49,553 nt of DNA from NCBI GenBank assembly GCA_031286205.1, contig JAITUR010000025.1, forward strand, positions 1-49,553, written 5' to 3'. The position numbers and the translations under genes are program-made. Positions 1 through 49,553 of this stretch are shown one piece after another. Source of the stretch: Treponema sp. Its GTDB lineage: Bacteria > Spirochaetota > Spirochaetia > Treponematales > Breznakiellaceae. A model generated the notes under the pieces. It was not told where the DNA came from and did no database searches. It worked only from the letters and a program-made list of their open reading frames with translations. How positions within the stretch are numbered: position 1 is the stretch's first letter; the number at the start of each line of letters is the position of its first letter.

Positions 1-188
1 TTGTTTACGGCAGGCTCGTTGGCGGTTATGGTTTCTATTTCCACTTCCCTTACGATAAGGGCGGAAACCAGTTTAGAAAGGGCTATCATGGATGCTTCGC
101 TTCCTCTTGCGAATACAGCTTTAAAGATATTGTCCTTTCTGATGTCGATGATATCATCGTCATTTGTAAATTGGATTGTTGTTTTCAT
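1..188 (-). CDS. PD-(D/E)XK nuclease family transposase (Rpn/PDDEXK_2 type), N-terminal fragment
   Basis: An open frame runs from an ATG at 188 to the window edge (62 codons seen; the C-terminus lies outside). It has a GGAG site upstream. The peptide begins MKTTIQFTNDDDIIDIRKDN and continues with a FKAVFARGSEAS segment and then LSKLVSALIVREV and ITANEP. This pattern (FKAvF near the start, a 'LSALIGREV'-like helix, then 'NEP') is what I know from the PDDEXK_2 transposase/Rpn recombination-promoting nuclease proteins that are multicopy in treponemes. The catalytic residues would lie downstream and cannot be checked. The frame on the opposite strand over the same bases looks like a shadow. Whether the gene is intact is unknown. 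Confidence 0.65.
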   Translation of the reverse strand, partial: MKTTIQFTNDDDIIDIRKDNIFKAVFARGSEASMIALSKLVSALIVREVEIETITANEPAVN

Positions 189-409
189 ACAAAACTCCAT
201 ATATAGATTTGCAGTCCGCATACGCAGACTACCCCCGGACAACACAATCAAAGATTGCATTATCTGGTCTATATATATGGCGCGAAAGTGCCGTTTTGCT
301 TGACTGACGGGGAAGAATTTTGACGAATTTGTGTAAAAAGCCGGATTTTAACGCGGAAATTACAGAAGGGAACGCGGATCACTTACTTTCAGATTTTTGA
401 AAGAAAAGC

Positions 410-670
410 TCAATCGTCTTCCAGCCCAAGCTCATCGTTGGCACTAGACCCGCCGGGGACTGCATCGATGTTTCCGGTGTTGGGGTTATCAGAAGATTTC
501 TTTCGCTTAAAGCTGATTTTTTTGGCTATCGAACGAATTTTTGGGGTACGGTAGTATCGGGCTACATAAAAGACAATATTAAGGTAGAGAACTATGCCGA
601 CAGTAACGGCTATTACCTGCCAGGATGTGATAACATGCTTAATTAATTCAAACATAGTTTCTGGATACAT
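410..670 (-). CDS. small single-pass membrane protein, unknown function
   Basis: I do not recognise this gene. From the ATG at 670 it encodes about 86 residues: a short amphipathic start, one hydrophobic segment (roughly VIAVTVGIVLYLNIVFYVA) and a basic then acidic, Asn/Ser-rich tail ending in GLEDD. An in-frame TTG at 697 would add nine residues. I prefer the ATG because neither start has a Shine-Dalgarno site and a GATAAT sits seven bases before the ATG. It is divergent from tyrS with only a few dozen bases between. The likely topology is a short N-terminus, one membrane pass and a cytoplasmic tail. Confidence 0.5.
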   Translation of the reverse strand: MYPETMFELIKHVITSWQVIAVTVGIVLYLNIVFYVARYYRTPKIRSIAKKISFKRKKSSDNPNTGNIDAVPGGSSANDELGLEDD

Positions 671-720
671 TTCTATTATTATCGGCTTTTTTTTCAAAAA
701 TAAATATGGTACTATGCACT

Positions 721-1968
721 ATGAACTTAATATTAGAAACATTAAAAACAAGAGGCTTTTTTAAGCAATGTACGGATGCCGATGCCCTGTCTAAATTAAT
801 GGACAACGAGCCGGTTACTTTTTATGTGGGCTGCGATCCTACAGGGTCCAGCTTGCACATTGGGCACATGGTTCCGTTTTTTGCTTATCGCCACCTCCGG
901 GACGCAGGACACAGAGGTTTAGCCCTGATTGGCGGCGGCACTGCCCGTATTGGAGACCCGTCCGGCAAAAGCGAAATGCGTAAAGTATTAAGTTACGAGC
1001 AGTTGGACAAAAACTCTGAATCTATCTCTGCTCAACTGGATCGATTTGTCGGTTTTGACGGTAAAAATGCGCTTTCGGTTAACAATAAAGACTGGCTTGC
1101 CAATTTAAACTATATCGATTTTTTGCGCGAAATTGGCAGCCATTTTTCTGTAAACCGTATGCTCAGTTTCGAAGCATATAAAATGAGGCTGGAAACAGGC
1201 CTGTCTTTTGTCGAATTTAATTATCAACTTTTGCAAAGTTATGACTTTTTAGAATTATACCGCCGCCACGGATGCCGTTTGCAAATTGGCGGGGACGATC
1301 AATGGGGCAATATTGTTGCGGGCGTAGAGCTTGTCCGCCGTGTAGAAGGCGCCGAAGTATTCGGACTTACCTTTCCGCTTGTTACAACTGCAGACGGTAA
1401 AAAAATGGGCAAGACCGAAAAAGGGGCTCTTTTTTTAGATCCGGAAATTACCACGCCTTATGAGTTTTTCCAGTACTGGCGTAATGTACAGGATGCCGAT
1501 ACACTTCGCTTCTTGTTAATGTTTACCTTTCTGCCTGTAGAAGAATGTCAGGCTCTTTGCGCGCAGGATAAAAACCCCAACGAAGCTAAGGAGCACCTTG
1601 CCTGGGAGATAACCGCGCTTATTCACGGTAAACAGGAAGCGGACAAGGCTTTAGCCGGAGCCAAAGCAGCTTTTGGCGGGGGCGTTGGCGGCGATAAGTC
1701 TGCAATGCCGAATACAAAGCTTCCTCGTTCAAGATTCGATGCCGGTTACAACATAGTTGATCTTTTCTTTGATGCAGGACTGGGCGCTACAAAGAGCGAA
1801 GCCCGCCGGCTGGTTGATCAAGGTGGAGCGTTTGTGTCCGGAACAGATGGCGAACTGGAGATAATTAAAGATAATAAAGCCATAATTGGTACAAAATATC
1901 TAAACGCAGACGGAGAATTAATCCTTAGGGCGGGAAAAAAACGCTATATGCTTGTAATTTCAAACTAA
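721..1968 (+). CDS. tyrS: tyrosyl-tRNA synthetase
   Basis: Class I aminoacyl-tRNA synthetase that charges tRNA-Tyr in the cytoplasm. The catalytic domain shows the HIGH motif as LHIGH near residue 48, the GGDDQWGN tyrosine-binding segment, and the KMSKS loop as KMGKT. The C-terminal part (FFDAGLGATKSEARRLVDQGGAFV) is the S4-like RNA-binding domain. Length (415 aa) is normal for the bacterial family. An upstream in-frame ATG at 706 exists, but 721 gives the usual N-terminus (NLILETLKTRGF) and is preferred. I see no Shine-Dalgarno site. The gene stands alone, divergent from the small membrane protein upstream. Confidence 0.96.
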   Translation: MNLILETLKTRGFFKQCTDADALSKLMDNEPVTFYVGCDPTGSSLHIGHMVPFFAYRHLRDAGHRGLALIGGGTARIGDPSGKSEMRKVLSYEQLDKNSESISAQLDRFVGFDGKNALSVNNKDWLANLNYIDFLREIGSHFSVNRMLSFEAYKMRLETGLSFVEFNYQLLQSYDFLELYRRHGCRLQIGGDDQWGNIVAGVELVRRVEGAEVFGLTFPLVTTADGKKMGKTEKGALFLDPEITTPYEFFQYWRNVQDADTLRFLLMFTFLPVEECQALCAQDKNPNEAKEHLAWEITALIHGKQEADKALAGAKAAFGGGVGGDKSAMPNTKLPRSRFDAGYNIVDLFFDAGLGATKSEARRLVDQGGAFVSGTDGELEIIKDNKAIIGTKYLNADGELILRAGKKRYMLVISN

Positions 1969-2016
1969 GAATCGACACCTAAAAGCAAAAAAAGTTGCAA
2001 AAACGCTGTTTTTATT

Positions 2017-2045
2017 TTGACATTTTTTCGTAAATTGAATAAAAT
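2017..2045 (+). promoter_or_regulatory. sigma70-type promoter of the acyl-CoA ligase gene
   Basis: TTGACA at 2017-2022, a 17-bp spacer and TAAAAT at 2040-2045. The predicted start of transcription is about 2052, followed by a GCGAGG ribosome site and ATG at 2074. The position of this promoter rules out the longer frame that begins with the TTG of the -35 box itself. Confidence 0.8.
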
Positions 2046-2073
2046 AAGATATCTTATTTTTAGCGAGGCAATT

Positions 2074-3822
2074 ATGCTTAAACCCAGCGATTATATTACA
2101 GATAGGCCAGACCTTCCATTCGCAAACTATGTCCAAATGATCGACATGACATCCAGGAATTATGCCGACAAAGACGCTATTTTATACCGTTCCGGCAAAC
2201 AAAGAGAATTCACTCGCTGGACTTATTCAAGATGGGGCGAAGAATGCCGCCGGATTGCGCGCGGATTACTTGCCGCAGGACTGAAAAGGGGAGATAGAGT
2301 GGTTCTTTGGGCGGAAAACCGTCCCGAGTGGATGGCTGCCTGGATGGGAACAGCTATAGCAGGTCTTATTATAGTACCTGTAGATTTTCTTGCAACAGAA
2401 CAGGAATGTCTTAATATAATAAAAATTACCAGAGCCAAAGCTTTTTTCTATTCAGGCAGAAAAAAAGAATTTGCCGCATCAATTTCGTCCGGCGAAATAT
2501 CCATGAAGCTGACAGTCTGTATAAGTCCGGAAAACGAAGACGCTCCAGCCGGCAGCGAAACCGATTATATCCGTTTTGGGAAAAACGCAGACAGTCAAAC
2601 CCTGCCTTCTATCGAAAGTATTTCGCCTAACGATCCTGTTTCCATTGTATTTACATCGGGTACAACAGGTTTTGCCAAAGGTGTAACTCTTTCTCATAAA
2701 AATATAATCTCCAACACAAGCGCGGCAATTCGTATTCTTGATCCAAAAGAAGACGATGTATTTATGGATGTTCTGCCGCTGCATCATACATATCCTACCA
2801 CCTGTTCGTTTATGGCTCCTCTTTCTATCGGTATTCCGACGGTTATTGCAGAAAAAATTGTCGGTAAAGTTGTTATAGATGATATAAAAGATGGAGGTGT
2901 TACATACCTTATTGCCGTTCCGCTTTTATACGATAAAGTTATGGCGGCTATTGATGCAGGATATAAAAAACTTTCTCCTATTCTCCGTATACCTTTAGAT
3001 ATTTTAAGAAAAAAAGCGCTTAAAGAAGCCAGGAAGGGAAACCCCGAGTATGGCCGTAAAGCGCTTAAAATTATACGAAAAAAAGCAAATCTTCAATCGC
3101 TTAAAATAATGGTTGCCGGCGGCGGTGCGTTAAATACCAATACATCGGACTTTTTTGATTCGCTTGGTTTTAATATTGTTCAAGGTTATGGAATGAGCGA
3201 AAACTCTCCTCTTATTACGGTAAATACACCGCGCCACAAAAAGAATGAATCTGTCGGGCTTCCTGTAAGTTATACCGAAGTAAAAATTATAGATCCAACT
3301 CCAGAAGGAATTGGCGAGATTACCTGTAAATCGCCGTCTGTAATGCTCGGTTATTTCGAAAACGAAGAAGCAACAAAAGAAGTAATTACGGAAGACGGAT
3401 GGCTTTTAACGGGCGATCTTGGTTATATAGACGAAGACGGATTTGTTTATATTAAAGGGCGCAAGAAAAATCTTATTGTAGGCGCGGGCGGAAAAAATAT
3501 TTATCCCGAAGAAGTAGAAGCGCATTTTGCCGGCAGCCGTACTATTTTAGAAGTTCTGGTAGTTGGAAGAAAAGATACCGCAGGCGAGATAATCTTTGCC
3601 GTAATTGTTCCCAATTATGAATTATTAAAAGAAGATTACCCCGGCAAGGAAGATGACGAAGCTTTTGTTAAAAACCTTGTAAAAAAAGAGGTAGAAAACG
3701 CCAACCGTTCATTGCCTGTTTATAAAAAGATAAGCGACTTTATTGTACGCAAAGAACCGTTCGAAAAGAACGCTCAGCAGAAAATTAGGCGGTTCCTGTA
3801 TAAAGAGTACGAAAACCCGTAA
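2074..3822 (+). CDS. AMP-forming long-chain acyl-CoA ligase (FadD/FACL-like)
   Basis: ANL-superfamily adenylating enzyme, 582 aa, which should activate a carboxylic acid with ATP and transfer it to CoA. Seen in order: the P-loop-like motif FTSGTTGFAKG, the YGMSENSP motif, the TGDLGYIDEDGFVYIKGR hinge region, the KNIYPEEVE segment, and a C-terminal NAQQKIRR carrying the usual catalytic lysine. The P-loop has Ala where Pro is usual. Long-chain fatty acids are the likeliest substrate because spirochaetes of this group scavenge lipids and carry such genes, but the sequence alone does not fix the acid. Start at 2074 is set by the promoter and the GCGAGG site. It has no operon partner. Confidence 0.88.
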   Translation: MLKPSDYITDRPDLPFANYVQMIDMTSRNYADKDAILYRSGKQREFTRWTYSRWGEECRRIARGLLAAGLKRGDRVVLWAENRPEWMAAWMGTAIAGLIIVPVDFLATEQECLNIIKITRAKAFFYSGRKKEFAASISSGEISMKLTVCISPENEDAPAGSETDYIRFGKNADSQTLPSIESISPNDPVSIVFTSGTTGFAKGVTLSHKNIISNTSAAIRILDPKEDDVFMDVLPLHHTYPTTCSFMAPLSIGIPTVIAEKIVGKVVIDDIKDGGVTYLIAVPLLYDKVMAAIDAGYKKLSPILRIPLDILRKKALKEARKGNPEYGRKALKIIRKKANLQSLKIMVAGGGALNTNTSDFFDSLGFNIVQGYGMSENSPLITVNTPRHKKNESVGLPVSYTEVKIIDPTPEGIGEITCKSPSVMLGYFENEEATKEVITEDGWLLTGDLGYIDEDGFVYIKGRKKNLIVGAGGKNIYPEEVEAHFAGSRTILEVLVVGRKDTAGEIIFAVIVPNYELLKEDYPGKEDDEAFVKNLVKKEVENANRSLPVYKKISDFIVRKEPFEKNAQQKIRRFLYKEYENP

Positions 3823-3885
3823 TTCAGTGTTTTGCAATATTGTTATTATTCTCGAAATCGAGTATTATGGACTTTGGAGGATATG

Positions 3886-4443
3886 ATGAGCAAAACAGAC
3901 ACAAAGGATCCTTTGTTTAATAAAATGCTAAAAACCAGGACAATATTATTGTCCGGACAAATAAATAAAAAATTGGCAGAAAGATCCATAAGACAATTAT
4001 TGCTTATGGAAGATATGGGCGAAGAACCCATCCGCATTTTTATTGATTCTCCCGGCGGCGATGCCGATGCAGGTTATGCCATTTTTGACATGATCCGCTA
4101 TGTAAAATCGCCGGTCTGGACTATCGGCATGGGGCTGGTAGCAAGCGCGGCTGCAATTATTCAGCTTGCTTCTCCAAAGGATAGGCGTGTAGGATTGCCC
4201 AACAGTCATTACCTTATTCATCAGCCATTGTCCGGCATAAGAGGCGTTGCCACAGATATAGAGATTCATGCAAAAGAACTGGAAAAGCTCCGCGAAAAAA
4301 TCAACAAGTTAATTGCGGACGAAACAGGGAATCCTTACGAACAGGTAGAAAAAGATACCGACCGCGACTACTGGATGGATGCGTCCGAAGCTGTAAAATA
4401 TGGGCTAATCAGCAAAGTTATAATAAATAGAGATGAAATTTAA
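3886..4443 (+). CDS. clpP: ClpP-family serine protease subunit
   Basis: Proteolytic core subunit that works with Clp ATPases in the cytoplasm. It is 185 aa. The catalytic triad is recognisable: Ser in GLVASAAA (the family usually has QAASMGA), His in LIHQPLSG, and Asp in the DRDYWMDASEAVKYGL block. The divergent Ser loop suggests a secondary paralogue rather than the main ClpP; the typical Met after the catalytic Ser is absent. GGAGG at 3876-3880 is five bases from the ATG at 3886 and two from the ATG at 3883, so 3886 is preferred. The gene converges with alr, and their stop codons overlap. Confidence 0.9.
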   Translation: MSKTDTKDPLFNKMLKTRTILLSGQINKKLAERSIRQLLLMEDMGEEPIRIFIDSPGGDADAGYAIFDMIRYVKSPVWTIGMGLVASAAAIIQLASPKDRRVGLPNSHYLIHQPLSGIRGVATDIEIHAKELEKLREKINKLIADETGNPYEQVEKDTDRDYWMDASEAVKYGLISKVIINRDEI

Positions 4444-5552
4444 TTTCCAATATAAATTCTTTCTACTCTTTTATTGATATTGCAGGTTATCTCGTAGGGG
4501 ATTGTTCCAATTACTTGTGCCAAGGTTGCGGCATCCTGGGCTAAACCTCCAAAAATAACAGCTTCGTCCCATTGAGAAACCGTCTTGTCCTGTTCAATAT
4601 CCACACAGCATTGATCCATGCAAATTCTGCCTGCAAGAGAGTATGCTTTCCCATTAATCATGGCTGCCCACCTATTGCTTGCAAGGCGCGGAAGTCCGTC
4701 GCCATAACCTATGGAAAGAACAGCTATATCTGTGTCGTTAGGAGCAGTCCATATTCTGTCATAAGATACAGATACCCCTTTTTTAATAGGTTTTATTAAA
4801 GACACTGCGGCTCTTAGCTCCATTACAGGTTTAATTTGAGAATAATACTCAGGTTTATCTTCTTCTGCAATTGCATAACCGTACAGCAGAATCCCCGGGC
4901 GTACCATGTCAAACCATGAATCGGGGTGCAGTAAAACCGCGCCTGAATTGGCCGCATGAACAATACCCGGATCAATTCCCGCATCCCGGATAGCCTGGAC
5001 TGCATCCTTAAAGCGGGAAATTTGCAACTGCGTAAAAGTTTTATCGTCTTTTTTGAATGAATCGGAAGCTGCAAAATGAGTGGCAACACCGGCCAAGTTT
5101 AGAGCCGGGCAATTCCGAATATGCTTTGCAAGAGGCAGGGCTTCTTCGGGAGAACATCCAAGCCGCCCCATTCCCGTATCAATCTTAATATGGACAGAAA
5201 TTTTGGTGTTTTTGGCGGCAGCATATTTATTCAAAGCATCCACAAACCCAAAATCAGAGATAAAGGGGGTAAGGTTTGAATCAAAAATTTCCGGAATCTC
5301 GTTGGGATTAGGTTGAGAAAACAGCAAAATTGGGCAGGAAATACCGTTTTTTCTAAGCTCTGTCCCTTCGGCGGCTGCCGCAACACCAAGACAAGATACC
5401 CCCGCATTAAGGGCTGCTTTGGCAATTTCTACTGCCCCATGTCCGTAGGCATCGGTTTTTACCGGTACACAAATAGGTTTACCTGTCAGCTTTTTAACAA
5501 AGGCGACATTTTGCAAAAAATTGTCAAGATGAATTATAGCTCTTGCCCGCAT
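4440..5552 (-). CDS. alr: alanine racemase
   Basis: PLP-dependent fold-type III enzyme that interconverts L- and D-alanine for peptidoglycan; cytoplasmic. The PLP lysine is in VPVKTDAYGHG near the N-terminus. The C-terminal beta domain carries GVSVSYDRIW (the family's catalytic Tyr), LSIGYGDGLPR and AGRICMDQCCVDI. Length (370 aa) is normal. It is divergent from the lipoprotein operon at 5619 and overlaps the convergent clpP by four bases at their stops. The region upstream of the ATG is almost pure A/T, with no Shine-Dalgarno site visible. Confidence 0.95.
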   Translation of the reverse strand: MRARAIIHLDNFLQNVAFVKKLTGKPICVPVKTDAYGHGAVEIAKAALNAGVSCLGVAAAAEGTELRKNGISCPILLFSQPNPNEIPEIFDSNLTPFISDFGFVDALNKYAAAKNTKISVHIKIDTGMGRLGCSPEEALPLAKHIRNCPALNLAGVATHFAASDSFKKDDKTFTQLQISRFKDAVQAIRDAGIDPGIVHAANSGAVLLHPDSWFDMVRPGILLYGYAIAEEDKPEYYSQIKPVMELRAAVSLIKPIKKGVSVSYDRIWTAPNDTDIAVLSIGYGDGLPRLASNRWAAMINGKAYSLAGRICMDQCCVDIEQDKTVSQWDEAVIFGGLAQDAATLAQVIGTIPYEITCNINKRVERIYIGN

Positions 5553-5585
5553 ATTAATATATTAACATAAATTTAAATAAAAAAG

Positions 5586-5614
5586 TTGTTTTTCTTTCTA
5601 TTTAATGCTATATT
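5586..5614 (+). promoter_or_regulatory. promoter of the lipoprotein-mnmE-mnmG operon
   Basis: TTGTTT at 5586-5591, 17-bp spacer, TATATT at 5609-5614. Predicted +1 near 5621, i.e. between the two candidate ATGs at 5619 and 5625, so the first gene may be read from an almost leaderless transcript starting at the second ATG. Confidence 0.55.
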
Positions 5615-5618
5615 AGTA

Positions 5619-7163
5619 ATGGTTATGTATTTTAAAAAAGTTGTATTGATATTAACCTCTCTGTTTATTTTGGCAGTTTTCTGCGGGTGTGATGCCGTAG
5701 ACTCTCTTTTTACATCCGGCGACACCTATAAAATAAATGCCTATATCGGCGAAGTTTCTTTAGATGAATGTTCTTTTATTGCTTTGGAAGATGAAATAAC
5801 CCCCTTTTTCGAAGAATTTGTTTCCAAAGATCCGGATATAACTTCCTTAATAATATCGATAGCCAAAGCCGGCGAAGATATTCCCGGCTGGAGAACTGTT
5901 TATAGTTTAAAAAAAGAAACCGAGCAATACAGCCGTGCAATACAGGTGGATAGCCTGGATATAGAGGTACCTTCTTTTATAATACCGGAAAATTTACCTG
6001 CGGGTTTTTATTCGATGGTTTTTAAAGTTATGGGCGGCAAAAATGTTTTACAGCGTACGGAAAAAGACTTTTACTACATGGGAAATATTCAATTTTCCTA
6101 CGAAGGCATTGATGTTCATCTGCCGGGAATTTCAGAAAACCAGCAATTAATTTCCAAAGGGCAGGTTGTACTACTGGAAGCAAAACTTGAATTCGATCCT
6201 GCTCTGGATCCCTATTTTATCTGGTATAACGGTAAAAATATTATAACGGAAGGTTCTTATTCCGAAGGAGCATCTCTTGTTCTTTGGAAAGCTCCGGAGC
6301 ATAGCAATTTTTACCAATTAAGCGCGGAAGTTCTTCCGGTAAAAGGTTTTGATACCCTTGCAGGTTATAGCAGAAATCTTTCTGTTCTTGTTTCATCTAA
6401 TGCGGTGGATGTAAATTTAATTTCGGAAAATGTTCCCGAGCTTGTTAACTGGTATGTCTTCGAAGGTAATTTAAACGATTCTAAAACTGCTTCTGTCGAA
6501 GCGGTAAGATCTATAACACCTTCCAATAACAATATTAATATTGATCCCAAATGGCTGCCCGCAAACGGCACTTATGGCCTTGCTGCAGGTTTTGGGAATG
6601 CTTTTACGCTGCCAAAAACAGTAGTCCCTACAGGAAGAGATTCCTGGCAGTTATTATTCCGTTTTATGTCTCTGGAAGAAGGATCAATTTTATCCGTTAA
6701 CTTTGGAGCTTCTGCAAATGTTGTAATGGATTTAAGTATAGTCGAAAAAAACATTGTCTTAACATTGTCTTCTCCTTTAAGGAATGTTTCCCGTGTTTAT
6801 AATCTGCCTTTAGATAAAGAGTCTTTTATAACAATGGGGGTTAGTTTTTCCGTTGCTCCGGGTCTTGTTACGGCAAAAGTAAATGTATTGGGCGAAACAG
6901 CAGAGGAAGGCGAATTGGCTTTGGCTCCTTTAAGATTGGAAGCAAATGCCGGATACGAGTTTCAGATTTTACTGGGACAAGTAAATGAAGAAGCTCCCTC
7001 AGCAGAGCAGGGGGAAGCGGACGACACACAGGAAGAACAAGAAGAAACAATCAGACAATTCGATCCATATTTTACCGCAATTTGGGATGAGTTTGCACTA
7101 TACAACAAACCTCCTATGGAACTTATTGTTCAGGAAATAAAATCTGCACAAATTTATGAATAA
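5619..7163 (+). CDS. large lipoprotein with a C-terminal LamG/concanavalin-like domain
   Basis: About 514 aa. The N-terminus has basic residues, a hydrophobic stretch (VVLILTSLFILAVF) and a Cys in FCGC, a relaxed spirochaete-type lipobox, so export and membrane anchoring are likely. The middle third is beta-rich without a domain I can name. Residues from roughly 280 (WYVFEGNLNDS) to 450 follow the layout of a LamG/concanavalin A-like sandwich (FEGNLNDS, then GLAAGFGNAFTLP, W(Q)LLFRF, and alternating strands). An acidic Glu/Gln-rich linker precedes the end. First gene of the run ending in mnmG, overlapping the next gene by 8 bp. Start could also be the ATG at 5625. Function unknown; a surface binding role is a guess. 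Confidence 0.7.
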   Translation: MVMYFKKVVLILTSLFILAVFCGCDAVDSLFTSGDTYKINAYIGEVSLDECSFIALEDEITPFFEEFVSKDPDITSLIISIAKAGEDIPGWRTVYSLKKETEQYSRAIQVDSLDIEVPSFIIPENLPAGFYSMVFKVMGGKNVLQRTEKDFYYMGNIQFSYEGIDVHLPGISENQQLISKGQVVLLEAKLEFDPALDPYFIWYNGKNIITEGSYSEGASLVLWKAPEHSNFYQLSAEVLPVKGFDTLAGYSRNLSVLVSSNAVDVNLISENVPELVNWYVFEGNLNDSKTASVEAVRSITPSNNNINIDPKWLPANGTYGLAAGFGNAFTLPKTVVPTGRDSWQLLFRFMSLEEGSILSVNFGASANVVMDLSIVEKNIVLTLSSPLRNVSRVYNLPLDKESFITMGVSFSVAPGLVTAKVNVLGETAEEGELALAPLRLEANAGYEFQILLGQVNEEAPSAEQGEADDTQEEQEETIRQFDPYFTAIWDEFALYNKPPMELIVQEIKSAQIYE

Positions 7164-7830
7164 AAAATATTTATTTACAATTATTCTTTTGCTTGCTTTA
7201 ATTTTTACTTCTTGCCTTGGTCAAAGGAAAAGCGCAATAGTCCCTATACCGGATACAGAGTTTTTTGATTTTACCCTGCTTGTTAAAATGGAAAATATAA
7301 CAGAATCCAAAGGCGGTTCCGGTACAAGAAATTTACCCTTATGGCTGCGTACCTATATTAACGGCGGTATCGAAGAAACAGAGAAAATAGAAACCTATAA
7401 CGGTAAATATTTATTTATAGGCATGAGCGAAGGCTTAAATTTTACAGCCATGAATAAATGGGCGGAAAATTTTTCGCCGGTACGGGATACCGCTATAATT
7501 GCTGCCGGAAGAATAGAAAAAAAACTTGTTGCATCCGCTTCTTTGTATCCCGATAATGAATATGGCGATTTTTTTGAAACAATAATTAAAAAAGCTTACA
7601 GTGCTGTGTATACGGGGGCTGTAAAAGAAGATGCTTTTTGGATTAAAATAAAAGTGGAAAACGAAACCCGGGAAATTTATGTGTTTTTTGTATTGATAAG
7701 CATAGATAAAAATGTGTTTCATAGTGTTGTTCAGGATATGATGGCAAAATCAATGCCGGAATCATCTTTTACAAGAAATCAACGCAGTGCTGTTAATCGT
7801 TTACAGCAAAACTTTTTCGAAGGATTTTAA
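7156..7830 (+). CDS. lipoprotein of unknown function
   Basis: 224 aa with a clear lipoprotein signal: MNKKYLFTIILLLALIFTSC, Cys after FTS. I do not recognise the mature domain; it is mixed alpha/beta with aromatic-rich strands. The ATG overlaps the stop of the preceding lipoprotein gene by 8 bp and mnmE follows two bases after its stop, so the products are likely made together. Being translationally coupled to another envelope protein suggests a shared envelope role, which is inference from position only. Confidence 0.7.
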   Translation: MNKKYLFTIILLLALIFTSCLGQRKSAIVPIPDTEFFDFTLLVKMENITESKGGSGTRNLPLWLRTYINGGIEETEKIETYNGKYLFIGMSEGLNFTAMNKWAENFSPVRDTAIIAAGRIEKKLVASASLYPDNEYGDFFETIIKKAYSAVYTGAVKEDAFWIKIKVENETREIYVFFVLISIDKNVFHSVVQDMMAKSMPESSFTRNQRSAVNRLQQNFFEGF

Positions 7831-7832
7831 TA

Positions 7833-9272
7833 ATGAAAAATAAAGAAAAGCATAATTATGGAGACGATTTTCCCATTACAGCTTTTGCAACTACGCCGGG
7901 AAACAGTGCCCTTACATTAATTCGTTGTTCGGGCAAAGAAAGTATAGAGCTTTTTGCTTCTATCTTTGATTCTCCTGCAAAAATAAAAGATGCTTTGGGC
8001 AATACTGTTGTTCACGGCTGGATTCCCGGCATCGACGAAGTTCTTGTTTCTGTTTTCCGTTCTCCAAAAAGCTATACCGGAGAAGATTGCCTTGATATAT
8101 GCTGTCATGGCGGTCCGGTTGCGGGTAAGGCTGTAATGGAAGCGGTAAAATCCGCAGGTTTTCGGGATGCGTTACCCGGCGAATTTACATTCCGTGCGTT
8201 TATGAATGGCAAGATGGATCTTACACGAAGCGAATCTGTCATGGAGCTGGTAAGCGCTAAAACAGAAACAGGACGGAAAAATGCAATATCCCGTCTTTCG
8301 GGTGCTTTGCAAACAGAAGTTAACGAAATAAAACAAATACTTGTTCAGGTTCTTGCCGGTGCAGAAATTTATTTGGATTACTCTGAAGATGAAGTAAGCG
8401 CGGAATCGGATGAATCCGCAAAAGAAGAGATTGCGGGAAAACTTCCAAACAAAGAACTTGCTAAGCAGGCACTGGATCGGCTGCAAAAACTTTATCCTTC
8501 ATGGCAGGTGGAAAGAATATATCAGGAAGGAGTTACGATTGTAATTGCAGGCCAGCCGAATGCCGGCAAGTCGAACTTGTTTAATTCATTTTTAAAGGAA
8601 GACAGATCCATTGTAGCAGATACGCCCGGTACAACCCGCGATTGGATAGAAGCGTGGATAAATATTAAAGGAATCCCCATTCGCCTGATTGATACTGCCG
8701 GAATTAGGGAAACCAAAGACCCTGTAGAATTAATTGGCGTAGAAAGAAGCCTGGAGCTTTTAAAAGAAGCGCAAATAGTTTTGTATTTGGTGGATTGTAC
8801 TATTGGAGTTACAGATAAAGACAGAAAATTTATACTGGAATATGCTACACAAGCCGAAGCTCATGGCCAAATTTATTTGCTTGTGTGGAATAAAATAGAT
8901 ATTGCTCCATTGCCGCAAAAACTTTCTACTTATGTAGATCTTATGTATAAGGTTAAAAATGCCGTAAGTATCAGCGCAAAAACCGGTGAAGGCATGGACG
9001 ATTTAAATTACGAAATTGTTTCCGCCGTTATGGAATCGCATAAAACAAGCGATGTATCCGCATCTCTTGGCACAGAAAGACAGAAAAAACTTATTGGCAC
9101 TGCGTGTACTGCATTGGAAGAAGCTTTAGGAATGGCAGAGAACAACGAACCTTTAGATCTTATTGCACCCTTGCTGCGCGAATCTGTAAACGCTCTAGGC
9201 GAAATTACCGGCGAAATTTCCACAGCGGATATACTGGAAGAAATGTTCAGCAAATTCTGTGTAGGAAAATAA
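7833..9272 (+). CDS. mnmE: tRNA modification GTPase MnmE
   Basis: With MnmG it makes the 5-carboxymethylaminomethyl group on U34 of certain tRNAs. Order: N-terminal folate-binding domain ([31 protein letters not shown]), helical domain, then an inserted Ras-like GTPase: G1 [12 protein letters not shown]2/G3 DTPGTTRDW and DTAGIRE, G4 NKID, G5 SAKTGEG. The C-terminus ends in FCVGK, with the family's Cys used in catalysis. 479 aa is somewhat longer than the usual 455. It is adjacent to its partner: stop and mnmG start share a base (TAATG). Confidence 0.97.
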
Positions 9273-10999
9273 TGGACTACGATTGTATCGTTATTGGCGG
9301 CGGTCATGCCGGAATAGAGGCATCGCTTGCAGTTTCCAGGCTTGGTTTTTCTGCTCTTCTTATTACCCAAAACCCTGACAACATTGGCGCTTTGTCGTGC
9401 AACCCCGCAATTGGCGGGCTTTCCAAAGGCAATATTGTACGCGAAGTTGACGCTCTTGGCGGAGAGATGGCAAAAATTATAGATGCATCAATGATCCAGT
9501 ATAGAATCCTAAACCGTTCGCGCGGCCCTGCAGTACAAGCTCCAAGAGCACAGGCGGACAAATACGGGTATCAGGTATTGGCAAGAAAAGCCGTAGAGAG
9601 TCAAAAAAATTTAAAAATATTTATGGATACAGTTGTCGATTTAATTGTCGATACCGATACCGCCGGCAGCCGGATAGCAGGAGTTGTCACGCAAAGAGGG
9701 CATCGTATCTCTGCGCGAACCGTTATTCTTGCCGCCGGTACTTTTATGGAAGCCAAGGTTTTTATTGGCGAGTATGATGCCTTGCAGGGAAGATTGGGAG
9801 AAGCGTCGGCAGTTGGGCTGGGCGAATCGCTGCGGCGGCTTGGATTTCCTATGGGCAGGCTTAAAACCGGCACACCAGCGCGGATTGCGGGCAACACGAT
9901 CGATTACTCGGTAATGGAAAAACAGGATGGCGATGAAATGCTGGGTTTTTCTTTTTGTACGGCAAATATTACAGATCGTCCCAATATCCCTTGCTGGATT
10001 TCATATACCAACGAAAAGACACATAAAATTATCAGAGAAAATATTCAAAGCTCGCCATTGTATGGCGGGAAGATTGTCGGAACCGGCGCGCGTTATTGTC
10101 CGTCTATCGAAGATAAGGTTTATCGTTTTCCGCAAAGGGAGCGGCATCATATTTTTATAGAACCGGAAGGATTGTCTACAAACGAAATATACATGAATGG
10201 CGCATCGAGTTCTTTGCCGGAGAATGTGCAGCATGCTTTTATTCGTACTATTCCCGGTTTTGAAAATGCGCAAATTGTCCGCCCGGGTTATGCGGTAGAG
10301 TACGATTATATTGATCCATTGGATTTGTATTCGTCACTGGAGTCCAAGCGTATAAGCGGTTTTTTTTCGGCGGGGCAGACAAATGGTTCGTCCGGTTACG
10401 AGGAAGCCGCCGCCCAGGGTCTTGTTGCCGGCATAAACGCCGTAATGAAAATGCAGTGTAAACCGCCGCTTGTTCTTGGGCGTGCAGAAGCGTACATTGG
10501 TGTTTTAGTGGACGACCTTACAACTATTGGAACAAAAGAGCCATACCGTATGTTTACTTCCCGCGCCGAACATCGCCTTGTTCTGCGCCACGACACTGCC
10601 GATACACGGCTTACCCCCAAAGGGCGCAGCCTTGGATTAGTGGACGATGAACGATGGGAACTTTTCGAAAAAAAAGCAAAAATGCTGGACGAAATTAACG
10701 AACTTGTTGCAAAAAGAAAATCTACAGAATCATATCCGCCGGAATTTGTAGAGCGGGTTCTTTTGGATATTAAATATGCAGGTTATATAGAAAAAGAAAA
10801 CCGTGTTGCCGCCAAAGCCGCCAAGATGGAAAATATTAAACTTGATCCTAATACGGATTATTCTGCCGTTAACGGGCTTTCTTCGGAAGCAAGAGAAAAA
10901 CTTGCCGCTGTAAAACCCCTTAACATAGGACAAGCTGCCCGTATCCCCGGTGTCCGTCAGGGCGATATAGCGGTACTTATGATTATGACACGGAAATAA
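9272..10999 (+). CDS. mnmG: tRNA uridine-5-carboxymethylaminomethyl modification enzyme MnmG (GidA)
   Basis: FAD/NADH-dependent partner of MnmE. The Rossmann FAD motif [13 protein letters not shown] is at the very N-terminus, followed by the family signatures [12 protein letters not shown], the [13 protein letters not shown] segment and the second NAD-binding region. [23 protein letters not shown] and [14 protein letters not shown] lie toward the C-terminus. 575 aa is about 50 shorter than the Escherichia coli protein; the end ([21 protein letters not shown]) matches the MnmE-interacting tail, so it looks complete. The start at 9272 gives the correct FAD-motif start, and longer upstream frames overlap mnmE and are not used. 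Confidence 0.97.
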
Positions 11000-11025
11000 T
11001 TTATATAAATAATTTGTAAAAAATA

Positions 11026-11054
11026 TAGATATTTGGCAAAAAATATGTTATATT
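11026..11054 (+). promoter_or_regulatory. probable promoter of the 215-aa outer-membrane-type protein gene
   Basis: TAGATA (four of six to consensus) at 11026-11031, 17-bp spacer, TATATT at 11049-11054, followed by AGGAG at about 11061 and ATG at 11072. Confidence 0.45.
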
Positions 11055-11071
11055 AAAAGCAGGAGTATACA

Positions 11072-11719
11072 ATGAAAAAAACAGCCATTATATTAGGATT
11101 ACTTGTACTTATAAATGTAAGTATTTTTGCAGACGATGATTACGATAGTATGCCAAAAAATGCCATAACGCTGGATTTGTTCTGGCTTCCAACATCTTTG
11201 CTTGTTCTTTCAGACAGCGACTTTACCGGCGGTATGTTTTGGTCAACTTATATTCAATACGAAAGACATATAACGGAAGGTATGAGTTTAGCAGGTAATA
11301 TAGGATACCGTTCGATAGGTAATATCGATGGTTATATTTTATCGGCTGTTTCACTTGAAGCGCATATAAGAAGTTACCCAGGGGGCAAAAGAATTTTTTT
11401 CGTTGACGGAATGCTTGGTTATGCGTTATTTAATTATACAGAAAAGGGGGATAACCCCAAAAATATTTTTTCACACTACTTTAAGTTTGGCGGAAAACTG
11501 GGTTGGAGAATAGATTTCGGCAAACCCGGAGGTTTTATTTTAGAGCCTTCGTTCGGTTATTATATACCGGTCGGAAGAACCAGAATAAATTCTATCGAAG
11601 GTGACGGCAGTTTAAACGATTTTTTTAATTTTTGGTTAAATACAATGTCTGAAATCATAATACAAGGATTTGTTGTTGGCGGTCCTCAGTTGTCTCTTTC
11701 TTTTGGATACAGGTTTTAA
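11072..11719 (+). CDS. predicted outer-membrane beta-barrel protein, unknown function
   Basis: 215 aa. A signal peptide of the signal peptidase I type (KKTAIILGLLVLINVSIFA, then DDDYDS) is followed by alternating amphipathic strands with aromatic ends: YIQYERHITEGMSLAGNIGYRS, SLEAHIRSYPGGKRIFFVDGMLGY, FKFGGKLGWRIDFGKPGGFILEPSFGYY. The chain ends LSLSFGYRF, with the terminal Phe typical of proteins inserted by the BAM machinery. It resembles the short barrel proteins common in treponeme genomes, but I cannot assign a function. It lies between mnmG and pth with its own promoter and an AGGAG site. Confidence 0.7.
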   Translation: MKKTAIILGLLVLINVSIFADDDYDSMPKNAITLDLFWLPTSLLVLSDSDFTGGMFWSTYIQYERHITEGMSLAGNIGYRSIGNIDGYILSAVSLEAHIRSYPGGKRIFFVDGMLGYALFNYTEKGDNPKNIFSHYFKFGGKLGWRIDFGKPGGFILEPSFGYYIPVGRTRINSIEGDGSLNDFFNFWLNTMSEIIIQGFVVGGPQLSLSFGYRF

Positions 11720-11783
11720 AATACGGATTTTCCCCTCTTAAATTTCTCTGCGATTTAGTATAAACTAATTATCAGGAGAAATT

Positions 11784-12398
11784 ATGATTCAGCTTGCCGC
11801 CTTTTTGGGTAATCCCGGACGGAAATACGAGCATAACAGGCATAATGTTCCGTGGATACTTGCAGAGGCATTACCCTTTTACTCGTCTCTTTCGTGGCAA
11901 AAAAAGTTTAAGGGGCAATACGCTTGTTATTCTAACGAAGGGCAGATCCATCTTCTTAAGCCGGAAACCTACATGAACCTCTCCGGCGAGTCAGTACAGG
12001 CAGCCGCAGCTTTTTATAAAATCAATATAGAAAATATAATTGTAGTTCATGACGAATTGGAACTTCCACTTGGTACTATCTCGCTTAAATTCTCCGGCGG
12101 TCTTGGCGGGCATAACGGGCTTCGTTCCATGAAGCAATGCTTTGGCAGCGCGGATTTTTGGCGGCTGCGAATTGGTATTGGTCGTCCGGATTCTCGCTTG
12201 CCGGGAGAGGGCGGAGCGGCAGGCAAAGCTGACTCGGGTATAGTTGATTGGGTTTTAACGGATTTTTCCGCCGAAGAATTGGAAAAACTAAAAGCCGTGT
12301 TTGAATCCGGCACAGATTTGTTAATGCAAACTTTTTCCTGCGACCCCGAAACCCTGCTTAACGATTGGAAAAAAAAGGTATGCAATGAAAGAGTTTAA
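11784..12398 (+). CDS. pth: peptidyl-tRNA hydrolase
   Basis: Cytoplasmic enzyme that releases peptides from prematurely dissociated peptidyl-tRNA. The family motifs are present: FLGNPGRKYEHNRHNVPW (catalytic His and Asn), KPETYMNLSGESV, VVHDELELPLG and KFSGGLGGHNGLRSM. 204 aa, slightly longer than usual because of a Gly/Ala/Ser-rich loop in the C-terminal third. AGGAGA lies six bases before the ATG. The 3' end overlaps mazG by 14 bp, and mazG overlaps pfk, making a three-gene coupled operon. Confidence 0.96.
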   Translation: MIQLAAFLGNPGRKYEHNRHNVPWILAEALPFYSSLSWQKKFKGQYACYSNEGQIHLLKPETYMNLSGESVQAAAAFYKINIENIIVVHDELELPLGTISLKFSGGLGGHNGLRSMKQCFGSADFWRLRIGIGRPDSRLPGEGGAAGKADSGIVDWVLTDFSAEELEKLKAVFESGTDLLMQTFSCDPETLLNDWKKKVCNERV

Positions 12399-13173
12399 GG
12401 CATTGTACGATACCATCGTTAAACTTCGCAGTCCCGGCGGCTGTTCGTGGGATCAGGAGCAGACCCCGCAAAGTCTGCGCGGAGCGTTAATCGAAGAAAC
12501 ATACGAATGTCTGGAAGCAATCGACGAAGGCGATTCCGCCCATATCGAAGAAGAGCTTGGCGATTTATATTTGCTTGTTACCATGCTTGCTTATATGCAC
12601 GAACAGGAAGGCAAATTTTCCGCTGCGGATGCTTTGCAAAAAGTAAACGAAAAATTAATCCGCCGCCACCCCCATGTTTTTGGCGATGTTAAAGTAAATA
12701 ATGTAAACGAAATTCTTGACAACTGGGCAAAAATAAAAGTTGAGCAGGAAGGACGCAAACAAAAAGATTCGCTTATGGACGAGGTATCTTCCGGTATGCC
12801 TCCAATGGACAGGGCATATAAACTGCAAAAAAAAGCTGCCAAAGCCGGCTTTGACTGGCCGGATACAGAAGGCGTAGTATTAAAAATAAAAGAAGAACTT
12901 GGCGAAGTACAAGATCAGATAATATATAACGGGGAGCAGAGAGCAGAGAAACTTGAAGAAGAGCTTGGCGATCTGCTTTTTTCCGTTATTAATTTGTGCA
13001 GGTTTTTAAAAATAGAACCTTCTGCAGCTCTTCGCCGTACCAACAGCAAATTTGTGGATCGATTTAAATATGTAGAAAAAAAGATGAAAGAATTTAATTA
13101 TGAATTAAATAAAGAAAATCTTAATAAAATGGATAAATTCTGGAACGAAGCAAAGGAGATAAAATATGGCTAA
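12385..13173 (+). CDS. mazG: nucleoside triphosphate pyrophosphohydrolase MazG
   Basis: House-cleaning enzyme that hydrolyses NTPs and dNTPs to monophosphates. Two MazG domains are visible: the first starts with the LRSPGGCSWDQEQTPQSLR signature and contains EETYECLEAID and EEELGDLYLLV; the second contains KIKEELGEVQDQI and LEEELGDLLFSVINL. These glutamate-rich EExxE helices bind the metal ions. 262 aa is the normal two-domain length. It starts inside the pth reading frame and its stop overlaps the pfk start by 8 bp. Confidence 0.95.
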   Translation: MKEFKALYDTIVKLRSPGGCSWDQEQTPQSLRGALIEETYECLEAIDEGDSAHIEEELGDLYLLVTMLAYMHEQEGKFSAADALQKVNEKLIRRHPHVFGDVKVNNVNEILDNWAKIKVEQEGRKQKDSLMDEVSSGMPPMDRAYKLQKKAAKAGFDWPDTEGVVLKIKEELGEVQDQIIYNGEQRAEKLEEELGDLLFSVINLCRFLKIEPSAALRRTNSKFVDRFKYVEKKMKEFNYELNKENLNKMDKFWNEAKEIKYG

Positions 13174-14278
13174 GGTGCATAGTGTTACAAAAAGATTCGG
13201 TATTCTGACAGCGGGCGGCGATTGTCCCGGTCTTAATGCGGCTATCCGTGGTGTATGCAGGGCTGCGCATGATAAATACGGCATGGAGATTATCGGTATT
13301 GCAAACGGGTTTCGCGGTCTTATACACGAGGATACAAAAGTTCTTAACCCGAAAGATTTTTCCGGCATTTTAACGCTGGGCGGAACCATTCTTGGTTCCA
13401 GCAGGGAAAAGCCTTTTGGCGTTGGAGCTAACGGAAAAAACGGGAATGGCGATAAATATGATGATATTACCGATAAAGTATCCGCAATAAAAGAAACATA
13501 TTCTAAACTTAAACTGGATTGTCTTGTTGTGCTGGGCGGAAACGGAACTAACACTACAGGGTACAAACTTTCCCGCGAAGGACTTAATATAATTGGGCTT
13601 CCAAAAACAATAGATAATGATATTTTTGGCACCGACAGAACTTTTGGTTTTCATTCCGCAGTGGCAATTGGAACAGAGGCGATAGATCGGCTTCATTCTA
13701 CAGCACAAAGCCACAACCGGGTTATCGTTATAGAACTAATGGGTCATAAAGCTGGGTGGCTTGGTCTTTATTCGGGAGTTGCAGGCGGCGGCGATGTAAT
13801 TCTAATACCGGAAATTCCTTATGATATAAGCGCAATTGCCCGCCATTTGGAAAAACGCGCAAAGAACGGCAAGTTATTTTCCATTGTTGTTGCTGCAGAA
13901 GGCGCAATGTCTGTTAAAGAAGCGGAGATGGATAAAAAAGAGCGGAAGAAATATTATCAGGAGAATGGGCCTTCCACAGCGTATCGTGTTGCCCGCGAAA
14001 TACAGGAAGAAACCGGCATGGAAACCCGTGCAACTGTTTTGGGTTATATGCAGCGCGGCGGAATTCCAAGCTCGTCCGACCGTGTTCTTGCAACTTGTCT
14101 TGGCACTGCCGCCGCGGATTTACTTGCAAAGGGAAATTACGGCCGTATGGCTGCACTGCTTGGGGATGCAATAGGTTCGGTAGATCTTAGTGTACCGGAA
14201 GGTAAGGTGAAAAATGTTCCCACCGATCATTACATGATTGATTCCGCAAGAGCGGTGGGAACCTGCATGGGTGTATAA
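13166..14278 (+). CDS. pfkA: 6-phosphofructokinase (mixed ATP/PPi-type signature)
   Basis: Glycolytic enzyme that phosphorylates fructose-6-phosphate. Visible: GGDCPGLNAAIRG near the N-terminus, GGNGT at the phosphoryl-donor site, LPKTIDNDI at the active site, and a conserved MGHKAGWLG block. At the two positions used to sort donor type, the donor loop has Gly (GGNGT, as in ATP enzymes; PPi enzymes have GGDDT) while the active-site loop has Lys (PKTIDND, shared with PPi enzymes). From family knowledge the Gly/Lys pair usually means ATP use. 370 aa. Last gene of pth-mazG-pfk, converging with the xylanase gene four bases away. Confidence 0.93.
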   Translation: MAKVHSVTKRFGILTAGGDCPGLNAAIRGVCRAAHDKYGMEIIGIANGFRGLIHEDTKVLNPKDFSGILTLGGTILGSSREKPFGVGANGKNGNGDKYDDITDKVSAIKETYSKLKLDCLVVLGGNGTNTTGYKLSREGLNIIGLPKTIDNDIFGTDRTFGFHSAVAIGTEAIDRLHSTAQSHNRVIVIELMGHKAGWLGLYSGVAGGGDVILIPEIPYDISAIARHLEKRAKNGKLFSIVVAAEGAMSVKEAEMDKKERKKYYQENGPSTAYRVAREIQEETGMETRATVLGYMQRGGIPSSSDRVLATCLGTAAADLLAKGNYGRMAALLGDAIGSVDLSVPEGKVKNVPTDHYMIDSARAVGTCMGV

Positions 14279-14282
14279 CCCG

Positions 14283-15605
14283 TTATTCTCCAAAATGATT
14301 CGAGAAATTTCCGCGGTTAGTAACCAGTTTGTTGTATGCTTCTTTTCCCTTGTAATTTCTGCTAAATAATAAAGGATAATCCGTTCTGCCGCTTACCGGG
14401 TGATTGTTCAGCCAGCTATGTCCGTCAGCAATACCCCAAATTATTACCATATCAAGTTTACCATCATCAAACTTTTGTTCAAACATATTAAAGAAACTGC
14501 GATATGTATCTGCAAGATCGTTTAAGCGTGTATTAAGCAGATTGGTAGTGGATATTGTTTTTGCTTGACCTTCGCCTTTAGCATTGCTGTATATAGAAAA
14601 ATCAAGTTCGCATATTTGAACTTTAAGATTTGTACTATTTCTTGTAAGCGCGGCAAACATATCTATACCTTCAGATATTTGATTTACAGGATGATCATAC
14701 ATCCTGAAATGTCCCTGAAACCCGACACCGTCAATAGGAGCACCCTGAGCTATCAGATATTCTACCAGTGCTTTAAAGTCGGCTTGCTTGCTAGTTTGCG
14801 GCTCACTACCTCTAAAAAAAGGTCTTTCTACGCCAAAATCAGTTAAATACAGTTTTGCGTTAGTGCAGTTATTTTCATCGGCGTATTGGCGAGCCCATTG
14901 AAATGCTTTTACTATGAACTCATAGTCATTAGTGCCGCCTGCAGCTCTCATTATTGCTGTATAAAGCGATCTGCCGTCTCCGGTTGGGGGACGCGCTCCT
15001 TTTGTATCATGGGCAACTGCCTCGTTTACAACATCCCACCATAAAATAGTATCGTTATAACCATTATACTCTACCCATTCAAACACAACTCTTATAAAGT
15101 GTTCCATGTGTTCATATAATTCAGCTTTACTTGCTTGCGCTGTGCCACCAGGGTTTCTGAAAAACCATGCAGGGGTTTGATCATGCCAGATAAGTGTATG
15201 AAAGCGCATTTTCTTGCCATTATTTTTTGCATAATCTGCCAGCGCTTTTGCATTTGTAAAGCGAAAGTCGGCTGCTGTCCATTCAGAAGGATCGCCGGAT
15301 GGCCTGTTTGCAGGTAAAATAGCCTCGGGTTTCATTTCGTTTTCTGCTACCAATACATTAAAGTGTTTTAAGAATTGATGCTGCCTGCTGGATTGTGAAA
15401 GTGCGTTGTTATCGGCAACAGGACCTCCGTTATTAGTTCCGGCACCGGGGACGGCTGCGCCAACGGGAAACGGCCACTTGCTGGAAAGAATAGTAGTATC
15501 ATTATATTCATAATGAACAATATCCTCGTCTTTATCCGGCGGGCAGCCAATAAACAGCGGAATAATTGCCAACAATGCAACCATAATTAAAAATTTCTTT
15601 TTCAT
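14283..15605 (-). CDS. GH10 endo-beta-1,4-xylanase lipoprotein
   Basis: 440 aa. A lipoprotein signal (MKKKFLIMVALLAIIPLFIGC) is followed by an Asp/Glu-rich linker and one GH10 barrel. The acid/base glutamate is in WWDVVNEAV, the nucleophile in VQICELDFSIY. Other family blocks are NEMKPEAI, FHTLIWHDQTPAWF, GVGFQGHF and WGIADGHSW. It should cut xylan backbones at the cell surface or in the periplasm, with the barrel anchored by lipid. There is no carbohydrate-binding module within the chain. The gene is single, with AGGTAG upstream, and fits the GH1 and oligosaccharide-importer genes at 30-35 kb as part of plant-fibre use. Confidence 0.95.
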   Translation of the reverse strand: MKKKFLIMVALLAIIPLFIGCPPDKDEDIVHYEYNDTTILSSKWPFPVGAAVPGAGTNNGGPVADNNALSQSSRQHQFLKHFNVLVAENEMKPEAILPANRPSGDPSEWTAADFRFTNAKALADYAKNNGKKMRFHTLIWHDQTPAWFFRNPGGTAQASKAELYEHMEHFIRVVFEWVEYNGYNDTILWWDVVNEAVAHDTKGARPPTGDGRSLYTAIMRAAGGTNDYEFIVKAFQWARQYADENNCTNAKLYLTDFGVERPFFRGSEPQTSKQADFKALVEYLIAQGAPIDGVGFQGHFRMYDHPVNQISEGIDMFAALTRNSTNLKVQICELDFSIYSNAKGEGQAKTISTTNLLNTRLNDLADTYRSFFNMFEQKFDDGKLDMVIIWGIADGHSWLNNHPVSGRTDYPLLFSRNYKGKEAYNKLVTNRGNFSNHFGE

Positions 15606-15664
15606 AATCTACCTCCAAAAATTTATTTTCTACTATTACATTGTATCACAGAATTTAGGAATCG

Positions 15665-15856
15665 TCATTTTTTTAATCTTTCTTTTTCCGTAAACGAAGG
15701 GCAATGCGCATTATTAACCCGATACACTTCCTTCGACGGCAGCCCATTGCATTTTATAGAGAATAATAGACAGGCATTGGGAAACATATAATCCCAAGAC
15801 ACCTTAAAATGAACACATTTTAAACAATTTGGCGCTTTTTCGGGTGAAGAATTCAT
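15665..15856 (-). CDS. small conserved cysteine-rich protein
   Basis: 63 aa with five cysteines: NCLKCVHFKVSWDY, then PNACLLFSIKC and HCPSF near the end. This C-x2-C ... C ... C layout with aromatic spacers is one I associate with a short conserved bacterial protein often mislabelled in databases; a metal-binding (zinc or iron-sulfur) fold is plausible but unproven. The promoter is one of the clearest in the window, and its -10 ends six bases before the ATG, so the mRNA should be leaderless. It is divergent from ftsK. Confidence 0.7.
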   Translation of the reverse strand: MNSSPEKAPNCLKCVHFKVSWDYMFPNACLLFSIKCNGLPSKEVYRVNNAHCPSFTEKERLKK

Positions 15857-15862
15857 ATATAT

Positions 15863-15891
15863 ATTATAGCAAACACAATAATCATTGTTAA
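15863..15891 (-). promoter_or_regulatory. leaderless promoter of the small cysteine-rich protein gene
   Basis: On the minus strand: TTAACA (15891-15886), 17-bp spacer, TATAAT (15868-15863), then six bases and ATG at 15856. The predicted +1 is the A of the ATG. Confidence 0.75.
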
Positions 15892-15934
15892 TAACTGTAA
15901 AAAGATAAGCCGATAATTAATAGAGGAGCTTACT

Positions 15935-18151
15935 TTGCAGAACATTACCGATTTTAAGGAAAAATTCGATACTGATCCATATTTTAAACTTCGCGCAATT
16001 GCCGTTGGTTTGGCAATTTTCCTTGGAATTTGCAGCATTTTAACGATTTTTACCCTATTCTCTGCCCTGTTTGGGGCTGGCTCCGGCTTGGGCATTTTCT
16101 TTGTCCGCTCGTTTGGGGTGTTTTCGCTTCTAATTCCCATCCACCTTGGATACGCGGCTTTTATTTTGCTCGATCCCCGCTGGCGGCCGGACAGGATTTT
16201 TATTCTTAGTATGTGCATTTTTCCTTTTCTTACACTTGTTGTTGGATTTTCCTTTGTACGGGATTACGATATTCGCGCCGCTCAGTTTGCGCTTGTAAAC
16301 TTTACGGGCAAAACAGGTTTTGGTCTTTTAATAATTTTTATGACGGTAATAGAAGCGCTTGTTATTCAGATATTAAAAAATCATCTTTTCCAAAAGGAAG
16401 GTTATGCGGTTATTCGTAAAAAAAGATGGATACCCATAGCTCTCCCTGCTCCTTTCAGCAGCAGACAACAGACAGAGAATATTTTTACAGAAACAGAGCC
16501 TTATGCAGAACCTTATACAGAGCCTTGTATAGAGCCAGAGCCTTGTATCGATAATAATATCGATTTATTAACCGATGCGGATACATTGTCCGAAGATATT
16601 TCCACAGAAATATCTCTGGAGAATTCAGAGGCAGTTCAAAGCCAGCCGGATACGGTACTTCGCGCTCTTGCAGAAGCGGAAGCTGCGGCTGCTATTCATG
16701 GCGAACAAATCAGAAAAAAAACTTCCGGTATAAAAGCCGGAAAAAAATATAAAATTCCCGTTGATATTTTAAACGAGTATCCTGACGGAGAATATTGGGT
16801 AATAGATCAGGCTACCCGCGATGCGGCTATTGCATTAAAGGAAACATTGGAAGAGTTTAAAATTCAGGCGGAAGTTACCGGCATAAGAAAAGGTCCCGTT
16901 ATTACCATGTTCGAAATTCTTCCCGCGCCCGGCGTAAAACTTTCCAAAATTGTCGGGCTGCAGGATAATATTGCCCTTCGCCTTGCCGCGTCTTCCGTGC
17001 GAATTGTTGCCCCCATTCCCGGCAAACATGCAGTAGGTATTGAAATTCCAAATGCAAAACGCAACATTGTTTCGTTTAAGGAAATAATCGAGGGCGAGCT
17101 TCAGAATACGGAAAAAAAGAGGGAAATTCCCGTTGTTATGGGAAAAGATATTTTAGGCACGGCACAGACCGTAGACCTTGTTCAAACGCCTCATCTTTTA
17201 ATTGCAGGCGCTACAGGTTCGGGAAAATCAGTTTGTGTTAACTCGATAATTCTTTCCATATTGTATCAGCTTCAGCCATCGGAATGTAGATTGATGTTAA
17301 TCGATCCAAAAATAGTAGAGCTTAAACTTTATAATGATATTCCTCATCTTTTAACGCCGGTAATTACCGAACCTAAAAAAGCGTTTCAGGCTTTGCAGTA
17401 TTGCATTTACGAAATGGAACGCCGTTATGCCTGTTTGGATTCGTTGGGCGTGCGCGATATACGCAGTTACAACAAACGCATTAAAGAAAGAAATCTTGCT
17501 CAGGAGCATATGCCCTACATTGTCGTAATAATAGATGAGTTTGCAGACCTTATGTCGACAACCGGCAAAGAGCTTGAGTCGACCGTTGCGCGTTTAGCGG
17601 CAATGAGCCGTGCCGTTGGTATTCATCTTGTGCTTGCAACCCAGCGCCCATCTATCGATGTTATTACAGGTTTAATAAAAGCGAACATTCCCAGCCGTAT
17701 TGCGTTTATGGTAGCAAGCAAAATGGACAGCCGCATTATTATAGATATGGTAGGAGCGGAAAAACTTTTAGGCAGGGGCGATATGCTTTATTCGGGAGTT
17801 TCAGATTCCTTTCCAATTCGTATGCAGGGCGCATTTATTTCCGAAGAAGAAGTGGAAAATGTAGTAGAATTTGTTAAAACGCTTGGAGAGCCGGATTATA
17901 TTGACGATGAAATATTTTTTGAGGACGAAGAAGAAAGCCAACCTTCGTTATTTTCTGACGGCGATGACCCATTATACGAAAAAGCGCTGGAAATTGTTTA
18001 TTCACAGGGCAAGGCAAGCGCAAGCTTTATTCAAAGAAGATTAAAAATAGGCTTTAACCGCGCCGCCCGCCTTGTCGATGAAATGGAACACAACGGCGTA
18101 GTAGGTCCCGCTCAGGGAAGCAAGCCCAGAGAACTGCTGCGCGGCGCGTAA
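15935..18151 (+). CDS. ftsK: DNA translocase FtsK/SpoIIIE
   Basis: Membrane-anchored motor that moves chromosomal DNA through the closing septum. 738 aa. About four hydrophobic segments lie in residues 19-145, then a short acidic linker rich in Glu/Pro (TETEPYAEPYTEPC, a degenerate repeat), the alpha domain, and the RecA-like motor with Walker A GATGSGKS and Walker B VVIIDEFADL, followed by ATQRPSIDVITG. The C-terminal gamma winged helix is present (ALEIVYSQGKASASFIQRRL), which reads KOPS-type polar sequences. The linker is short compared with Escherichia coli. The start is a TTG at 15935 with AGAGGAG at about 15922, six bases away. Confidence 0.96.
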   Translation: MQNITDFKEKFDTDPYFKLRAIAVGLAIFLGICSILTIFTLFSALFGAGSGLGIFFVRSFGVFSLLIPIHLGYAAFILLDPRWRPDRIFILSMCIFPFLTLVVGFSFVRDYDIRAAQFALVNFTGKTGFGLLIIFMTVIEALVIQILKNHLFQKEGYAVIRKKRWIPIALPAPFSSRQQTENIFTETEPYAEPYTEPCIEPEPCIDNNIDLLTDADTLSEDISTEISLENSEAVQSQPDTVLRALAEAEAAAAIHGEQIRKKTSGIKAGKKYKIPVDILNEYPDGEYWVIDQATRDAAIALKETLEEFKIQAEVTGIRKGPVITMFEILPAPGVKLSKIVGLQDNIALRLAASSVRIVAPIPGKHAVGIEIPNAKRNIVSFKEIIEGELQNTEKKREIPVVMGKDILGTAQTVDLVQTPHLLIAGATGSGKSVCVNSIILSILYQLQPSECRLMLIDPKIVELKLYNDIPHLLTPVITEPKKAFQALQYCIYEMERRYACLDSLGVRDIRSYNKRIKERNLAQEHMPYIVVIIDEFADLMSTTGKELESTVARLAAMSRAVGIHLVLATQRPSIDVITGLIKANIPSRIAFMVASKMDSRIIIDMVGAEKLLGRGDMLYSGVSDSFPIRMQGAFISEEEVENVVEFVKTLGEPDYIDDEIFFEDEEESQPSLFSDGDDPLYEKALEIVYSQGKASASFIQRRLKIGFNRAARLVDEMEHNGVVGPAQGSKPRELLRGA

Positions 18152-18154
18152 GTT

Positions 18155-20986
18155 TTACAAATAAAGCATTAGTCCATAATGTATTATCCATTGTCTTCCC
18201 TCATTATTAATGGCATTGGAAAAGTTCCATGTGCCGGCAAGAAATGGTTCAATCGCCATTGGAAATTGATGCAATGGAAGAAAAGATATTTTTACTCCAA
18301 CCTTTAACATTAAAGATTGAATCAGGTGTAAATTATTAATCTTTATTCCTTCTGCATTCAAATAACCTTTACCGTCATATATCTGGTTTCTTAACGCAAG
18401 AGTACCAAAAACACTGTTGTAGTAAGCATGACCAAGACTTTCCTGAATATTAATTCTAAATAGATTTACCGCTATTTCTGCACCGGCAAGCCAATTAAGC
18501 TCTAAACCTTTGGGGTGTATGTATTCCGACATTGCGTAATTAGCGGTTAACGAAGAACCCGTATTATCTCCAAATGTGTTAGATACACTGTGCAAATCCA
18601 TTCCCCCGTGGTCATAAACTCCGAATAATGAAATTTGTACGGGGAATCTGACATCGATTTTGGATCGAAACAAACCTTCTACACGAGGATTAAATCTGTC
18701 TAAAGCGCTGATGCCGCTGACACTCAGGCTTATGTCTCTGTAAGATAACGAAAAACCTGTTTCTATGGAAAAAATATTTTCTGTTAATTCCCATTTGTAG
18801 GCGCTTTTTGATCCTTGATAATCGGATATGCCTGTATAACCTGCCCCAAGGAAAATATTATTTTTCCATTGGTTTGCGCCCCAGTTTAGATCTCCCCTAA
18901 TAAAAGCGCCGGTAGAACGGTAATTGACCTCTTTATTTTCTACAACTGTATCATAAAATGAAATTGACAACGGAAAACCAAAAGTAGTATTCTGCCACAT
19001 AAACAAATCCACTTTTGCCATTTCGAAAAACACATCATAAAAAGCCAAAATAGTAATCATGTTTCTGTCGGTGGGATCTGCAATTACAGAAAAAAGACCT
19101 CCGCCATCCAAAACAATATCCTCGCCGCTTTCACTGATACGGAGTAAAGGCAATGGGAACCAGAGGCGGAAAGGGTTTAAATATTTTAAGCTATTGTACA
19201 TCTTTGTTGGTCCTTCGTAAGGCATTGTTTCTATTTCCGTTTTTGTTTGATAATTATTATTTTCCAGTTTTACTAACTTCAATGATCTTTGTGTTCCTGA
19301 TAAAGAATTGACAGATTCAGGAAAACGCAAAAGGCTGTAACGGTGAACAAAAGCCCCCTGATAATATACAGTATCATTCAACGAAACAGGATGAAAAACT
19401 CCGCCGGAAAAATCTCTGTCGCTAAACACAGCTTGCATTGTATTTATATCTATAACTCCAAGTTTATACATTTGATCGTTCGCATTATGACTAAAAAATA
19501 TTTTTCCTTCAGACACTCCAAGGTTTCTCATATATGTCCAATAATTTGTATCATCTTGCGGATTTTCTATCCTAAAAAGTTCCTGGGTTGTGTAATTATA
19601 AAGCCATAATTCCCGTTTACCGTCTATTGCCGCAATAAATACAAAACGATCGTTGTCGATAGGCTGGGGACCGGAAAACATTAACCTTTCGTTACCCCGG
19701 AACAGCACTTCTCTTTCGCCGTTAAAATTTTCATAAACTACCGTATTGTTGTGTAATTCCGAACGCAATCCTATTACGCCGTCGCGGAAATATTGTGCGC
19801 TGTAAAAACCTTCTATGCTTCTTCCGGTTCTTCGTCCGTTTACAGTATATTCTGTAACAACTGCTGTAAACATTGCTTCCGTATTACTATAACCAGACAA
19901 TAGCAGGGTTGTACCGTCGGAAGAAATATCTAAATCGTAGCTATAACTGCCCGCATTAATATAATGCGTTCTGCCGGTTTGTGTATTGAATATTCCTATT
20001 TTGTTGTCAGTCCTGTCCAGAAAATAAATACTGTTTCCGTTTGCCTTTAACTTTGTAATAAAGTGTTCTTTTTCCGAAAAATATCTGTATCTAACCGGTA
20101 AAAGATCGTCGTTATTTGTTTCTAAATTACTTATGGCAAGTGAATCGCGAAAGTTATTCCATGCGGTTAAAAAATCAATCTCGTAAACAGTTCTGAACAT
20201 CCGGTAAAACCCCGAGCTGTATTTGAAAAAAGAAAACCCGCCTGCTCTGCCCATAAGCCGCCAAAGTTCGGCGTATTTTTCCATACCGTAAGTTTTCTGC
20301 AGCCATGCCGAAAAAAGACCTCCATATTCATACCAGTATCCGGAAGGCTGCATTGGACGATCAAAAACCCCGGATGTCTGAAACGGTGTAAGAAATTTAT
20401 CTTCGTGTATAGCCTGACGCAGGTATTGTTTGGCTCTGGGATCATTCGCCCTGCCGTCGAATTCCCCGCTGCCTTCCATGCTGATTGTTACTCCTTCTGC
20501 CATAAAGTATGGAGTGTTCGCAATGGCGGGAGAATATAAATTTCCGAATATCCGGTGCATGAATCTGTCAAACGGACTTCTTGAATTAAACGAAACCGCA
20601 TGAACCAGTTCGTGACGGAAAAGCCCTTCTAGGTTGTTTTCAAATGTAGTCCACTCAATATCCATAGAGGTATCGAAAAGAACAATATGATTAAACAAAA
20701 AATTATAATAGCCGTTAAACATATCTGTATGCGGAGCAAAGGTTACGGGAATGCGTCCCGGTACTTTTATATTTAAAGCAGTGCTTACTTCGTTATAAAT
20801 CCTGTCTGCATAAGAAGCTAAAAGACGGGCAGAGGCTTCAGATTCCTTTGGAAAAATAATTTCGAAATGTTCTGTTTGGATTGTTCTAAAAGCAGTAAAC
20901 GGTTTATAAAGCGCGCTTTGCGCCGAAAGAGGCAATAAAGAAACAAAGAACAGTATTATAAATAATCCTAAAAATCTGTATTTCAT
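18155..20986 (-). CDS. large envelope protein: HExxH metalloprotease-like domain, beta-propeller and barrel-like C-terminus
   Basis: About 943 aa with a signal peptide (RFLGLFIILFFVSLLPLSAQS). Residues 40-290 hold a gluzincin-type motif, FRHELVHAVSFNSR, followed by PYFMAEGVTISMEG, where the downstream glutamate could be the third zinc ligand: the arrangement of peptidase MA-like proteins. Residues about 290-600 are repeated short strands of the WD40-like/TolB propeller type. The last 300 residues alternate amphipathic strands (WNNIFLGAGYTGIS, SLTANYAMSEYIHPKG, WIIHYGLMLYL), suggesting an outer-membrane barrel. AAGGAG favours the second of two adjacent ATGs (20986). Proteolytic activity is unproven. 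Converges with ftsK; divergent from moxR. Confidence 0.7.
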   Translation of the reverse strand: MKYRFLGLFIILFFVSLLPLSAQSALYKPFTAFRTIQTEHFEIIFPKESEASARLLASYADRIYNEVSTALNIKVPGRIPVTFAPHTDMFNGYYNFLFNHIVLFDTSMDIEWTTFENNLEGLFRHELVHAVSFNSRSPFDRFMHRIFGNLYSPAIANTPYFMAEGVTISMEGSGEFDGRANDPRAKQYLRQAIHEDKFLTPFQTSGVFDRPMQPSGYWYEYGGLFSAWLQKTYGMEKYAELWRLMGRAGGFSFFKYSSGFYRMFRTVYEIDFLTAWNNFRDSLAISNLETNNDDLLPVRYRYFSEKEHFITKLKANGNSIYFLDRTDNKIGIFNTQTGRTHYINAGSYSYDLDISSDGTTLLLSGYSNTEAMFTAVVTEYTVNGRRTGRSIEGFYSAQYFRDGVIGLRSELHNNTVVYENFNGEREVLFRGNERLMFSGPQPIDNDRFVFIAAIDGKRELWLYNYTTQELFRIENPQDDTNYWTYMRNLGVSEGKIFFSHNANDQMYKLGVIDINTMQAVFSDRDFSGGVFHPVSLNDTVYYQGAFVHRYSLLRFPESVNSLSGTQRSLKLVKLENNNYQTKTEIETMPYEGPTKMYNSLKYLNPFRLWFPLPLLRISESGEDIVLDGGGLFSVIADPTDRNMITILAFYDVFFEMAKVDLFMWQNTTFGFPLSISFYDTVVENKEVNYRSTGAFIRGDLNWGANQWKNNIFLGAGYTGISDYQGSKSAYKWELTENIFSIETGFSLSYRDISLSVSGISALDRFNPRVEGLFRSKIDVRFPVQISLFGVYDHGGMDLHSVSNTFGDNTGSSLTANYAMSEYIHPKGLELNWLAGAEIAVNLFRINIQESLGHAYYNSVFGTLALRNQIYDGKGYLNAEGIKINNLHLIQSLMLKVGVKISFLPLHQFPMAIEPFLAGTWNFSNAINNEGRQWIIHYGLMLYL

Positions 20987-21006
20987 CATGGCTCCTTAGT
21001 ATCAGC

Positions 21007-21035
21007 TTGATTAATTAATCAATTCACTATACTAT
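21007..21035 (+). promoter_or_regulatory. probable promoter of the moxR operon
   Basis: TTGATT at 21007-21012, inside the perfect palindrome TTGATTAATTAATCAA (21007-21022). With a 17-bp spacer the -10 is TACTAT (21030-21035); a better match, TATACT (21028-21033), would need 15 bp. Either places +1 within three bases of the ATG at 21043, so the moxR transcript would be leaderless or nearly so. No Shine-Dalgarno site is present. Confidence 0.5.
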
Positions 21036-21042
21036 ACATTAT

Positions 21043-22023
21043 ATGGAAACACAAATCAAGAAATCTATCCAATTATTAATAGGTAATATCAGAAAACTTA
21101 TTTCTGTCGATGAAAAAAAACTGGAGTACATAATCGCTGCGCAGATTGCAGGGGGGCATGTAATCCTTGCGGACTCCCACGGGGTGGGTAAAACATCTCT
21201 TGCGCGGGCTTTGGCTCAATCCATAAAATGGCGGCCGGAAGATTTGGCACTGGGAAGCTCGGAAAAAGATGCCGTGCAAATGGAGGGGTTTAGCCGTATT
21301 CAATGTACTGTAGACCTTCTGCCCCAGGATATTCTTGGGTATAACCGTTTTGTTGGAAGTACTGGCAAGCTGATTTTTAACAAGGGACCAATTTTTGCGC
21401 ATTTTGTATTGTGCGACGAAATTAACCTGCTTACTCCAAAAACCCAAGGAAGTTTTTTCCAGGTTATGGAAGAACAGAGCATAACAATCGAAGGCAAGCT
21501 GTACCGCTTAAATGATCCGTTTTTTATAATTGCGACAATGAATTTAAAAGGCGTACACCTCTTTCCGCTTCCGGTTCCGCAGTTAGACCGCTTTATGCTG
21601 CGATTGTCCCTTGGTTATCCTTCCGCCGCCGACGAAACAGAAATAATCAACCGGCATGGAAAAATAGACGCTTGGGATAATTATAAAAGCGTAATTGACA
21701 GCGCGGATTTAATTAAATGGAGAAAAATGGTGGACAAGGTGCAAATGCACCCCGATGTTACAGCCTATATTGTAAATTGTGTTCGAATGACAAGAATCCA
21801 CCCCGATATAGAAACCCCTGCTTCTCCGCGTGCGGGTGTGCGTATTTCGCGCCTTGCCCGCTCGCTTGCTCTTTGCAGAGGTATGGACTATGTAGACATC
21901 GATATTATAAAAGAAATATTTATTCATGCAATGGCGCATCGTATTATTACGCGCGATCCTTCCATACCTTCGGAAACGCCGCTGCAAAATATTTTAAACT
22001 CAGTCCCTGTAGAGCCAAAATAA
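21043..22023 (+). CDS. MoxR-family AAA+ ATPase
   Basis: 326 aa. Walker A is SHGVGKTSLA, Walker B VLCDEINLL, and the MoxR-type features QGSFFQVMEEQSITIEG and FIIATMNL are present, followed by the lid domain with SPRAGVRISRLARSLAL. MoxR ATPases act as chaperones that mature or insert partners, often with a VWA protein; here no VWA gene is present and the partners are DUF58 and transglutaminase proteins. First gene of a four-gene operon (21043-26884). Confidence 0.92.
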   Translation: METQIKKSIQLLIGNIRKLISVDEKKLEYIIAAQIAGGHVILADSHGVGKTSLARALAQSIKWRPEDLALGSSEKDAVQMEGFSRIQCTVDLLPQDILGYNRFVGSTGKLIFNKGPIFAHFVLCDEINLLTPKTQGSFFQVMEEQSITIEGKLYRLNDPFFIIATMNLKGVHLFPLPVPQLDRFMLRLSLGYPSAADETEIINRHGKIDAWDNYKSVIDSADLIKWRKMVDKVQMHPDVTAYIVNCVRMTRIHPDIETPASPRAGVRISRLARSLALCRGMDYVDIDIIKEIFIHAMAHRIITRDPSIPSETPLQNILNSVPVEPK

Positions 22024-22026
22024 AAT

Positions 22027-23310
22027 ATGCAAAGAGCCGGGGCTTTTTTAAAAAAGATTATTTTTACTCCGGTTGGATTTGCAGTTCTGGTTATTGCATT
22101 TATTATGTTGATTCGTTCCCTTCTTGCGCGCAATGCCTACGAAATTGTGCTGTCCTGCACGGCGCTCCTGTTTTTTCTTGCTCTTGGAATTATTGGCTCA
22201 TGGAGAGCGCGCAAACTTTCCGAAATGGAACCCGGGTGGAAGCCGCCTTATCCAATAACGGCAAGCGCCGGAAAAGATACGGTTATCTCCGGGCTTAATG
22301 CCGATATTCCGCTTTTTTTTAGACTGCACTTTGTTGCAAGCGGTAAATTTTTTCCCTCTGCATCTTCCGTGTTTTCTACAGTAAAAAACGAAATATCCGT
22401 ACCCAGGGGAGAAAGCTCGATAAATATGCAGATGGACTTTCCAATGTCGGGCATCTTTCGGGGAGAGGGAGCCTGCCGCCTGCGCGATATTTTTGGTTTT
22501 TTTTCTTTTCCTTGCGGACATACTTTGCAAAGAACTTTTAATATCAGGAGCGCCCCATGTTTTGGAAAAGATTACTTCATAAACGCACAGTCCGGCGCGG
22601 AAGACAGGCGCAACAAACATTCCACAGACGAAGAACGCTACTACATGAGGGAGTATACGCCCGGCGACCGTTTCCGTGACATCAACTGGAAAAGCTCGGA
22701 AAAGATCGATACATTAATTACCCGCATTTCTCCCGACAACCAGGAAAAGGTAAGCAGGATTCAAATATATTTTAGAAATTTCGGCGGCAATACAAAGCCG
22801 TCCTTGGAAGAGTTGTGGCTCTTGGACAGGGCAAAAGCGCGGCTGGCTCATTTTTTACATAAACTAAAAGAACAGCAGTCGTCTTTTGTTTTCGATATAC
22901 GGTCTGGGTGTAATGGTTCTTGGGAAATAGAAGACGAAGAAGATTTGGACGAATTTTTGGAAAAGCTTTCCTGCTTAACCTTTGTGCCGCCTCAGAATGA
23001 AACTTCTGTTATTACTGGCGCAAAAAATTCAGAAGTATATGTTTTTTCTACTGCGTGCGATACCGGATTACCCTCGTTTTTATTGGCAAGCAATCCAAGA
23101 CCTGTTACATTATTTATTACACAGACAAATCAAATCGCAAAAAATGCAAATACAAAAGATGTTGAATATTTCTATAAACGGAATTTATTATTAAATGGCT
23201 GTATCCCGCTTCCGGGGCAGTTTATTAGATGGCTTTTTCGTTCTAAAATAAAACCAATGAATGTTCAGACAGCCAAAACAGCAATTAATTACGCAGGAAC
23301 CATGTTATGA
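22027..23310 (+). CDS. DUF58 domain membrane protein
   Basis: 427 aa. Two hydrophobic segments lie near the N-terminus (FAVLVIAFIMLIRSLL and IVLSCTALLFFLALGIIG), then a soluble beta-rich part. The DUF58 signature is REYTPGDRFRDINWKSSEK (family form R-x-Y-x-x-G-D-x-x-R-x-I-D/N-W-K). The fold after it is thought to be VWA-like, which could supply the partner that MoxR otherwise lacks. It follows moxR by three bases and its stop overlaps the next start (ATGA). Exact job unknown; in other bacteria these clusters are linked to envelope integrity. Confidence 0.9.
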   Translation: MQRAGAFLKKIIFTPVGFAVLVIAFIMLIRSLLARNAYEIVLSCTALLFFLALGIIGSWRARKLSEMEPGWKPPYPITASAGKDTVISGLNADIPLFFRLHFVASGKFFPSASSVFSTVKNEISVPRGESSINMQMDFPMSGIFRGEGACRLRDIFGFFSFPCGHTLQRTFNIRSAPCFGKDYFINAQSGAEDRRNKHSTDEERYYMREYTPGDRFRDINWKSSEKIDTLITRISPDNQEKVSRIQIYFRNFGGNTKPSLEELWLLDRAKARLAHFLHKLKEQQSSFVFDIRSGCNGSWEIEDEEDLDEFLEKLSCLTFVPPQNETSVITGAKNSEVYVFSTACDTGLPSFLLASNPRPVTLFITQTNQIAKNANTKDVEYFYKRNLLLNGCIPLPGQFIRWLFRSKIKPMNVQTAKTAINYAGTML

Positions 23311-25658
23311 AAAAACAAATCATACTTTTTTCTTTACGGTTATTTTTTTATATCAGTGTTCTTGTACTGTTAACTATCCACCCCGGCATTAGCATTTCTT
23401 TTGATCTCATTGGCATCTTGCAGTGGTTTATTATAATACCCATGCAGGCTGTTATTGCATTTATACCAAAAACAATCACCAGTCTAAAAAGAAGATTTAT
23501 TGTTGCAGGCGTTTCTCTTGTTGCATTGTCATTGCTGGCAGGCGGTTTTAGTATTACATTTTTTCAGCCTTTTTTTGCGGGTATTGTAAGTTTTTTTCTA
23601 ACCTATTTGCTTTTTCATTATCCGCGCTGGGGTAAGTTGTCCGCATTGGAACCCTTGTTTTTAATTTGGGTATGTCTGCGCCTGCTTGCCCTTTCCCGCT
23701 CCGGAGAAGAAATTGCAGGGCAGAGTATAGCGCTGACACAATTTTTGCTTGTCTGGTCTGCGGTTGTATTTTTGCTGCATGGCGTTGTAGTGTATTTCTG
23801 CCTTTTCCCGCACAGTAAACGCGGGGCATGGAAAGAAGGAATGTTTTTTCTTGCAGGCGCGGCAGCCGCTCTTGTATTGGTTCTTGCGGTTCTGCCCCCG
23901 GATTTTATCCGAAACTCGATAATAGAAAATATAAACAGGGATCGTGCGCCTGAAAGAATACCGGAAGATCCGGATGGAGGTCTGCCAAGAGACAGCAGGC
24001 GGCAGGGCAGAAGAACATTGCCAAACGGCGGAAGCGGACAACGACCGGGTTTACGCGGTATGTCCGAGCATGACTGGCAAAACGCCAGGGGCAGGGGAAG
24101 CGGCAGTTCGGAAAGTAATATGCAATACCTTGTAAAAGTTGCAGCATCAGAAATAGAACCTGTTTATATGGGAGATAATTTTCGCGGACAGCTTGATCCT
24201 GTAAAAGGTTTCCTTGTAAGCGAAAACGAACCGCTTAACAATCTTTCCGGACAAAGACTTTTTTCTACCTGGCAAAACAGCGAAGAAAATTATGATATGG
24301 ACAGGGTACGGCTGGAAGTTTTTTCGCTTTCTACATTGACTCAAAAATATTTGCCGTATTTTCCCAAAACTGTAGATCCTACAATTTTAAACGAAGATTC
24401 CGGTCCGTTAAGATATATTCATCAGGTTGAATCTTTTATTCATGCATATAACCCCTTGCTTCTTGTTAACGAACCTTTGCGGGAATTAACGGCAAGAGAA
24501 AAACAGCGGCTTGCCCATTACATGGATGTTCCTTTGGAAAGAGAAGACATGGCGCTTTTTGGTGCATGGTTGCATAATGCTAACGAAAAATGGAAAGTTA
24601 ATCGCAGCGAAAAAATCAACAACGATCCTTATTTATATTCACTTTTTTATTTTTCGGAAGATGGCGAAACCGAAGCTGCTGCCGAAGCGCCGCCGCCTGT
24701 GAACAATTATTTAGAAAGTTTATTTTCTATTCTTACCGCTTTTTCGGAGTATCAATATAATTTAAGTTATAACGAAGATACCGCAATAAAGGATATTAAA
24801 GAATTTCTTTTCGAAACCAAAGACGGCGACTGTACCGAATTTTCCAACAGCCTGGCTTTGCTTGGAAGAATGGCGGGTATTCCTTCTCGTGTTGTTACGG
24901 GGTATCTTGTATCCGAAGGTTTACAGACAGAAGCTCATCTTCGCGGACTTGTTAATTTACGCAGGCAAATTCCCGTTCTTCAGCAATTCCCTTTTGATAA
25001 TTTATTTTTGGTAACAAATCTTCATGCACATTCGTGGGTTCAGTTTTATATTCCCAATTACGGGTGGCTGGATTTTGAAGCGACTCAATTTGCAATTCCG
25101 CCTCTTCCTTCCGGCGACTTTAATACATGGGATGTTGTTATTCCCGTATTGGACAAAAAAAGAGTTTTCTCCAATGTGCGGAAATTCCCGTGGATGGCGG
25201 TATTCCACGCTGCGGGTGTATTGGCTGTTACTTTGCTTGTTGCTGCGTATGCTCTTCGTTATGGGCGGGAAGCGGTTTTGCATTTTGGTACACGCAAAGG
25301 CGGGCGGGAAGGAGCGCGGGCTTTGTATTTACTGCTGCTGGCACGCCTTGCCGCAGACGGTAAACCAATTAAACCTGCCTCCAGGACTGCGACAGAATAT
25401 TCGGAGTTATTTGTAAATTCCTTCGCACAGAGGCACAGAGGCGCAGAGGATTTTGATGTTTGCTTTGATCACTTTAAGAACTTTGCCGGTCTTTACTCGA
25501 AACTTAGATGGTATGAATTTGATAATAAAACAGAAAACGAAAATTGCTTTAATCAGCTTAAGCAGGAATATATCAATATATTGAATACAACAAAAAGCAA
25601 GGGTTTACACAGGTGGTTTATAAGGATTATCAATTTACGGGGGTTGGCTTATTTATGA
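23307..25658 (+). CDS. TgpA-like membrane protein with a transglutaminase-like domain
   Basis: 783 aa. About five or six N-terminal membrane segments (residues 1-200), a Gly/Arg-rich linker (RGSGSSESN), then a periplasmic transglutaminase core: Cys in DGDCTEFSNSLALLGRMAG (near residue 508), His in LHAHSWVQFYIP (near 573) and Asp in GWLDFEATQF (near 589), so the triad is complete. A further membrane segment follows (MAVFHAAGVLAVTLLVAAYA) and a cytoplasmic tail. Near residue 706 the frame reads through three CACAGAGG-type tandem repeats (25426-25449), encoding QRHRGAED. Coupled to DUF58 upstream and to the propeller lipoprotein downstream by ATGA overlaps. Confidence 0.88.
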   Translation: MKKQIILFSLRLFFYISVLVLLTIHPGISISFDLIGILQWFIIIPMQAVIAFIPKTITSLKRRFIVAGVSLVALSLLAGGFSITFFQPFFAGIVSFFLTYLLFHYPRWGKLSALEPLFLIWVCLRLLALSRSGEEIAGQSIALTQFLLVWSAVVFLLHGVVVYFCLFPHSKRGAWKEGMFFLAGAAAALVLVLAVLPPDFIRNSIIENINRDRAPERIPEDPDGGLPRDSRRQGRRTLPNGGSGQRPGLRGMSEHDWQNARGRGSGSSESNMQYLVKVAASEIEPVYMGDNFRGQLDPVKGFLVSENEPLNNLSGQRLFSTWQNSEENYDMDRVRLEVFSLSTLTQKYLPYFPKTVDPTILNEDSGPLRYIHQVESFIHAYNPLLLVNEPLRELTAREKQRLAHYMDVPLEREDMALFGAWLHNANEKWKVNRSEKINNDPYLYSLFYFSEDGETEAAAEAPPPVNNYLESLFSILTAFSEYQYNLSYNEDTAIKDIKEFLFETKDGDCTEFSNSLALLGRMAGIPSRVVTGYLVSEGLQTEAHLRGLVNLRRQIPVLQQFPFDNLFLVTNLHAHSWVQFYIPNYGWLDFEATQFAIPPLPSGDFNTWDVVIPVLDKKRVFSNVRKFPWMAVFHAAGVLAVTLLVAAYALRYGREAVLHFGTRKGGREGARALYLLLLARLAADGKPIKPASRTATEYSELFVNSFAQRHRGAEDFDVCFDHFKNFAGLYSKLRWYEFDNKTENENCFNQLKQEYINILNTTKSKGLHRWFIRIINLRGLAYL
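25426..25449 (+). repeat. three tandem 8-bp repeats, CACAGAGG type
   Basis: CACAGAGG, CACAGAGG, CGCAGAGG in a row inside the transglutaminase gene. Because 24 bases is eight codons the frame is kept. Low-complexity runs of this kind are widespread intergenic repeats in many bacteria; here it sits in coding sequence. A related CTTTGCGTTCTTTGCGG run is at 25691-25707. Confidence 0.7.
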
Positions 25659-26884
25659 GTAATAAAATAAATATCCGTGCGTTCCGTATTCTTTGCGTTC
25701 TTTGCGGTTTATTGTTTTTGGGCTGTCCGCGCAGTTCCGATTGGGTGCAATTTCGGGGCGAAGGCGGCAGGGGAGCAAGCTCTACCCGTATTTCGCCGCC
25801 GCTTGGAGTGCGCTGGAAGATCAAGCTTCAGGATAATGATGAAATTCTTGAATCGCTTAATCCGCCGGTGGTAATGGGAAACACTATTTATTTTGGCTCC
25901 CACGACGGCAATTTTTACGCCCTTGATGCAGATTCGGGATATATGCGGTGGGTGTTTAAAAGCGGGTCTAGAATTAACTCCATTCCGTATGCCGACAAAG
26001 ATCAGGTTTATTTTGGAGGCAAGGACGGCAAGCTTTACGCGCTGTCCCGCAGTACCGGAGAAGAAATATGGAATTTTTCCGCTTACGGCGAAATTAACTC
26101 TTTAGTCCAAAAACACGGCGATAACATCATTTTTGTTGGAGATGCCGATGCATTTTATTTTCTTTCCCCCGACGGCAAGGAACAGTACAGGCTGAATAAT
26201 CCCGGCTGGTATAATTATACCTTCCTTGTTGATGATGGAATTATTTATCATGGAACCGGAACCCGCACCAGTCTTATAGGACCTTTCGATATACATTCCA
26301 AAGAATTTTTATGGTATTTGCCTTTCGAGGAAATCAGATCGACATGGTATTCGTTTTCCGCAGTAAAGGGCGACCTTTTATACATGGGAACGGCGGATAT
26401 TTGGGGAGGAACAGAGCTTGCTTTTTATGCCATAAACCGCCACACAGGATTGATACAATGGGAAGCCCGCACATTCGGTGTTTTTTCGGGTTATAGCCCC
26501 GAGGAGGAATATTACTTTTTCCGGCGGAATATGCATTTACTCGATTTTATGGCTCCTGCTGTTTGGAGGGATTATGTAATTTTTGCGGGCGGGGACTGCG
26601 TTGTCCGTGCTTTTCATGCAAAAACCGGCGCTGTCCGCTGGGAACAGATTTTGGACTATCCTGTCAGTTCTGCTCCTACAATTGCGGGCGGAAGGGTTTA
26701 TTTTGGCGTTATGGGTGACGATTTTAAAGCTCCCAGACTGGTTTGCCTGTCCGCCCGCGACGGCCGCCTGCTTTGGGATATGGAAATAGAGGGGTCGATC
26801 CTTTCCGCCCCCGTAATTGCCGGAAAAAGGATAGTTTTTGGCACCGACGAAAGTGTTTTTTATGTTATGGAACAGGTTTTTTAA
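25655..26884 (+). CDS. PQQ-like beta-propeller lipoprotein
   Basis: 409 aa from the ATG at 25655, which overlaps the previous stop (ATGA). The signal ends in GLLFLGC, a lipobox. The mature part has repeated blades of the PQQ/BamB type: YFGSHDGNFYALDADSGYMRWVF, YFGGKDGKLYALSRSTGEEIWNF, IFAGGDCVVRAFHAKTGAVRWEQ and YFGV...LVCLSARDGRLLWDM. No catalytic residues are apparent; such propellers usually serve as scaffolds. As the last gene of the MoxR-DUF58-transglutaminase operon it may be the periplasmic docking part. Codons just after the start carry the CTTTGCGTTCTTTGCGG repeat, encoding part of the signal peptide. Confidence 0.88.
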   Translation: MSNKINIRAFRILCVLCGLLFLGCPRSSDWVQFRGEGGRGASSTRISPPLGVRWKIKLQDNDEILESLNPPVVMGNTIYFGSHDGNFYALDADSGYMRWVFKSGSRINSIPYADKDQVYFGGKDGKLYALSRSTGEEIWNFSAYGEINSLVQKHGDNIIFVGDADAFYFLSPDGKEQYRLNNPGWYNYTFLVDDGIIYHGTGTRTSLIGPFDIHSKEFLWYLPFEEIRSTWYSFSAVKGDLLYMGTADIWGGTELAFYAINRHTGLIQWEARTFGVFSGYSPEEEYYFFRRNMHLLDFMAPAVWRDYVIFAGGDCVVRAFHAKTGAVRWEQILDYPVSSAPTIAGGRVYFGVMGDDFKAPRLVCLSARDGRLLWDMEIEGSILSAPVIAGKRIVFGTDESVFYVMEQVF

Positions 26885-26927
26885 CTACAAACAAACCAAA
26901 ATTCATCATAAAAAACGAAACTTTTTC

Positions 26928-26956
26928 TTGACGGCATTGTTATATTAATGTAGAAT
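26928..26956 (+). promoter_or_regulatory. promoter of the first tandem paralogue
   Basis: TTGACG at 26928-26933, 17-bp spacer, TAGAAT at 26951-26956. The 44-nt leader holds a small GAGC-GTAT-GCTC hairpin (26967-26978) and AGGAGAG (26994-27000) before the ATG at 27007. Confidence 0.75.
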
Positions 26957-27006
26957 GAATAAGTGGAGCGTATGCTCTGCGGAAAAAATATCTAGGAGAG
27001 TAATTT

Positions 27007-27537
27007 ATGAAAAAAATTGCTATCGTGTTAGTGCTTAGCTTAGCTGTAGTTGGAATAGCTATCGCTCAGGACAGTTTCACAGTCGATCTGTCAAAGTTAC
27101 CGGCAGTCAAGAATGAAGGTCGCTTAACCCCGGCTCCGGGCGGTGGAAATGACTATGCCTTCTTTAAGATTGATTTCCCTGAAGGAACATTCCCTGCAGA
27201 TCTTCCTTGGGCATCTTACGACAGAATTAGGGTAATATTTAAGTATTCTAGGGCAAATGGCGCAGAAATTCGTCAAGGCAACAGCAACTGTATGGTCGTT
27301 GTTGTTTATGATCCCAATGGCGATCTCGAAGGTCCTCCCCAGAGCCCCGGTCCCAATACCCCGGTAAAAATCTTTAATGTCGGCGGCGCAAACGGCAATG
27401 TCAGAGTAAGCTCACCAGCAGGAGCCCCAATCAGGCCTCTTACCAGAGCCCCAGGCGGTATTTTACTGCAGAGACAAGGTAACTCAGCTGTAGCTACTAT
27501 CGAACTTATAGAACTTACATTCTTTAAAGCTCCATAA
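27007..27537 (+). CDS. secreted protein of a four-member tandem family, paralogue 1
   Basis: 176 aa. Signal peptide MKKIAIVLVLSLAVVGIAIA, cut before QDSFTVDLSKL. I do not recognise the family. Shared core in all four copies: (F/L)PADLPWASYDRIRVIFKY, then N...VVVVYDPNGD, GPP..PGPNTPVK.FN, an SSPAG/DGASG turn, LL(Q)RQGN and IELIELTFF. The predicted all-beta, single-domain layout with a conserved Trp and aromatic strands would suit a carbohydrate-binding-like sandwich, which is only inference. Own strong promoter and followed by a strong terminator. It is a soluble (signal peptidase I) member, with no cysteines in the mature core except one. Confidence 0.75.
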   Translation: MKKIAIVLVLSLAVVGIAIAQDSFTVDLSKLPAVKNEGRLTPAPGGGNDYAFFKIDFPEGTFPADLPWASYDRIRVIFKYSRANGAEIRQGNSNCMVVVVYDPNGDLEGPPQSPGPNTPVKIFNVGGANGNVRVSSPAGAPIRPLTRAPGGILLQRQGNSAVATIELIELTFFKAP

Positions 27538-27555
27538 TCTATCGGAGTTATTATC

Positions 27556-27606
27556 AAGGCCCGTCCAGCACCTAAAAATAGATGTTGGATAGGGCTTTTT
27601 TTTAAG
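27556..27606 (+). terminator. Rho-independent terminator after paralogue 1
   Basis: An imperfect long stem (AAGGCCCGTCCAGCACCT pairing with AGATGTTGGATAGGGCTT, with G-U pairs and small mismatches) is followed by eight T's. The CCAGCACCTA / TAGATG-TTGG core recurs in the terminator at 29978, after paralogue 4. Confidence 0.85.
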
Positions 27607-27635
27607 TTTTTAAACAATCAAAACAGGAGAAATAT

Positions 27636-28151
27636 ATGAAAAAATTTGCTATTGCATTGGTATTGTGTTTAATTGTAACAGCAGGTGTTTTTGCTCAGGA
27701 CAGTTTTACGGTTGATTTATCAAAATTGGGAGAATTAAAGAATTCTGAACCTATTAACACTCCTTATGGAATGTTTGTAATTAATTTTCCGGAAGGAACA
27801 TTCCCCGCAAACCTTCCCTGGGCGCAATACAACAGGATAAGGGTAATATTTAAGTATTTTAGGGCAAATGGCGCCGAAGTAAGACAAGGCAACGAAAACG
27901 CTTTTGTCGTTCTTGTGTATGATCCCAATGGCGATGTTGCAGGTCCTCCTCAGGGACCCGGCCCCAATACCCCGGTAAAAATCTTTAATGTTGGCGGTTC
28001 CAACAATAGATCCGGAGCAATCAGCTCGCCGGCAGGAGCGGGTATAACCCCTCTTACTCAAGCCCCTGGAGCCATTCTTCTTCAAAGACAAGGACCGGAC
28101 AGCCCCGTAAGGTTTATCGAACTTGTAGAACTTACATTCTTTAAACAATAA
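27636..28151 (+). CDS. secreted protein of the tandem family, paralogue 2
   Basis: 171 aa, the closest copy of paralogue 1: after a signal peptide (MKKFAIALVLCLIVTAGVFA, then QDSFTVDLSKL) long parts are nearly identical at DNA level (for example the block encoding YDPNGD...GPNTPVKIFNVGG), so the duplication is recent or kept alike by gene conversion. Core motifs as in copy 1, including WAQYNRIRVIFKYFRANGAE and FIELVELTFFKQ. It has an AGGAGA site but no obvious promoter between it and the terminator at 27556, so its transcription is unclear (read-through or a weak promoter). Confidence 0.75.
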   Translation: MKKFAIALVLCLIVTAGVFAQDSFTVDLSKLGELKNSEPINTPYGMFVINFPEGTFPANLPWAQYNRIRVIFKYFRANGAEVRQGNENAFVVLVYDPNGDVAGPPQGPGPNTPVKIFNVGGSNNRSGAISSPAGAGITPLTQAPGAILLQRQGPDSPVRFIELVELTFFKQ

Positions 28152-28162
28152 CGCAGGATATA

Positions 28163-28192
28163 TTGACATTCCGGTTTTATCCGGTTTATACT
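28163..28192 (+). promoter_or_regulatory. promoter of paralogue 3, with a leader hairpin
   Basis: TTGACA (28163-28168), 18-bp spacer, TATACT (28187-28192). The first bases after the -35, TTCCGG, are the same as in the promoter at 29062. The leader has a GGGA-TGTAG-TCCC hairpin (28202-28214), then ACAAAGGAGTTTT and the ATG at 28243. Confidence 0.8.
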
Positions 28193-28242
28193 GAGACTTA
28201 AGGGATGTAGTCCCGCAATATAATACAAAGGAGTTTTGTAAA

Positions 28243-28995
28243 ATGAAGAATTTATCAAAATTGATGGTTATCGCTCTTGTGGCGGTATTAGTTATTGGAT
28301 TTGCAGCCGGCTGCAAAAAAACACCTACAGGAAACGATCCTTATACAATCGATCTTTCTTTGCTGCTTAAAGATGCGGACGGAAAAAGCAATCAAGGGTC
28401 AACAAACCTGGTGTCAGCGTTAGTTCCATGGCCTGTTGATTTCTGTACAAACGAAGAATATTTGGACGACGGAATCTTCTTGGGAATGACCGATGTTTGC
28501 GGTATTTGCCCAACCTGCGAAGGAAAAACAACTGTAGTTATGAATCCCGATCCACTGGAAAAAACATGGGCAGATTTTGCTCTCTACTTGCCTGAATTCC
28601 CGGCAGATATTAACTGGGCAGGCTTTAACAGAGCAAGAGTCAAGGTAAGATATTACTATGACGACTTTGTTACATTTGAACCTCGCAATAGCGCGGTAAT
28701 GGTATCTTTAATTTATGATCCGGACGGAGATTGGAGAGGTCCTGCTGAAGGTCCCGGCCCCAACACCCCGTTAAAAGCATTTAACCTGACAAATGGCAGA
28801 AGACCCGGAGAAGAAGATGCTGAAGAAGACGAACTCCCCTACGGTTCCCGCGACGGAGCTTCCGGTATTTCTTCGGAAAGAGGATCTTTCATGTTCCTGG
28901 ATAAAGCGCCATCCATTATTCTGTTCCAAAATGCTGATTCTAATGTAGCCTATGTCGAAGTAACAGAAATTACATTCTTTTTCATTCCCTTTTAA
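28243..28995 (+). CDS. lipoprotein of the tandem family, paralogue 3 (CGICPTCEGK motif)
   Basis: 250 aa. Lipoprotein signal ending VIGFAAGC. The core family motifs are present (FNRARVKVRYYYDDF, LIYDPDGDWRGP, GPNTPLKAFNLTNG, SRDGASGISS, APSIILFQN, AYVEVTEITFF), but compared with copies 1 and 2 there is an extra N-terminal segment of about 60 residues containing VCGICPTCEGKTTVVMN, a C-x2-C-x2-C motif, plus an acidic loop PGEEDAEEDELPYGSRDG. The cysteines could bind a metal or make disulfides. Anchored to a membrane, unlike copies 1 and 2. It has its own promoter and terminator. Confidence 0.75.
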   Translation: MKNLSKLMVIALVAVLVIGFAAGCKKTPTGNDPYTIDLSLLLKDADGKSNQGSTNLVSALVPWPVDFCTNEEYLDDGIFLGMTDVCGICPTCEGKTTVVMNPDPLEKTWADFALYLPEFPADINWAGFNRARVKVRYYYDDFVTFEPRNSAVMVSLIYDPDGDWRGPAEGPGPNTPLKAFNLTNGRRPGEEDAEEDELPYGSRDGASGISSERGSFMFLDKAPSIILFQNADSNVAYVEVTEITFFFIPF

Positions 28996-29022
28996 TTAAT
29001 TATTGTAATTAATTAAATTGAT

Positions 29023-29060
29023 GTGGGGCTGTCGAAAGCATTTTCGGCAGCCCCATTTTT
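29023..29060 (+). terminator. Rho-independent terminator after paralogue 3
   Basis: A strong stem, TGGGGCTGTCGAAA pairing with TTTCGGCAGCCCCA around a short GCAT loop region, with one mismatch, followed by five T's. It ends just before the TTGACA of the next promoter. Confidence 0.9.
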
Positions 29061-29061
29061 G

Positions 29062-29091
29062 TTGACATTCCGGCATAATACCCTTTATACT
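29062..29091 (+). promoter_or_regulatory. promoter of paralogue 4
   Basis: TTGACA (29062-29067), 18-bp spacer, TATACT (29086-29091); TTGACATTCCGG is identical to the promoter of paralogue 3. It is directly followed by a perfect 8-bp leader hairpin. Confidence 0.85.
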
Positions 29092-29094
29092 ATA

Positions 29095-29117
29095 TTTACG
29101 GGATTATTCCCCGTAAA
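29095..29117 (+). promoter_or_regulatory. leader hairpin of paralogue 4
   Basis: TTTACGGG (29095-29102), 7-nt loop, CCCGTAAA (29110-29117), a perfect 8-bp stem at the very 5' end of the predicted transcript. The paralogue 3 leader has the related GGGA/TCCC stem in the same place, and both are followed by ACAAAGGAGTTTT. It may stabilise the mRNA 5' end or bind a regulator. Confidence 0.6.
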
Positions 29118-29138
29118 ATATACAAAGGAGTTTTTATA

Positions 29139-29957
29139 ATGAAAAAAAGTACATTAAAAATTTTGGCTGCAGCCATTGCAGTAATCTTGGCGGCAGGATT
29201 TATAACCGGCTGTAAACCCAAAATAGTAGTAGAACCCTATTCTATCGATCTTTCTACATTGCTTGCCGATGCAGACATTAAATTTGTAGACCCTTACAGC
29301 TCCAGCCCTCCGCCGGCAACAAACTTAATATCGGCGGTTGTTCCGTGGACTTCTACCATTTGCGCAAATCTTTACAAATTGGGCGACGGAATTTTCGAAG
29401 ATAAAGAAGATGCTTGCGGTATTTGTCCGACTTGCGAAGGAAAAACTCATGTAGTTATGAACAGCATGGCGCATATAGAGCAATGGCAGGATTTTCCAAT
29501 TTATTTGCCGGAAATGCCGGAAGATATAGAATGGAATAAATTTAACAGGGTAAGAATTAGGGTAAGATATTACTATGATGATTTTGAAGAAGTAGATCCC
29601 GCCAATAACAAGGTTATGGTGTCTTTTATTCATAATCCAGACGGCGACTGGAGAGGTCCTCAAAATAACCCCGATGAATGTTTTATGTTTGGCAAATCTA
29701 TTGATGATTGCAGACATAGCACCAAATGTAATATTATTTTAAAGCAGTTTAACCTTACAAACGGCAGAAGACCCGGAGAAGAAAGTGTCGAAGAAGACGA
29801 ATTGCCGTTTGGTTCCCGCGACGGAGCTTCCGGTGTTTCATCAAACAAGGGTGCGCTGGTATTCCTGGATAGACCCCCTACAATTATTCTTTTCCAAAAT
29901 GCGGATGTCGCTGTAGCCTATATCGAAATTACGGAAATTACATTCTTTAGAAATTAA
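29139..29957 (+). CDS. lipoprotein of the tandem family, paralogue 4 (CGICPTCEGK motif, extra Cys loop)
   Basis: 272 aa. Lipoprotein signal ending AAGFITGC. It carries the same ACGICPTCEGKTHVVMN segment as paralogue 3 and the core motifs FNRVRIRVRYYYDDF, FIHNPDGDWRGP, LKQFNLTNGRRPGEE, SRDGASGVSS, PPTIILFQN and AYIEITEITFF. The GPNTP element of the other copies is replaced by a 20-residue loop with three cysteines (DECFMFGKSIDDCRHSTKCN). This loop could make disulfides or bind metal. Own promoter, hairpin leader and terminator. Confidence 0.75.
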   Translation: MKKSTLKILAAAIAVILAAGFITGCKPKIVVEPYSIDLSTLLADADIKFVDPYSSSPPPATNLISAVVPWTSTICANLYKLGDGIFEDKEDACGICPTCEGKTHVVMNSMAHIEQWQDFPIYLPEMPEDIEWNKFNRVRIRVRYYYDDFEEVDPANNKVMVSFIHNPDGDWRGPQNNPDECFMFGKSIDDCRHSTKCNIILKQFNLTNGRRPGEESVEEDELPFGSRDGASGVSSNKGALVFLDRPPTIILFQNADVAVAYIEITEITFFRN

Positions 29958-29977
29958 AACTTAAACAAGCAAAAAAT

Positions 29978-30013
29978 TACCCAGCACCTAAATTCTTAGA
30001 TGCTGGGTTTTTT
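29978..30013 (+). terminator. Rho-independent terminator after paralogue 4
   Basis: ACCCAGCACCTAA pairing with TTAGATGCTGGGT (one mismatch) around ATTC, followed by a run of T's. It may also serve the convergent solute-binding gene. Confidence 0.9.
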
Positions 30014-30032
30014 AATGCTTTACGCGTTGCGT

Positions 30033-31580
30033 TTATCTTGCGGGGTACAGTGACGCTCTTTCGTCAAGAACTTCTTGTCCGCCGGTAGCAAGGAAATCTG
30101 CTACACCGGCATCCCAGATACGATCAAAGTCCGCAGGGCGGCATTGAATTGCCTGTGCAAGAAGTGTATCTACTTTTGCCTGAAGGTCTGCGGCATACTG
30201 GTTAACAGTTGTTGTTGCCTGATATACGGCAGCAGAGCGGGCTCCGCGGACAGATGTCGCGTATGCTTCTACGATTACTTCTGCAGGAATTGCGCCATAG
30301 CTTAACGCCAATACTCTGGCGTTCTTTTCGTTGCTTCCCAATTCTACGCCGTTCATTGGCATTGTCATATCAATGTTTTGCGGAGAGTTCTGGAACCATT
30401 TGTCGCCGGCAGGGCGTCCCTGAATACTGGGAATACCATTAATAAGAACATGGTTTACGCCTTCATGACCAAGCTGGAGGAAACCGAAATTTTCCGGTTT
30501 TGCAAGCCAGTTAAGATAGCGAAGAGCGGCAATGTGCGAACCTTTTGCTTCGGCGGTCTTGGGAATAAATATCTGCAAGCCGACTTTGTCCATTATGTCT
30601 TTGTTTTTAAAACAATCAACAACAACATAATTTGCTCCGGGAACATTTGCCTGAAGGTCTTCCAGAATTCTGCTGTCCTGGCGATACGGAAGATCCCAGT
30701 TTTGGCAGAATGCGCCGACAACGCCGCTTTTAATAAGATTAAAGAATGCTTCAGTAGTTGTCATAAGCGGGAAGTCCTGGTAAATGATTCTTTCATTGTA
30801 CCATTTGTTCATTTCGCGTACGCCGTCTTTATAACCCGGCATTAAAATATTGCGCTCGTGGATGCTGTAAACCCAGCGATCTCTGTCACTTAATTCCTGG
30901 ATAAAGTGATTCATTGGGTTAGCTAACCCCCAGCGGACATCGTTGTTCTGCCCAAAAGGAACGACTCTGGATACACCCAAAGCTGCGGCATTGTCACGGA
31001 AAGCGACAAGAGCGGCATAAAATTCTTCCGGTGTTTGGGGAATGCCAAGACCAAGTTTGTCCAGCCAATCTTTGCGAATAAACACATTTCTTTGTGCCAA
31101 TGCTACGCGATAGCTTGGGATCGAGTAAATGTGTCCGGTTTGCGGGTCTGCGTTGCGGTAAATAAAATCTTTACCGGGGAACGCGGGATCTTCGCCGAGC
31201 AATTTCTTTAAATCCGGCAGATGGCGGTCTATGTGCGGAGCCAGATTTAAAATACCGCCCTGATCACGGAAGCTGGCAACCATGTCGCCGGCATAAGTGT
31301 AGCACAGATCCGGTGCATCGCCGGATGCCATCAAGTTTACAATGTCAGTGTTTTCAGACCAGCGTCCTACGGGGACAAAGGTAATATCGATATTAAGATC
31401 GGCTTTTACCTTTTCTTTTACCCAGTTAGTCCATTCATTGTCATCTGCCAGGGATCTTCCGTCAGATGTACCGCGGTTAAAAATTTCTACGGTCAGCTGG
31501 GCAGGCTCCCTATTACAGCCTGTGGTTACAAGAGTCATGGCTACTAATAAAATAACCAGAACTAATGCCAATTTTTTCAT
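30033..31580 (-). CDS. ABC transporter oligosaccharide-binding lipoprotein (LplA/YtcQ type)
   Basis: 515 aa. GAGGAGG lies just before the ATG at 31580; an upstream extension of 94 codons is not used because it lacks such a site. Lipoprotein signal MKKLALVLVILLVAMTLVTTGC. The mature part is a family 1-type solute-binding protein: NLMASGDAPDLCYTY near the N-terminus, IYSIPSYRVALAQRNVFIRKDWLDKLGL, then TPEEFYAALVAFRD, and a C-terminal lobe. This is the long LplA-type binding protein paired with LplB/YtcP permeases, commonly for complex oligosaccharides. Third gene of the importer operon (permeases first). The ATP-binding subunit is not encoded here; these systems usually share one. Confidence 0.9.
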   Translation of the reverse strand: MKKLALVLVILLVAMTLVTTGCNREPAQLTVEIFNRGTSDGRSLADDNEWTNWVKEKVKADLNIDITFVPVGRWSENTDIVNLMASGDAPDLCYTYAGDMVASFRDQGGILNLAPHIDRHLPDLKKLLGEDPAFPGKDFIYRNADPQTGHIYSIPSYRVALAQRNVFIRKDWLDKLGLGIPQTPEEFYAALVAFRDNAAALGVSRVVPFGQNNDVRWGLANPMNHFIQELSDRDRWVYSIHERNILMPGYKDGVREMNKWYNERIIYQDFPLMTTTEAFFNLIKSGVVGAFCQNWDLPYRQDSRILEDLQANVPGANYVVVDCFKNKDIMDKVGLQIFIPKTAEAKGSHIAALRYLNWLAKPENFGFLQLGHEGVNHVLINGIPSIQGRPAGDKWFQNSPQNIDMTMPMNGVELGSNEKNARVLALSYGAIPAEVIVEAYATSVRGARSAAVYQATTTVNQYAADLQAKVDTLLAQAIQCRPADFDRIWDAGVADFLATGGQEVLDERASLYPAR

Positions 31581-31645
31581 AAAATCCTCCTCGAATTTTC
31601 TTATGATATCCGGGCTTCTTGTACCCGGTAACATACTAAATAATT

Positions 31646-32560
31646 CTAACCTTTTACCGCTCCAATTGTAACCCCCGCTATAAAATATCGTTGTAACCAG
31701 GGGTAAACAATAAGGATTGGGACAGTTGCAAACATAATTGCCGCCGCTTTTATGGCATCTGATGCTATAGGAATATTTCCGGCAACCATTTCTACTGTAG
31801 TAAAATCTATAGAAGTTGTGTCTTGAATAAGCTGCCAAAGCTTTAACTGAATGGGAACCCATTGCGGCGCACGATTAATGTAAAGAAGGGCATCGCCAAA
31901 TCCGTTCCAGCGCCCTACCGCATAAAAAAGCGAGAGGGTTGCAAGTACCGGTCCCGACAAGGGCAGGTAAATTCTTGTTAAAACCGTAAACGGATTTGCT
32001 CCGTCGATCTCTGCGGATTCCCTTAAACTGTCCGGTATTCCAAAGAAGAAGCTTCGTAGAATTATCATATTAAAAACCGAAAGACAGTTAGGTATAATTA
32101 AAACAAGCGGATTGTTAAGAAGCCCAAGGGATCTCATTAATATATAGTTTGGAATTGTTCCCGCATTAAAGTACATTGTAAAAATTATTATTGTATTGAT
32201 AAGGCCTTTTCCCCTTAGCCATCCATAGGTAAGCGGATATGCGCACAGAATTGTCATTGCAAGCGAAACAAGGGTGCAAATTATCGTAAGAATTGCAGTC
32301 CACCACATGGAACGGGTAAAATCTTTGTCTAAAAATACATATCTGTAAGATTCCAAAGTTGCTCCGGTGCGGAAAGAGTGATTCTCGGCTTTGTAAACAA
32401 CCGGAATAAATTTAACCTTGTTATTAATAACGGACTGAGAACTGCTTAAAGACTGTGCAAGAAGATTTATCATGGGAAGAATGCAAAGAAGAACTGCGCC
32501 AAGACAAATTGCCGCTACGATCAAGTCCCCGATTTTTGCTTTTTTTGTTCTAATAATCAT
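31646..32560 (-). CDS. ABC sugar transporter permease (YtcP/LplC type)
   Basis: 304 aa, six predicted membrane segments. The EAA loop that contacts the ATPase reads ESAEIDGANPFTVLTRIYLPLSGP. The C-terminus (YPWLQRYFIAGVTIGAVKG) is the family's typical end. It follows the LplB-type permease by nine bases and precedes the binding protein by 65. Substrate specificity is not readable, but the divergent GH1 gene suggests beta-linked gluco- or xylo-oligosaccharides. Confidence 0.93.
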   Translation of the reverse strand: MIIRTKKAKIGDLIVAAICLGAVLLCILPMINLLAQSLSSSQSVINNKVKFIPVVYKAENHSFRTGATLESYRYVFLDKDFTRSMWWTAILTIICTLVSLAMTILCAYPLTYGWLRGKGLINTIIIFTMYFNAGTIPNYILMRSLGLLNNPLVLIIPNCLSVFNMIILRSFFFGIPDSLRESAEIDGANPFTVLTRIYLPLSGPVLATLSLFYAVGRWNGFGDALLYINRAPQWVPIQLKLWQLIQDTTSIDFTTVEMVAGNIPIASDAIKAAAIMFATVPILIVYPWLQRYFIAGVTIGAVKG

Positions 32561-32569
32561 ATTTTCTCC

Positions 32570-33841
32570 TTACCAAATTCCCCGTTCGCCAAGTCTTCTT
32601 GCTATTGTGTTGGCTGCTACAAGGAATATTACACAAATAATAGATTGGAAAAGTCCTATTGCCGCAGTCAGCGAGAATTGGAATGATTGTATACCCACGC
32701 GATACACCAATGTCGATAATACATCCGCTACATCTCTTACAATGGGGTTTGCCATTGTAAACGGACGATCAAGCTCTATACCCAGAATTCGTCCTATATT
32801 CATAATTAACAAGATAACAATTGTCGGGCGAATTCCCGGCAGGGTAATATTCCAAAGTTTGCGCCAACGCCCTGCGCCGTCAACTTCCGCCGCTTCGTAT
32901 AATTCGGGATTAATGCCTGTAATTGCGGCAAGGTAAATAATGGTACCCCAGCCCATTTCCTTCCATACGCCAAAAAGAATATATGTTAAAACCCAATTCC
33001 CCTTATCCATAAGAAAATTGATTTTATCCATTCCTAAATTTTCCGCAAGAAAGATATTAACAACGCCGGTTTCAGTCGCTAAAAGTCTGGTTGCAATACC
33101 GGATACTATAATCCACGATAAAAAGTGGGGAAGATAAATAATGGTTTGGGTTACTCTTTTAAAATTACGAAAAATAAGCTCGTTTAATAAAAGCGCAAGA
33201 ATGATTGGAGCGGGAAAGCCCATTAAAAGATCTAGAAAATTTAACCATAAAGTGTTGCGGATTGCTCTCCAGAAATCCCTGGATTGAAATGCTGTTTTAA
33301 ACCAGTCAAAGCCAACCCAGTGGCTGCAGTTTTGTTTATGGCCGTAAACTTCACAGCAAATAGTGCGCCCGCAGGCAATAGTGTGTCCCTCGCTTCTTGT
33401 TAACCCCGCACTTTGTAATATAGTTGTTAAACCCTCTGCTTCCGCAGGATCTTCTGTTTCTATCAGTTCTGATATAGCCGGTATATCTTCGGGAATATCT
33501 TCCGGAGCACCTTCCGTTTTTTCTTCCGGTTCTTGTGTAGCAAGAAGAAAGCTCAAAAGATCCCCGCCCATCGAAGTTGCGCCTGTTCTGTCAGTATCTG
33601 AAACCGTCAGGTTAAGTTCTAGTTCGTGACAGTATTTTTCTTCGCTTGCTGCCCAAACACCATGAAAAATATTGTAATTTTTAAAAGCAATAACTATATT
33701 TGTCATTGGAATATATCGAAATATAGTAAAAAAAGCTATTGGAAGCAAAAGCATAAGATAAAGCATCCATGAACGCTTAAAATAACTGGATTTGCCAAGT
33801 ATTTTGGGCACTTTAGGAACATTATCAACTTTTTTATTCAT
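32570..33841 (-). CDS. ABC sugar transporter permease (LplB type) with a ~110-residue periplasmic insertion
   Basis: 423 aa from the ATG at 33841; a longer frame begins at a TTG that is actually the -35 box. TM1 (WMLYLMLLLPIAFFTIFRYI) is followed, after YNIFHGVWA, by about 110 residues (roughly 66-174) absent from ordinary LplB proteins of about 310 aa. The insert has an acidic Pro/Glu run (EPEEKTEGAPEDIPEDIPA) and five cysteines including ACGRTICCEVYGHKQNC. The normal sequence resumes at WVGFDWFKTAF. The EAA motif is YEAAEVDGAGRWRKLWNITLPG. The insert falls in the first extracytoplasmic loop, facing the binding protein. The mRNA looks leaderless. Confidence 0.9.
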   Translation of the reverse strand: MNKKVDNVPKVPKILGKSSYFKRSWMLYLMLLLPIAFFTIFRYIPMTNIVIAFKNYNIFHGVWAASEEKYCHELELNLTVSDTDRTGATSMGGDLLSFLLATQEPEEKTEGAPEDIPEDIPAISELIETEDPAEAEGLTTILQSAGLTRSEGHTIACGRTICCEVYGHKQNCSHWVGFDWFKTAFQSRDFWRAIRNTLWLNFLDLLMGFPAPIILALLLNELIFRNFKRVTQTIIYLPHFLSWIIVSGIATRLLATETGVVNIFLAENLGMDKINFLMDKGNWVLTYILFGVWKEMGWGTIIYLAAITGINPELYEAAEVDGAGRWRKLWNITLPGIRPTIVILLIMNIGRILGIELDRPFTMANPIVRDVADVLSTLVYRVGIQSFQFSLTAAIGLFQSIICVIFLVAANTIARRLGERGIW

Positions 33842-33848
33842 TAAGTAT

Positions 33849-33877
33849 ATGATATAGTTAATGTTAACATTAGTCAA
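33849..33877 (-). promoter_or_regulatory. leaderless promoter of the importer operon
   Basis: On the minus strand: TTGACT (33877-33872), 17-bp spacer, TATCAT (33854-33849), seven bases, ATG at 33841. Predicted +1 is one base before the ATG. There is no room for a Shine-Dalgarno site. Confidence 0.7.
33859..33872. promoter_or_regulatory. probable operator: 14-bp palindrome TAATGTTAACATTA
   Basis: A perfect palindrome that fills most of the spacer between the -35 and -10 boxes of the importer promoter and lies upstream of the divergent GH1 gene. A repressor there could control both. I cannot name the protein; no regulator gene is adjacent. Confidence 0.55.
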
Positions 33878-33890
33878 GGCAGGGTTAAAT

Positions 33891-35240
33891 ATGAATAAAC
33901 TCGATTTTCCGGCAGATTTTCTTTGGGGAACAGCTACAGCCAGTTATCAGGTGGAGGGCGCAGCTTACGAAGGCGGCAGAGGAGAATGTATCTGGGATAC
34001 TTTTTCTCGCAGGCCCGGGGCAGTCTATGCCGGCGAAAATGGGAATGTTGCCTGCGATCAGTATCATCGCTATGTCGAAGATGCCGAAATAATGTCAGAG
34101 CTGGGTTTTAAAAGTTACCGGTTCTCCATTGCCTGGCCGCGAATCTTTCCTTCGGGAACAGGTAATGTAAATAAGGAAGGAATCGAATATTATCGTAATC
34201 TTTGCAAGGAATTAAAAAAGCGGGGTATTCAAACCTGCGCCACTCTTTATCATTGGGATCTGCCTCAGGCGCTGGAGGATGCAGGCGGCTGGGCTAACCG
34301 TTCGATAGTAGACGCTTTTAGAAATTATGCCAAAACCTGTTATAAAGAACTTGGCGATTTAATTGATATGTGGATAACAATAAACGAACCTTTTTGCGTG
34401 GCTTATCTTGGTTATTTGTTTGGCGTACACGCGCCGGGAATTAAAGATCAAGATAAAGCATTGGCTGCGGTTCATCATGTTAATATGGCTCATGGTGTTG
34501 CTGTGCAGGAGTATCGCGCCAGCGGTTTAAAAGCACCAATCGGCATAACATGGAATCCAAGTACGCCGCGCCCTGCAACAAAAAGCGAAGCAGATAAAAA
34601 AGCCGCAGATATTGCCAGAGCATTTTATACCGAGGTTTTTATTTTTCCATGTTTGGGCAAGGGGTATCCGGAGCTTGTTACAAAAGATCTGGGACTAAAA
34701 CTGCCTGTAAAAGACGGCGATATGGAAATAATCGCGCAGCCTATCGATTTTCTTGGTGTTAATTATTACAGCGAGAGTCCTGCATTTGCCGACAACAATG
34801 CTCCGTATAAATTTTCGTTTAAAAGTTTTTGGCAGGAGGCAACGGCTATGGGTTGGCCTTATACGCCTTATGGACTTAAACGGCAGCTTAAATGGATTGC
34901 GGAAATTTCGAAGGGTGCGTTTAATGCAGATAAGGAAATTCCCATTTACATTACGGAAAACGGCTGTGCCTGCGAAGATGTGGTTGCCGACGGCAGAGTT
35001 CATGATTCGCAAAGGGTTAAATATTTACAGCAGCATCTTGCAATCTGTGCAGATATAATAAAAGAGGGAGTTCCGCTAAAGGGTTATTTCGTGTGGTCGC
35101 TTTTGGATAATTTTGAATGGGCTTTTGGCTACACAAAACGCTTTGGCATTATCCATGTTGATTTTAAAACATTAAAACGCACAATTAAGGACAGCGCATA
35201 TTTCCTGCGTGATGTAATTACAGGTTTTGGAGAGTGGTAA
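33891..35240 (+). CDS. bglA: GH1 beta-glucosidase
   Basis: 449 aa, no signal peptide, so cytoplasmic; it should split beta-glucosides brought in by the divergent importer. Motifs: FLWGTATASYQVEG at the N-terminus, acid/base Glu in WITINEPFC, nucleophile Glu in IYITENGCA, plus WSLLDNFEWAFGYTKRFG near the C-terminus. Length is typical. The ATG at 33891 is used; the frame can be extended upstream, but those codons lie in the shared regulatory region. A short AGGG lies near the start. Whether it prefers cellobiose, aryl-glucosides or 6-phospho sugars is not decided, but the ABC-type neighbour argues against phosphorylated substrates. Confidence 0.95.
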   Translation: MNKLDFPADFLWGTATASYQVEGAAYEGGRGECIWDTFSRRPGAVYAGENGNVACDQYHRYVEDAEIMSELGFKSYRFSIAWPRIFPSGTGNVNKEGIEYYRNLCKELKKRGIQTCATLYHWDLPQALEDAGGWANRSIVDAFRNYAKTCYKELGDLIDMWITINEPFCVAYLGYLFGVHAPGIKDQDKALAAVHHVNMAHGVAVQEYRASGLKAPIGITWNPSTPRPATKSEADKKAADIARAFYTEVFIFPCLGKGYPELVTKDLGLKLPVKDGDMEIIAQPIDFLGVNYYSESPAFADNNAPYKFSFKSFWQEATAMGWPYTPYGLKRQLKWIAEISKGAFNADKEIPIYITENGCACEDVVADGRVHDSQRVKYLQQHLAICADIIKEGVPLKGYFVWSLLDNFEWAFGYTKRFGIIHVDFKTLKRTIKDSAYFLRDVITGFGEW

Positions 35241-35265
35241 GGGCGGTGTTTAGGAGCGGTAGTTA

Positions 35266-35484
35266 CTACAAACCCTTACAGTTCTTCAAATATTCATCTA
35301 TGTTCCATACTATATGTTCATCGCCAAAAGTATGTAATGCGCCGTAGTTTTTATCGATATAATCAATAGCGCCTGCCAATTTTAATTTTTGATACGCAGT
35401 TTTACCGTCCAGCTTTTTTATACCTTTGTAAGTTTCGATGCAATAAATTACAAAATCTGTATGTTTTAAATCGTCTTTGTGCAT
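35266..35484 (-). CDS. DUF3791-like small protein
   Basis: 72 aa. The layout FVIYCIETYKGIKKLDGKTAYQKLKLAGAIDYIDKNYGALHTFGDEHIVWNIDEYL, given here in short as FVIYCIETYK ... IDYI ... YGALHT ... IVWNIDEYL, matches what I know of DUF3791. Last of a three-gene run with the 79-aa protein and DUF3990. Such cassettes are often predicted to be toxin-antitoxin-like; which small protein neutralises is unknown. Confidence 0.75.
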   Translation of the reverse strand: MHKDDLKHTDFVIYCIETYKGIKKLDGKTAYQKLKLAGAIDYIDKNYGALHTFGDEHIVWNIDEYLKNCKGL

Positions 35485-35490
35485 AATAAA

Positions 35491-35730
35491 TCAACCTTCT
35501 ATGGGGAACTTAATTTGCCCTGTAGTTATTTCCTGATTAAGTAAATCCGTAAGCGCAACATTGCTAAAATGCCAAAGTTTTGTATTTTCTCGTTCATACA
35601 ATCTGTAAATTTTTGAATTGTAAAATAAATCAAGGGCGTTTTTTTTAGGTATATTTTGCATCTGGGAAAGGTTTTCTACAATAGGGTGTGAATGCAGCGC
35701 CATAAAACCTATATAGCTGTCATTATCCAT
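35491..35730 (-). CDS. small protein of the DUF3990/DUF3791 cassette
   Basis: 79 aa: [20 protein letters not shown], then [26 protein letters not shown] and a C-terminal [10 protein letters not shown] know this layout as the usual small companion of DUF3990, but I cannot name its domain. Its start overlaps the DUF3990 stop by eight bases and it ends six bases before the DUF3791 gene. It could be the direct antitoxin partner. Confidence 0.65.
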
Positions 35731-36217
35731 TTTTTAATTCCTCGCTTTTGATAAATTTTAACTCTGCGATAGCTTTTTCTGTGCGGAATGTGATTTGATT
35801 AAATAATTCGGCAACTTTTAATTTTTTAATAACGGTTTCCCTGTCTATATCGCCATTTTCGAATAGCCTGAATACTCTATATACAGTATCATTTGCGACC
35901 GGACCGATAATTATATCATGCAATTTCCCTGAATATTTTGCAGTTCGATTAGCATAAACAAAATCAAGCCATTTATCATCGGGTTTGTCAAATATTAAAA
36001 CATCAAATTCAGACAATAACCTGTTATAATTAACTTCGTAATAACTGATAGTTGGGACACCTTGTCCTTCGCTGCGGTTTACCACATTATTTGCGAAACT
36101 TTCTGCCTGCGTCAAATTCATGGTTGTATAAAAACCGCTTCCAAAATCCAAAGCGCGGTTTGGCAAGATTAACTTGGGTTTTTCGACTGTAACATTGCTT
36201 CCGTGATAAATTAGCAT
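35723..36217 (-). CDS. DUF3990 protein (ADP-ribosyltransferase-like, possible toxin)
   Basis: 164 aa. The N-terminus reads [14 protein letters not shown], then [19 protein letters not shown]; later [11 protein letters not shown] and [16 protein letters not shown]. This is the DUF3990 pattern, which I associate with the ADP-ribosyltransferase fold (the YHGS and GFYTT blocks would contact NAD). Activity is not shown by sequence. First gene of the cassette. A TACAAT box ends seven bases before the ATG (36225-36230), so this mRNA may also be leaderless, though the -35 is weak. Confidence 0.75.
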
Positions 36218-36230
36218 TAATATTATTGTA

Positions 36231-36292
36231 ACACAGATTTTACACAGATTAAAGATAGCGGAGTTAAAAAATCCGCGCTATCTCTGCGGACA
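36231..36292. repeat. ACACAGATT repeats and a bulged hairpin
   Basis: Two ACACAGATT units (36231 and 36242) are followed by a hairpin AGATAGCGGA ... TCCGCGCTATCT (36253-36283) with a 2-nt bulge, then CTCTGCGG. The composition resembles common dispersed intergenic repeats. It lies between the DUF3990 cassette and htpG. Confidence 0.5.
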
Positions 36293-36325
36293 ATTTTTCC
36301 TCGGTACCCGGCACTAATTTGCTAC

Positions 36326-36354
36326 TTGACCATAATACAGCTTTTTTTTATATT
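36326..36354 (+). promoter_or_regulatory. leaderless promoter of htpG
   Basis: TTGACC (36326-36331), 17-bp spacer, TATATT (36349-36354), six bases, then ATG at 36361. Predicted +1 is the A of the ATG. No CIRCE-type inverted repeat is visible. Confidence 0.75.
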
Positions 36355-36360
36355 ATTGAT

Positions 36361-38298
36361 ATGGCACAACATCAGTTTCAAACCGAGGTTAGCAGATTAC
36401 TACACCTTATTATCCACTCCCTTTATTCCAACAGGGAAATATTTTTACGGGAGCTTGTCTCTAATGCATCCGACGCTTTGGACAAGCTTAAATACTTAAC
36501 TGTCGCAGACGAGGCTTTTAAATCCCTGTCGTTCGATCCGCGCATCGACATTTCCTTTGACAAGGATGCCAAAACCCTGACTATTTCCGACAATGGAATT
36601 GGCATGAACGAAGCGGATTTAATCGACTCGCTGGGAACAATTGCCCGCTCCGGCACACGCGCCTTTTTGGAAAAACTTGCCGAAGATGCAAAAAAAGACT
36701 CCAATTTAATTGGTCAGTTTGGCGTGGGCTTCTATTCCGCCTTTATGGTTGCCGACAAGATCGAGGTAGTTTCGCGCAAAGCCGGCGAAGATGCCGCATG
36801 GAAATGGTCCAGCGACGGCAAGGAAGGCTACGATATCGAAAATGCAAACCGCGACAGCCAGGGGACAACCGTAATCCTGCGCCTTACAGAAGAAGGAACA
36901 GAATACGCCAACCGCTGGTCGATCGAAGACATTATAAAAAGATATTCCAACCATGTTGCCTTTCCAATTTACCTTACTTATGATGAAAAAGAATGGGACG
37001 ACAAGGGCAACGAAAAAGGCAGTACAACCAAAACCGATAGAATAAACTCCGGCACTGCGCTTTGGCGGCGTTCAAAAACCGATCTGAAAGAAGAAGACTA
37101 TAACGATTTTTACAAGCAGATTGGCAATGACAGCGATGCCCCCTTGCATTATATTCACACAAAAGCCGAAGGTTCTTTGGAATACGCCACTCTGTTTTAT
37201 ATTCCCAAAAAAGCGCCGTTCGATCTTTACAGTGTCGATTACAAACCCGGCGTAAAATTGTATGTAAAACGAGTTTTTATAACCGATGATGACAAAGAAC
37301 TTATGCCAACTTATTTGCGTTTTGTCCGCGGCGTAATTGATTCCGAAGATTTACCCCTTAATGTAAGCCGCGAGATTTTGCAGCAAAATAAAGTTTTGCT
37401 TAATATTAAAAGCGCTTCGGTAAAAAAATTGCTGTCCGAGTTTAAACAAATGGCGGACAATGCTGTAAGCGGCGGAGACGAAGCAAAAGATAAATGGGAA
37501 ACCTTTATAGAACAATTTAACCGTCCGCTTAAAGAAGGGCTTTATCAGGACTTTTCCAACCGCGAAGCATTACAAGAACTGGTGCGTTTTAAAAGCACAA
37601 CAGTCGATGGCTGGACAAGTTTTGCGGATTATACCAGCCGCATGAAGAGCGACCAAAAACATATTTATTACATAACAGGCGGCGGCACATCCAGCGGGTG
37701 CGACGAAAAAACCCTGCGAGCGTCTCCGCTTCTGGAAGCTTACCGCGCAAAAGAAATCGAAGTTTTAATAATGAGCGATGACATTGACGATATTGTAATT
37801 CCGACATTGCATACTTACAGGAAAGAGATCCCGGGAACAGACGGCAAGAGCGAAGCTCAAACATGGGAGATTAAGGCGGTTAATCGCGCAGGTGCGGACG
37901 AAGAGTTGGGCGAAAAGGAAAACAAAGCTGCCGAAAAAGAAGCCAAACCTGTTATAGAAAAACTTAAAAAGGCGCTTGGCGACCGTGTAAAAGATGTAAA
38001 ACTTTCGCGCCGTCTGCACGATTCGCCGTCCTGCATTGTCGCCGATGATAAAGATCCGTCAATGCAAATGGCGCAAATGCTTAAGGCAATGGGGCAAACC
38101 TCCATGCCCGATATCAAGCCAATTTTGGAAGTAAATGGCGACCACCCAATTGTTGCGGGGCTTAAAGATGTTGACAACGAAGAACTCATTGCCGACACCG
38201 CAGGCGTACTTTTGGATCAAGCATTGTTGGTGGAAGGTATCAAATTAACTGACCCTGCGGACTTTGTAAAACGGATTAACAGATTGTTGGCACGGTAG
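36361..38298 (+). CDS. htpG: chaperone HtpG (Hsp90)
   Basis: 645 aa, ATP-dependent cytoplasmic chaperone. The N-terminal GHKL ATPase has SNREIFLRELVSNASDALDK, SDNGIGM and GQFGVGFYSAFMVADK; the middle domain has LPLNVSREILQQNKVL; the C-terminal dimerisation domain follows. ATG 36361 gives the typical start MAQHQFQTEVSRLLHL; the longer frame from 36319 starts within the promoter and is rejected. Length is normal. Confidence 0.97.
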   Translation: MAQHQFQTEVSRLLHLIIHSLYSNREIFLRELVSNASDALDKLKYLTVADEAFKSLSFDPRIDISFDKDAKTLTISDNGIGMNEADLIDSLGTIARSGTRAFLEKLAEDAKKDSNLIGQFGVGFYSAFMVADKIEVVSRKAGEDAAWKWSSDGKEGYDIENANRDSQGTTVILRLTEEGTEYANRWSIEDIIKRYSNHVAFPIYLTYDEKEWDDKGNEKGSTTKTDRINSGTALWRRSKTDLKEEDYNDFYKQIGNDSDAPLHYIHTKAEGSLEYATLFYIPKKAPFDLYSVDYKPGVKLYVKRVFITDDDKELMPTYLRFVRGVIDSEDLPLNVSREILQQNKVLLNIKSASVKKLLSEFKQMADNAVSGGDEAKDKWETFIEQFNRPLKEGLYQDFSNREALQELVRFKSTTVDGWTSFADYTSRMKSDQKHIYYITGGGTSSGCDEKTLRASPLLEAYRAKEIEVLIMSDDIDDIVIPTLHTYRKEIPGTDGKSEAQTWEIKAVNRAGADEELGEKENKAAEKEAKPVIEKLKKALGDRVKDVKLSRRLHDSPSCIVADDKDPSMQMAQMLKAMGQTSMPDIKPILEVNGDHPIVAGLKDVDNEELIADTAGVLLDQALLVEGIKLTDPADFVKRINRLLAR

Positions 38299-38301
38299 GG
38301 T

Positions 38302-38676
38302 ATGCTAAAAAAATATTGTCTTTATATACTCCGTTGGCAGTTAAGTACGCCAATTCTGTATGGCGTAATTTGGCTTCTTACCGGACATATAAATGCAATA
38401 TGGATAACGATTATTGCAAACTTTATAGGCGCGCTTATCTTTTTTTGGGTAGACAAATTTATTTTCCGCAACCGCCGTTCCCGCAACCCCCTTTGGGAAA
38501 TAAAAGAGGGCGTTAGTTGTCATGACTGCGGAGTTATCAGCAAGGGGTATCGCATTGTAGAATGGCAGGGTTATTCCAGAATCGACGATAAAGAACCTGA
38601 ATACCGTTGTAAAGATTGCAGCGCAAAAAAACTTCTACAGGTGGAGAAGTTGCTGCAGTATGGAACAAAACTGTGA
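38302..38676 (+). CDS. membrane protein with a C-terminal zinc-ribbon-like domain
   Basis: 124 aa, starting four bases after htpG. Two hydrophobic segments (residues about 12-28, TPILYGVIWLLTGHI, and 31-53, IWITIIANFIGALIFFWV) are followed by VSCHDCG and YRCKDCSAKKL, a C-x2-C / C-x2-C pair that would fit a zinc ribbon. I do not know its function. The stop codon lies inside the first 21-bp repeat of the regulatory module at 38671. Confidence 0.7.
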   Translation: MLKKYCLYILRWQLSTPILYGVIWLLTGHINAIWITIIANFIGALIFFWVDKFIFRNRRSRNPLWEIKEGVSCHDCGVISKGYRIVEWQGYSRIDDKEPEYRCKDCSAKKLLQVEKLLQYGTKL

Positions 38677-38733
38677 GTTTTCTCCCAAAAATACGGCATT
38701 TTCCCTTAAAAATTGTGAGTTTTACCCGGATGT
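38671..38733 (+). promoter_or_regulatory. phased-repeat regulatory module A (three 21-bp repeats)
   Basis: Repeats at 38671-38691, 38692-38712 and 38713-38733. Each holds a TTTT-(n)-CCC core at the same offset, so the cores are exactly 21 bp (two helical turns) apart. Repeats 1 and 3 share TGTGAGTTTT. The same three-repeat block occurs at 40004 and 43222. Directly upstream of the hemerythrin promoter. Confidence 0.8.
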
Positions 38734-38757
38734 TTTATTTATTAATAAATATATAAT
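38730..38757 (+). promoter_or_regulatory. promoter of the hemerythrin-response regulator operon
   Basis: A consensus -10 TATAAT at 38752-38757, but only ATGTTT (38730-38735) in the -35 place, overlapping the end of repeat 3. A weak -35 with an upstream repeat module fits an activator-dependent promoter. GGAGG lies before the ATG at 38778. Confidence 0.6.
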
Positions 38758-38777
38758 ATTACTGTTGGAGGTAGATT

Positions 38778-39365
38778 ATGGAAAATTCGCAATTATCTTA
38801 TGAAGAGCGTCGTACAGGTCAGGATCGCCGCGCTGTGCCGCGTCAAGCAGGCCAGGATCGCCGTGTCGTGCCGCGTCAAAAAGAAGAGCATGTTACCTGG
38901 AGCAATAGATATTCCATGGGAATAAAGTTGATCGATGATCAGCACAAGGGGCTTTTGGATTTTGTAAATGAATTGTTTAATAATTCTACAGGGGACGAAG
39001 AAGCCGAGCGCGAATATTTTAATAAAGTAATGGCCAAGGCTGTGGATTATGTAAAAGTTCACTTTGCAACCGAAGAAAGGTATATGTTAGGAACCGGTTT
39101 CCCAGACTATTTTGCACATAAAAAAACCCACCAGCAATTTATTATAAAAGTAGTAGAATCTATAAAAGATTTTCAAAGAGGAAAAAGACTTGTTCTTGTA
39201 AGTTTTGCAAGGTTTCTTAAAGATTGGGTTTTGTCTCATGTAGCCATGGAAGATGTAAAGTACAGCGAGTATTTTAAAAAAATTGCCACACGAAAATCCG
39301 ATGGCAAATTAAGCATTACCGCAGAGGATATAAAAAAACTGCAGCAGATGGGTCAAAAACCCTAG
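38778..39365 (+). CDS. bacteriohemerythrin
   Basis: 195 aa. Residues about 40-165 form the four-helix hemerythrin fold with the di-iron ligands: IDDQHKGLLDF (His), HFATEERYM (His and Glu), HKKTHQQF (two His) and WVLSHVAMEDVKY (His and Asp). It should bind oxygen or nitric oxide reversibly, as a sensor, store or scavenger. The N-terminal 30 residues carry two 11-residue repeats (GQDRR-VPRQ-) from a 33-bp DNA duplication. GGAGG precedes the ATG. Transcribed with the response regulator nine bases downstream. Confidence 0.92.
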   Translation: MENSQLSYEERRTGQDRRAVPRQAGQDRRVVPRQKEEHVTWSNRYSMGIKLIDDQHKGLLDFVNELFNNSTGDEEAEREYFNKVMAKAVDYVKVHFATEERYMLGTGFPDYFAHKKTHQQFIIKVVESIKDFQRGKRLVLVSFARFLKDWVLSHVAMEDVKYSEYFKKIATRKSDGKLSITAEDIKKLQQMGQKP

Positions 39366-39374
39366 ACAGCGTTT

Positions 39375-39992
39375 ATGGAAGTTTTGTTAATAGATGACCA
39401 TCCAATGTTAAATGCCGGAATAGTATCGATCTTAGAGGCAACCGGCATTTTTACGGTCTGCGGACAAGCGCAGACACTTGCAGAGGCAATGGGCATTATC
39501 GAAAAAGCGGCGCATCAGGAAACATTGCCGGCACTGATTATTCTTGATGTGCTGTTAGGCGAAGAAAACGGACTTAATTTTCTTCCAATGCTGACAAGTT
39601 ATTGTGCCGATAAAAAAATACCCAGGCCGCCTGTGCTGGTTTGCTCCGCCATTGGAGATGCATTTAAAATACAAACTGCCTTAAAATTGGGAGCCGCAGG
39701 TTTTTTGCAAAAGACAGGCGGCAAGGCGGAACTGTTAAAAGCAATAGACACAATACTTGGCGGAAAGGTGTATGTTTCCAGCGAGCTAAGCATCAAATTA
39801 AACGAAACCTCCCATATATACGCAAAGTTTTCCAAACGGGAACTGGATGTAATTAATTTAATTAAGATAAATAAAACAAACAAGCAAATTGCCGAGGCGC
39901 TGCGTATAAGCGTTAAAACCGTAGAAAACTACATTAGTAAAATATACTTTAAAGCCGGCTGTTCAAACCGCGAAGAAGTGCAAAAGCTCTAA
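39375..39992 (+). CDS. LuxR/FixJ-type response regulator
   Basis: 205 aa. Receiver domain: LLIDDHP (acidic pocket), phospho-acceptor Asp in LIILDVLLGEE (near residue 58), Ser in VLVCSA, Lys in GFLQKTGG. The LuxR-type helix-turn-helix is KRELDVINLI...NKQIAEALRISVKTVENYISKIYFKAG. No kinase gene adjoins it; the NarL-type kinase at 45541 also lacks a partner. It sits in the operon of module A and directly before module B, so it is a natural candidate for the protein that binds these repeats. Bases 39781-39815 recur at 42112. Confidence 0.93.
   Translation: MEVLLIDDHPMLNAGIVSILEATGIFTVCGQAQTLAEAMGIIEKAAHQETLPALIILDVLLGEENGLNFLPMLTSYCADKKIPRPPVLVCSAIGDAFKIQTALKLGAAGFLQKTGGKAELLKAIDTILGGKVYVSSELSIKLNETSHIYAKFSKRELDVINLIKINKTNKQIAEALRISVKTVENYISKIYFKAGCSNREEVQKL
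39781..39815 (+). repeat. 35-bp segment of the response regulator gene, duplicated at 42112-42146
   Basis: 34 of 35 bases are the same as at 42112-42146, read in the same frame (SIKLNETSH). This copy is native to the linker before the LuxR helix-turn-helix. Confidence 0.85.
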
Positions 39993-40003
39993 ACCCTCCA
40001 AAG

Positions 40004-40066
40004 TTGTGAGTTTTCTCCCAAAAATACGGCATTTTCCCTTAAAAATTGTGAGTTTTACCCGGATGT
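40004..40066 (+). promoter_or_regulatory. phased-repeat regulatory module B
   Basis: Three 21-bp repeats at 40004-40024, 40025-40045 and 40046-40066, almost base-for-base the same as module A. It begins 12 bases after the response-regulator stop. The -35 position is ATGTTT (40063-40068) and the -10 TACAAT (40086-40091), inside the palindrome TACAATTATTGTA (40086-40098). Confidence 0.8.
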
Positions 40067-40097
40067 TTTAATTAAAATAGTGTTTTACAATTATTGT

Positions 40098-40175
40098 AAA
40101 TTGCCCGTATGGGCGGGTTAAAAATCGTGATTTGCTGTGAAATAGCAGCTTTCATAAAAGAATAGGAGAAGAAAA
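40098..40175 (+). ncRNA. structured 5' leader B (candidate cis-acting RNA)
   Basis: From the predicted +1: hairpin 1 GCCC-GTAT-GGGC (40103-40114), the 19-nt GGGTTAAAAATCGTGATTT, hairpin 2 GCTG ... CAGC (40134-40149), and AGGAGA before the ATG. The leader at 43316 has the same spacing and linker, while hairpin 2 has a different but still paired sequence. It does not match any riboswitch I know. Confidence 0.55.
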
Positions 40176-41348
40176 ATGAAAAGATTTTTAGTTTTTACGC
40201 TAGTGGTTTTAGTGGCATTTATTGGATGTCCCCCTCCCGATACCGGGGGTGAAGTTAACAAGTACAGTGTAACTTTCGACAGCAATGGCGGAAGTGAAGT
40301 AGAGTCTATTGAAAATGTTACTCATGGTTCTACTGTTACGAAACCGGATAATCCAACAAAAAATGGGCACGCATTTAATAACTGGTACAAAAATGAAGAG
40401 CTTACACAGGTTTGGGATTTTGATAATGATACAGTTACAGGTAATATAACTTTATATGCAAAGTGGATTGATACTACCCAGCCACTTCCCTTAACAATTA
40501 ATCTCTGGAACAGCCCCAACTTCTATACCAACGAAGATATTGAATTCGGCGAAGTACTTCCAGGAAATTTTGTTAGCAATTACCTCTATATCGACGATGA
40601 CCACGAATTTGTAGGATTATATCGCAATTATGCCAATCATGTATTTAGCAATGAATGGAATATAAGCTCCCCGATAGAAGAAATTCTAACCCTCTGGGCA
40701 AAATACAAATATAGAGTTACCTTTAATATTGAAGGCAGCGAAGAAGGTATTTGGGTAGCGCACGGAAATAAAGCGGTTTACGAAGGTGATACACCTGAGA
40801 AAGATGGCTGGGAATTTAAAGGCTGGAATTTAGAAGGTTTTGAATTTGACTTTGATACAATAATTACAGAGCCGATTGAATTGGTCGCTAGGTTTGAGGA
40901 AAAAGCGGCTAATACTGGTGATTTCTACTGGGGAGCTTTCTGGCCTAACGATTCAACAACAGAAGGTAATGCTAACTTTACAGCATTTAGTATCGATGGT
41001 TTAACAGCAATATTAAATGGTGGACCAATGAGTGACCACTATCCTGGTGATGGTGGCGGTTATGTATACGGTGCTGATAATGGTGGAACAGGTATTATAG
41101 ATAGATTATCTACCGAAACAACTGAAAAAGAAAATAAAAGCATTACTTGGAATAATCAAATTGGATATTATTTCATTATTACACCTGAAGAATTTGGTGA
41201 TATAGTTATAGAGCAATCAGGAACTCCATTATATCCTGGAGTAACTTGGACTAGATATAGTGAAATAATAAATGGTCAATCAAGTTATATTTATGTATTT
41301 AATGTAAATATAAATCCCTATAATGCCACACACGATGTAAAATATTAA
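40176..41348 (+). CDS. lipoprotein with InlB-type (Listeria-Bacteroides) repeats
   Basis: 390 aa. Lipoprotein signal ending VAFIGC. Residues about 28-94 are a clear InlB B-repeat (YSVTFDSNGGSEVESIENV, then FNNWYKNEELTQVWDFDNDTVTGNITLYAKW), followed by a degenerate repeat (to about 172) and a third (YRVTFNIEGSEEG ... WEFKGWNLEG). The last 145 residues (GDFYWGAFWPND...) are not recognised, are more A/T-rich in codon use, and may be a separate ligand-binding domain. Surface adhesion or protein binding is the usual guess for such repeats. Preceded by module B and followed by a strong terminator. Confidence 0.8.
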   Translation: MKRFLVFTLVVLVAFIGCPPPDTGGEVNKYSVTFDSNGGSEVESIENVTHGSTVTKPDNPTKNGHAFNNWYKNEELTQVWDFDNDTVTGNITLYAKWIDTTQPLPLTINLWNSPNFYTNEDIEFGEVLPGNFVSNYLYIDDDHEFVGLYRNYANHVFSNEWNISSPIEEILTLWAKYKYRVTFNIEGSEEGIWVAHGNKAVYEGDTPEKDGWEFKGWNLEGFEFDFDTIITEPIELVARFEEKAANTGDFYWGAFWPNDSTTEGNANFTAFSIDGLTAILNGGPMSDHYPGDGGGYVYGADNGGTGIIDRLSTETTEKENKSITWNNQIGYYFIITPEEFGDIVIEQSGTPLYPGVTWTRYSEIINGQSSYIYVFNVNINPYNATHDVKY

Positions 41349-41352
41349 ACAC

Positions 41353-41380
41353 AAAAACCCCGGTCATTCCGGGGTTTTTT
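41353..41380 (+). terminator. Rho-independent terminator after the InlB-repeat gene
   Basis: AAAAACCCCGG, 5-nt loop, CCGGGGTTTTTT: a perfect stem with a T tail. Confidence 0.95.
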
Positions 41381-41396
41381 ATTGGTTTAAAATGAA

Positions 41397-41443
41397 CGAG
41401 GGCGTATATTCCGAATGAGTTACCCTCGGGGGAATATACGCCC
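41397..41443. repeat. long hairpin with two competing stems
   Basis: GGGCGTATATTCC (41400-41412) pairs perfectly with GGAATATACGCCC (41431-41443). An alternative stem CGAGGG (41397-41402) / CCCTCG (41423-41428) overlaps the first and cannot form with it. It lies in the 300-base gap 41349-41651, which has no gene. Confidence 0.7.
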
Positions 41444-41462
41444 AAATCCGCGGAGGCGAATT

Positions 41463-41557
41463 AACTAATATCGGGCTTTGCTCTACTACCAGATGCACAT
41501 CTGGTAGTACCACCAGATGTGAGAAACCACCAATTAGAGTTATCTCCGATATTAGTT
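41463..41557. repeat. nested inverted repeats
   Basis: Outer arms AACTAATATCGG (41463-41474) and CCGATATTAGTT (41546-41557) are a perfect 12-bp inverted repeat. They enclose a perfect inner hairpin, TACTACCAGATG-CA-CATCTGGTAGTA (41484-41509), and a third partial ACCAGATGTG at 41512. About 95 bp in all; the arms are not flanked by a recognisable transposase gene. Mobile-element remnant or structured RNA. Confidence 0.7.
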
Positions 41558-41651
41558 GGAATAAAAATAAATTTTTAGTATCTTTTTATAACTTTTCAAA
41601 GTAATTGAAATCTTAATACTAATTATTAAGAAATGAATCGAGGAGAAATAA

Positions 41652-42155
41652 ATGATTAAACAACCGTGGCCATATAGTTTTGATTTAAGCGTAGCACAAC
41701 CAGTTGATGCTAAGGGATTATTTGATAGTTTAGAACAAGCAAAAGAACAGATACCTGGAAATACAAGATTTAAGGGACAAAAATTTACTGTTAGGGGAAA
41801 TGATGGCGAACAACCACAGGAGTTCTGGTTTATAAAAGATTATATTCCTGCTGTAAGACAGCCTACCCCTCCTTTTGCTATAATCGAACCTGAATTTGTT
41901 CCTGACCCAGTTCCCTACCTACCCGAAGTAGAAGGTTACAACGATGGGGAACTTAGAATCGCTATTACTGGAATTTCTGGAGATTTAAACGGGCATATTA
42001 CTGATATAACTGACACGCCCCACGGGATTAGCGGTCATATAGTCGCTCATAATGAAGAGCCAACAGCTCACGGCATTGACCAACTTAATGGCGAGACTCT
42101 TAAAATTGCCGGCGAGATAAGCATCAAATTAAACGAAACCTCCCATGAACAGTAA
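41652..42155 (+). CDS. small protein of unknown function, phage-tail-fibre-like, with a foreign C-terminus
   Basis: 167 aa with an AGGAGA site; no signal peptide. The middle is Pro-rich (PAVRQPTPPFAIIEPEFVPDPVP) and the later part has His/Gly-spaced segments (DTPHGISGHIVAHNEEPTAHGIDQLNG) of the kind seen in phage tail-fibre or collar proteins; that is a resemblance, not an assignment. The last twelve codons (GEISIKLNETSH plus EQ) derive from the response-regulator gene: 35 bp with one mismatch, same frame. So the 3' end looks replaced by recombination. Confidence 0.5.
   Translation: MIKQPWPYSFDLSVAQPVDAKGLFDSLEQAKEQIPGNTRFKGQKFTVRGNDGEQPQEFWFIKDYIPAVRQPTPPFAIIEPEFVPDPVPYLPEVEGYNDGELRIAITGISGDLNGHITDITDTPHGISGHIVAHNEEPTAHGIDQLNGETLKIAGEISIKLNETSHEQ
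42112..42146 (+). repeat. copy of the response-regulator segment at the 3' end of the 41652 gene
   Basis: 34 of 35 bases match 39781-39815 in the same reading frame. It is directly followed by two codons and a stop. Confidence 0.85.
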
Positions 42156-42175
42156 GTTGAAAAATGGAGTTAGGG

Positions 42176-42205
42176 AACTTCTAAAAACTTCAGTTTTTAG
42201 AAGTT
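42176..42205. repeat. perfect 13-bp hairpin
   Basis: AACTTCTAAAAAC, TTCA loop, GTTTTTAGAAGTT, then TTCG. It could end transcription of the 41652 gene, though the stem is A/T-rich. The rest of the gap 42206-42460 has no gene I can support. Confidence 0.6.
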
Positions 42206-42460
42206 TTCGTAACCCTGAAGAAAACCGCTGATTAGATAAATCCTTGTGTTGTAACGAATTAGCGGTTGTGCAGATTGGGTTGCGGTGTAATTGCGCGAGA
42301 AAAACCCTCAATGATAATCAACAATTTCTACATCAAAAGCATTAGTCTTTTCCCATAACTAAAGCTGCTTTAAGGGGGATTATTTTTTAGGTCTTTTTGA
42401 AGTTTACATTTTGCGGCTATTCGTTCAAACAACGCTAAATAGGCTTAGTCTTTACCAACA

Positions 42461-42862
42461 CTATAACCAGTTTACAAATTTTAAATTTGGAATACTCTTA
42501 AAATGTTTTTCATTATTTGTAACAAGAGTAATATCATGATAAATACAAAATGAAGCGATTAAAATGTCATTATCTCCTATGACAATGCCTTTTTTTTGAC
42601 AATTGGAATATGTTGCAGCGGCGATTTCGAGCGTTTCTTTTTCAATTGCACAAATACCAGATAGTGAACACATATACTCAAAGATTGCCAATTTTTTACT
42701 GGCATTGATCGTTAATAACCACCGTTTTATTTCATAAAATACCATTGGTGGAATGACAATTGTATTAGAATTATCAGCCTCAGTGGAAACACGATTAATT
42801 ATGTCTTTATTGCCCTTTAAGTAATAAGTTACAATATCGGTATCAAGAGCGTATTTATTCAT
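42461..42862 (-). CDS. vapC: PIN-domain toxin (VapC family)
   Basis: 133 aa, predicted metal-dependent ribonuclease of a type II toxin-antitoxin pair. The acidic residues of the PIN fold are visible: YALDTDIVTYYLKG (first Asp), a Glu in FYEIKRWLL, and GDNDILIASFCIYHDITLVTNNEKHF (C-terminal Asp pair). Start overlaps the antitoxin stop (ATGA). It looks intact, unlike the VapC at 44129. Confidence 0.9.
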   Translation of the reverse strand: MNKYALDTDIVTYYLKGNKDIINRVSTEADNSNTIVIPPMVFYEIKRWLLTINASKKLAIFEYMCSLSGICAIEKETLEIAAATYSNCQKKGIVIGDNDILIASFCIYHDITLVTNNEKHFKSIPNLKFVNWL

Positions 42863-43104
42863 AAAGTTTCTATTTCTTTAATTGTTCTAAATTGAACAGT
42901 TGCAGGACAGCCTGTTAATTTTTCATCGCAGTTAAGTATTGCCTCGCCTATTTCTCGCCATTTATTTTCAGTAGTTTTTTTTGTTATAATATCTTTGCCA
43001 AGGCTATCCTCTATTGTAACTAATACCTTTTTTTTCTGCGGTATGGAAACCGGACTATCGGGGATAAAACGCTCATTATCAAATATTCCTGTTACAACTA
43101 GCAT
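42859..43104 (-). CDS. vapB: antitoxin of the VapC pair (DUF104/AF2212-like)
   Basis: 81 aa from the ATG at 43104, with GGAGG upstream. MLVVTGIFDNERFIPDSPVSIPQKKK (here shown in part as VVTGIFDNERFIPDSPV) is the short beta-hairpin start of DUF104-type antitoxins, followed by VLVTIED and a helical, Lys/Glu-rich tail that should wrap the toxin. A longer frame runs upstream into module C and is not used. Confidence 0.8.
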   Translation of the reverse strand: MLVVTGIFDNERFIPDSPVSIPQKKKVLVTIEDSLGKDIITKKTTENKWREIGEAILNCDEKLTGCPATVQFRTIKEIETL

Positions 43105-43138
43105 ATATACCTCCAAAATGTACTTTTCTATACACAAT

Positions 43139-43167
43139 AATATACCACTTTTAAGACTTTTGGGCAA
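43139..43167 (-). promoter_or_regulatory. promoter of the vapBC operon
   Basis: Minus strand: TTGCCC (43167-43162), 17-bp spacer, TATATT (43144-43139). Predicted +1 near 43132, a normal leader of about 28 nt with GGAGG. It lies back-to-back with module C (43222). Confidence 0.65.
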
Positions 43168-43221
43168 CCTTCTACAAGTGGAGTGAGCTGCTTTATCAGT
43201 TAATGCAGAAACCCTCCAAAG

Positions 43222-43284
43222 TTGTGAGTTTTTTCCCAAAAATATGACATTCCCCCTTAAAAATTGTGAGTTTTACCCGGATGT
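43222..43284 (+). promoter_or_regulatory. phased-repeat regulatory module C
   Basis: Three 21-bp repeats at 43222-43242, 43243-43263 and 43264-43284; a few bases differ from A and B in repeats 1 and 2. The match to B begins earlier, at AAACCCTCCAAAG. -35 position ATGTTT (43281-43286), -10 TACAAT (43304-43309) within TACAATTATTGTA. Confidence 0.8.
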
Positions 43285-43315
43285 TTTAATGCAAATTGCA
43301 TTTTACAATTATTGT

Positions 43316-43390
43316 AAATCTGCCTGTATGGGCGGGTTAAAAATCGTGATTTCCTGCCGCAAAAGCAGGGTTCGCAAAAAGGAGTGTTTT
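43316..43390 (+). ncRNA. structured 5' leader C (candidate cis-acting RNA)
   Basis: Hairpin 1 GCCT-GTAT-GGGC (43322-43333; U-G pair where B has C-G), the same 19-nt linker, then hairpin 2 CCTGC ... GCAGG (43353-43369). The stem of hairpin 2 differs in sequence from leader B but still pairs. AGGAG precedes the ATG. Confidence 0.55.
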
Positions 43391-43855
43391 ATGAAAAACA
43401 CAGTTAAATTTATAGGGATTATTGCTTTGGTTGCGATGATCGGGTTTGCAATGGCAGGCTGTTCGGGTGGAGCAATTAAAAGCCAATCCACTTATTACGG
43501 AACATGGACTCAGGACGACAGCAATGAACGATGGCAAATAGATTCAGAATCGCTTACATTTCGTGATAGAGGTTCTTTTGCTGGATTTACGGCTCATTTT
43601 ACTGTTAAATTTACTCCTGTAGAGTGGACTGCTGTGAAACAAAACGAGGCAATATCTGAGAGCAGAAGAAATACAGAAGTATATAATAACGATGGTTATA
43701 AAATTACAGGCACTGTTACTGAGAGTGATATGGAGTACACTTACACAGTTGGTGAGCCATATTCCTTATTTATATTTTTTAGCAAAACTGAACCATCAGT
43801 TGCAAGGTTTAGCGTTGGCAGTGATGGATCGCCAAAAATATTTACCAAGCAGTAA
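43391..43855 (+). CDS. small lipoprotein under module C, unknown function
   Basis: 154 aa. Lipoprotein signal MKNTVKFIGIIALVAMIGFAMAGC (Cys in MAGC). The mature chain starts with YYGTWTQDDSNERWQIDSESLTFRD and continues as strands; this GTW...D.. opening is like small lipocalin-type stress or copy-number lipoproteins but I cannot assign it. Start 43391 is set by AGGAG; the longer frame would run through the regulatory leader. Confidence 0.75.
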   Translation: MKNTVKFIGIIALVAMIGFAMAGCSGGAIKSQSTYYGTWTQDDSNERWQIDSESLTFRDRGSFAGFTAHFTVKFTPVEWTAVKQNEAISESRRNTEVYNNDGYKITGTVTESDMEYTYTVGEPYSLFIFFSKTEPSVARFSVGSDGSPKIFTKQ

Positions 43856-43937
43856 TGCAAAGCAGGATAACACTAGGTGGCTCTATGATCAAATTAGGGA
43901 GAATTTAGACAGAAGTATCGCATGGTAATAGATACCA

Positions 43938-43978
43938 TTTTTTGGTAGTGGATAAATTTTTTATTCACTACCAAAAAA
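43938..43978. repeat. perfect 13-bp inverted repeat
   Basis: TTTTTTGGTAGTG (43938-43950) and CACTACCAAAAAA (43966-43978) with a 15-nt loop. It overlaps the 3' end of the ATPase remnant and may stop transcripts from either side. Confidence 0.65.
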
Positions 43979-44125
43979 ATAAAAGAAATACCACACGGGT
44001 ACTGCCCAAATATCTTTGCGAACCTGTAAAAGTTCTGTTCCGGTATAGATAATAATACCTTTTACAAATCTCTTTCCAATAGTTTCCTGCATAACCAGCA
44101 GATTCGTATAATCTTTCTCGTTGAT
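43961..44125 (-). pseudogene. C-terminal remnant of an AAA/DUF4143-type ATPase
   Basis: On the minus strand about 55 codons read TINEKDYTNLLVMQETIG, then KRFVKGIIIYTGTELLQ and DIWAVPVWYFF before a stop. This 'RF.KGiiiYTG.e......WAVP' ending is what I know from the C-terminus of DUF4143-type ATPases that abound in host-associated bacteria. There is no start, ATPase domain or promoter; it begins right after the broken VapC gene. Confidence 0.65.
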
Positions 44126-44128
44126 TGT

Positions 44129-44553
44129 TTACTGTTTATCGTCTTGTGCAATAATCTGTATAAATTGTTCAGGGGTTACAACAGGAATAGTGCCGGAGAT
44201 ATAGTCATTAATATTTCTTGTAACAATGTAATTGACAGAAAGACTTTCGCCAACAACATATTGAACAGAATCTTCAAAATCGTTCCAATCCAAATTAAGC
44301 GCTTGGAAGATATGATTATCTGTTACAGTAGCTGGCTTGAAAATAGAAAGAAGGGTTTTAAGAGCTTCTTTTGTGGGTTTTTTCCGAGATCGTTTTTGGA
44401 AAGGAAAAAAATATCAGTTATAGCCGAGGCGGAAATAAAGCAGGCAATTTGATTTTTTTCCGCCAGCAAGTAAACAACCTTAGCATTGGGATAATCTTTG
44501 CGTTTAAGCAAAATATCAAGTGCAACATTGGTGTCAATAAGAATTTTCTTCAT
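44129..44553 (-). pseudogene. PIN-domain toxin (VapC), frameshifted at a run of six A's
   Basis: From the ATG at 44553 the frame reads MKKILIDTNVALDILLKRKDY ... SAITDIFFLSKNDLGKN and then goes out of frame and stops. In the -1 frame after GGA-AAA-AAC it continues as TKEALKTLLSIFKPATV, NLDWNDFEDSVQYVV and IVTRNINDYISG down to the stop at 44129-44131, which completes the PIN fold (Asp pair in FEDS and TRNIND). One extra A would restore about 142 aa. The site is A_AAA_AAC, which has the form of a -1 slippery heptamer, so programmed shifting is possible, as is a sequencing error or true decay. Confidence 0.85.
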
Positions 44554-44828
44554 AAATGTTTTGCCAGCCTCGCCATACGGATTTCATCTATTGTCATGTC
44601 AGTATGTAAAATGCCAGCCAACTTGTGCAAAGTGGGTGAGTTTTTTTCCATTTCTTCAATAATTTCTTTTGTAAGACGAATTTGCCCTGTATCAGACTCT
44701 TTCTCTTCTTTCTTAACAAACGGTATTATTTTAAACTCAACTTGCGCCTTTCCTGCCGGTATTTCAAGAGGAACTTCAAGTGTTATCCGGCGATTATCCG
44801 GTACTTTAACAATTTGTGTCATGGTCAT
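44550..44828 (-). CDS. antitoxin partner of the frameshifted VapC
   Basis: 92 aa. An N-terminal beta-rich part (IVKVPDNRRITLEVPLEIPAG) is followed by a helical segment (LTKEIIEEMEKNSPTLHKLAGIL, shown in part). It ends with an ATGA overlap onto the toxin start, the usual antitoxin-first order. A second in-frame ATG lies at 44822. The mRNA looks leaderless. If the toxin is truly broken, this is an orphan antitoxin. Confidence 0.75.
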   Translation of the reverse strand: MTMTQIVKVPDNRRITLEVPLEIPAGKAQVEFKIIPFVKKEEKESDTGQIRLTKEIIEEMEKNSPTLHKLAGILHTDMTIDEIRMARLAKHL

Positions 44829-44834
44829 GGATAA

Positions 44835-44863
44835 AATATAACATGATACAAGGGAGAAATCAA
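44835..44863 (-). promoter_or_regulatory. leaderless promoter of the second vapBC pair
   Basis: Minus strand: TTGATT (44863-44858), 17-bp spacer, TATATT (44840-44835), six bases, ATG at 44828. Predicted +1 is the A of the ATG. Confidence 0.7.
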
Positions 44864-44883
44864 GGCTATGGAAGAATTAAGCA

Positions 44884-45495
44884 CTAAACAAGCTTAATCT
44901 TTACCAGTCCGCGGGATATGAAATATCCGCCAAAGATAACGATGAAGCGGTCTACAATGTTTACGGGAATTCTGGATAAAATATTTACTGCCAGAATCGG
45001 AAGATTGTTCATAATAAGGCTGAGTTTAAAATTATCTTCTACGCTGAAATAATGCTTTCCCAAAAATACCTGGGATACATAATCTATGACTCCGCCCAAA
45101 ACACTTATTGTAATGGCGCAGATTATGTATAAAAACATAAGTTTGGCGGCAATACTGGTGTAATAAGCGATTATTTTTTCTTTTGGGGCAAAATCAGGAA
45201 TATTCATGGGAGCAGGTTTAAGCGTGTGTATCAATAAAACTTCCGCAATACTGCAGAGGATAAAAAAGTTAATGCTTTTGTAGTAGATGCAAGGAATAAG
45301 CAAGCTAAGCGCCGCAACAGCAATGCCGGGTATAAGACCAAACGCAAAAGTAACTGCCGCCGTAAATACCGTATCCAGAAACAGCGGAAACCCCAGAAAA
45401 CTCCTAAAAAAAACACTAAGAAAAATATTCGCTAGAGATGCCAAAATGCATATAACAACAAGTTTAATTATTTTAGCGGACTGAATGTGTGCCAT
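44884..45495 (-). CDS. integral membrane protein, ECF S-component-like
   Basis: 203 aa with about five or six hydrophobic segments. FLGFPLFLDTVFTAAVTFAFGLIPGIAVAAL (in short, LFLDTVFTAAVTFAFGLIPG) resembles substrate-binding S components of ECF transporters and the membrane sensor parts of some kinases. No ECF ATPase is nearby. It is divergent from the histidine kinase, 45 bases away with overlapping promoters, so it might provide the kinase with a membrane signal input; this is inference. Confidence 0.6.
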   Translation of the reverse strand: MAHIQSAKIIKLVVICILASLANIFLSVFFRSFLGFPLFLDTVFTAAVTFAFGLIPGIAVAALSLLIPCIYYKSINFFILCSIAEVLLIHTLKPAPMNIPDFAPKEKIIAYYTSIAAKLMFLYIICAITISVLGGVIDYVSQVFLGKHYFSVEDNFKLSLIMNNLPILAVNILSRIPVNIVDRFIVIFGGYFISRGLVKIKLV

Positions 45496-45503
45496 TATTA
45501 AAG

Positions 45504-45532
45504 TGTATCAAAAAATTTTATTTTTGTATACT
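45504..45532. promoter_or_regulatory. overlapping divergent promoters (membrane protein / histidine kinase)
   Basis: Plus strand: TATACT at 45527-45532, eight bases before the kinase ATG (45541), with no good -35. Minus strand: TACACT six bases before the ATG at 45495, with TATACA as -35 at 17 bp, which overlaps the kinase -10. The two polymerases could not bind at once. Confidence 0.45.
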
Positions 45533-45540
45533 ATATATTT

Positions 45541-46839
45541 ATGAGAATGGTTTTATGTGTATTACTTGCTGCTCTCTTTTTATCCTGCGCTGGCCGGGAT
45601 AAGCTGCCCCAAGGATTGGAAAAACCCGATCCGCCCAATATACAGGACATAGTAAACCGGTGGATCGACATCGAGCAGCGTTTTACCGCAGATATGGATG
45701 CAAATTCAATCGAAGTTTTGATAGATAAAATTGATGTTTTTTACTTGTCTCTTCAGCAATTTCAGGGATCAACATTATTTCATACATACAGAGCTATTCT
45801 TTTTTCGCCTCATACCGAACGAAACCTTATGACATATCCTCTTGCGGATATTCAGGAAGCCGGAATTGTTTCGGATTTGACATTGGTTTTTCGCGATTCC
45901 ATTGCTTCCGGAGATGTAGAAAGGGCAAGAGCAGTGTCGGCTGAAATTTCCGGAAGCCTTATCCGTCTACTAATGATTGATATTGATGCTCAGCGGTATG
46001 TCAGCACCTCTTATTTTCGCCTGCTTATTACGCTCAGTATATTTATCGTAATTATTGCGCTGCTTATCTGGTTTTTATACAAGTCTTTTACCCGTTCGTT
46101 AATGCGGGAAACTGAAAAAACAATTTTTTCGCACGCTTATATGCTTGCTCAGGATGAAGAACGCTCCAGAATTAGCCGCGAATTGCACGATACGATAATT
46201 CAGGATTTACGCTATTTGCTTTTAGAAACAGAGAAGATAGGCAACACGGAAGAAAAAACCGAAAGAGAAAAGTTAAGCGAAAAAACAATACCATTAATGG
46301 CAGGTCTTATTAGAAAAACAAGGGATATATGCAACGAACTTATTCCGCCGGATTTTCGTTTTAGCGAATTGCCCGATGCTATAAGACAGCTTTGTCTTGA
46401 TTTTGGCAAAAAAACAGGGATAGATTGCCATGCGGAAATTGATGGTGATGTCAAGCTTGAATTTCTTACTATGGAAAAACGGCTGCAAGTTTACCGGATT
46501 ATCCAGGAAGCTCTTACAAATATAGAAAAACATGCCAACGCAAACGAGGCGATTGTTACCATGCGTTTAGGAAAAAATGATACTGAAAGTGCCGGGACAG
46601 TTTTTGTAGGCATCAGTGATGACGGCAAAGGTTTTTTATCGCCCTTGGGTAAGAGCGGGCAAATTACAAGCGGCATTGATAAATCCCATATAGGTATTAT
46701 AAGTATGAAGGAGCGCGCCGCAATACTTGGCGGTATTTTTAAGATAAAGAGCGAGCCGGGAGAAGGCACTTTAGTTTGCTTGGAATTCCCGGCGTATAAA
46801 AATGTAAAAGAAGAAAGCAATGAAAATATTGCTAATTAA
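45541..46839 (+). CDS. NarL-type sensor histidine kinase with lipoprotein N-terminus
   Basis: 432 aa. The start, MRMVLCVLLAALFLSCAGRD, is a lipoprotein-like signal with Cys after FLS. Residues 20-160 are an extracytoplasmic helical domain I do not recognise; one membrane segment follows (LITLSIFIVIIALLIWFLY), then HisKA_3 with the phospho-His in ERSRISRELHDTIIQDL and a HATPase domain (ALTNIEKHANANEA, GISDDGKGF, GIISMKERAAILGG). No regulator gene follows, though the bases after 46820 encode MKILLIKEIL and a stop, like the first residues of a response regulator. The LuxR regulator at 39375 is the only orphan partner in view. Confidence 0.9.
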   Translation: MRMVLCVLLAALFLSCAGRDKLPQGLEKPDPPNIQDIVNRWIDIEQRFTADMDANSIEVLIDKIDVFYLSLQQFQGSTLFHTYRAILFSPHTERNLMTYPLADIQEAGIVSDLTLVFRDSIASGDVERARAVSAEISGSLIRLLMIDIDAQRYVSTSYFRLLITLSIFIVIIALLIWFLYKSFTRSLMRETEKTIFSHAYMLAQDEERSRISRELHDTIIQDLRYLLLETEKIGNTEEKTEREKLSEKTIPLMAGLIRKTRDICNELIPPDFRFSELPDAIRQLCLDFGKKTGIDCHAEIDGDVKLEFLTMEKRLQVYRIIQEALTNIEKHANANEAIVTMRLGKNDTESAGTVFVGISDDGKGFLSPLGKSGQITSGIDKSHIGIISMKERAAILGGIFKIKSEPGEGTLVCLEFPAYKNVKEESNENIAN

Positions 46840-46860
46840 AGAAATACTTTAGCTTCGGGC

Positions 46861-47274
46861 TTATTTGCTTACTTTGGAAAATACATTTCCATGGCCGTGT
46901 CCATCATCCCATTCTCTAGGAATATATAACGAATTATTTATAATCTGACCAATCTCTATATTTCCATTTACATTAAAAGAAACAATGGTTCTGTCATTTT
47001 CTACTGTTCTGGTAAATGTTCCGTTTTTTCGTACATTATGCGCTAGCCTTGCAGTAAATGTTCCATCTGCCAATAATTGTATAGTTTGACCATGATTACT
47101 ATATGTTTCTATTTCGTTGTTGGTTTTTCCAGCTACTGAGTATAAAATAAAAATCAATGCAAGTATTGTAATTAAAACACAAATACTAATAATTAATAAC
47201 TTCTTGTTTTGTTTTTTTTGCTTCATTTCCATTTTTCTATTTTTTTGTTTTTCCTTAAGAATACCTTTAGCCAT
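46861..47274 (-). CDS. small single-pass membrane protein, unknown function
   Basis: 137 aa from the ATG at 47274, which has GGAGG just upstream; four upstream codons of the longer frame are the ribosome site itself. A very basic N-terminus (KEKQKNRKMEMKQKKQNKK) precedes one membrane segment (LLIISICVLITILALIFILY), then a small extracytoplasmic beta-rich domain (ETYSNHGQTIQLLADGTFTA, RTIVSFNVNGNIEIGQIINN) ending DDGHGHGN. Not recognised. It is convergent with the histidine kinase. Confidence 0.65.
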   Translation of the reverse strand: MAKGILKEKQKNRKMEMKQKKQNKKLLIISICVLITILALIFILYSVAGKTNNEIETYSNHGQTIQLLADGTFTARLAHNVRKNGTFTRTVENDRTIVSFNVNGNIEIGQIINNSLYIPREWDDGHGHGNVFSKVSK

Positions 47275-47369
47275 ATTATCCTCCAAATTATAATTTACCC
47301 GATCAATGTATCAAATAATAAGCGTTTTGTCAATAATTATTAAAGGTTTTAATGTTGAATATAGTTGAA

Positions 47370-47398
47370 TTGCAATTTTTATGTTTCCACTGTATTAT
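47370..47398 (+). promoter_or_regulatory. leaderless promoter of the Na/phosphate symporter
   Basis: TTGCAA (47370-47375), 17-bp spacer, TATTAT (47393-47398), seven bases, ATG at 47406. Predicted +1 is one base before the ATG. The longer frame starting at 47352 lies upstream of this promoter and is rejected. Confidence 0.7.
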
Positions 47399-47405
47399 AG
47401 AGAAT

Positions 47406-49154
47406 ATGGATATTGTATCGTTAATTTTAAACATGGTCGGCGGCCTTTGTATGTTCTTATTTGGCATGAAGACCATGAGCGACGGGATACAGCAAAGTGC
47501 AGGCGACCGCTTAAGAAAAACATTGAATTTAATGACAGGCAGCCGTTTTGCCGGTGTACTTACCGGATTTGCGGTTACGGCAATTATTCAGTCCTCGTCA
47601 GCAACTACAGTTATGGTTGTCTCTTTTGTAAATGCCGGACTTCTTACACTAACCCAGTCTATTGGGGTTATAATGGGAGCAAATGTAGGTACAACCATTA
47701 CTGCATGGATTGTTTCTCTGCTGGGTTTCTCGTTAAAAATTTCTAATATGGCTCTGCCGGCTATTGGCATTGGTTTTATCCTTGGTGTTAAAAAATGGAA
47801 ATACAGAAGCCTGGGTAATTTTGTTATGGGATTCGGATTTTTGTTTATGGGGCTCCATTTTCTTACTCAGGAAATGAGCAGTATTAATAAATTAATTAAT
47901 GTTGAAGCTCTGGCAAAATTTACAGAAATGGGGTTTTTATCTGTAATTATTGGAACAGGTGTCGGGTTTGTTATGACCATGCTTTTACATTCTTCCAGTG
48001 CTACAACAGCTATTGTTTTAACTATGGCTTATAACGGGATTTTAAGTTATACAATGGCTGCCGGCATGGTTCTTGGCGCCAACATAGGCACCACAATTGA
48101 TGCTTTACTGGCTTCTATTGGAGCAAAAACAGAAGCAAGGCGGGCTGCTATAGTTCATTTATTATTTAATGTGATTGGGGTTTGCTGGGCGTTACCCTTG
48201 CTTATACCATTGCTAAGATTTATTGATTTTATAACTCCCGGACCCGGTATGCTGGAGATTGCTAAAATATGGAAATTGGGAATGCCTCTTGGCTTTGGCG
48301 TAACAGTACACCTTGCCATGCTGCAAACAATATTCAATCTAATAAACACAATTCTGTTTTTTCCTTTTGTAAAACAATTTGCTGCTTTTATATCTTTTAT
48401 TATTCCTGAAAAACCGGGAGAACAGAAAGAACATTATAAATTTGAATACCTTTCCAGCGTTAAGACAAGCACACCTGAGCTTAATATTCTGCGAGCAGAA
48501 AAAGAAATACGCGATATGGCTGGTATAGCCTCGTCAATGTATGCACAGTTTAGCAGCCTTATGCAGAACTTGCTGGAAATTGAAAATAAGGAAAGTGCTG
48601 CTGAAAAACTCTGCGAAGATTTAAAACCCAAAGAAGAATATATAGACGAAATGAGGGAAACTTTAACTACCTTTTTAATTGAATGTACCCGAAAGCAGCT
48701 TGCGTCACGCACAGAACACAGAGTTTCCCAGCTATTAAGAGTTGTAAACTATATCGAGGAAATGAGTGATGACTGTTATATCATTAGCTTGCTTTTGGAA
48801 AAGAGTATAAAGAAAAACCGTATTTTAAAAAAGGAAGAAATGGACAAACTTGTTCCCTATGTAAATATGGTAGGCGAATTTCTTGATCATCTGCAGGAAC
48901 AGCTGGGTCAGCCCTCATCTTTAAAATTGTCAGGCCGTACCAATGAACTGGAAAAAGCTATAAATAAATCTCGTAAAGATTTGCAAAAACTGGGACGCAA
49001 ACGGATAGAAGCAGGCAAAGATGTAAAAACCGAATTATTTTTTATCGACCTGGTTAGGCGAATCGAAAAACTTGGAGATTACTGTTACGATATTTCCAAT
49101 GCTTTGCGAAAGATAGAACTGCCTTTATTTAAACGGCTTTTTACAAAAAATTGA
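47406..49154 (+). CDS. Na+/phosphate symporter (NptA/PNaS family) with PhoU-like domain
   Basis: 582 aa. The two inverted repeats typical of the family are seen: GMKTMSDGIQQSAGDRLRK with AIIQSSSATTVMV, and later LLHSSSATTAIVLTM with GANIGTTIDALLAS. Eight or so membrane segments span residues 1-345. The last 220 residues are charged helices (SQLLRVVNYIEEMSDDCYII, KLGDYCYDISNAL) resembling PhoU, which in other proteins senses phosphate status. It should import phosphate with sodium at the inner membrane. Monocistronic. Confidence 0.92.
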   Translation: MDIVSLILNMVGGLCMFLFGMKTMSDGIQQSAGDRLRKTLNLMTGSRFAGVLTGFAVTAIIQSSSATTVMVVSFVNAGLLTLTQSIGVIMGANVGTTITAWIVSLLGFSLKISNMALPAIGIGFILGVKKWKYRSLGNFVMGFGFLFMGLHFLTQEMSSINKLINVEALAKFTEMGFLSVIIGTGVGFVMTMLLHSSSATTAIVLTMAYNGILSYTMAAGMVLGANIGTTIDALLASIGAKTEARRAAIVHLLFNVIGVCWALPLLIPLLRFIDFITPGPGMLEIAKIWKLGMPLGFGVTVHLAMLQTIFNLINTILFFPFVKQFAAFISFIIPEKPGEQKEHYKFEYLSSVKTSTPELNILRAEKEIRDMAGIASSMYAQFSSLMQNLLEIENKESAAEKLCEDLKPKEEYIDEMRETLTTFLIECTRKQLASRTEHRVSQLLRVVNYIEEMSDDCYIISLLLEKSIKKNRILKKEEMDKLVPYVNMVGEFLDHLQEQLGQPSSLKLSGRTNELEKAINKSRKDLQKLGRKRIEAGKDVKTELFFIDLVRRIEKLGDYCYDISNALRKIELPLFKRLFTKN

Positions 49155-49252
49155 ACAATGTTTTTTATATAATATTAATCCTGCCATCTCGCCGGCCAAA
49201 GGGGGTCGTGAAATTATCACAGAAAAAATGGGAAAAACCGCCTGTATAGCTA

Positions 49253-49281
49253 TTGACAAAAATACGACAATTTTGTATAAA
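49253..49281 (+). promoter_or_regulatory. promoter of the CheY-type gene
   Basis: TTGACA (49253-49258), 17-bp spacer, TATAAA (49276-49281); AGAGG lies upstream of the ATG at 49315. The rest of 49155-49252 holds nothing I can identify. Confidence 0.8.
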
Positions 49282-49314
49282 TAAATCATATAAATTAAAG
49301 AGGTTTAAAAAGAA

Positions 49315-49553
49315 ATGAAAACTATTTTGGTTGTTGATGATAGCATAGTTATGAGGAATATTGTCAAAAATACCTTCTCTATGCTAAAAATTCCAAGTCA
49401 ATATCTGGAAGCCGAAGATGGGATTAAAGCCCTTCAATTACTGGAAAGAAACAAGGTAGACCTTGTTTTATTGGACTGGAATATGCCTAATATGGACGGT
49501 ATGGAGTTTTTAAAAAGAATAAGAGCCAACCCAGAGTACGAGAATCTTCCGGT
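49315..49553 (+). CDS. CheY-like single-domain response regulator (3' end outside window)
   Basis: 79 codons seen. MKTILVVDDSIVMRNIVKNT carries the acidic pair DD at residues 8-9; phospho-acceptor Asp54 is in LVLLDWNMPNMDGMEFLKRIR. The spacing is that of CheY proteins that switch the flagellar motor, but the Thr and Lys positions lie beyond the edge, so an output domain cannot be excluded. Its own consensus promoter. Confidence 0.9.
   Translation, partial: MKTILVVDDSIVMRNIVKNTFSMLKIPSQYLEAEDGIKALQLLERNKVDLVLLDWNMPNMDGMEFLKRIRANPEYENLP

Follow-up and report, generated by a model that had tools for sequence, protein, structure and literature searches.

The window, a stretch of 49,553 nucleotides from Treponema sp. 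contig JAITUR010000025.1, contains three 63-bp blocks, at 38671, 40004 and 43222, each of which precedes one or more genes; all features described here lie on the forward strand. The first gene behind module a encodes a bacteriohemerythrin (38778..39365; PF01814, NF033749) and is followed by the gene of a NarL/LuxR-type response regulator, RR-A (39375..39992). Module b precedes a gene for a predicted lipoprotein with Listeria-Bacteroides repeats (40176..41348; PF09479), module c one for a small predicted lipoprotein (43391..43855). A HisKA_3-type histidine kinase, HK-A, is encoded further downstream (45541..46839). Sequence reading thus bears out the preliminary description of this DNA, which had placed such blocks ahead of hemerythrin plus response regulator, an InlB-repeat lipoprotein and a small lipoprotein.

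RR-A scored over the cut-off for the receiver domain (PF00072, 3.8e-17) and the GerE/LuxR helix-turn-helix domain (PF00196, 7.2e-13), which is the domain composition of NarL/FixJ response regulators, and its sequence matched VraR, DevR and NarL chains. RR-A did not reach the curated family scores for a NarL or UvrY orthologue: 76 bits against a cut-off of 250 for the NarL model, and 70.5 bits (1.6e-19) against 280 for that of UvrY/SirA/GacA, a member of the same broad response-regulator family. HK-A carries PF07730 and PF02518 over cut-off, the make-up of a HisKA_3 partner kinase, and Pfam revealed nothing over cut-off in its sensor region, outside the kinase domains. Its N-terminus has a lipobox-like signal ending in an F-x-S-C that is invariant in all seven aligned HK-A sequences. 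The kinase gene adjoins the regulator gene in several relatives (G020, G030 and G007), and the protein encoded at 45541 is likely the cognate sensor of RR-A.

Each block contains two 16-bp sites and a -10 box. Site 1 of module a (38672..38687) is a degenerate palindrome, TGTGAGTTTTCTCCCA, that aligns with palindromes of relatives; site 2 (38714..38729), TGTGAGTTTTACCCGG, lies 42 bp beyond it, and the TATAAT box (38752..38757) is offset by 38 from the site-2 start, a value that we compared with those of 20 other modules. By sequence reading, site 1, site 2 and the TACAAT box occupy 40005..40020, 40047..40062 and 40086..40091 in module b, and 43223..43238, 43265..43280 and 43304..43309 in module c; the second sites of all three modules were also recovered by an exact-pattern search. 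The earlier observations of a -10 box 39-40 bp from the start of the third repeat, at all three blocks, and of a poor -35 element (ATGTTT, 16-17 bp 5' of the -10 box) were reproduced. Modules b and c are 88% identical over 167 bp, and a and b 96% over 76 bp. The window copies are therefore near-identical recent duplicates that count as about one observation, which ruled them out as independent support.

The blocks had been described as three consecutive 21-bp repeats. Their existence and their place ahead of genes are borne out; equivalence of the three repeats was not confirmed, repeat 2 being the weaker one. Repeats 1 and 3 share 13-14 of 21 positions (shuffle fraction at most 0.00025). Across the three blocks, repeat 2 matched repeat 1 at 12, 13 and 9 of 21 positions (shuffle fractions 0.0043, 0.0013 and 0.09) and repeat 3 at 9, 9 and 6 (0.048, 0.052 and 0.36). 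Among 15 modules of relatives, none had a GTG(A/C/T)GT or AC(A/G/T)CAC half-site in the middle stretch. Their middle 21-mer resembled the first above the shuffle mean in 14 of the 15 and the third in 9; judged by eye, this likeness stems mostly from the TT at the start and the run of A at the end, which leaves some 21-bp A-run periodicity. With this caveat, we rejected three equivalent repeats for the A-type module, whose middle stretch is without a conserved half-site. On these alignments, conservation falls on two sites spaced by 42 bp, and the putative middle repeat is a weakly conserved spacer. Three-site variants with a spacing of about 23-24 bp occur at G010:C106, G010:C132 and G020:C116; one of those in G010 lies behind a paralogous regulator, and the second copy at a contig end.

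In diverged relatives (Treponema metagenome-assembled genomes among the named matches), site 1 is a 16-bp palindrome, TGTGCGTWWACGCACA, with the consensus TGTGCG-N4-CGCACA. Site 2, TGTGMGTTTTACMCG, an imperfect dyad and not a clean palindrome, lies 42 bp beyond, and the -10 box is 39 bp from the site-2 start. When spacing was counted without presetting it, at the 26 distinct site-2 places of the scanned loci (L158 being left out as a copy of L138), site 1 was found at -42 in 21 and at -41 in 2. This is the unbiased count, as the filter used for the module alignment passes only spacings of 41 or 42. After removal of window a, window c and L125 as near-duplicates from 23 modules, a -10-like hexamer (at least 4 of 6 matches) was present at offset 39 in 16 of the remaining 20, every other offset reaching at most 6 in a count of the printed list. 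The 16-bp sites and their spacing are kept across genomes while the spacer drifts. An upstream palindrome, a second site abutting a poor -35 element and a fixed -10 box together have the layout of a tandem operator, with site centres at about -43.5 and -85.5 relative to a start computed from the -10 box.

In 195 genomes of the family, the exact site-2 pattern, TGTGMGTTTTACMCKSWT, matched 21 times, spread over 10 genomes, and the reversed pattern never, which is more than chance. RR-A is present at 71% identity or more in nine of these ten genomes, and we tallied 16 of the 21 places on the contig that carries it. Across 39 genus genomes, nine had both module and RR-A, one the motif only, one the regulator only and 28 neither (p 4.6e-7). 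Including the kinase and a profile search changed these numbers to 10, 1, 1 and 27 (p 1.8e-7), though both p-values overstate the association because related genomes are non-independent samples. One genome search scored the best 108 candidates per genome from a first look and another the best 16. There are exceptions. G016 (68% complete) has a full module, with neither RR-A nor HK-A found, and G027 (94% complete) two degenerate modules and a kinase, with RR-A not found. In G017 RR-A is present and the sole site 2 is a mismatched copy directly behind its gene. G006 (70% complete) has RR-A and a module and gave no kinase match, and the kinase match of G018 contains an in-frame TGA. Co-occurrence and contig linkage lend good support to the earlier suggestion that the regulator at 39375 acts on the blocks. 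The comparative evidence also favours, as had been proposed, an operator at which an activator would bind next to RNA polymerase, though with two sites in place of three phased repeats.

Paralogous regulators, RR-B, are 53-58% identical and are associated with an operator one base shorter. This B-type operator, CGTGYGTTCACACKG, occurred eight times, in 7 of 195 genomes, against 0 matches of the control; in six of the eight cases a regulator-family gene (45-61% identity) lies on that contig, 0.02 to 8.1 kb away. No operator was found within 420 bp behind the RR-B genes of G020:C14 and G030:C18. The sorting into A and B forms is not clean: at locus L172 the regulator is 52% identical, yet site 2 has the A length. 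We also searched 19 more distant regulator loci (L270-L285, L075-L077) with a palindrome pattern. There was none in 16; the others gave five strand-wise matches at three sites (G036, G211 and G190). Each site precedes a regulator gene by about 50-100 bp, and the own-genome control of 133.6 kb gave 0 matches. These palindromes would provide supportive but small backing for a link between regulator and operator.

Most downstream ORFs encode predicted lipoproteins, with a lipobox at 13 of 18 type-A modules (5 of 23 having been left out as they lack an accepted downstream ORF) and at 5 of 6 type-B modules, compared with 57 of 1076 random positions (5.3%). L129 (place 3007), one of the 13, resembles an ordinary membrane protein by eye.

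The sequence, spacing and conservation of the sites, their linkage to regulator and kinase and the enrichment of lipoprotein genes make it probable, in our judgement, that the blocks are the operator-promoters of a small regulon under an RR-A/HK-A two-component system. HK-A would sense an envelope signal and phosphorylate RR-A, whose dimers would occupy the palindromic upstream site (about -85.5) and the second site abutting the poor -35 element (about -43.5). At 42 bp, or about four helical turns, both would lie on the same face of the DNA, and bound RR-A would recruit RNA polymerase to the -10 box, switching on predicted lipoprotein genes and, in this genome, also hemerythrin. As the RR-A gene itself stands behind module a, positive feedback may result. 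A more speculative extension, which we regard as unlikely, is that HK-A is itself a lipoprotein whose lipid anchor monitors lipoprotein processing or load, and that the A and B operator codes, which differ by one base and follow the paralogous regulators, insulate lipoprotein regulons from each other. Among the three inspected N-termini of kinases beside paralogous regulators (G020:C14, G030:C18 and G011) none had a clear lipobox, which weakens the anchor-sensor part, while a more distant kinase in G028 has one; L172 weakens the idea of insulated codes.

The sites might instead be operators of a CRP/FNR-family protein, with the linked response regulator merely a target. The CRP consensus is TGTGA-N6-TCACA, and class II and III promoters have TGTGA-like half-sites, one site near -41.5, next to the -35 element, and a helically phased one four turns upstream, all of which the modules resemble. 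Site 1 of the C45 copy, TGTGAGAAAACTCACA, is an exact TGTGA-N6-TCACA, site 1 of window modules a, b and c fits nine of ten fixed positions of the consensus, and cNMP-binding domains are abundant in the source genome (nine matches). Such domains, subfamilies pooled, occur however in all 39 genus genomes, whereas the module tracks RR-A; the relatives' consensus is TGTGCG-N4-CGCACA, and a distinct form of the operator accompanies the paralogous regulators. The relatives' consensus, linkage and phylogenetic pattern point to the response regulator, and CRP appears the weaker rival to RR-A, an unlikely one in our estimate. We hold it equally improbable that RR-A binds the modules yet represses its targets, or both represses and activates them. 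The sites do flank the promoter closely, and NarL is known as activator or repressor (PMC7419079), but site 2, on the upstream side of the -10 box, leaves it uncovered, and a poor -35 element combined with a constant -10 offset points to an activator-dependent promoter.

Spread of the block by recombination, as a dispersed repeat or mobile promoter cassette without a dedicated regulator, would account for the near-duplicate window copies and for copies in relatives that stop about 25 bp or less short of a contig end (G014:C53, G010:C106 and G010:C132). It is nevertheless very unlikely: both sites and their spacing are conserved across genomes as the spacer drifts, and the copies precede genes, largely on the regulator contig. 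That site 1 is an RNA hairpin or terminator of the upstream gene is hardly credible, even though it directly follows the regulator stop codon in several genomes and a T run lies 3' of the C45 site. By eye, the other listed copies lack a comparable directly following T run, the distance of site 1 to site 2 and the -10 box is near-fixed, and site 1 is also found divergent from the regulator.

Operation through RR-A would have parallels in E. coli. According to PMC7419079, NarL binds tandem 16-bp 7-2-7 inverted-repeat sites at ogt, centred at -44.5 and -77.5, one abutting the -35 element and the other upstream (43 bp upstream in its introduction). The proposed system shares the NarL-family regulator, the 16-bp tandem sites and the -35-abutting position; it differs in site centres (about -43.5 and -85.5, from the -10 box) and target genes. 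RR-A scores below the NarL model cut-off, and the module half-site TGTGMGT differs from the NarL heptamer. UvrY/SirA/GacA acts at csrB and csrC through a repeat of 18 nt, well upstream of the promoter (about -183 at csrB, where the site is TGTGAGAGATCTCTTACA), and drives small RNAs (PMC4682653). It binds a palindrome whose half-site reads TGTGAG or TGTAAG, which the modules resemble, and TGTGAG is common to the csrB site, but the module sites are 16 bp long, tandem, promoter-proximal and ahead of lipoprotein genes, and RR-A reaches only 70.5 of 280 bits. The available part of a paper on T. denticola TrtA (PMC12724145) held nothing relevant to this operator, and a literature search, mostly short of full text, found no description of operator or regulon. 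The type of switch is already known from other bacteria; the regulon appears to be new. It would give uncultured treponemes a concrete regulon with regulator, kinase, two-site operator and predicted surface lipoprotein targets, and the two operator types, A and B, found near paralogous regulators would offer a natural case of regulator-operator co-divergence.

We found three near-identical blocks in the window, at 38671, 40004 and 43222 (modules a, b and c), each 5' of a gene, and the -10 box of each is spaced as the preliminary description had claimed. The three are not independent, since b matches c at 88% across 167 bp and a at 96% across 76 bp, and a repeat finder joins them in a single family. 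A fourth, more diverged copy on contig C45 of the same genome (about 609-675) precedes another predicted lipoprotein, similar to that of the window at 40176 (40-42% over two stretches). Profile search counted four strong modules in this genome, whose assembly is 94% complete. The two lipoproteins with predicted module-driven expression, 40176-41348 in the window and 743-1837 on C45 (locus L007), have by eye a closely similar C-terminal stretch and differing N-terminal parts, which suggests mosaic exchange.

Alignment of 14 blocks, including four from this genome, revealed a common order of elements: the 16-bp palindrome TGTGCGTWWACGCACA (site 1) is followed by a spacer, then by site 2, TGTGMGTTTTACACG(G/C), and last by the -10 box. 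The palindrome is hidden in the window copies because the right halves of both sites are degenerate there. When spacing was left free, the loci scanned gave 26 distinct site-2 places; site 1 lay at -42 relative to site 2 for 21 of them, at -41 for two, at -23 (G020:C116) and -25 (L172) for one each, and was not found for one (G030). Among 20 non-duplicate modules, 16 had a -10-like hexamer at 39 bp from where site 2 starts, no other offset exceeding 6 by our own count from the list. In these modules, sites 1 and 2 together have 32 columns, 29 of which carry 1.1-2.0 bits, against 0.2-1.1 bits for the 18 spacer columns; an A run directly 5' of site 2 is also conserved. The middle of the three 21-mers described earlier as repeats contained no half-site in any of 15 modules of relatives tested; in 14 of them its similarity to the first 21-mer exceeded the mean of shuffles, by eye owing to TT and A runs. 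With the last -10 base set at -7, the sites of copy b centre at about -43.5 and -85.5.

We compared the distribution of the module with that of RR-A, the NarL/LuxR-type response regulator encoded at 39375. Block profile search, scoring the best 108 candidates per genome, gave strong matches (E < 1e-10) in 10 of 39 genus genomes. In a scan of 195 family genomes the exact site-2 pattern occurred at 21 places, spread over 10 genomes that all belong to this genus, and the reversed control pattern at none. A stricter two-site pattern with variable gap, which leaves out the non-matching window copies, gave 11 places in seven genomes (control, 0). RR-A was found in nine of the 10 genomes with exact site 2, and 16 of the 21 places share its contig. 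Relatives of the histidine kinase at 45541 (HK-A; at least 58% identity) occur in nine of the 39 genus genomes, this one included. Kinase and regulator adjoin in G020, G030 and G007; modules lie between them in this window, G013, G018 and G010. Across the 39 genomes, Fisher tests gave p 4.6e-7 for module against RR-A and p 1.8e-7 with kinase and profile search added, both made optimistic by shared ancestry. The genomes compared are largely incomplete assemblies, and in G014 and G010 some modules stand at the ends of contigs, which suggests an undercount. The short contig G027:C245 (L135) carries modules with degenerate site 2 and a kinase orthologue, with no regulator found in the G027 genome; these are possibly decaying operators.

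RR-A orthologues (71-78% identity) occur in eight same-genus genomes, with a truncated one in G017, and diverged block versions lie close to most of them. Named records at least 52% identical to RR-A were 15 Treponema MAG contigs and one Spirochaetaceae MAG contig, whose isolate codes we take to stand for termite guts. A 41-bp piece of the RR-A gene (39775-39815) recurs at 93% at 42106-42146, in the 3' end of ORF 41652-42155, which therefore looks chimeric and the region locally duplicated.

Lipobox proteins dominate the predicted targets. Of 23 type-A modules examined, 18 had an accepted downstream ORF, and 13 of these encode a lipobox protein (12 without one doubtful membrane protein), against 57 of 1076 at random positions. 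The exceptions are the hemerythrin behind window module a, G020 proteins of membrane or secreted type, a G013 ORF that is uncertain, and a just-missed lipobox in G006. The hemerythrin has a charged N-terminus of RRTGQDRR type, encoded by two tandem 33-bp units (79%; 38807-38872). In G014:C53 (L125), an A-type module at the contig end follows a hemerythrin 57% similar to that of the window (1681-2946) at a distance of about 0.7 kb, with a toxin-antitoxin-like gene pair, by eye, between them. The window has a PIN-domain gene (42461-43239, minus strand) between modules b and c, with a small partner ORF upstream, probably a toxin-antitoxin pair.

At the ogt promoter of E. coli, NarL binds tandem 7-2-7 sites with centres at -44.5 and -77.5, of which one abuts the -35 (PMC7419079), a layout like in kind to that of our predicted sites. 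At csrB, UvrY binds TGTGAGAGATCTCTTACA, an inverted repeat (PMC4682653) whose TGTGAG half-site also occurs in the window copies. We do not call RR-A a NarL or UvrY member, because it fell below the cut-off of each of the 25 NCBIfam models listed out of 52 matched. A CRP/FNR-type protein could instead bind the sites: in the window, the copies of site 1 agree with the CRP consensus at nine of 10 positions, and for this reason we slightly raised our estimate for such a binder, which we still consider improbable, and slightly lowered that for RR-A. Domains of the cNMP-binding (CRP/FNR) type, counted as a single class, are present in 39 of 39 genus genomes, and as a class their occurrence does not track that of the module. 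Judged from sequence, the modules and RR-A quite likely form a new regulon of a known kind, with RR-A as predicted binder.

Paralogous regulators (RR-B, 53-58% identical) have a related predicted operator, type B, with site 2 one base shorter, directly 3' of the gene in G010, G014 and G035; none lay within the next 420 bp in G020:C14 and G030:C18. Scanning the 195 genomes for CGTGYGTTCACACKG gave eight places in seven genomes (control, 0). For six, the same contig has a regulator-family gene (45-61% identity), at under 0.1 kb (G035 and G010:C106), 0.1 kb (G180), 0.7 kb (G011), 2.7 kb (G166) and 8.1 kb (G030:C18). Directly 5' of the seventh, in G033:C51, the sequence resembles by eye the 3' terminus of the RR-B gene from G010, and the eighth lies at the edge of a G010 contig. 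All six places with enough downstream sequence had an ORF at 96-116 bp; five of these ORFs passed the lipobox test, and in the other a hydrophobic stretch comes later. Sorting of A and B by regulator is imperfect, since locus L172, beside a 52% identical regulator, has a palindrome and an A-length site 2.

The kinase itself begins with a lipobox-like signal, LFLSC (45541-45588). Seven of seven aligned HK-A N-termini have a short signal ending in F-x-S-C with an invariant Cys, and an eighth ends in PSC. Because three kinases beside paralogous regulators have no clear lipobox, we offer what follows as a hypothesis only: HK-A, if lipidated, would be a sensor that is itself a lipoprotein and controls lipoprotein genes.
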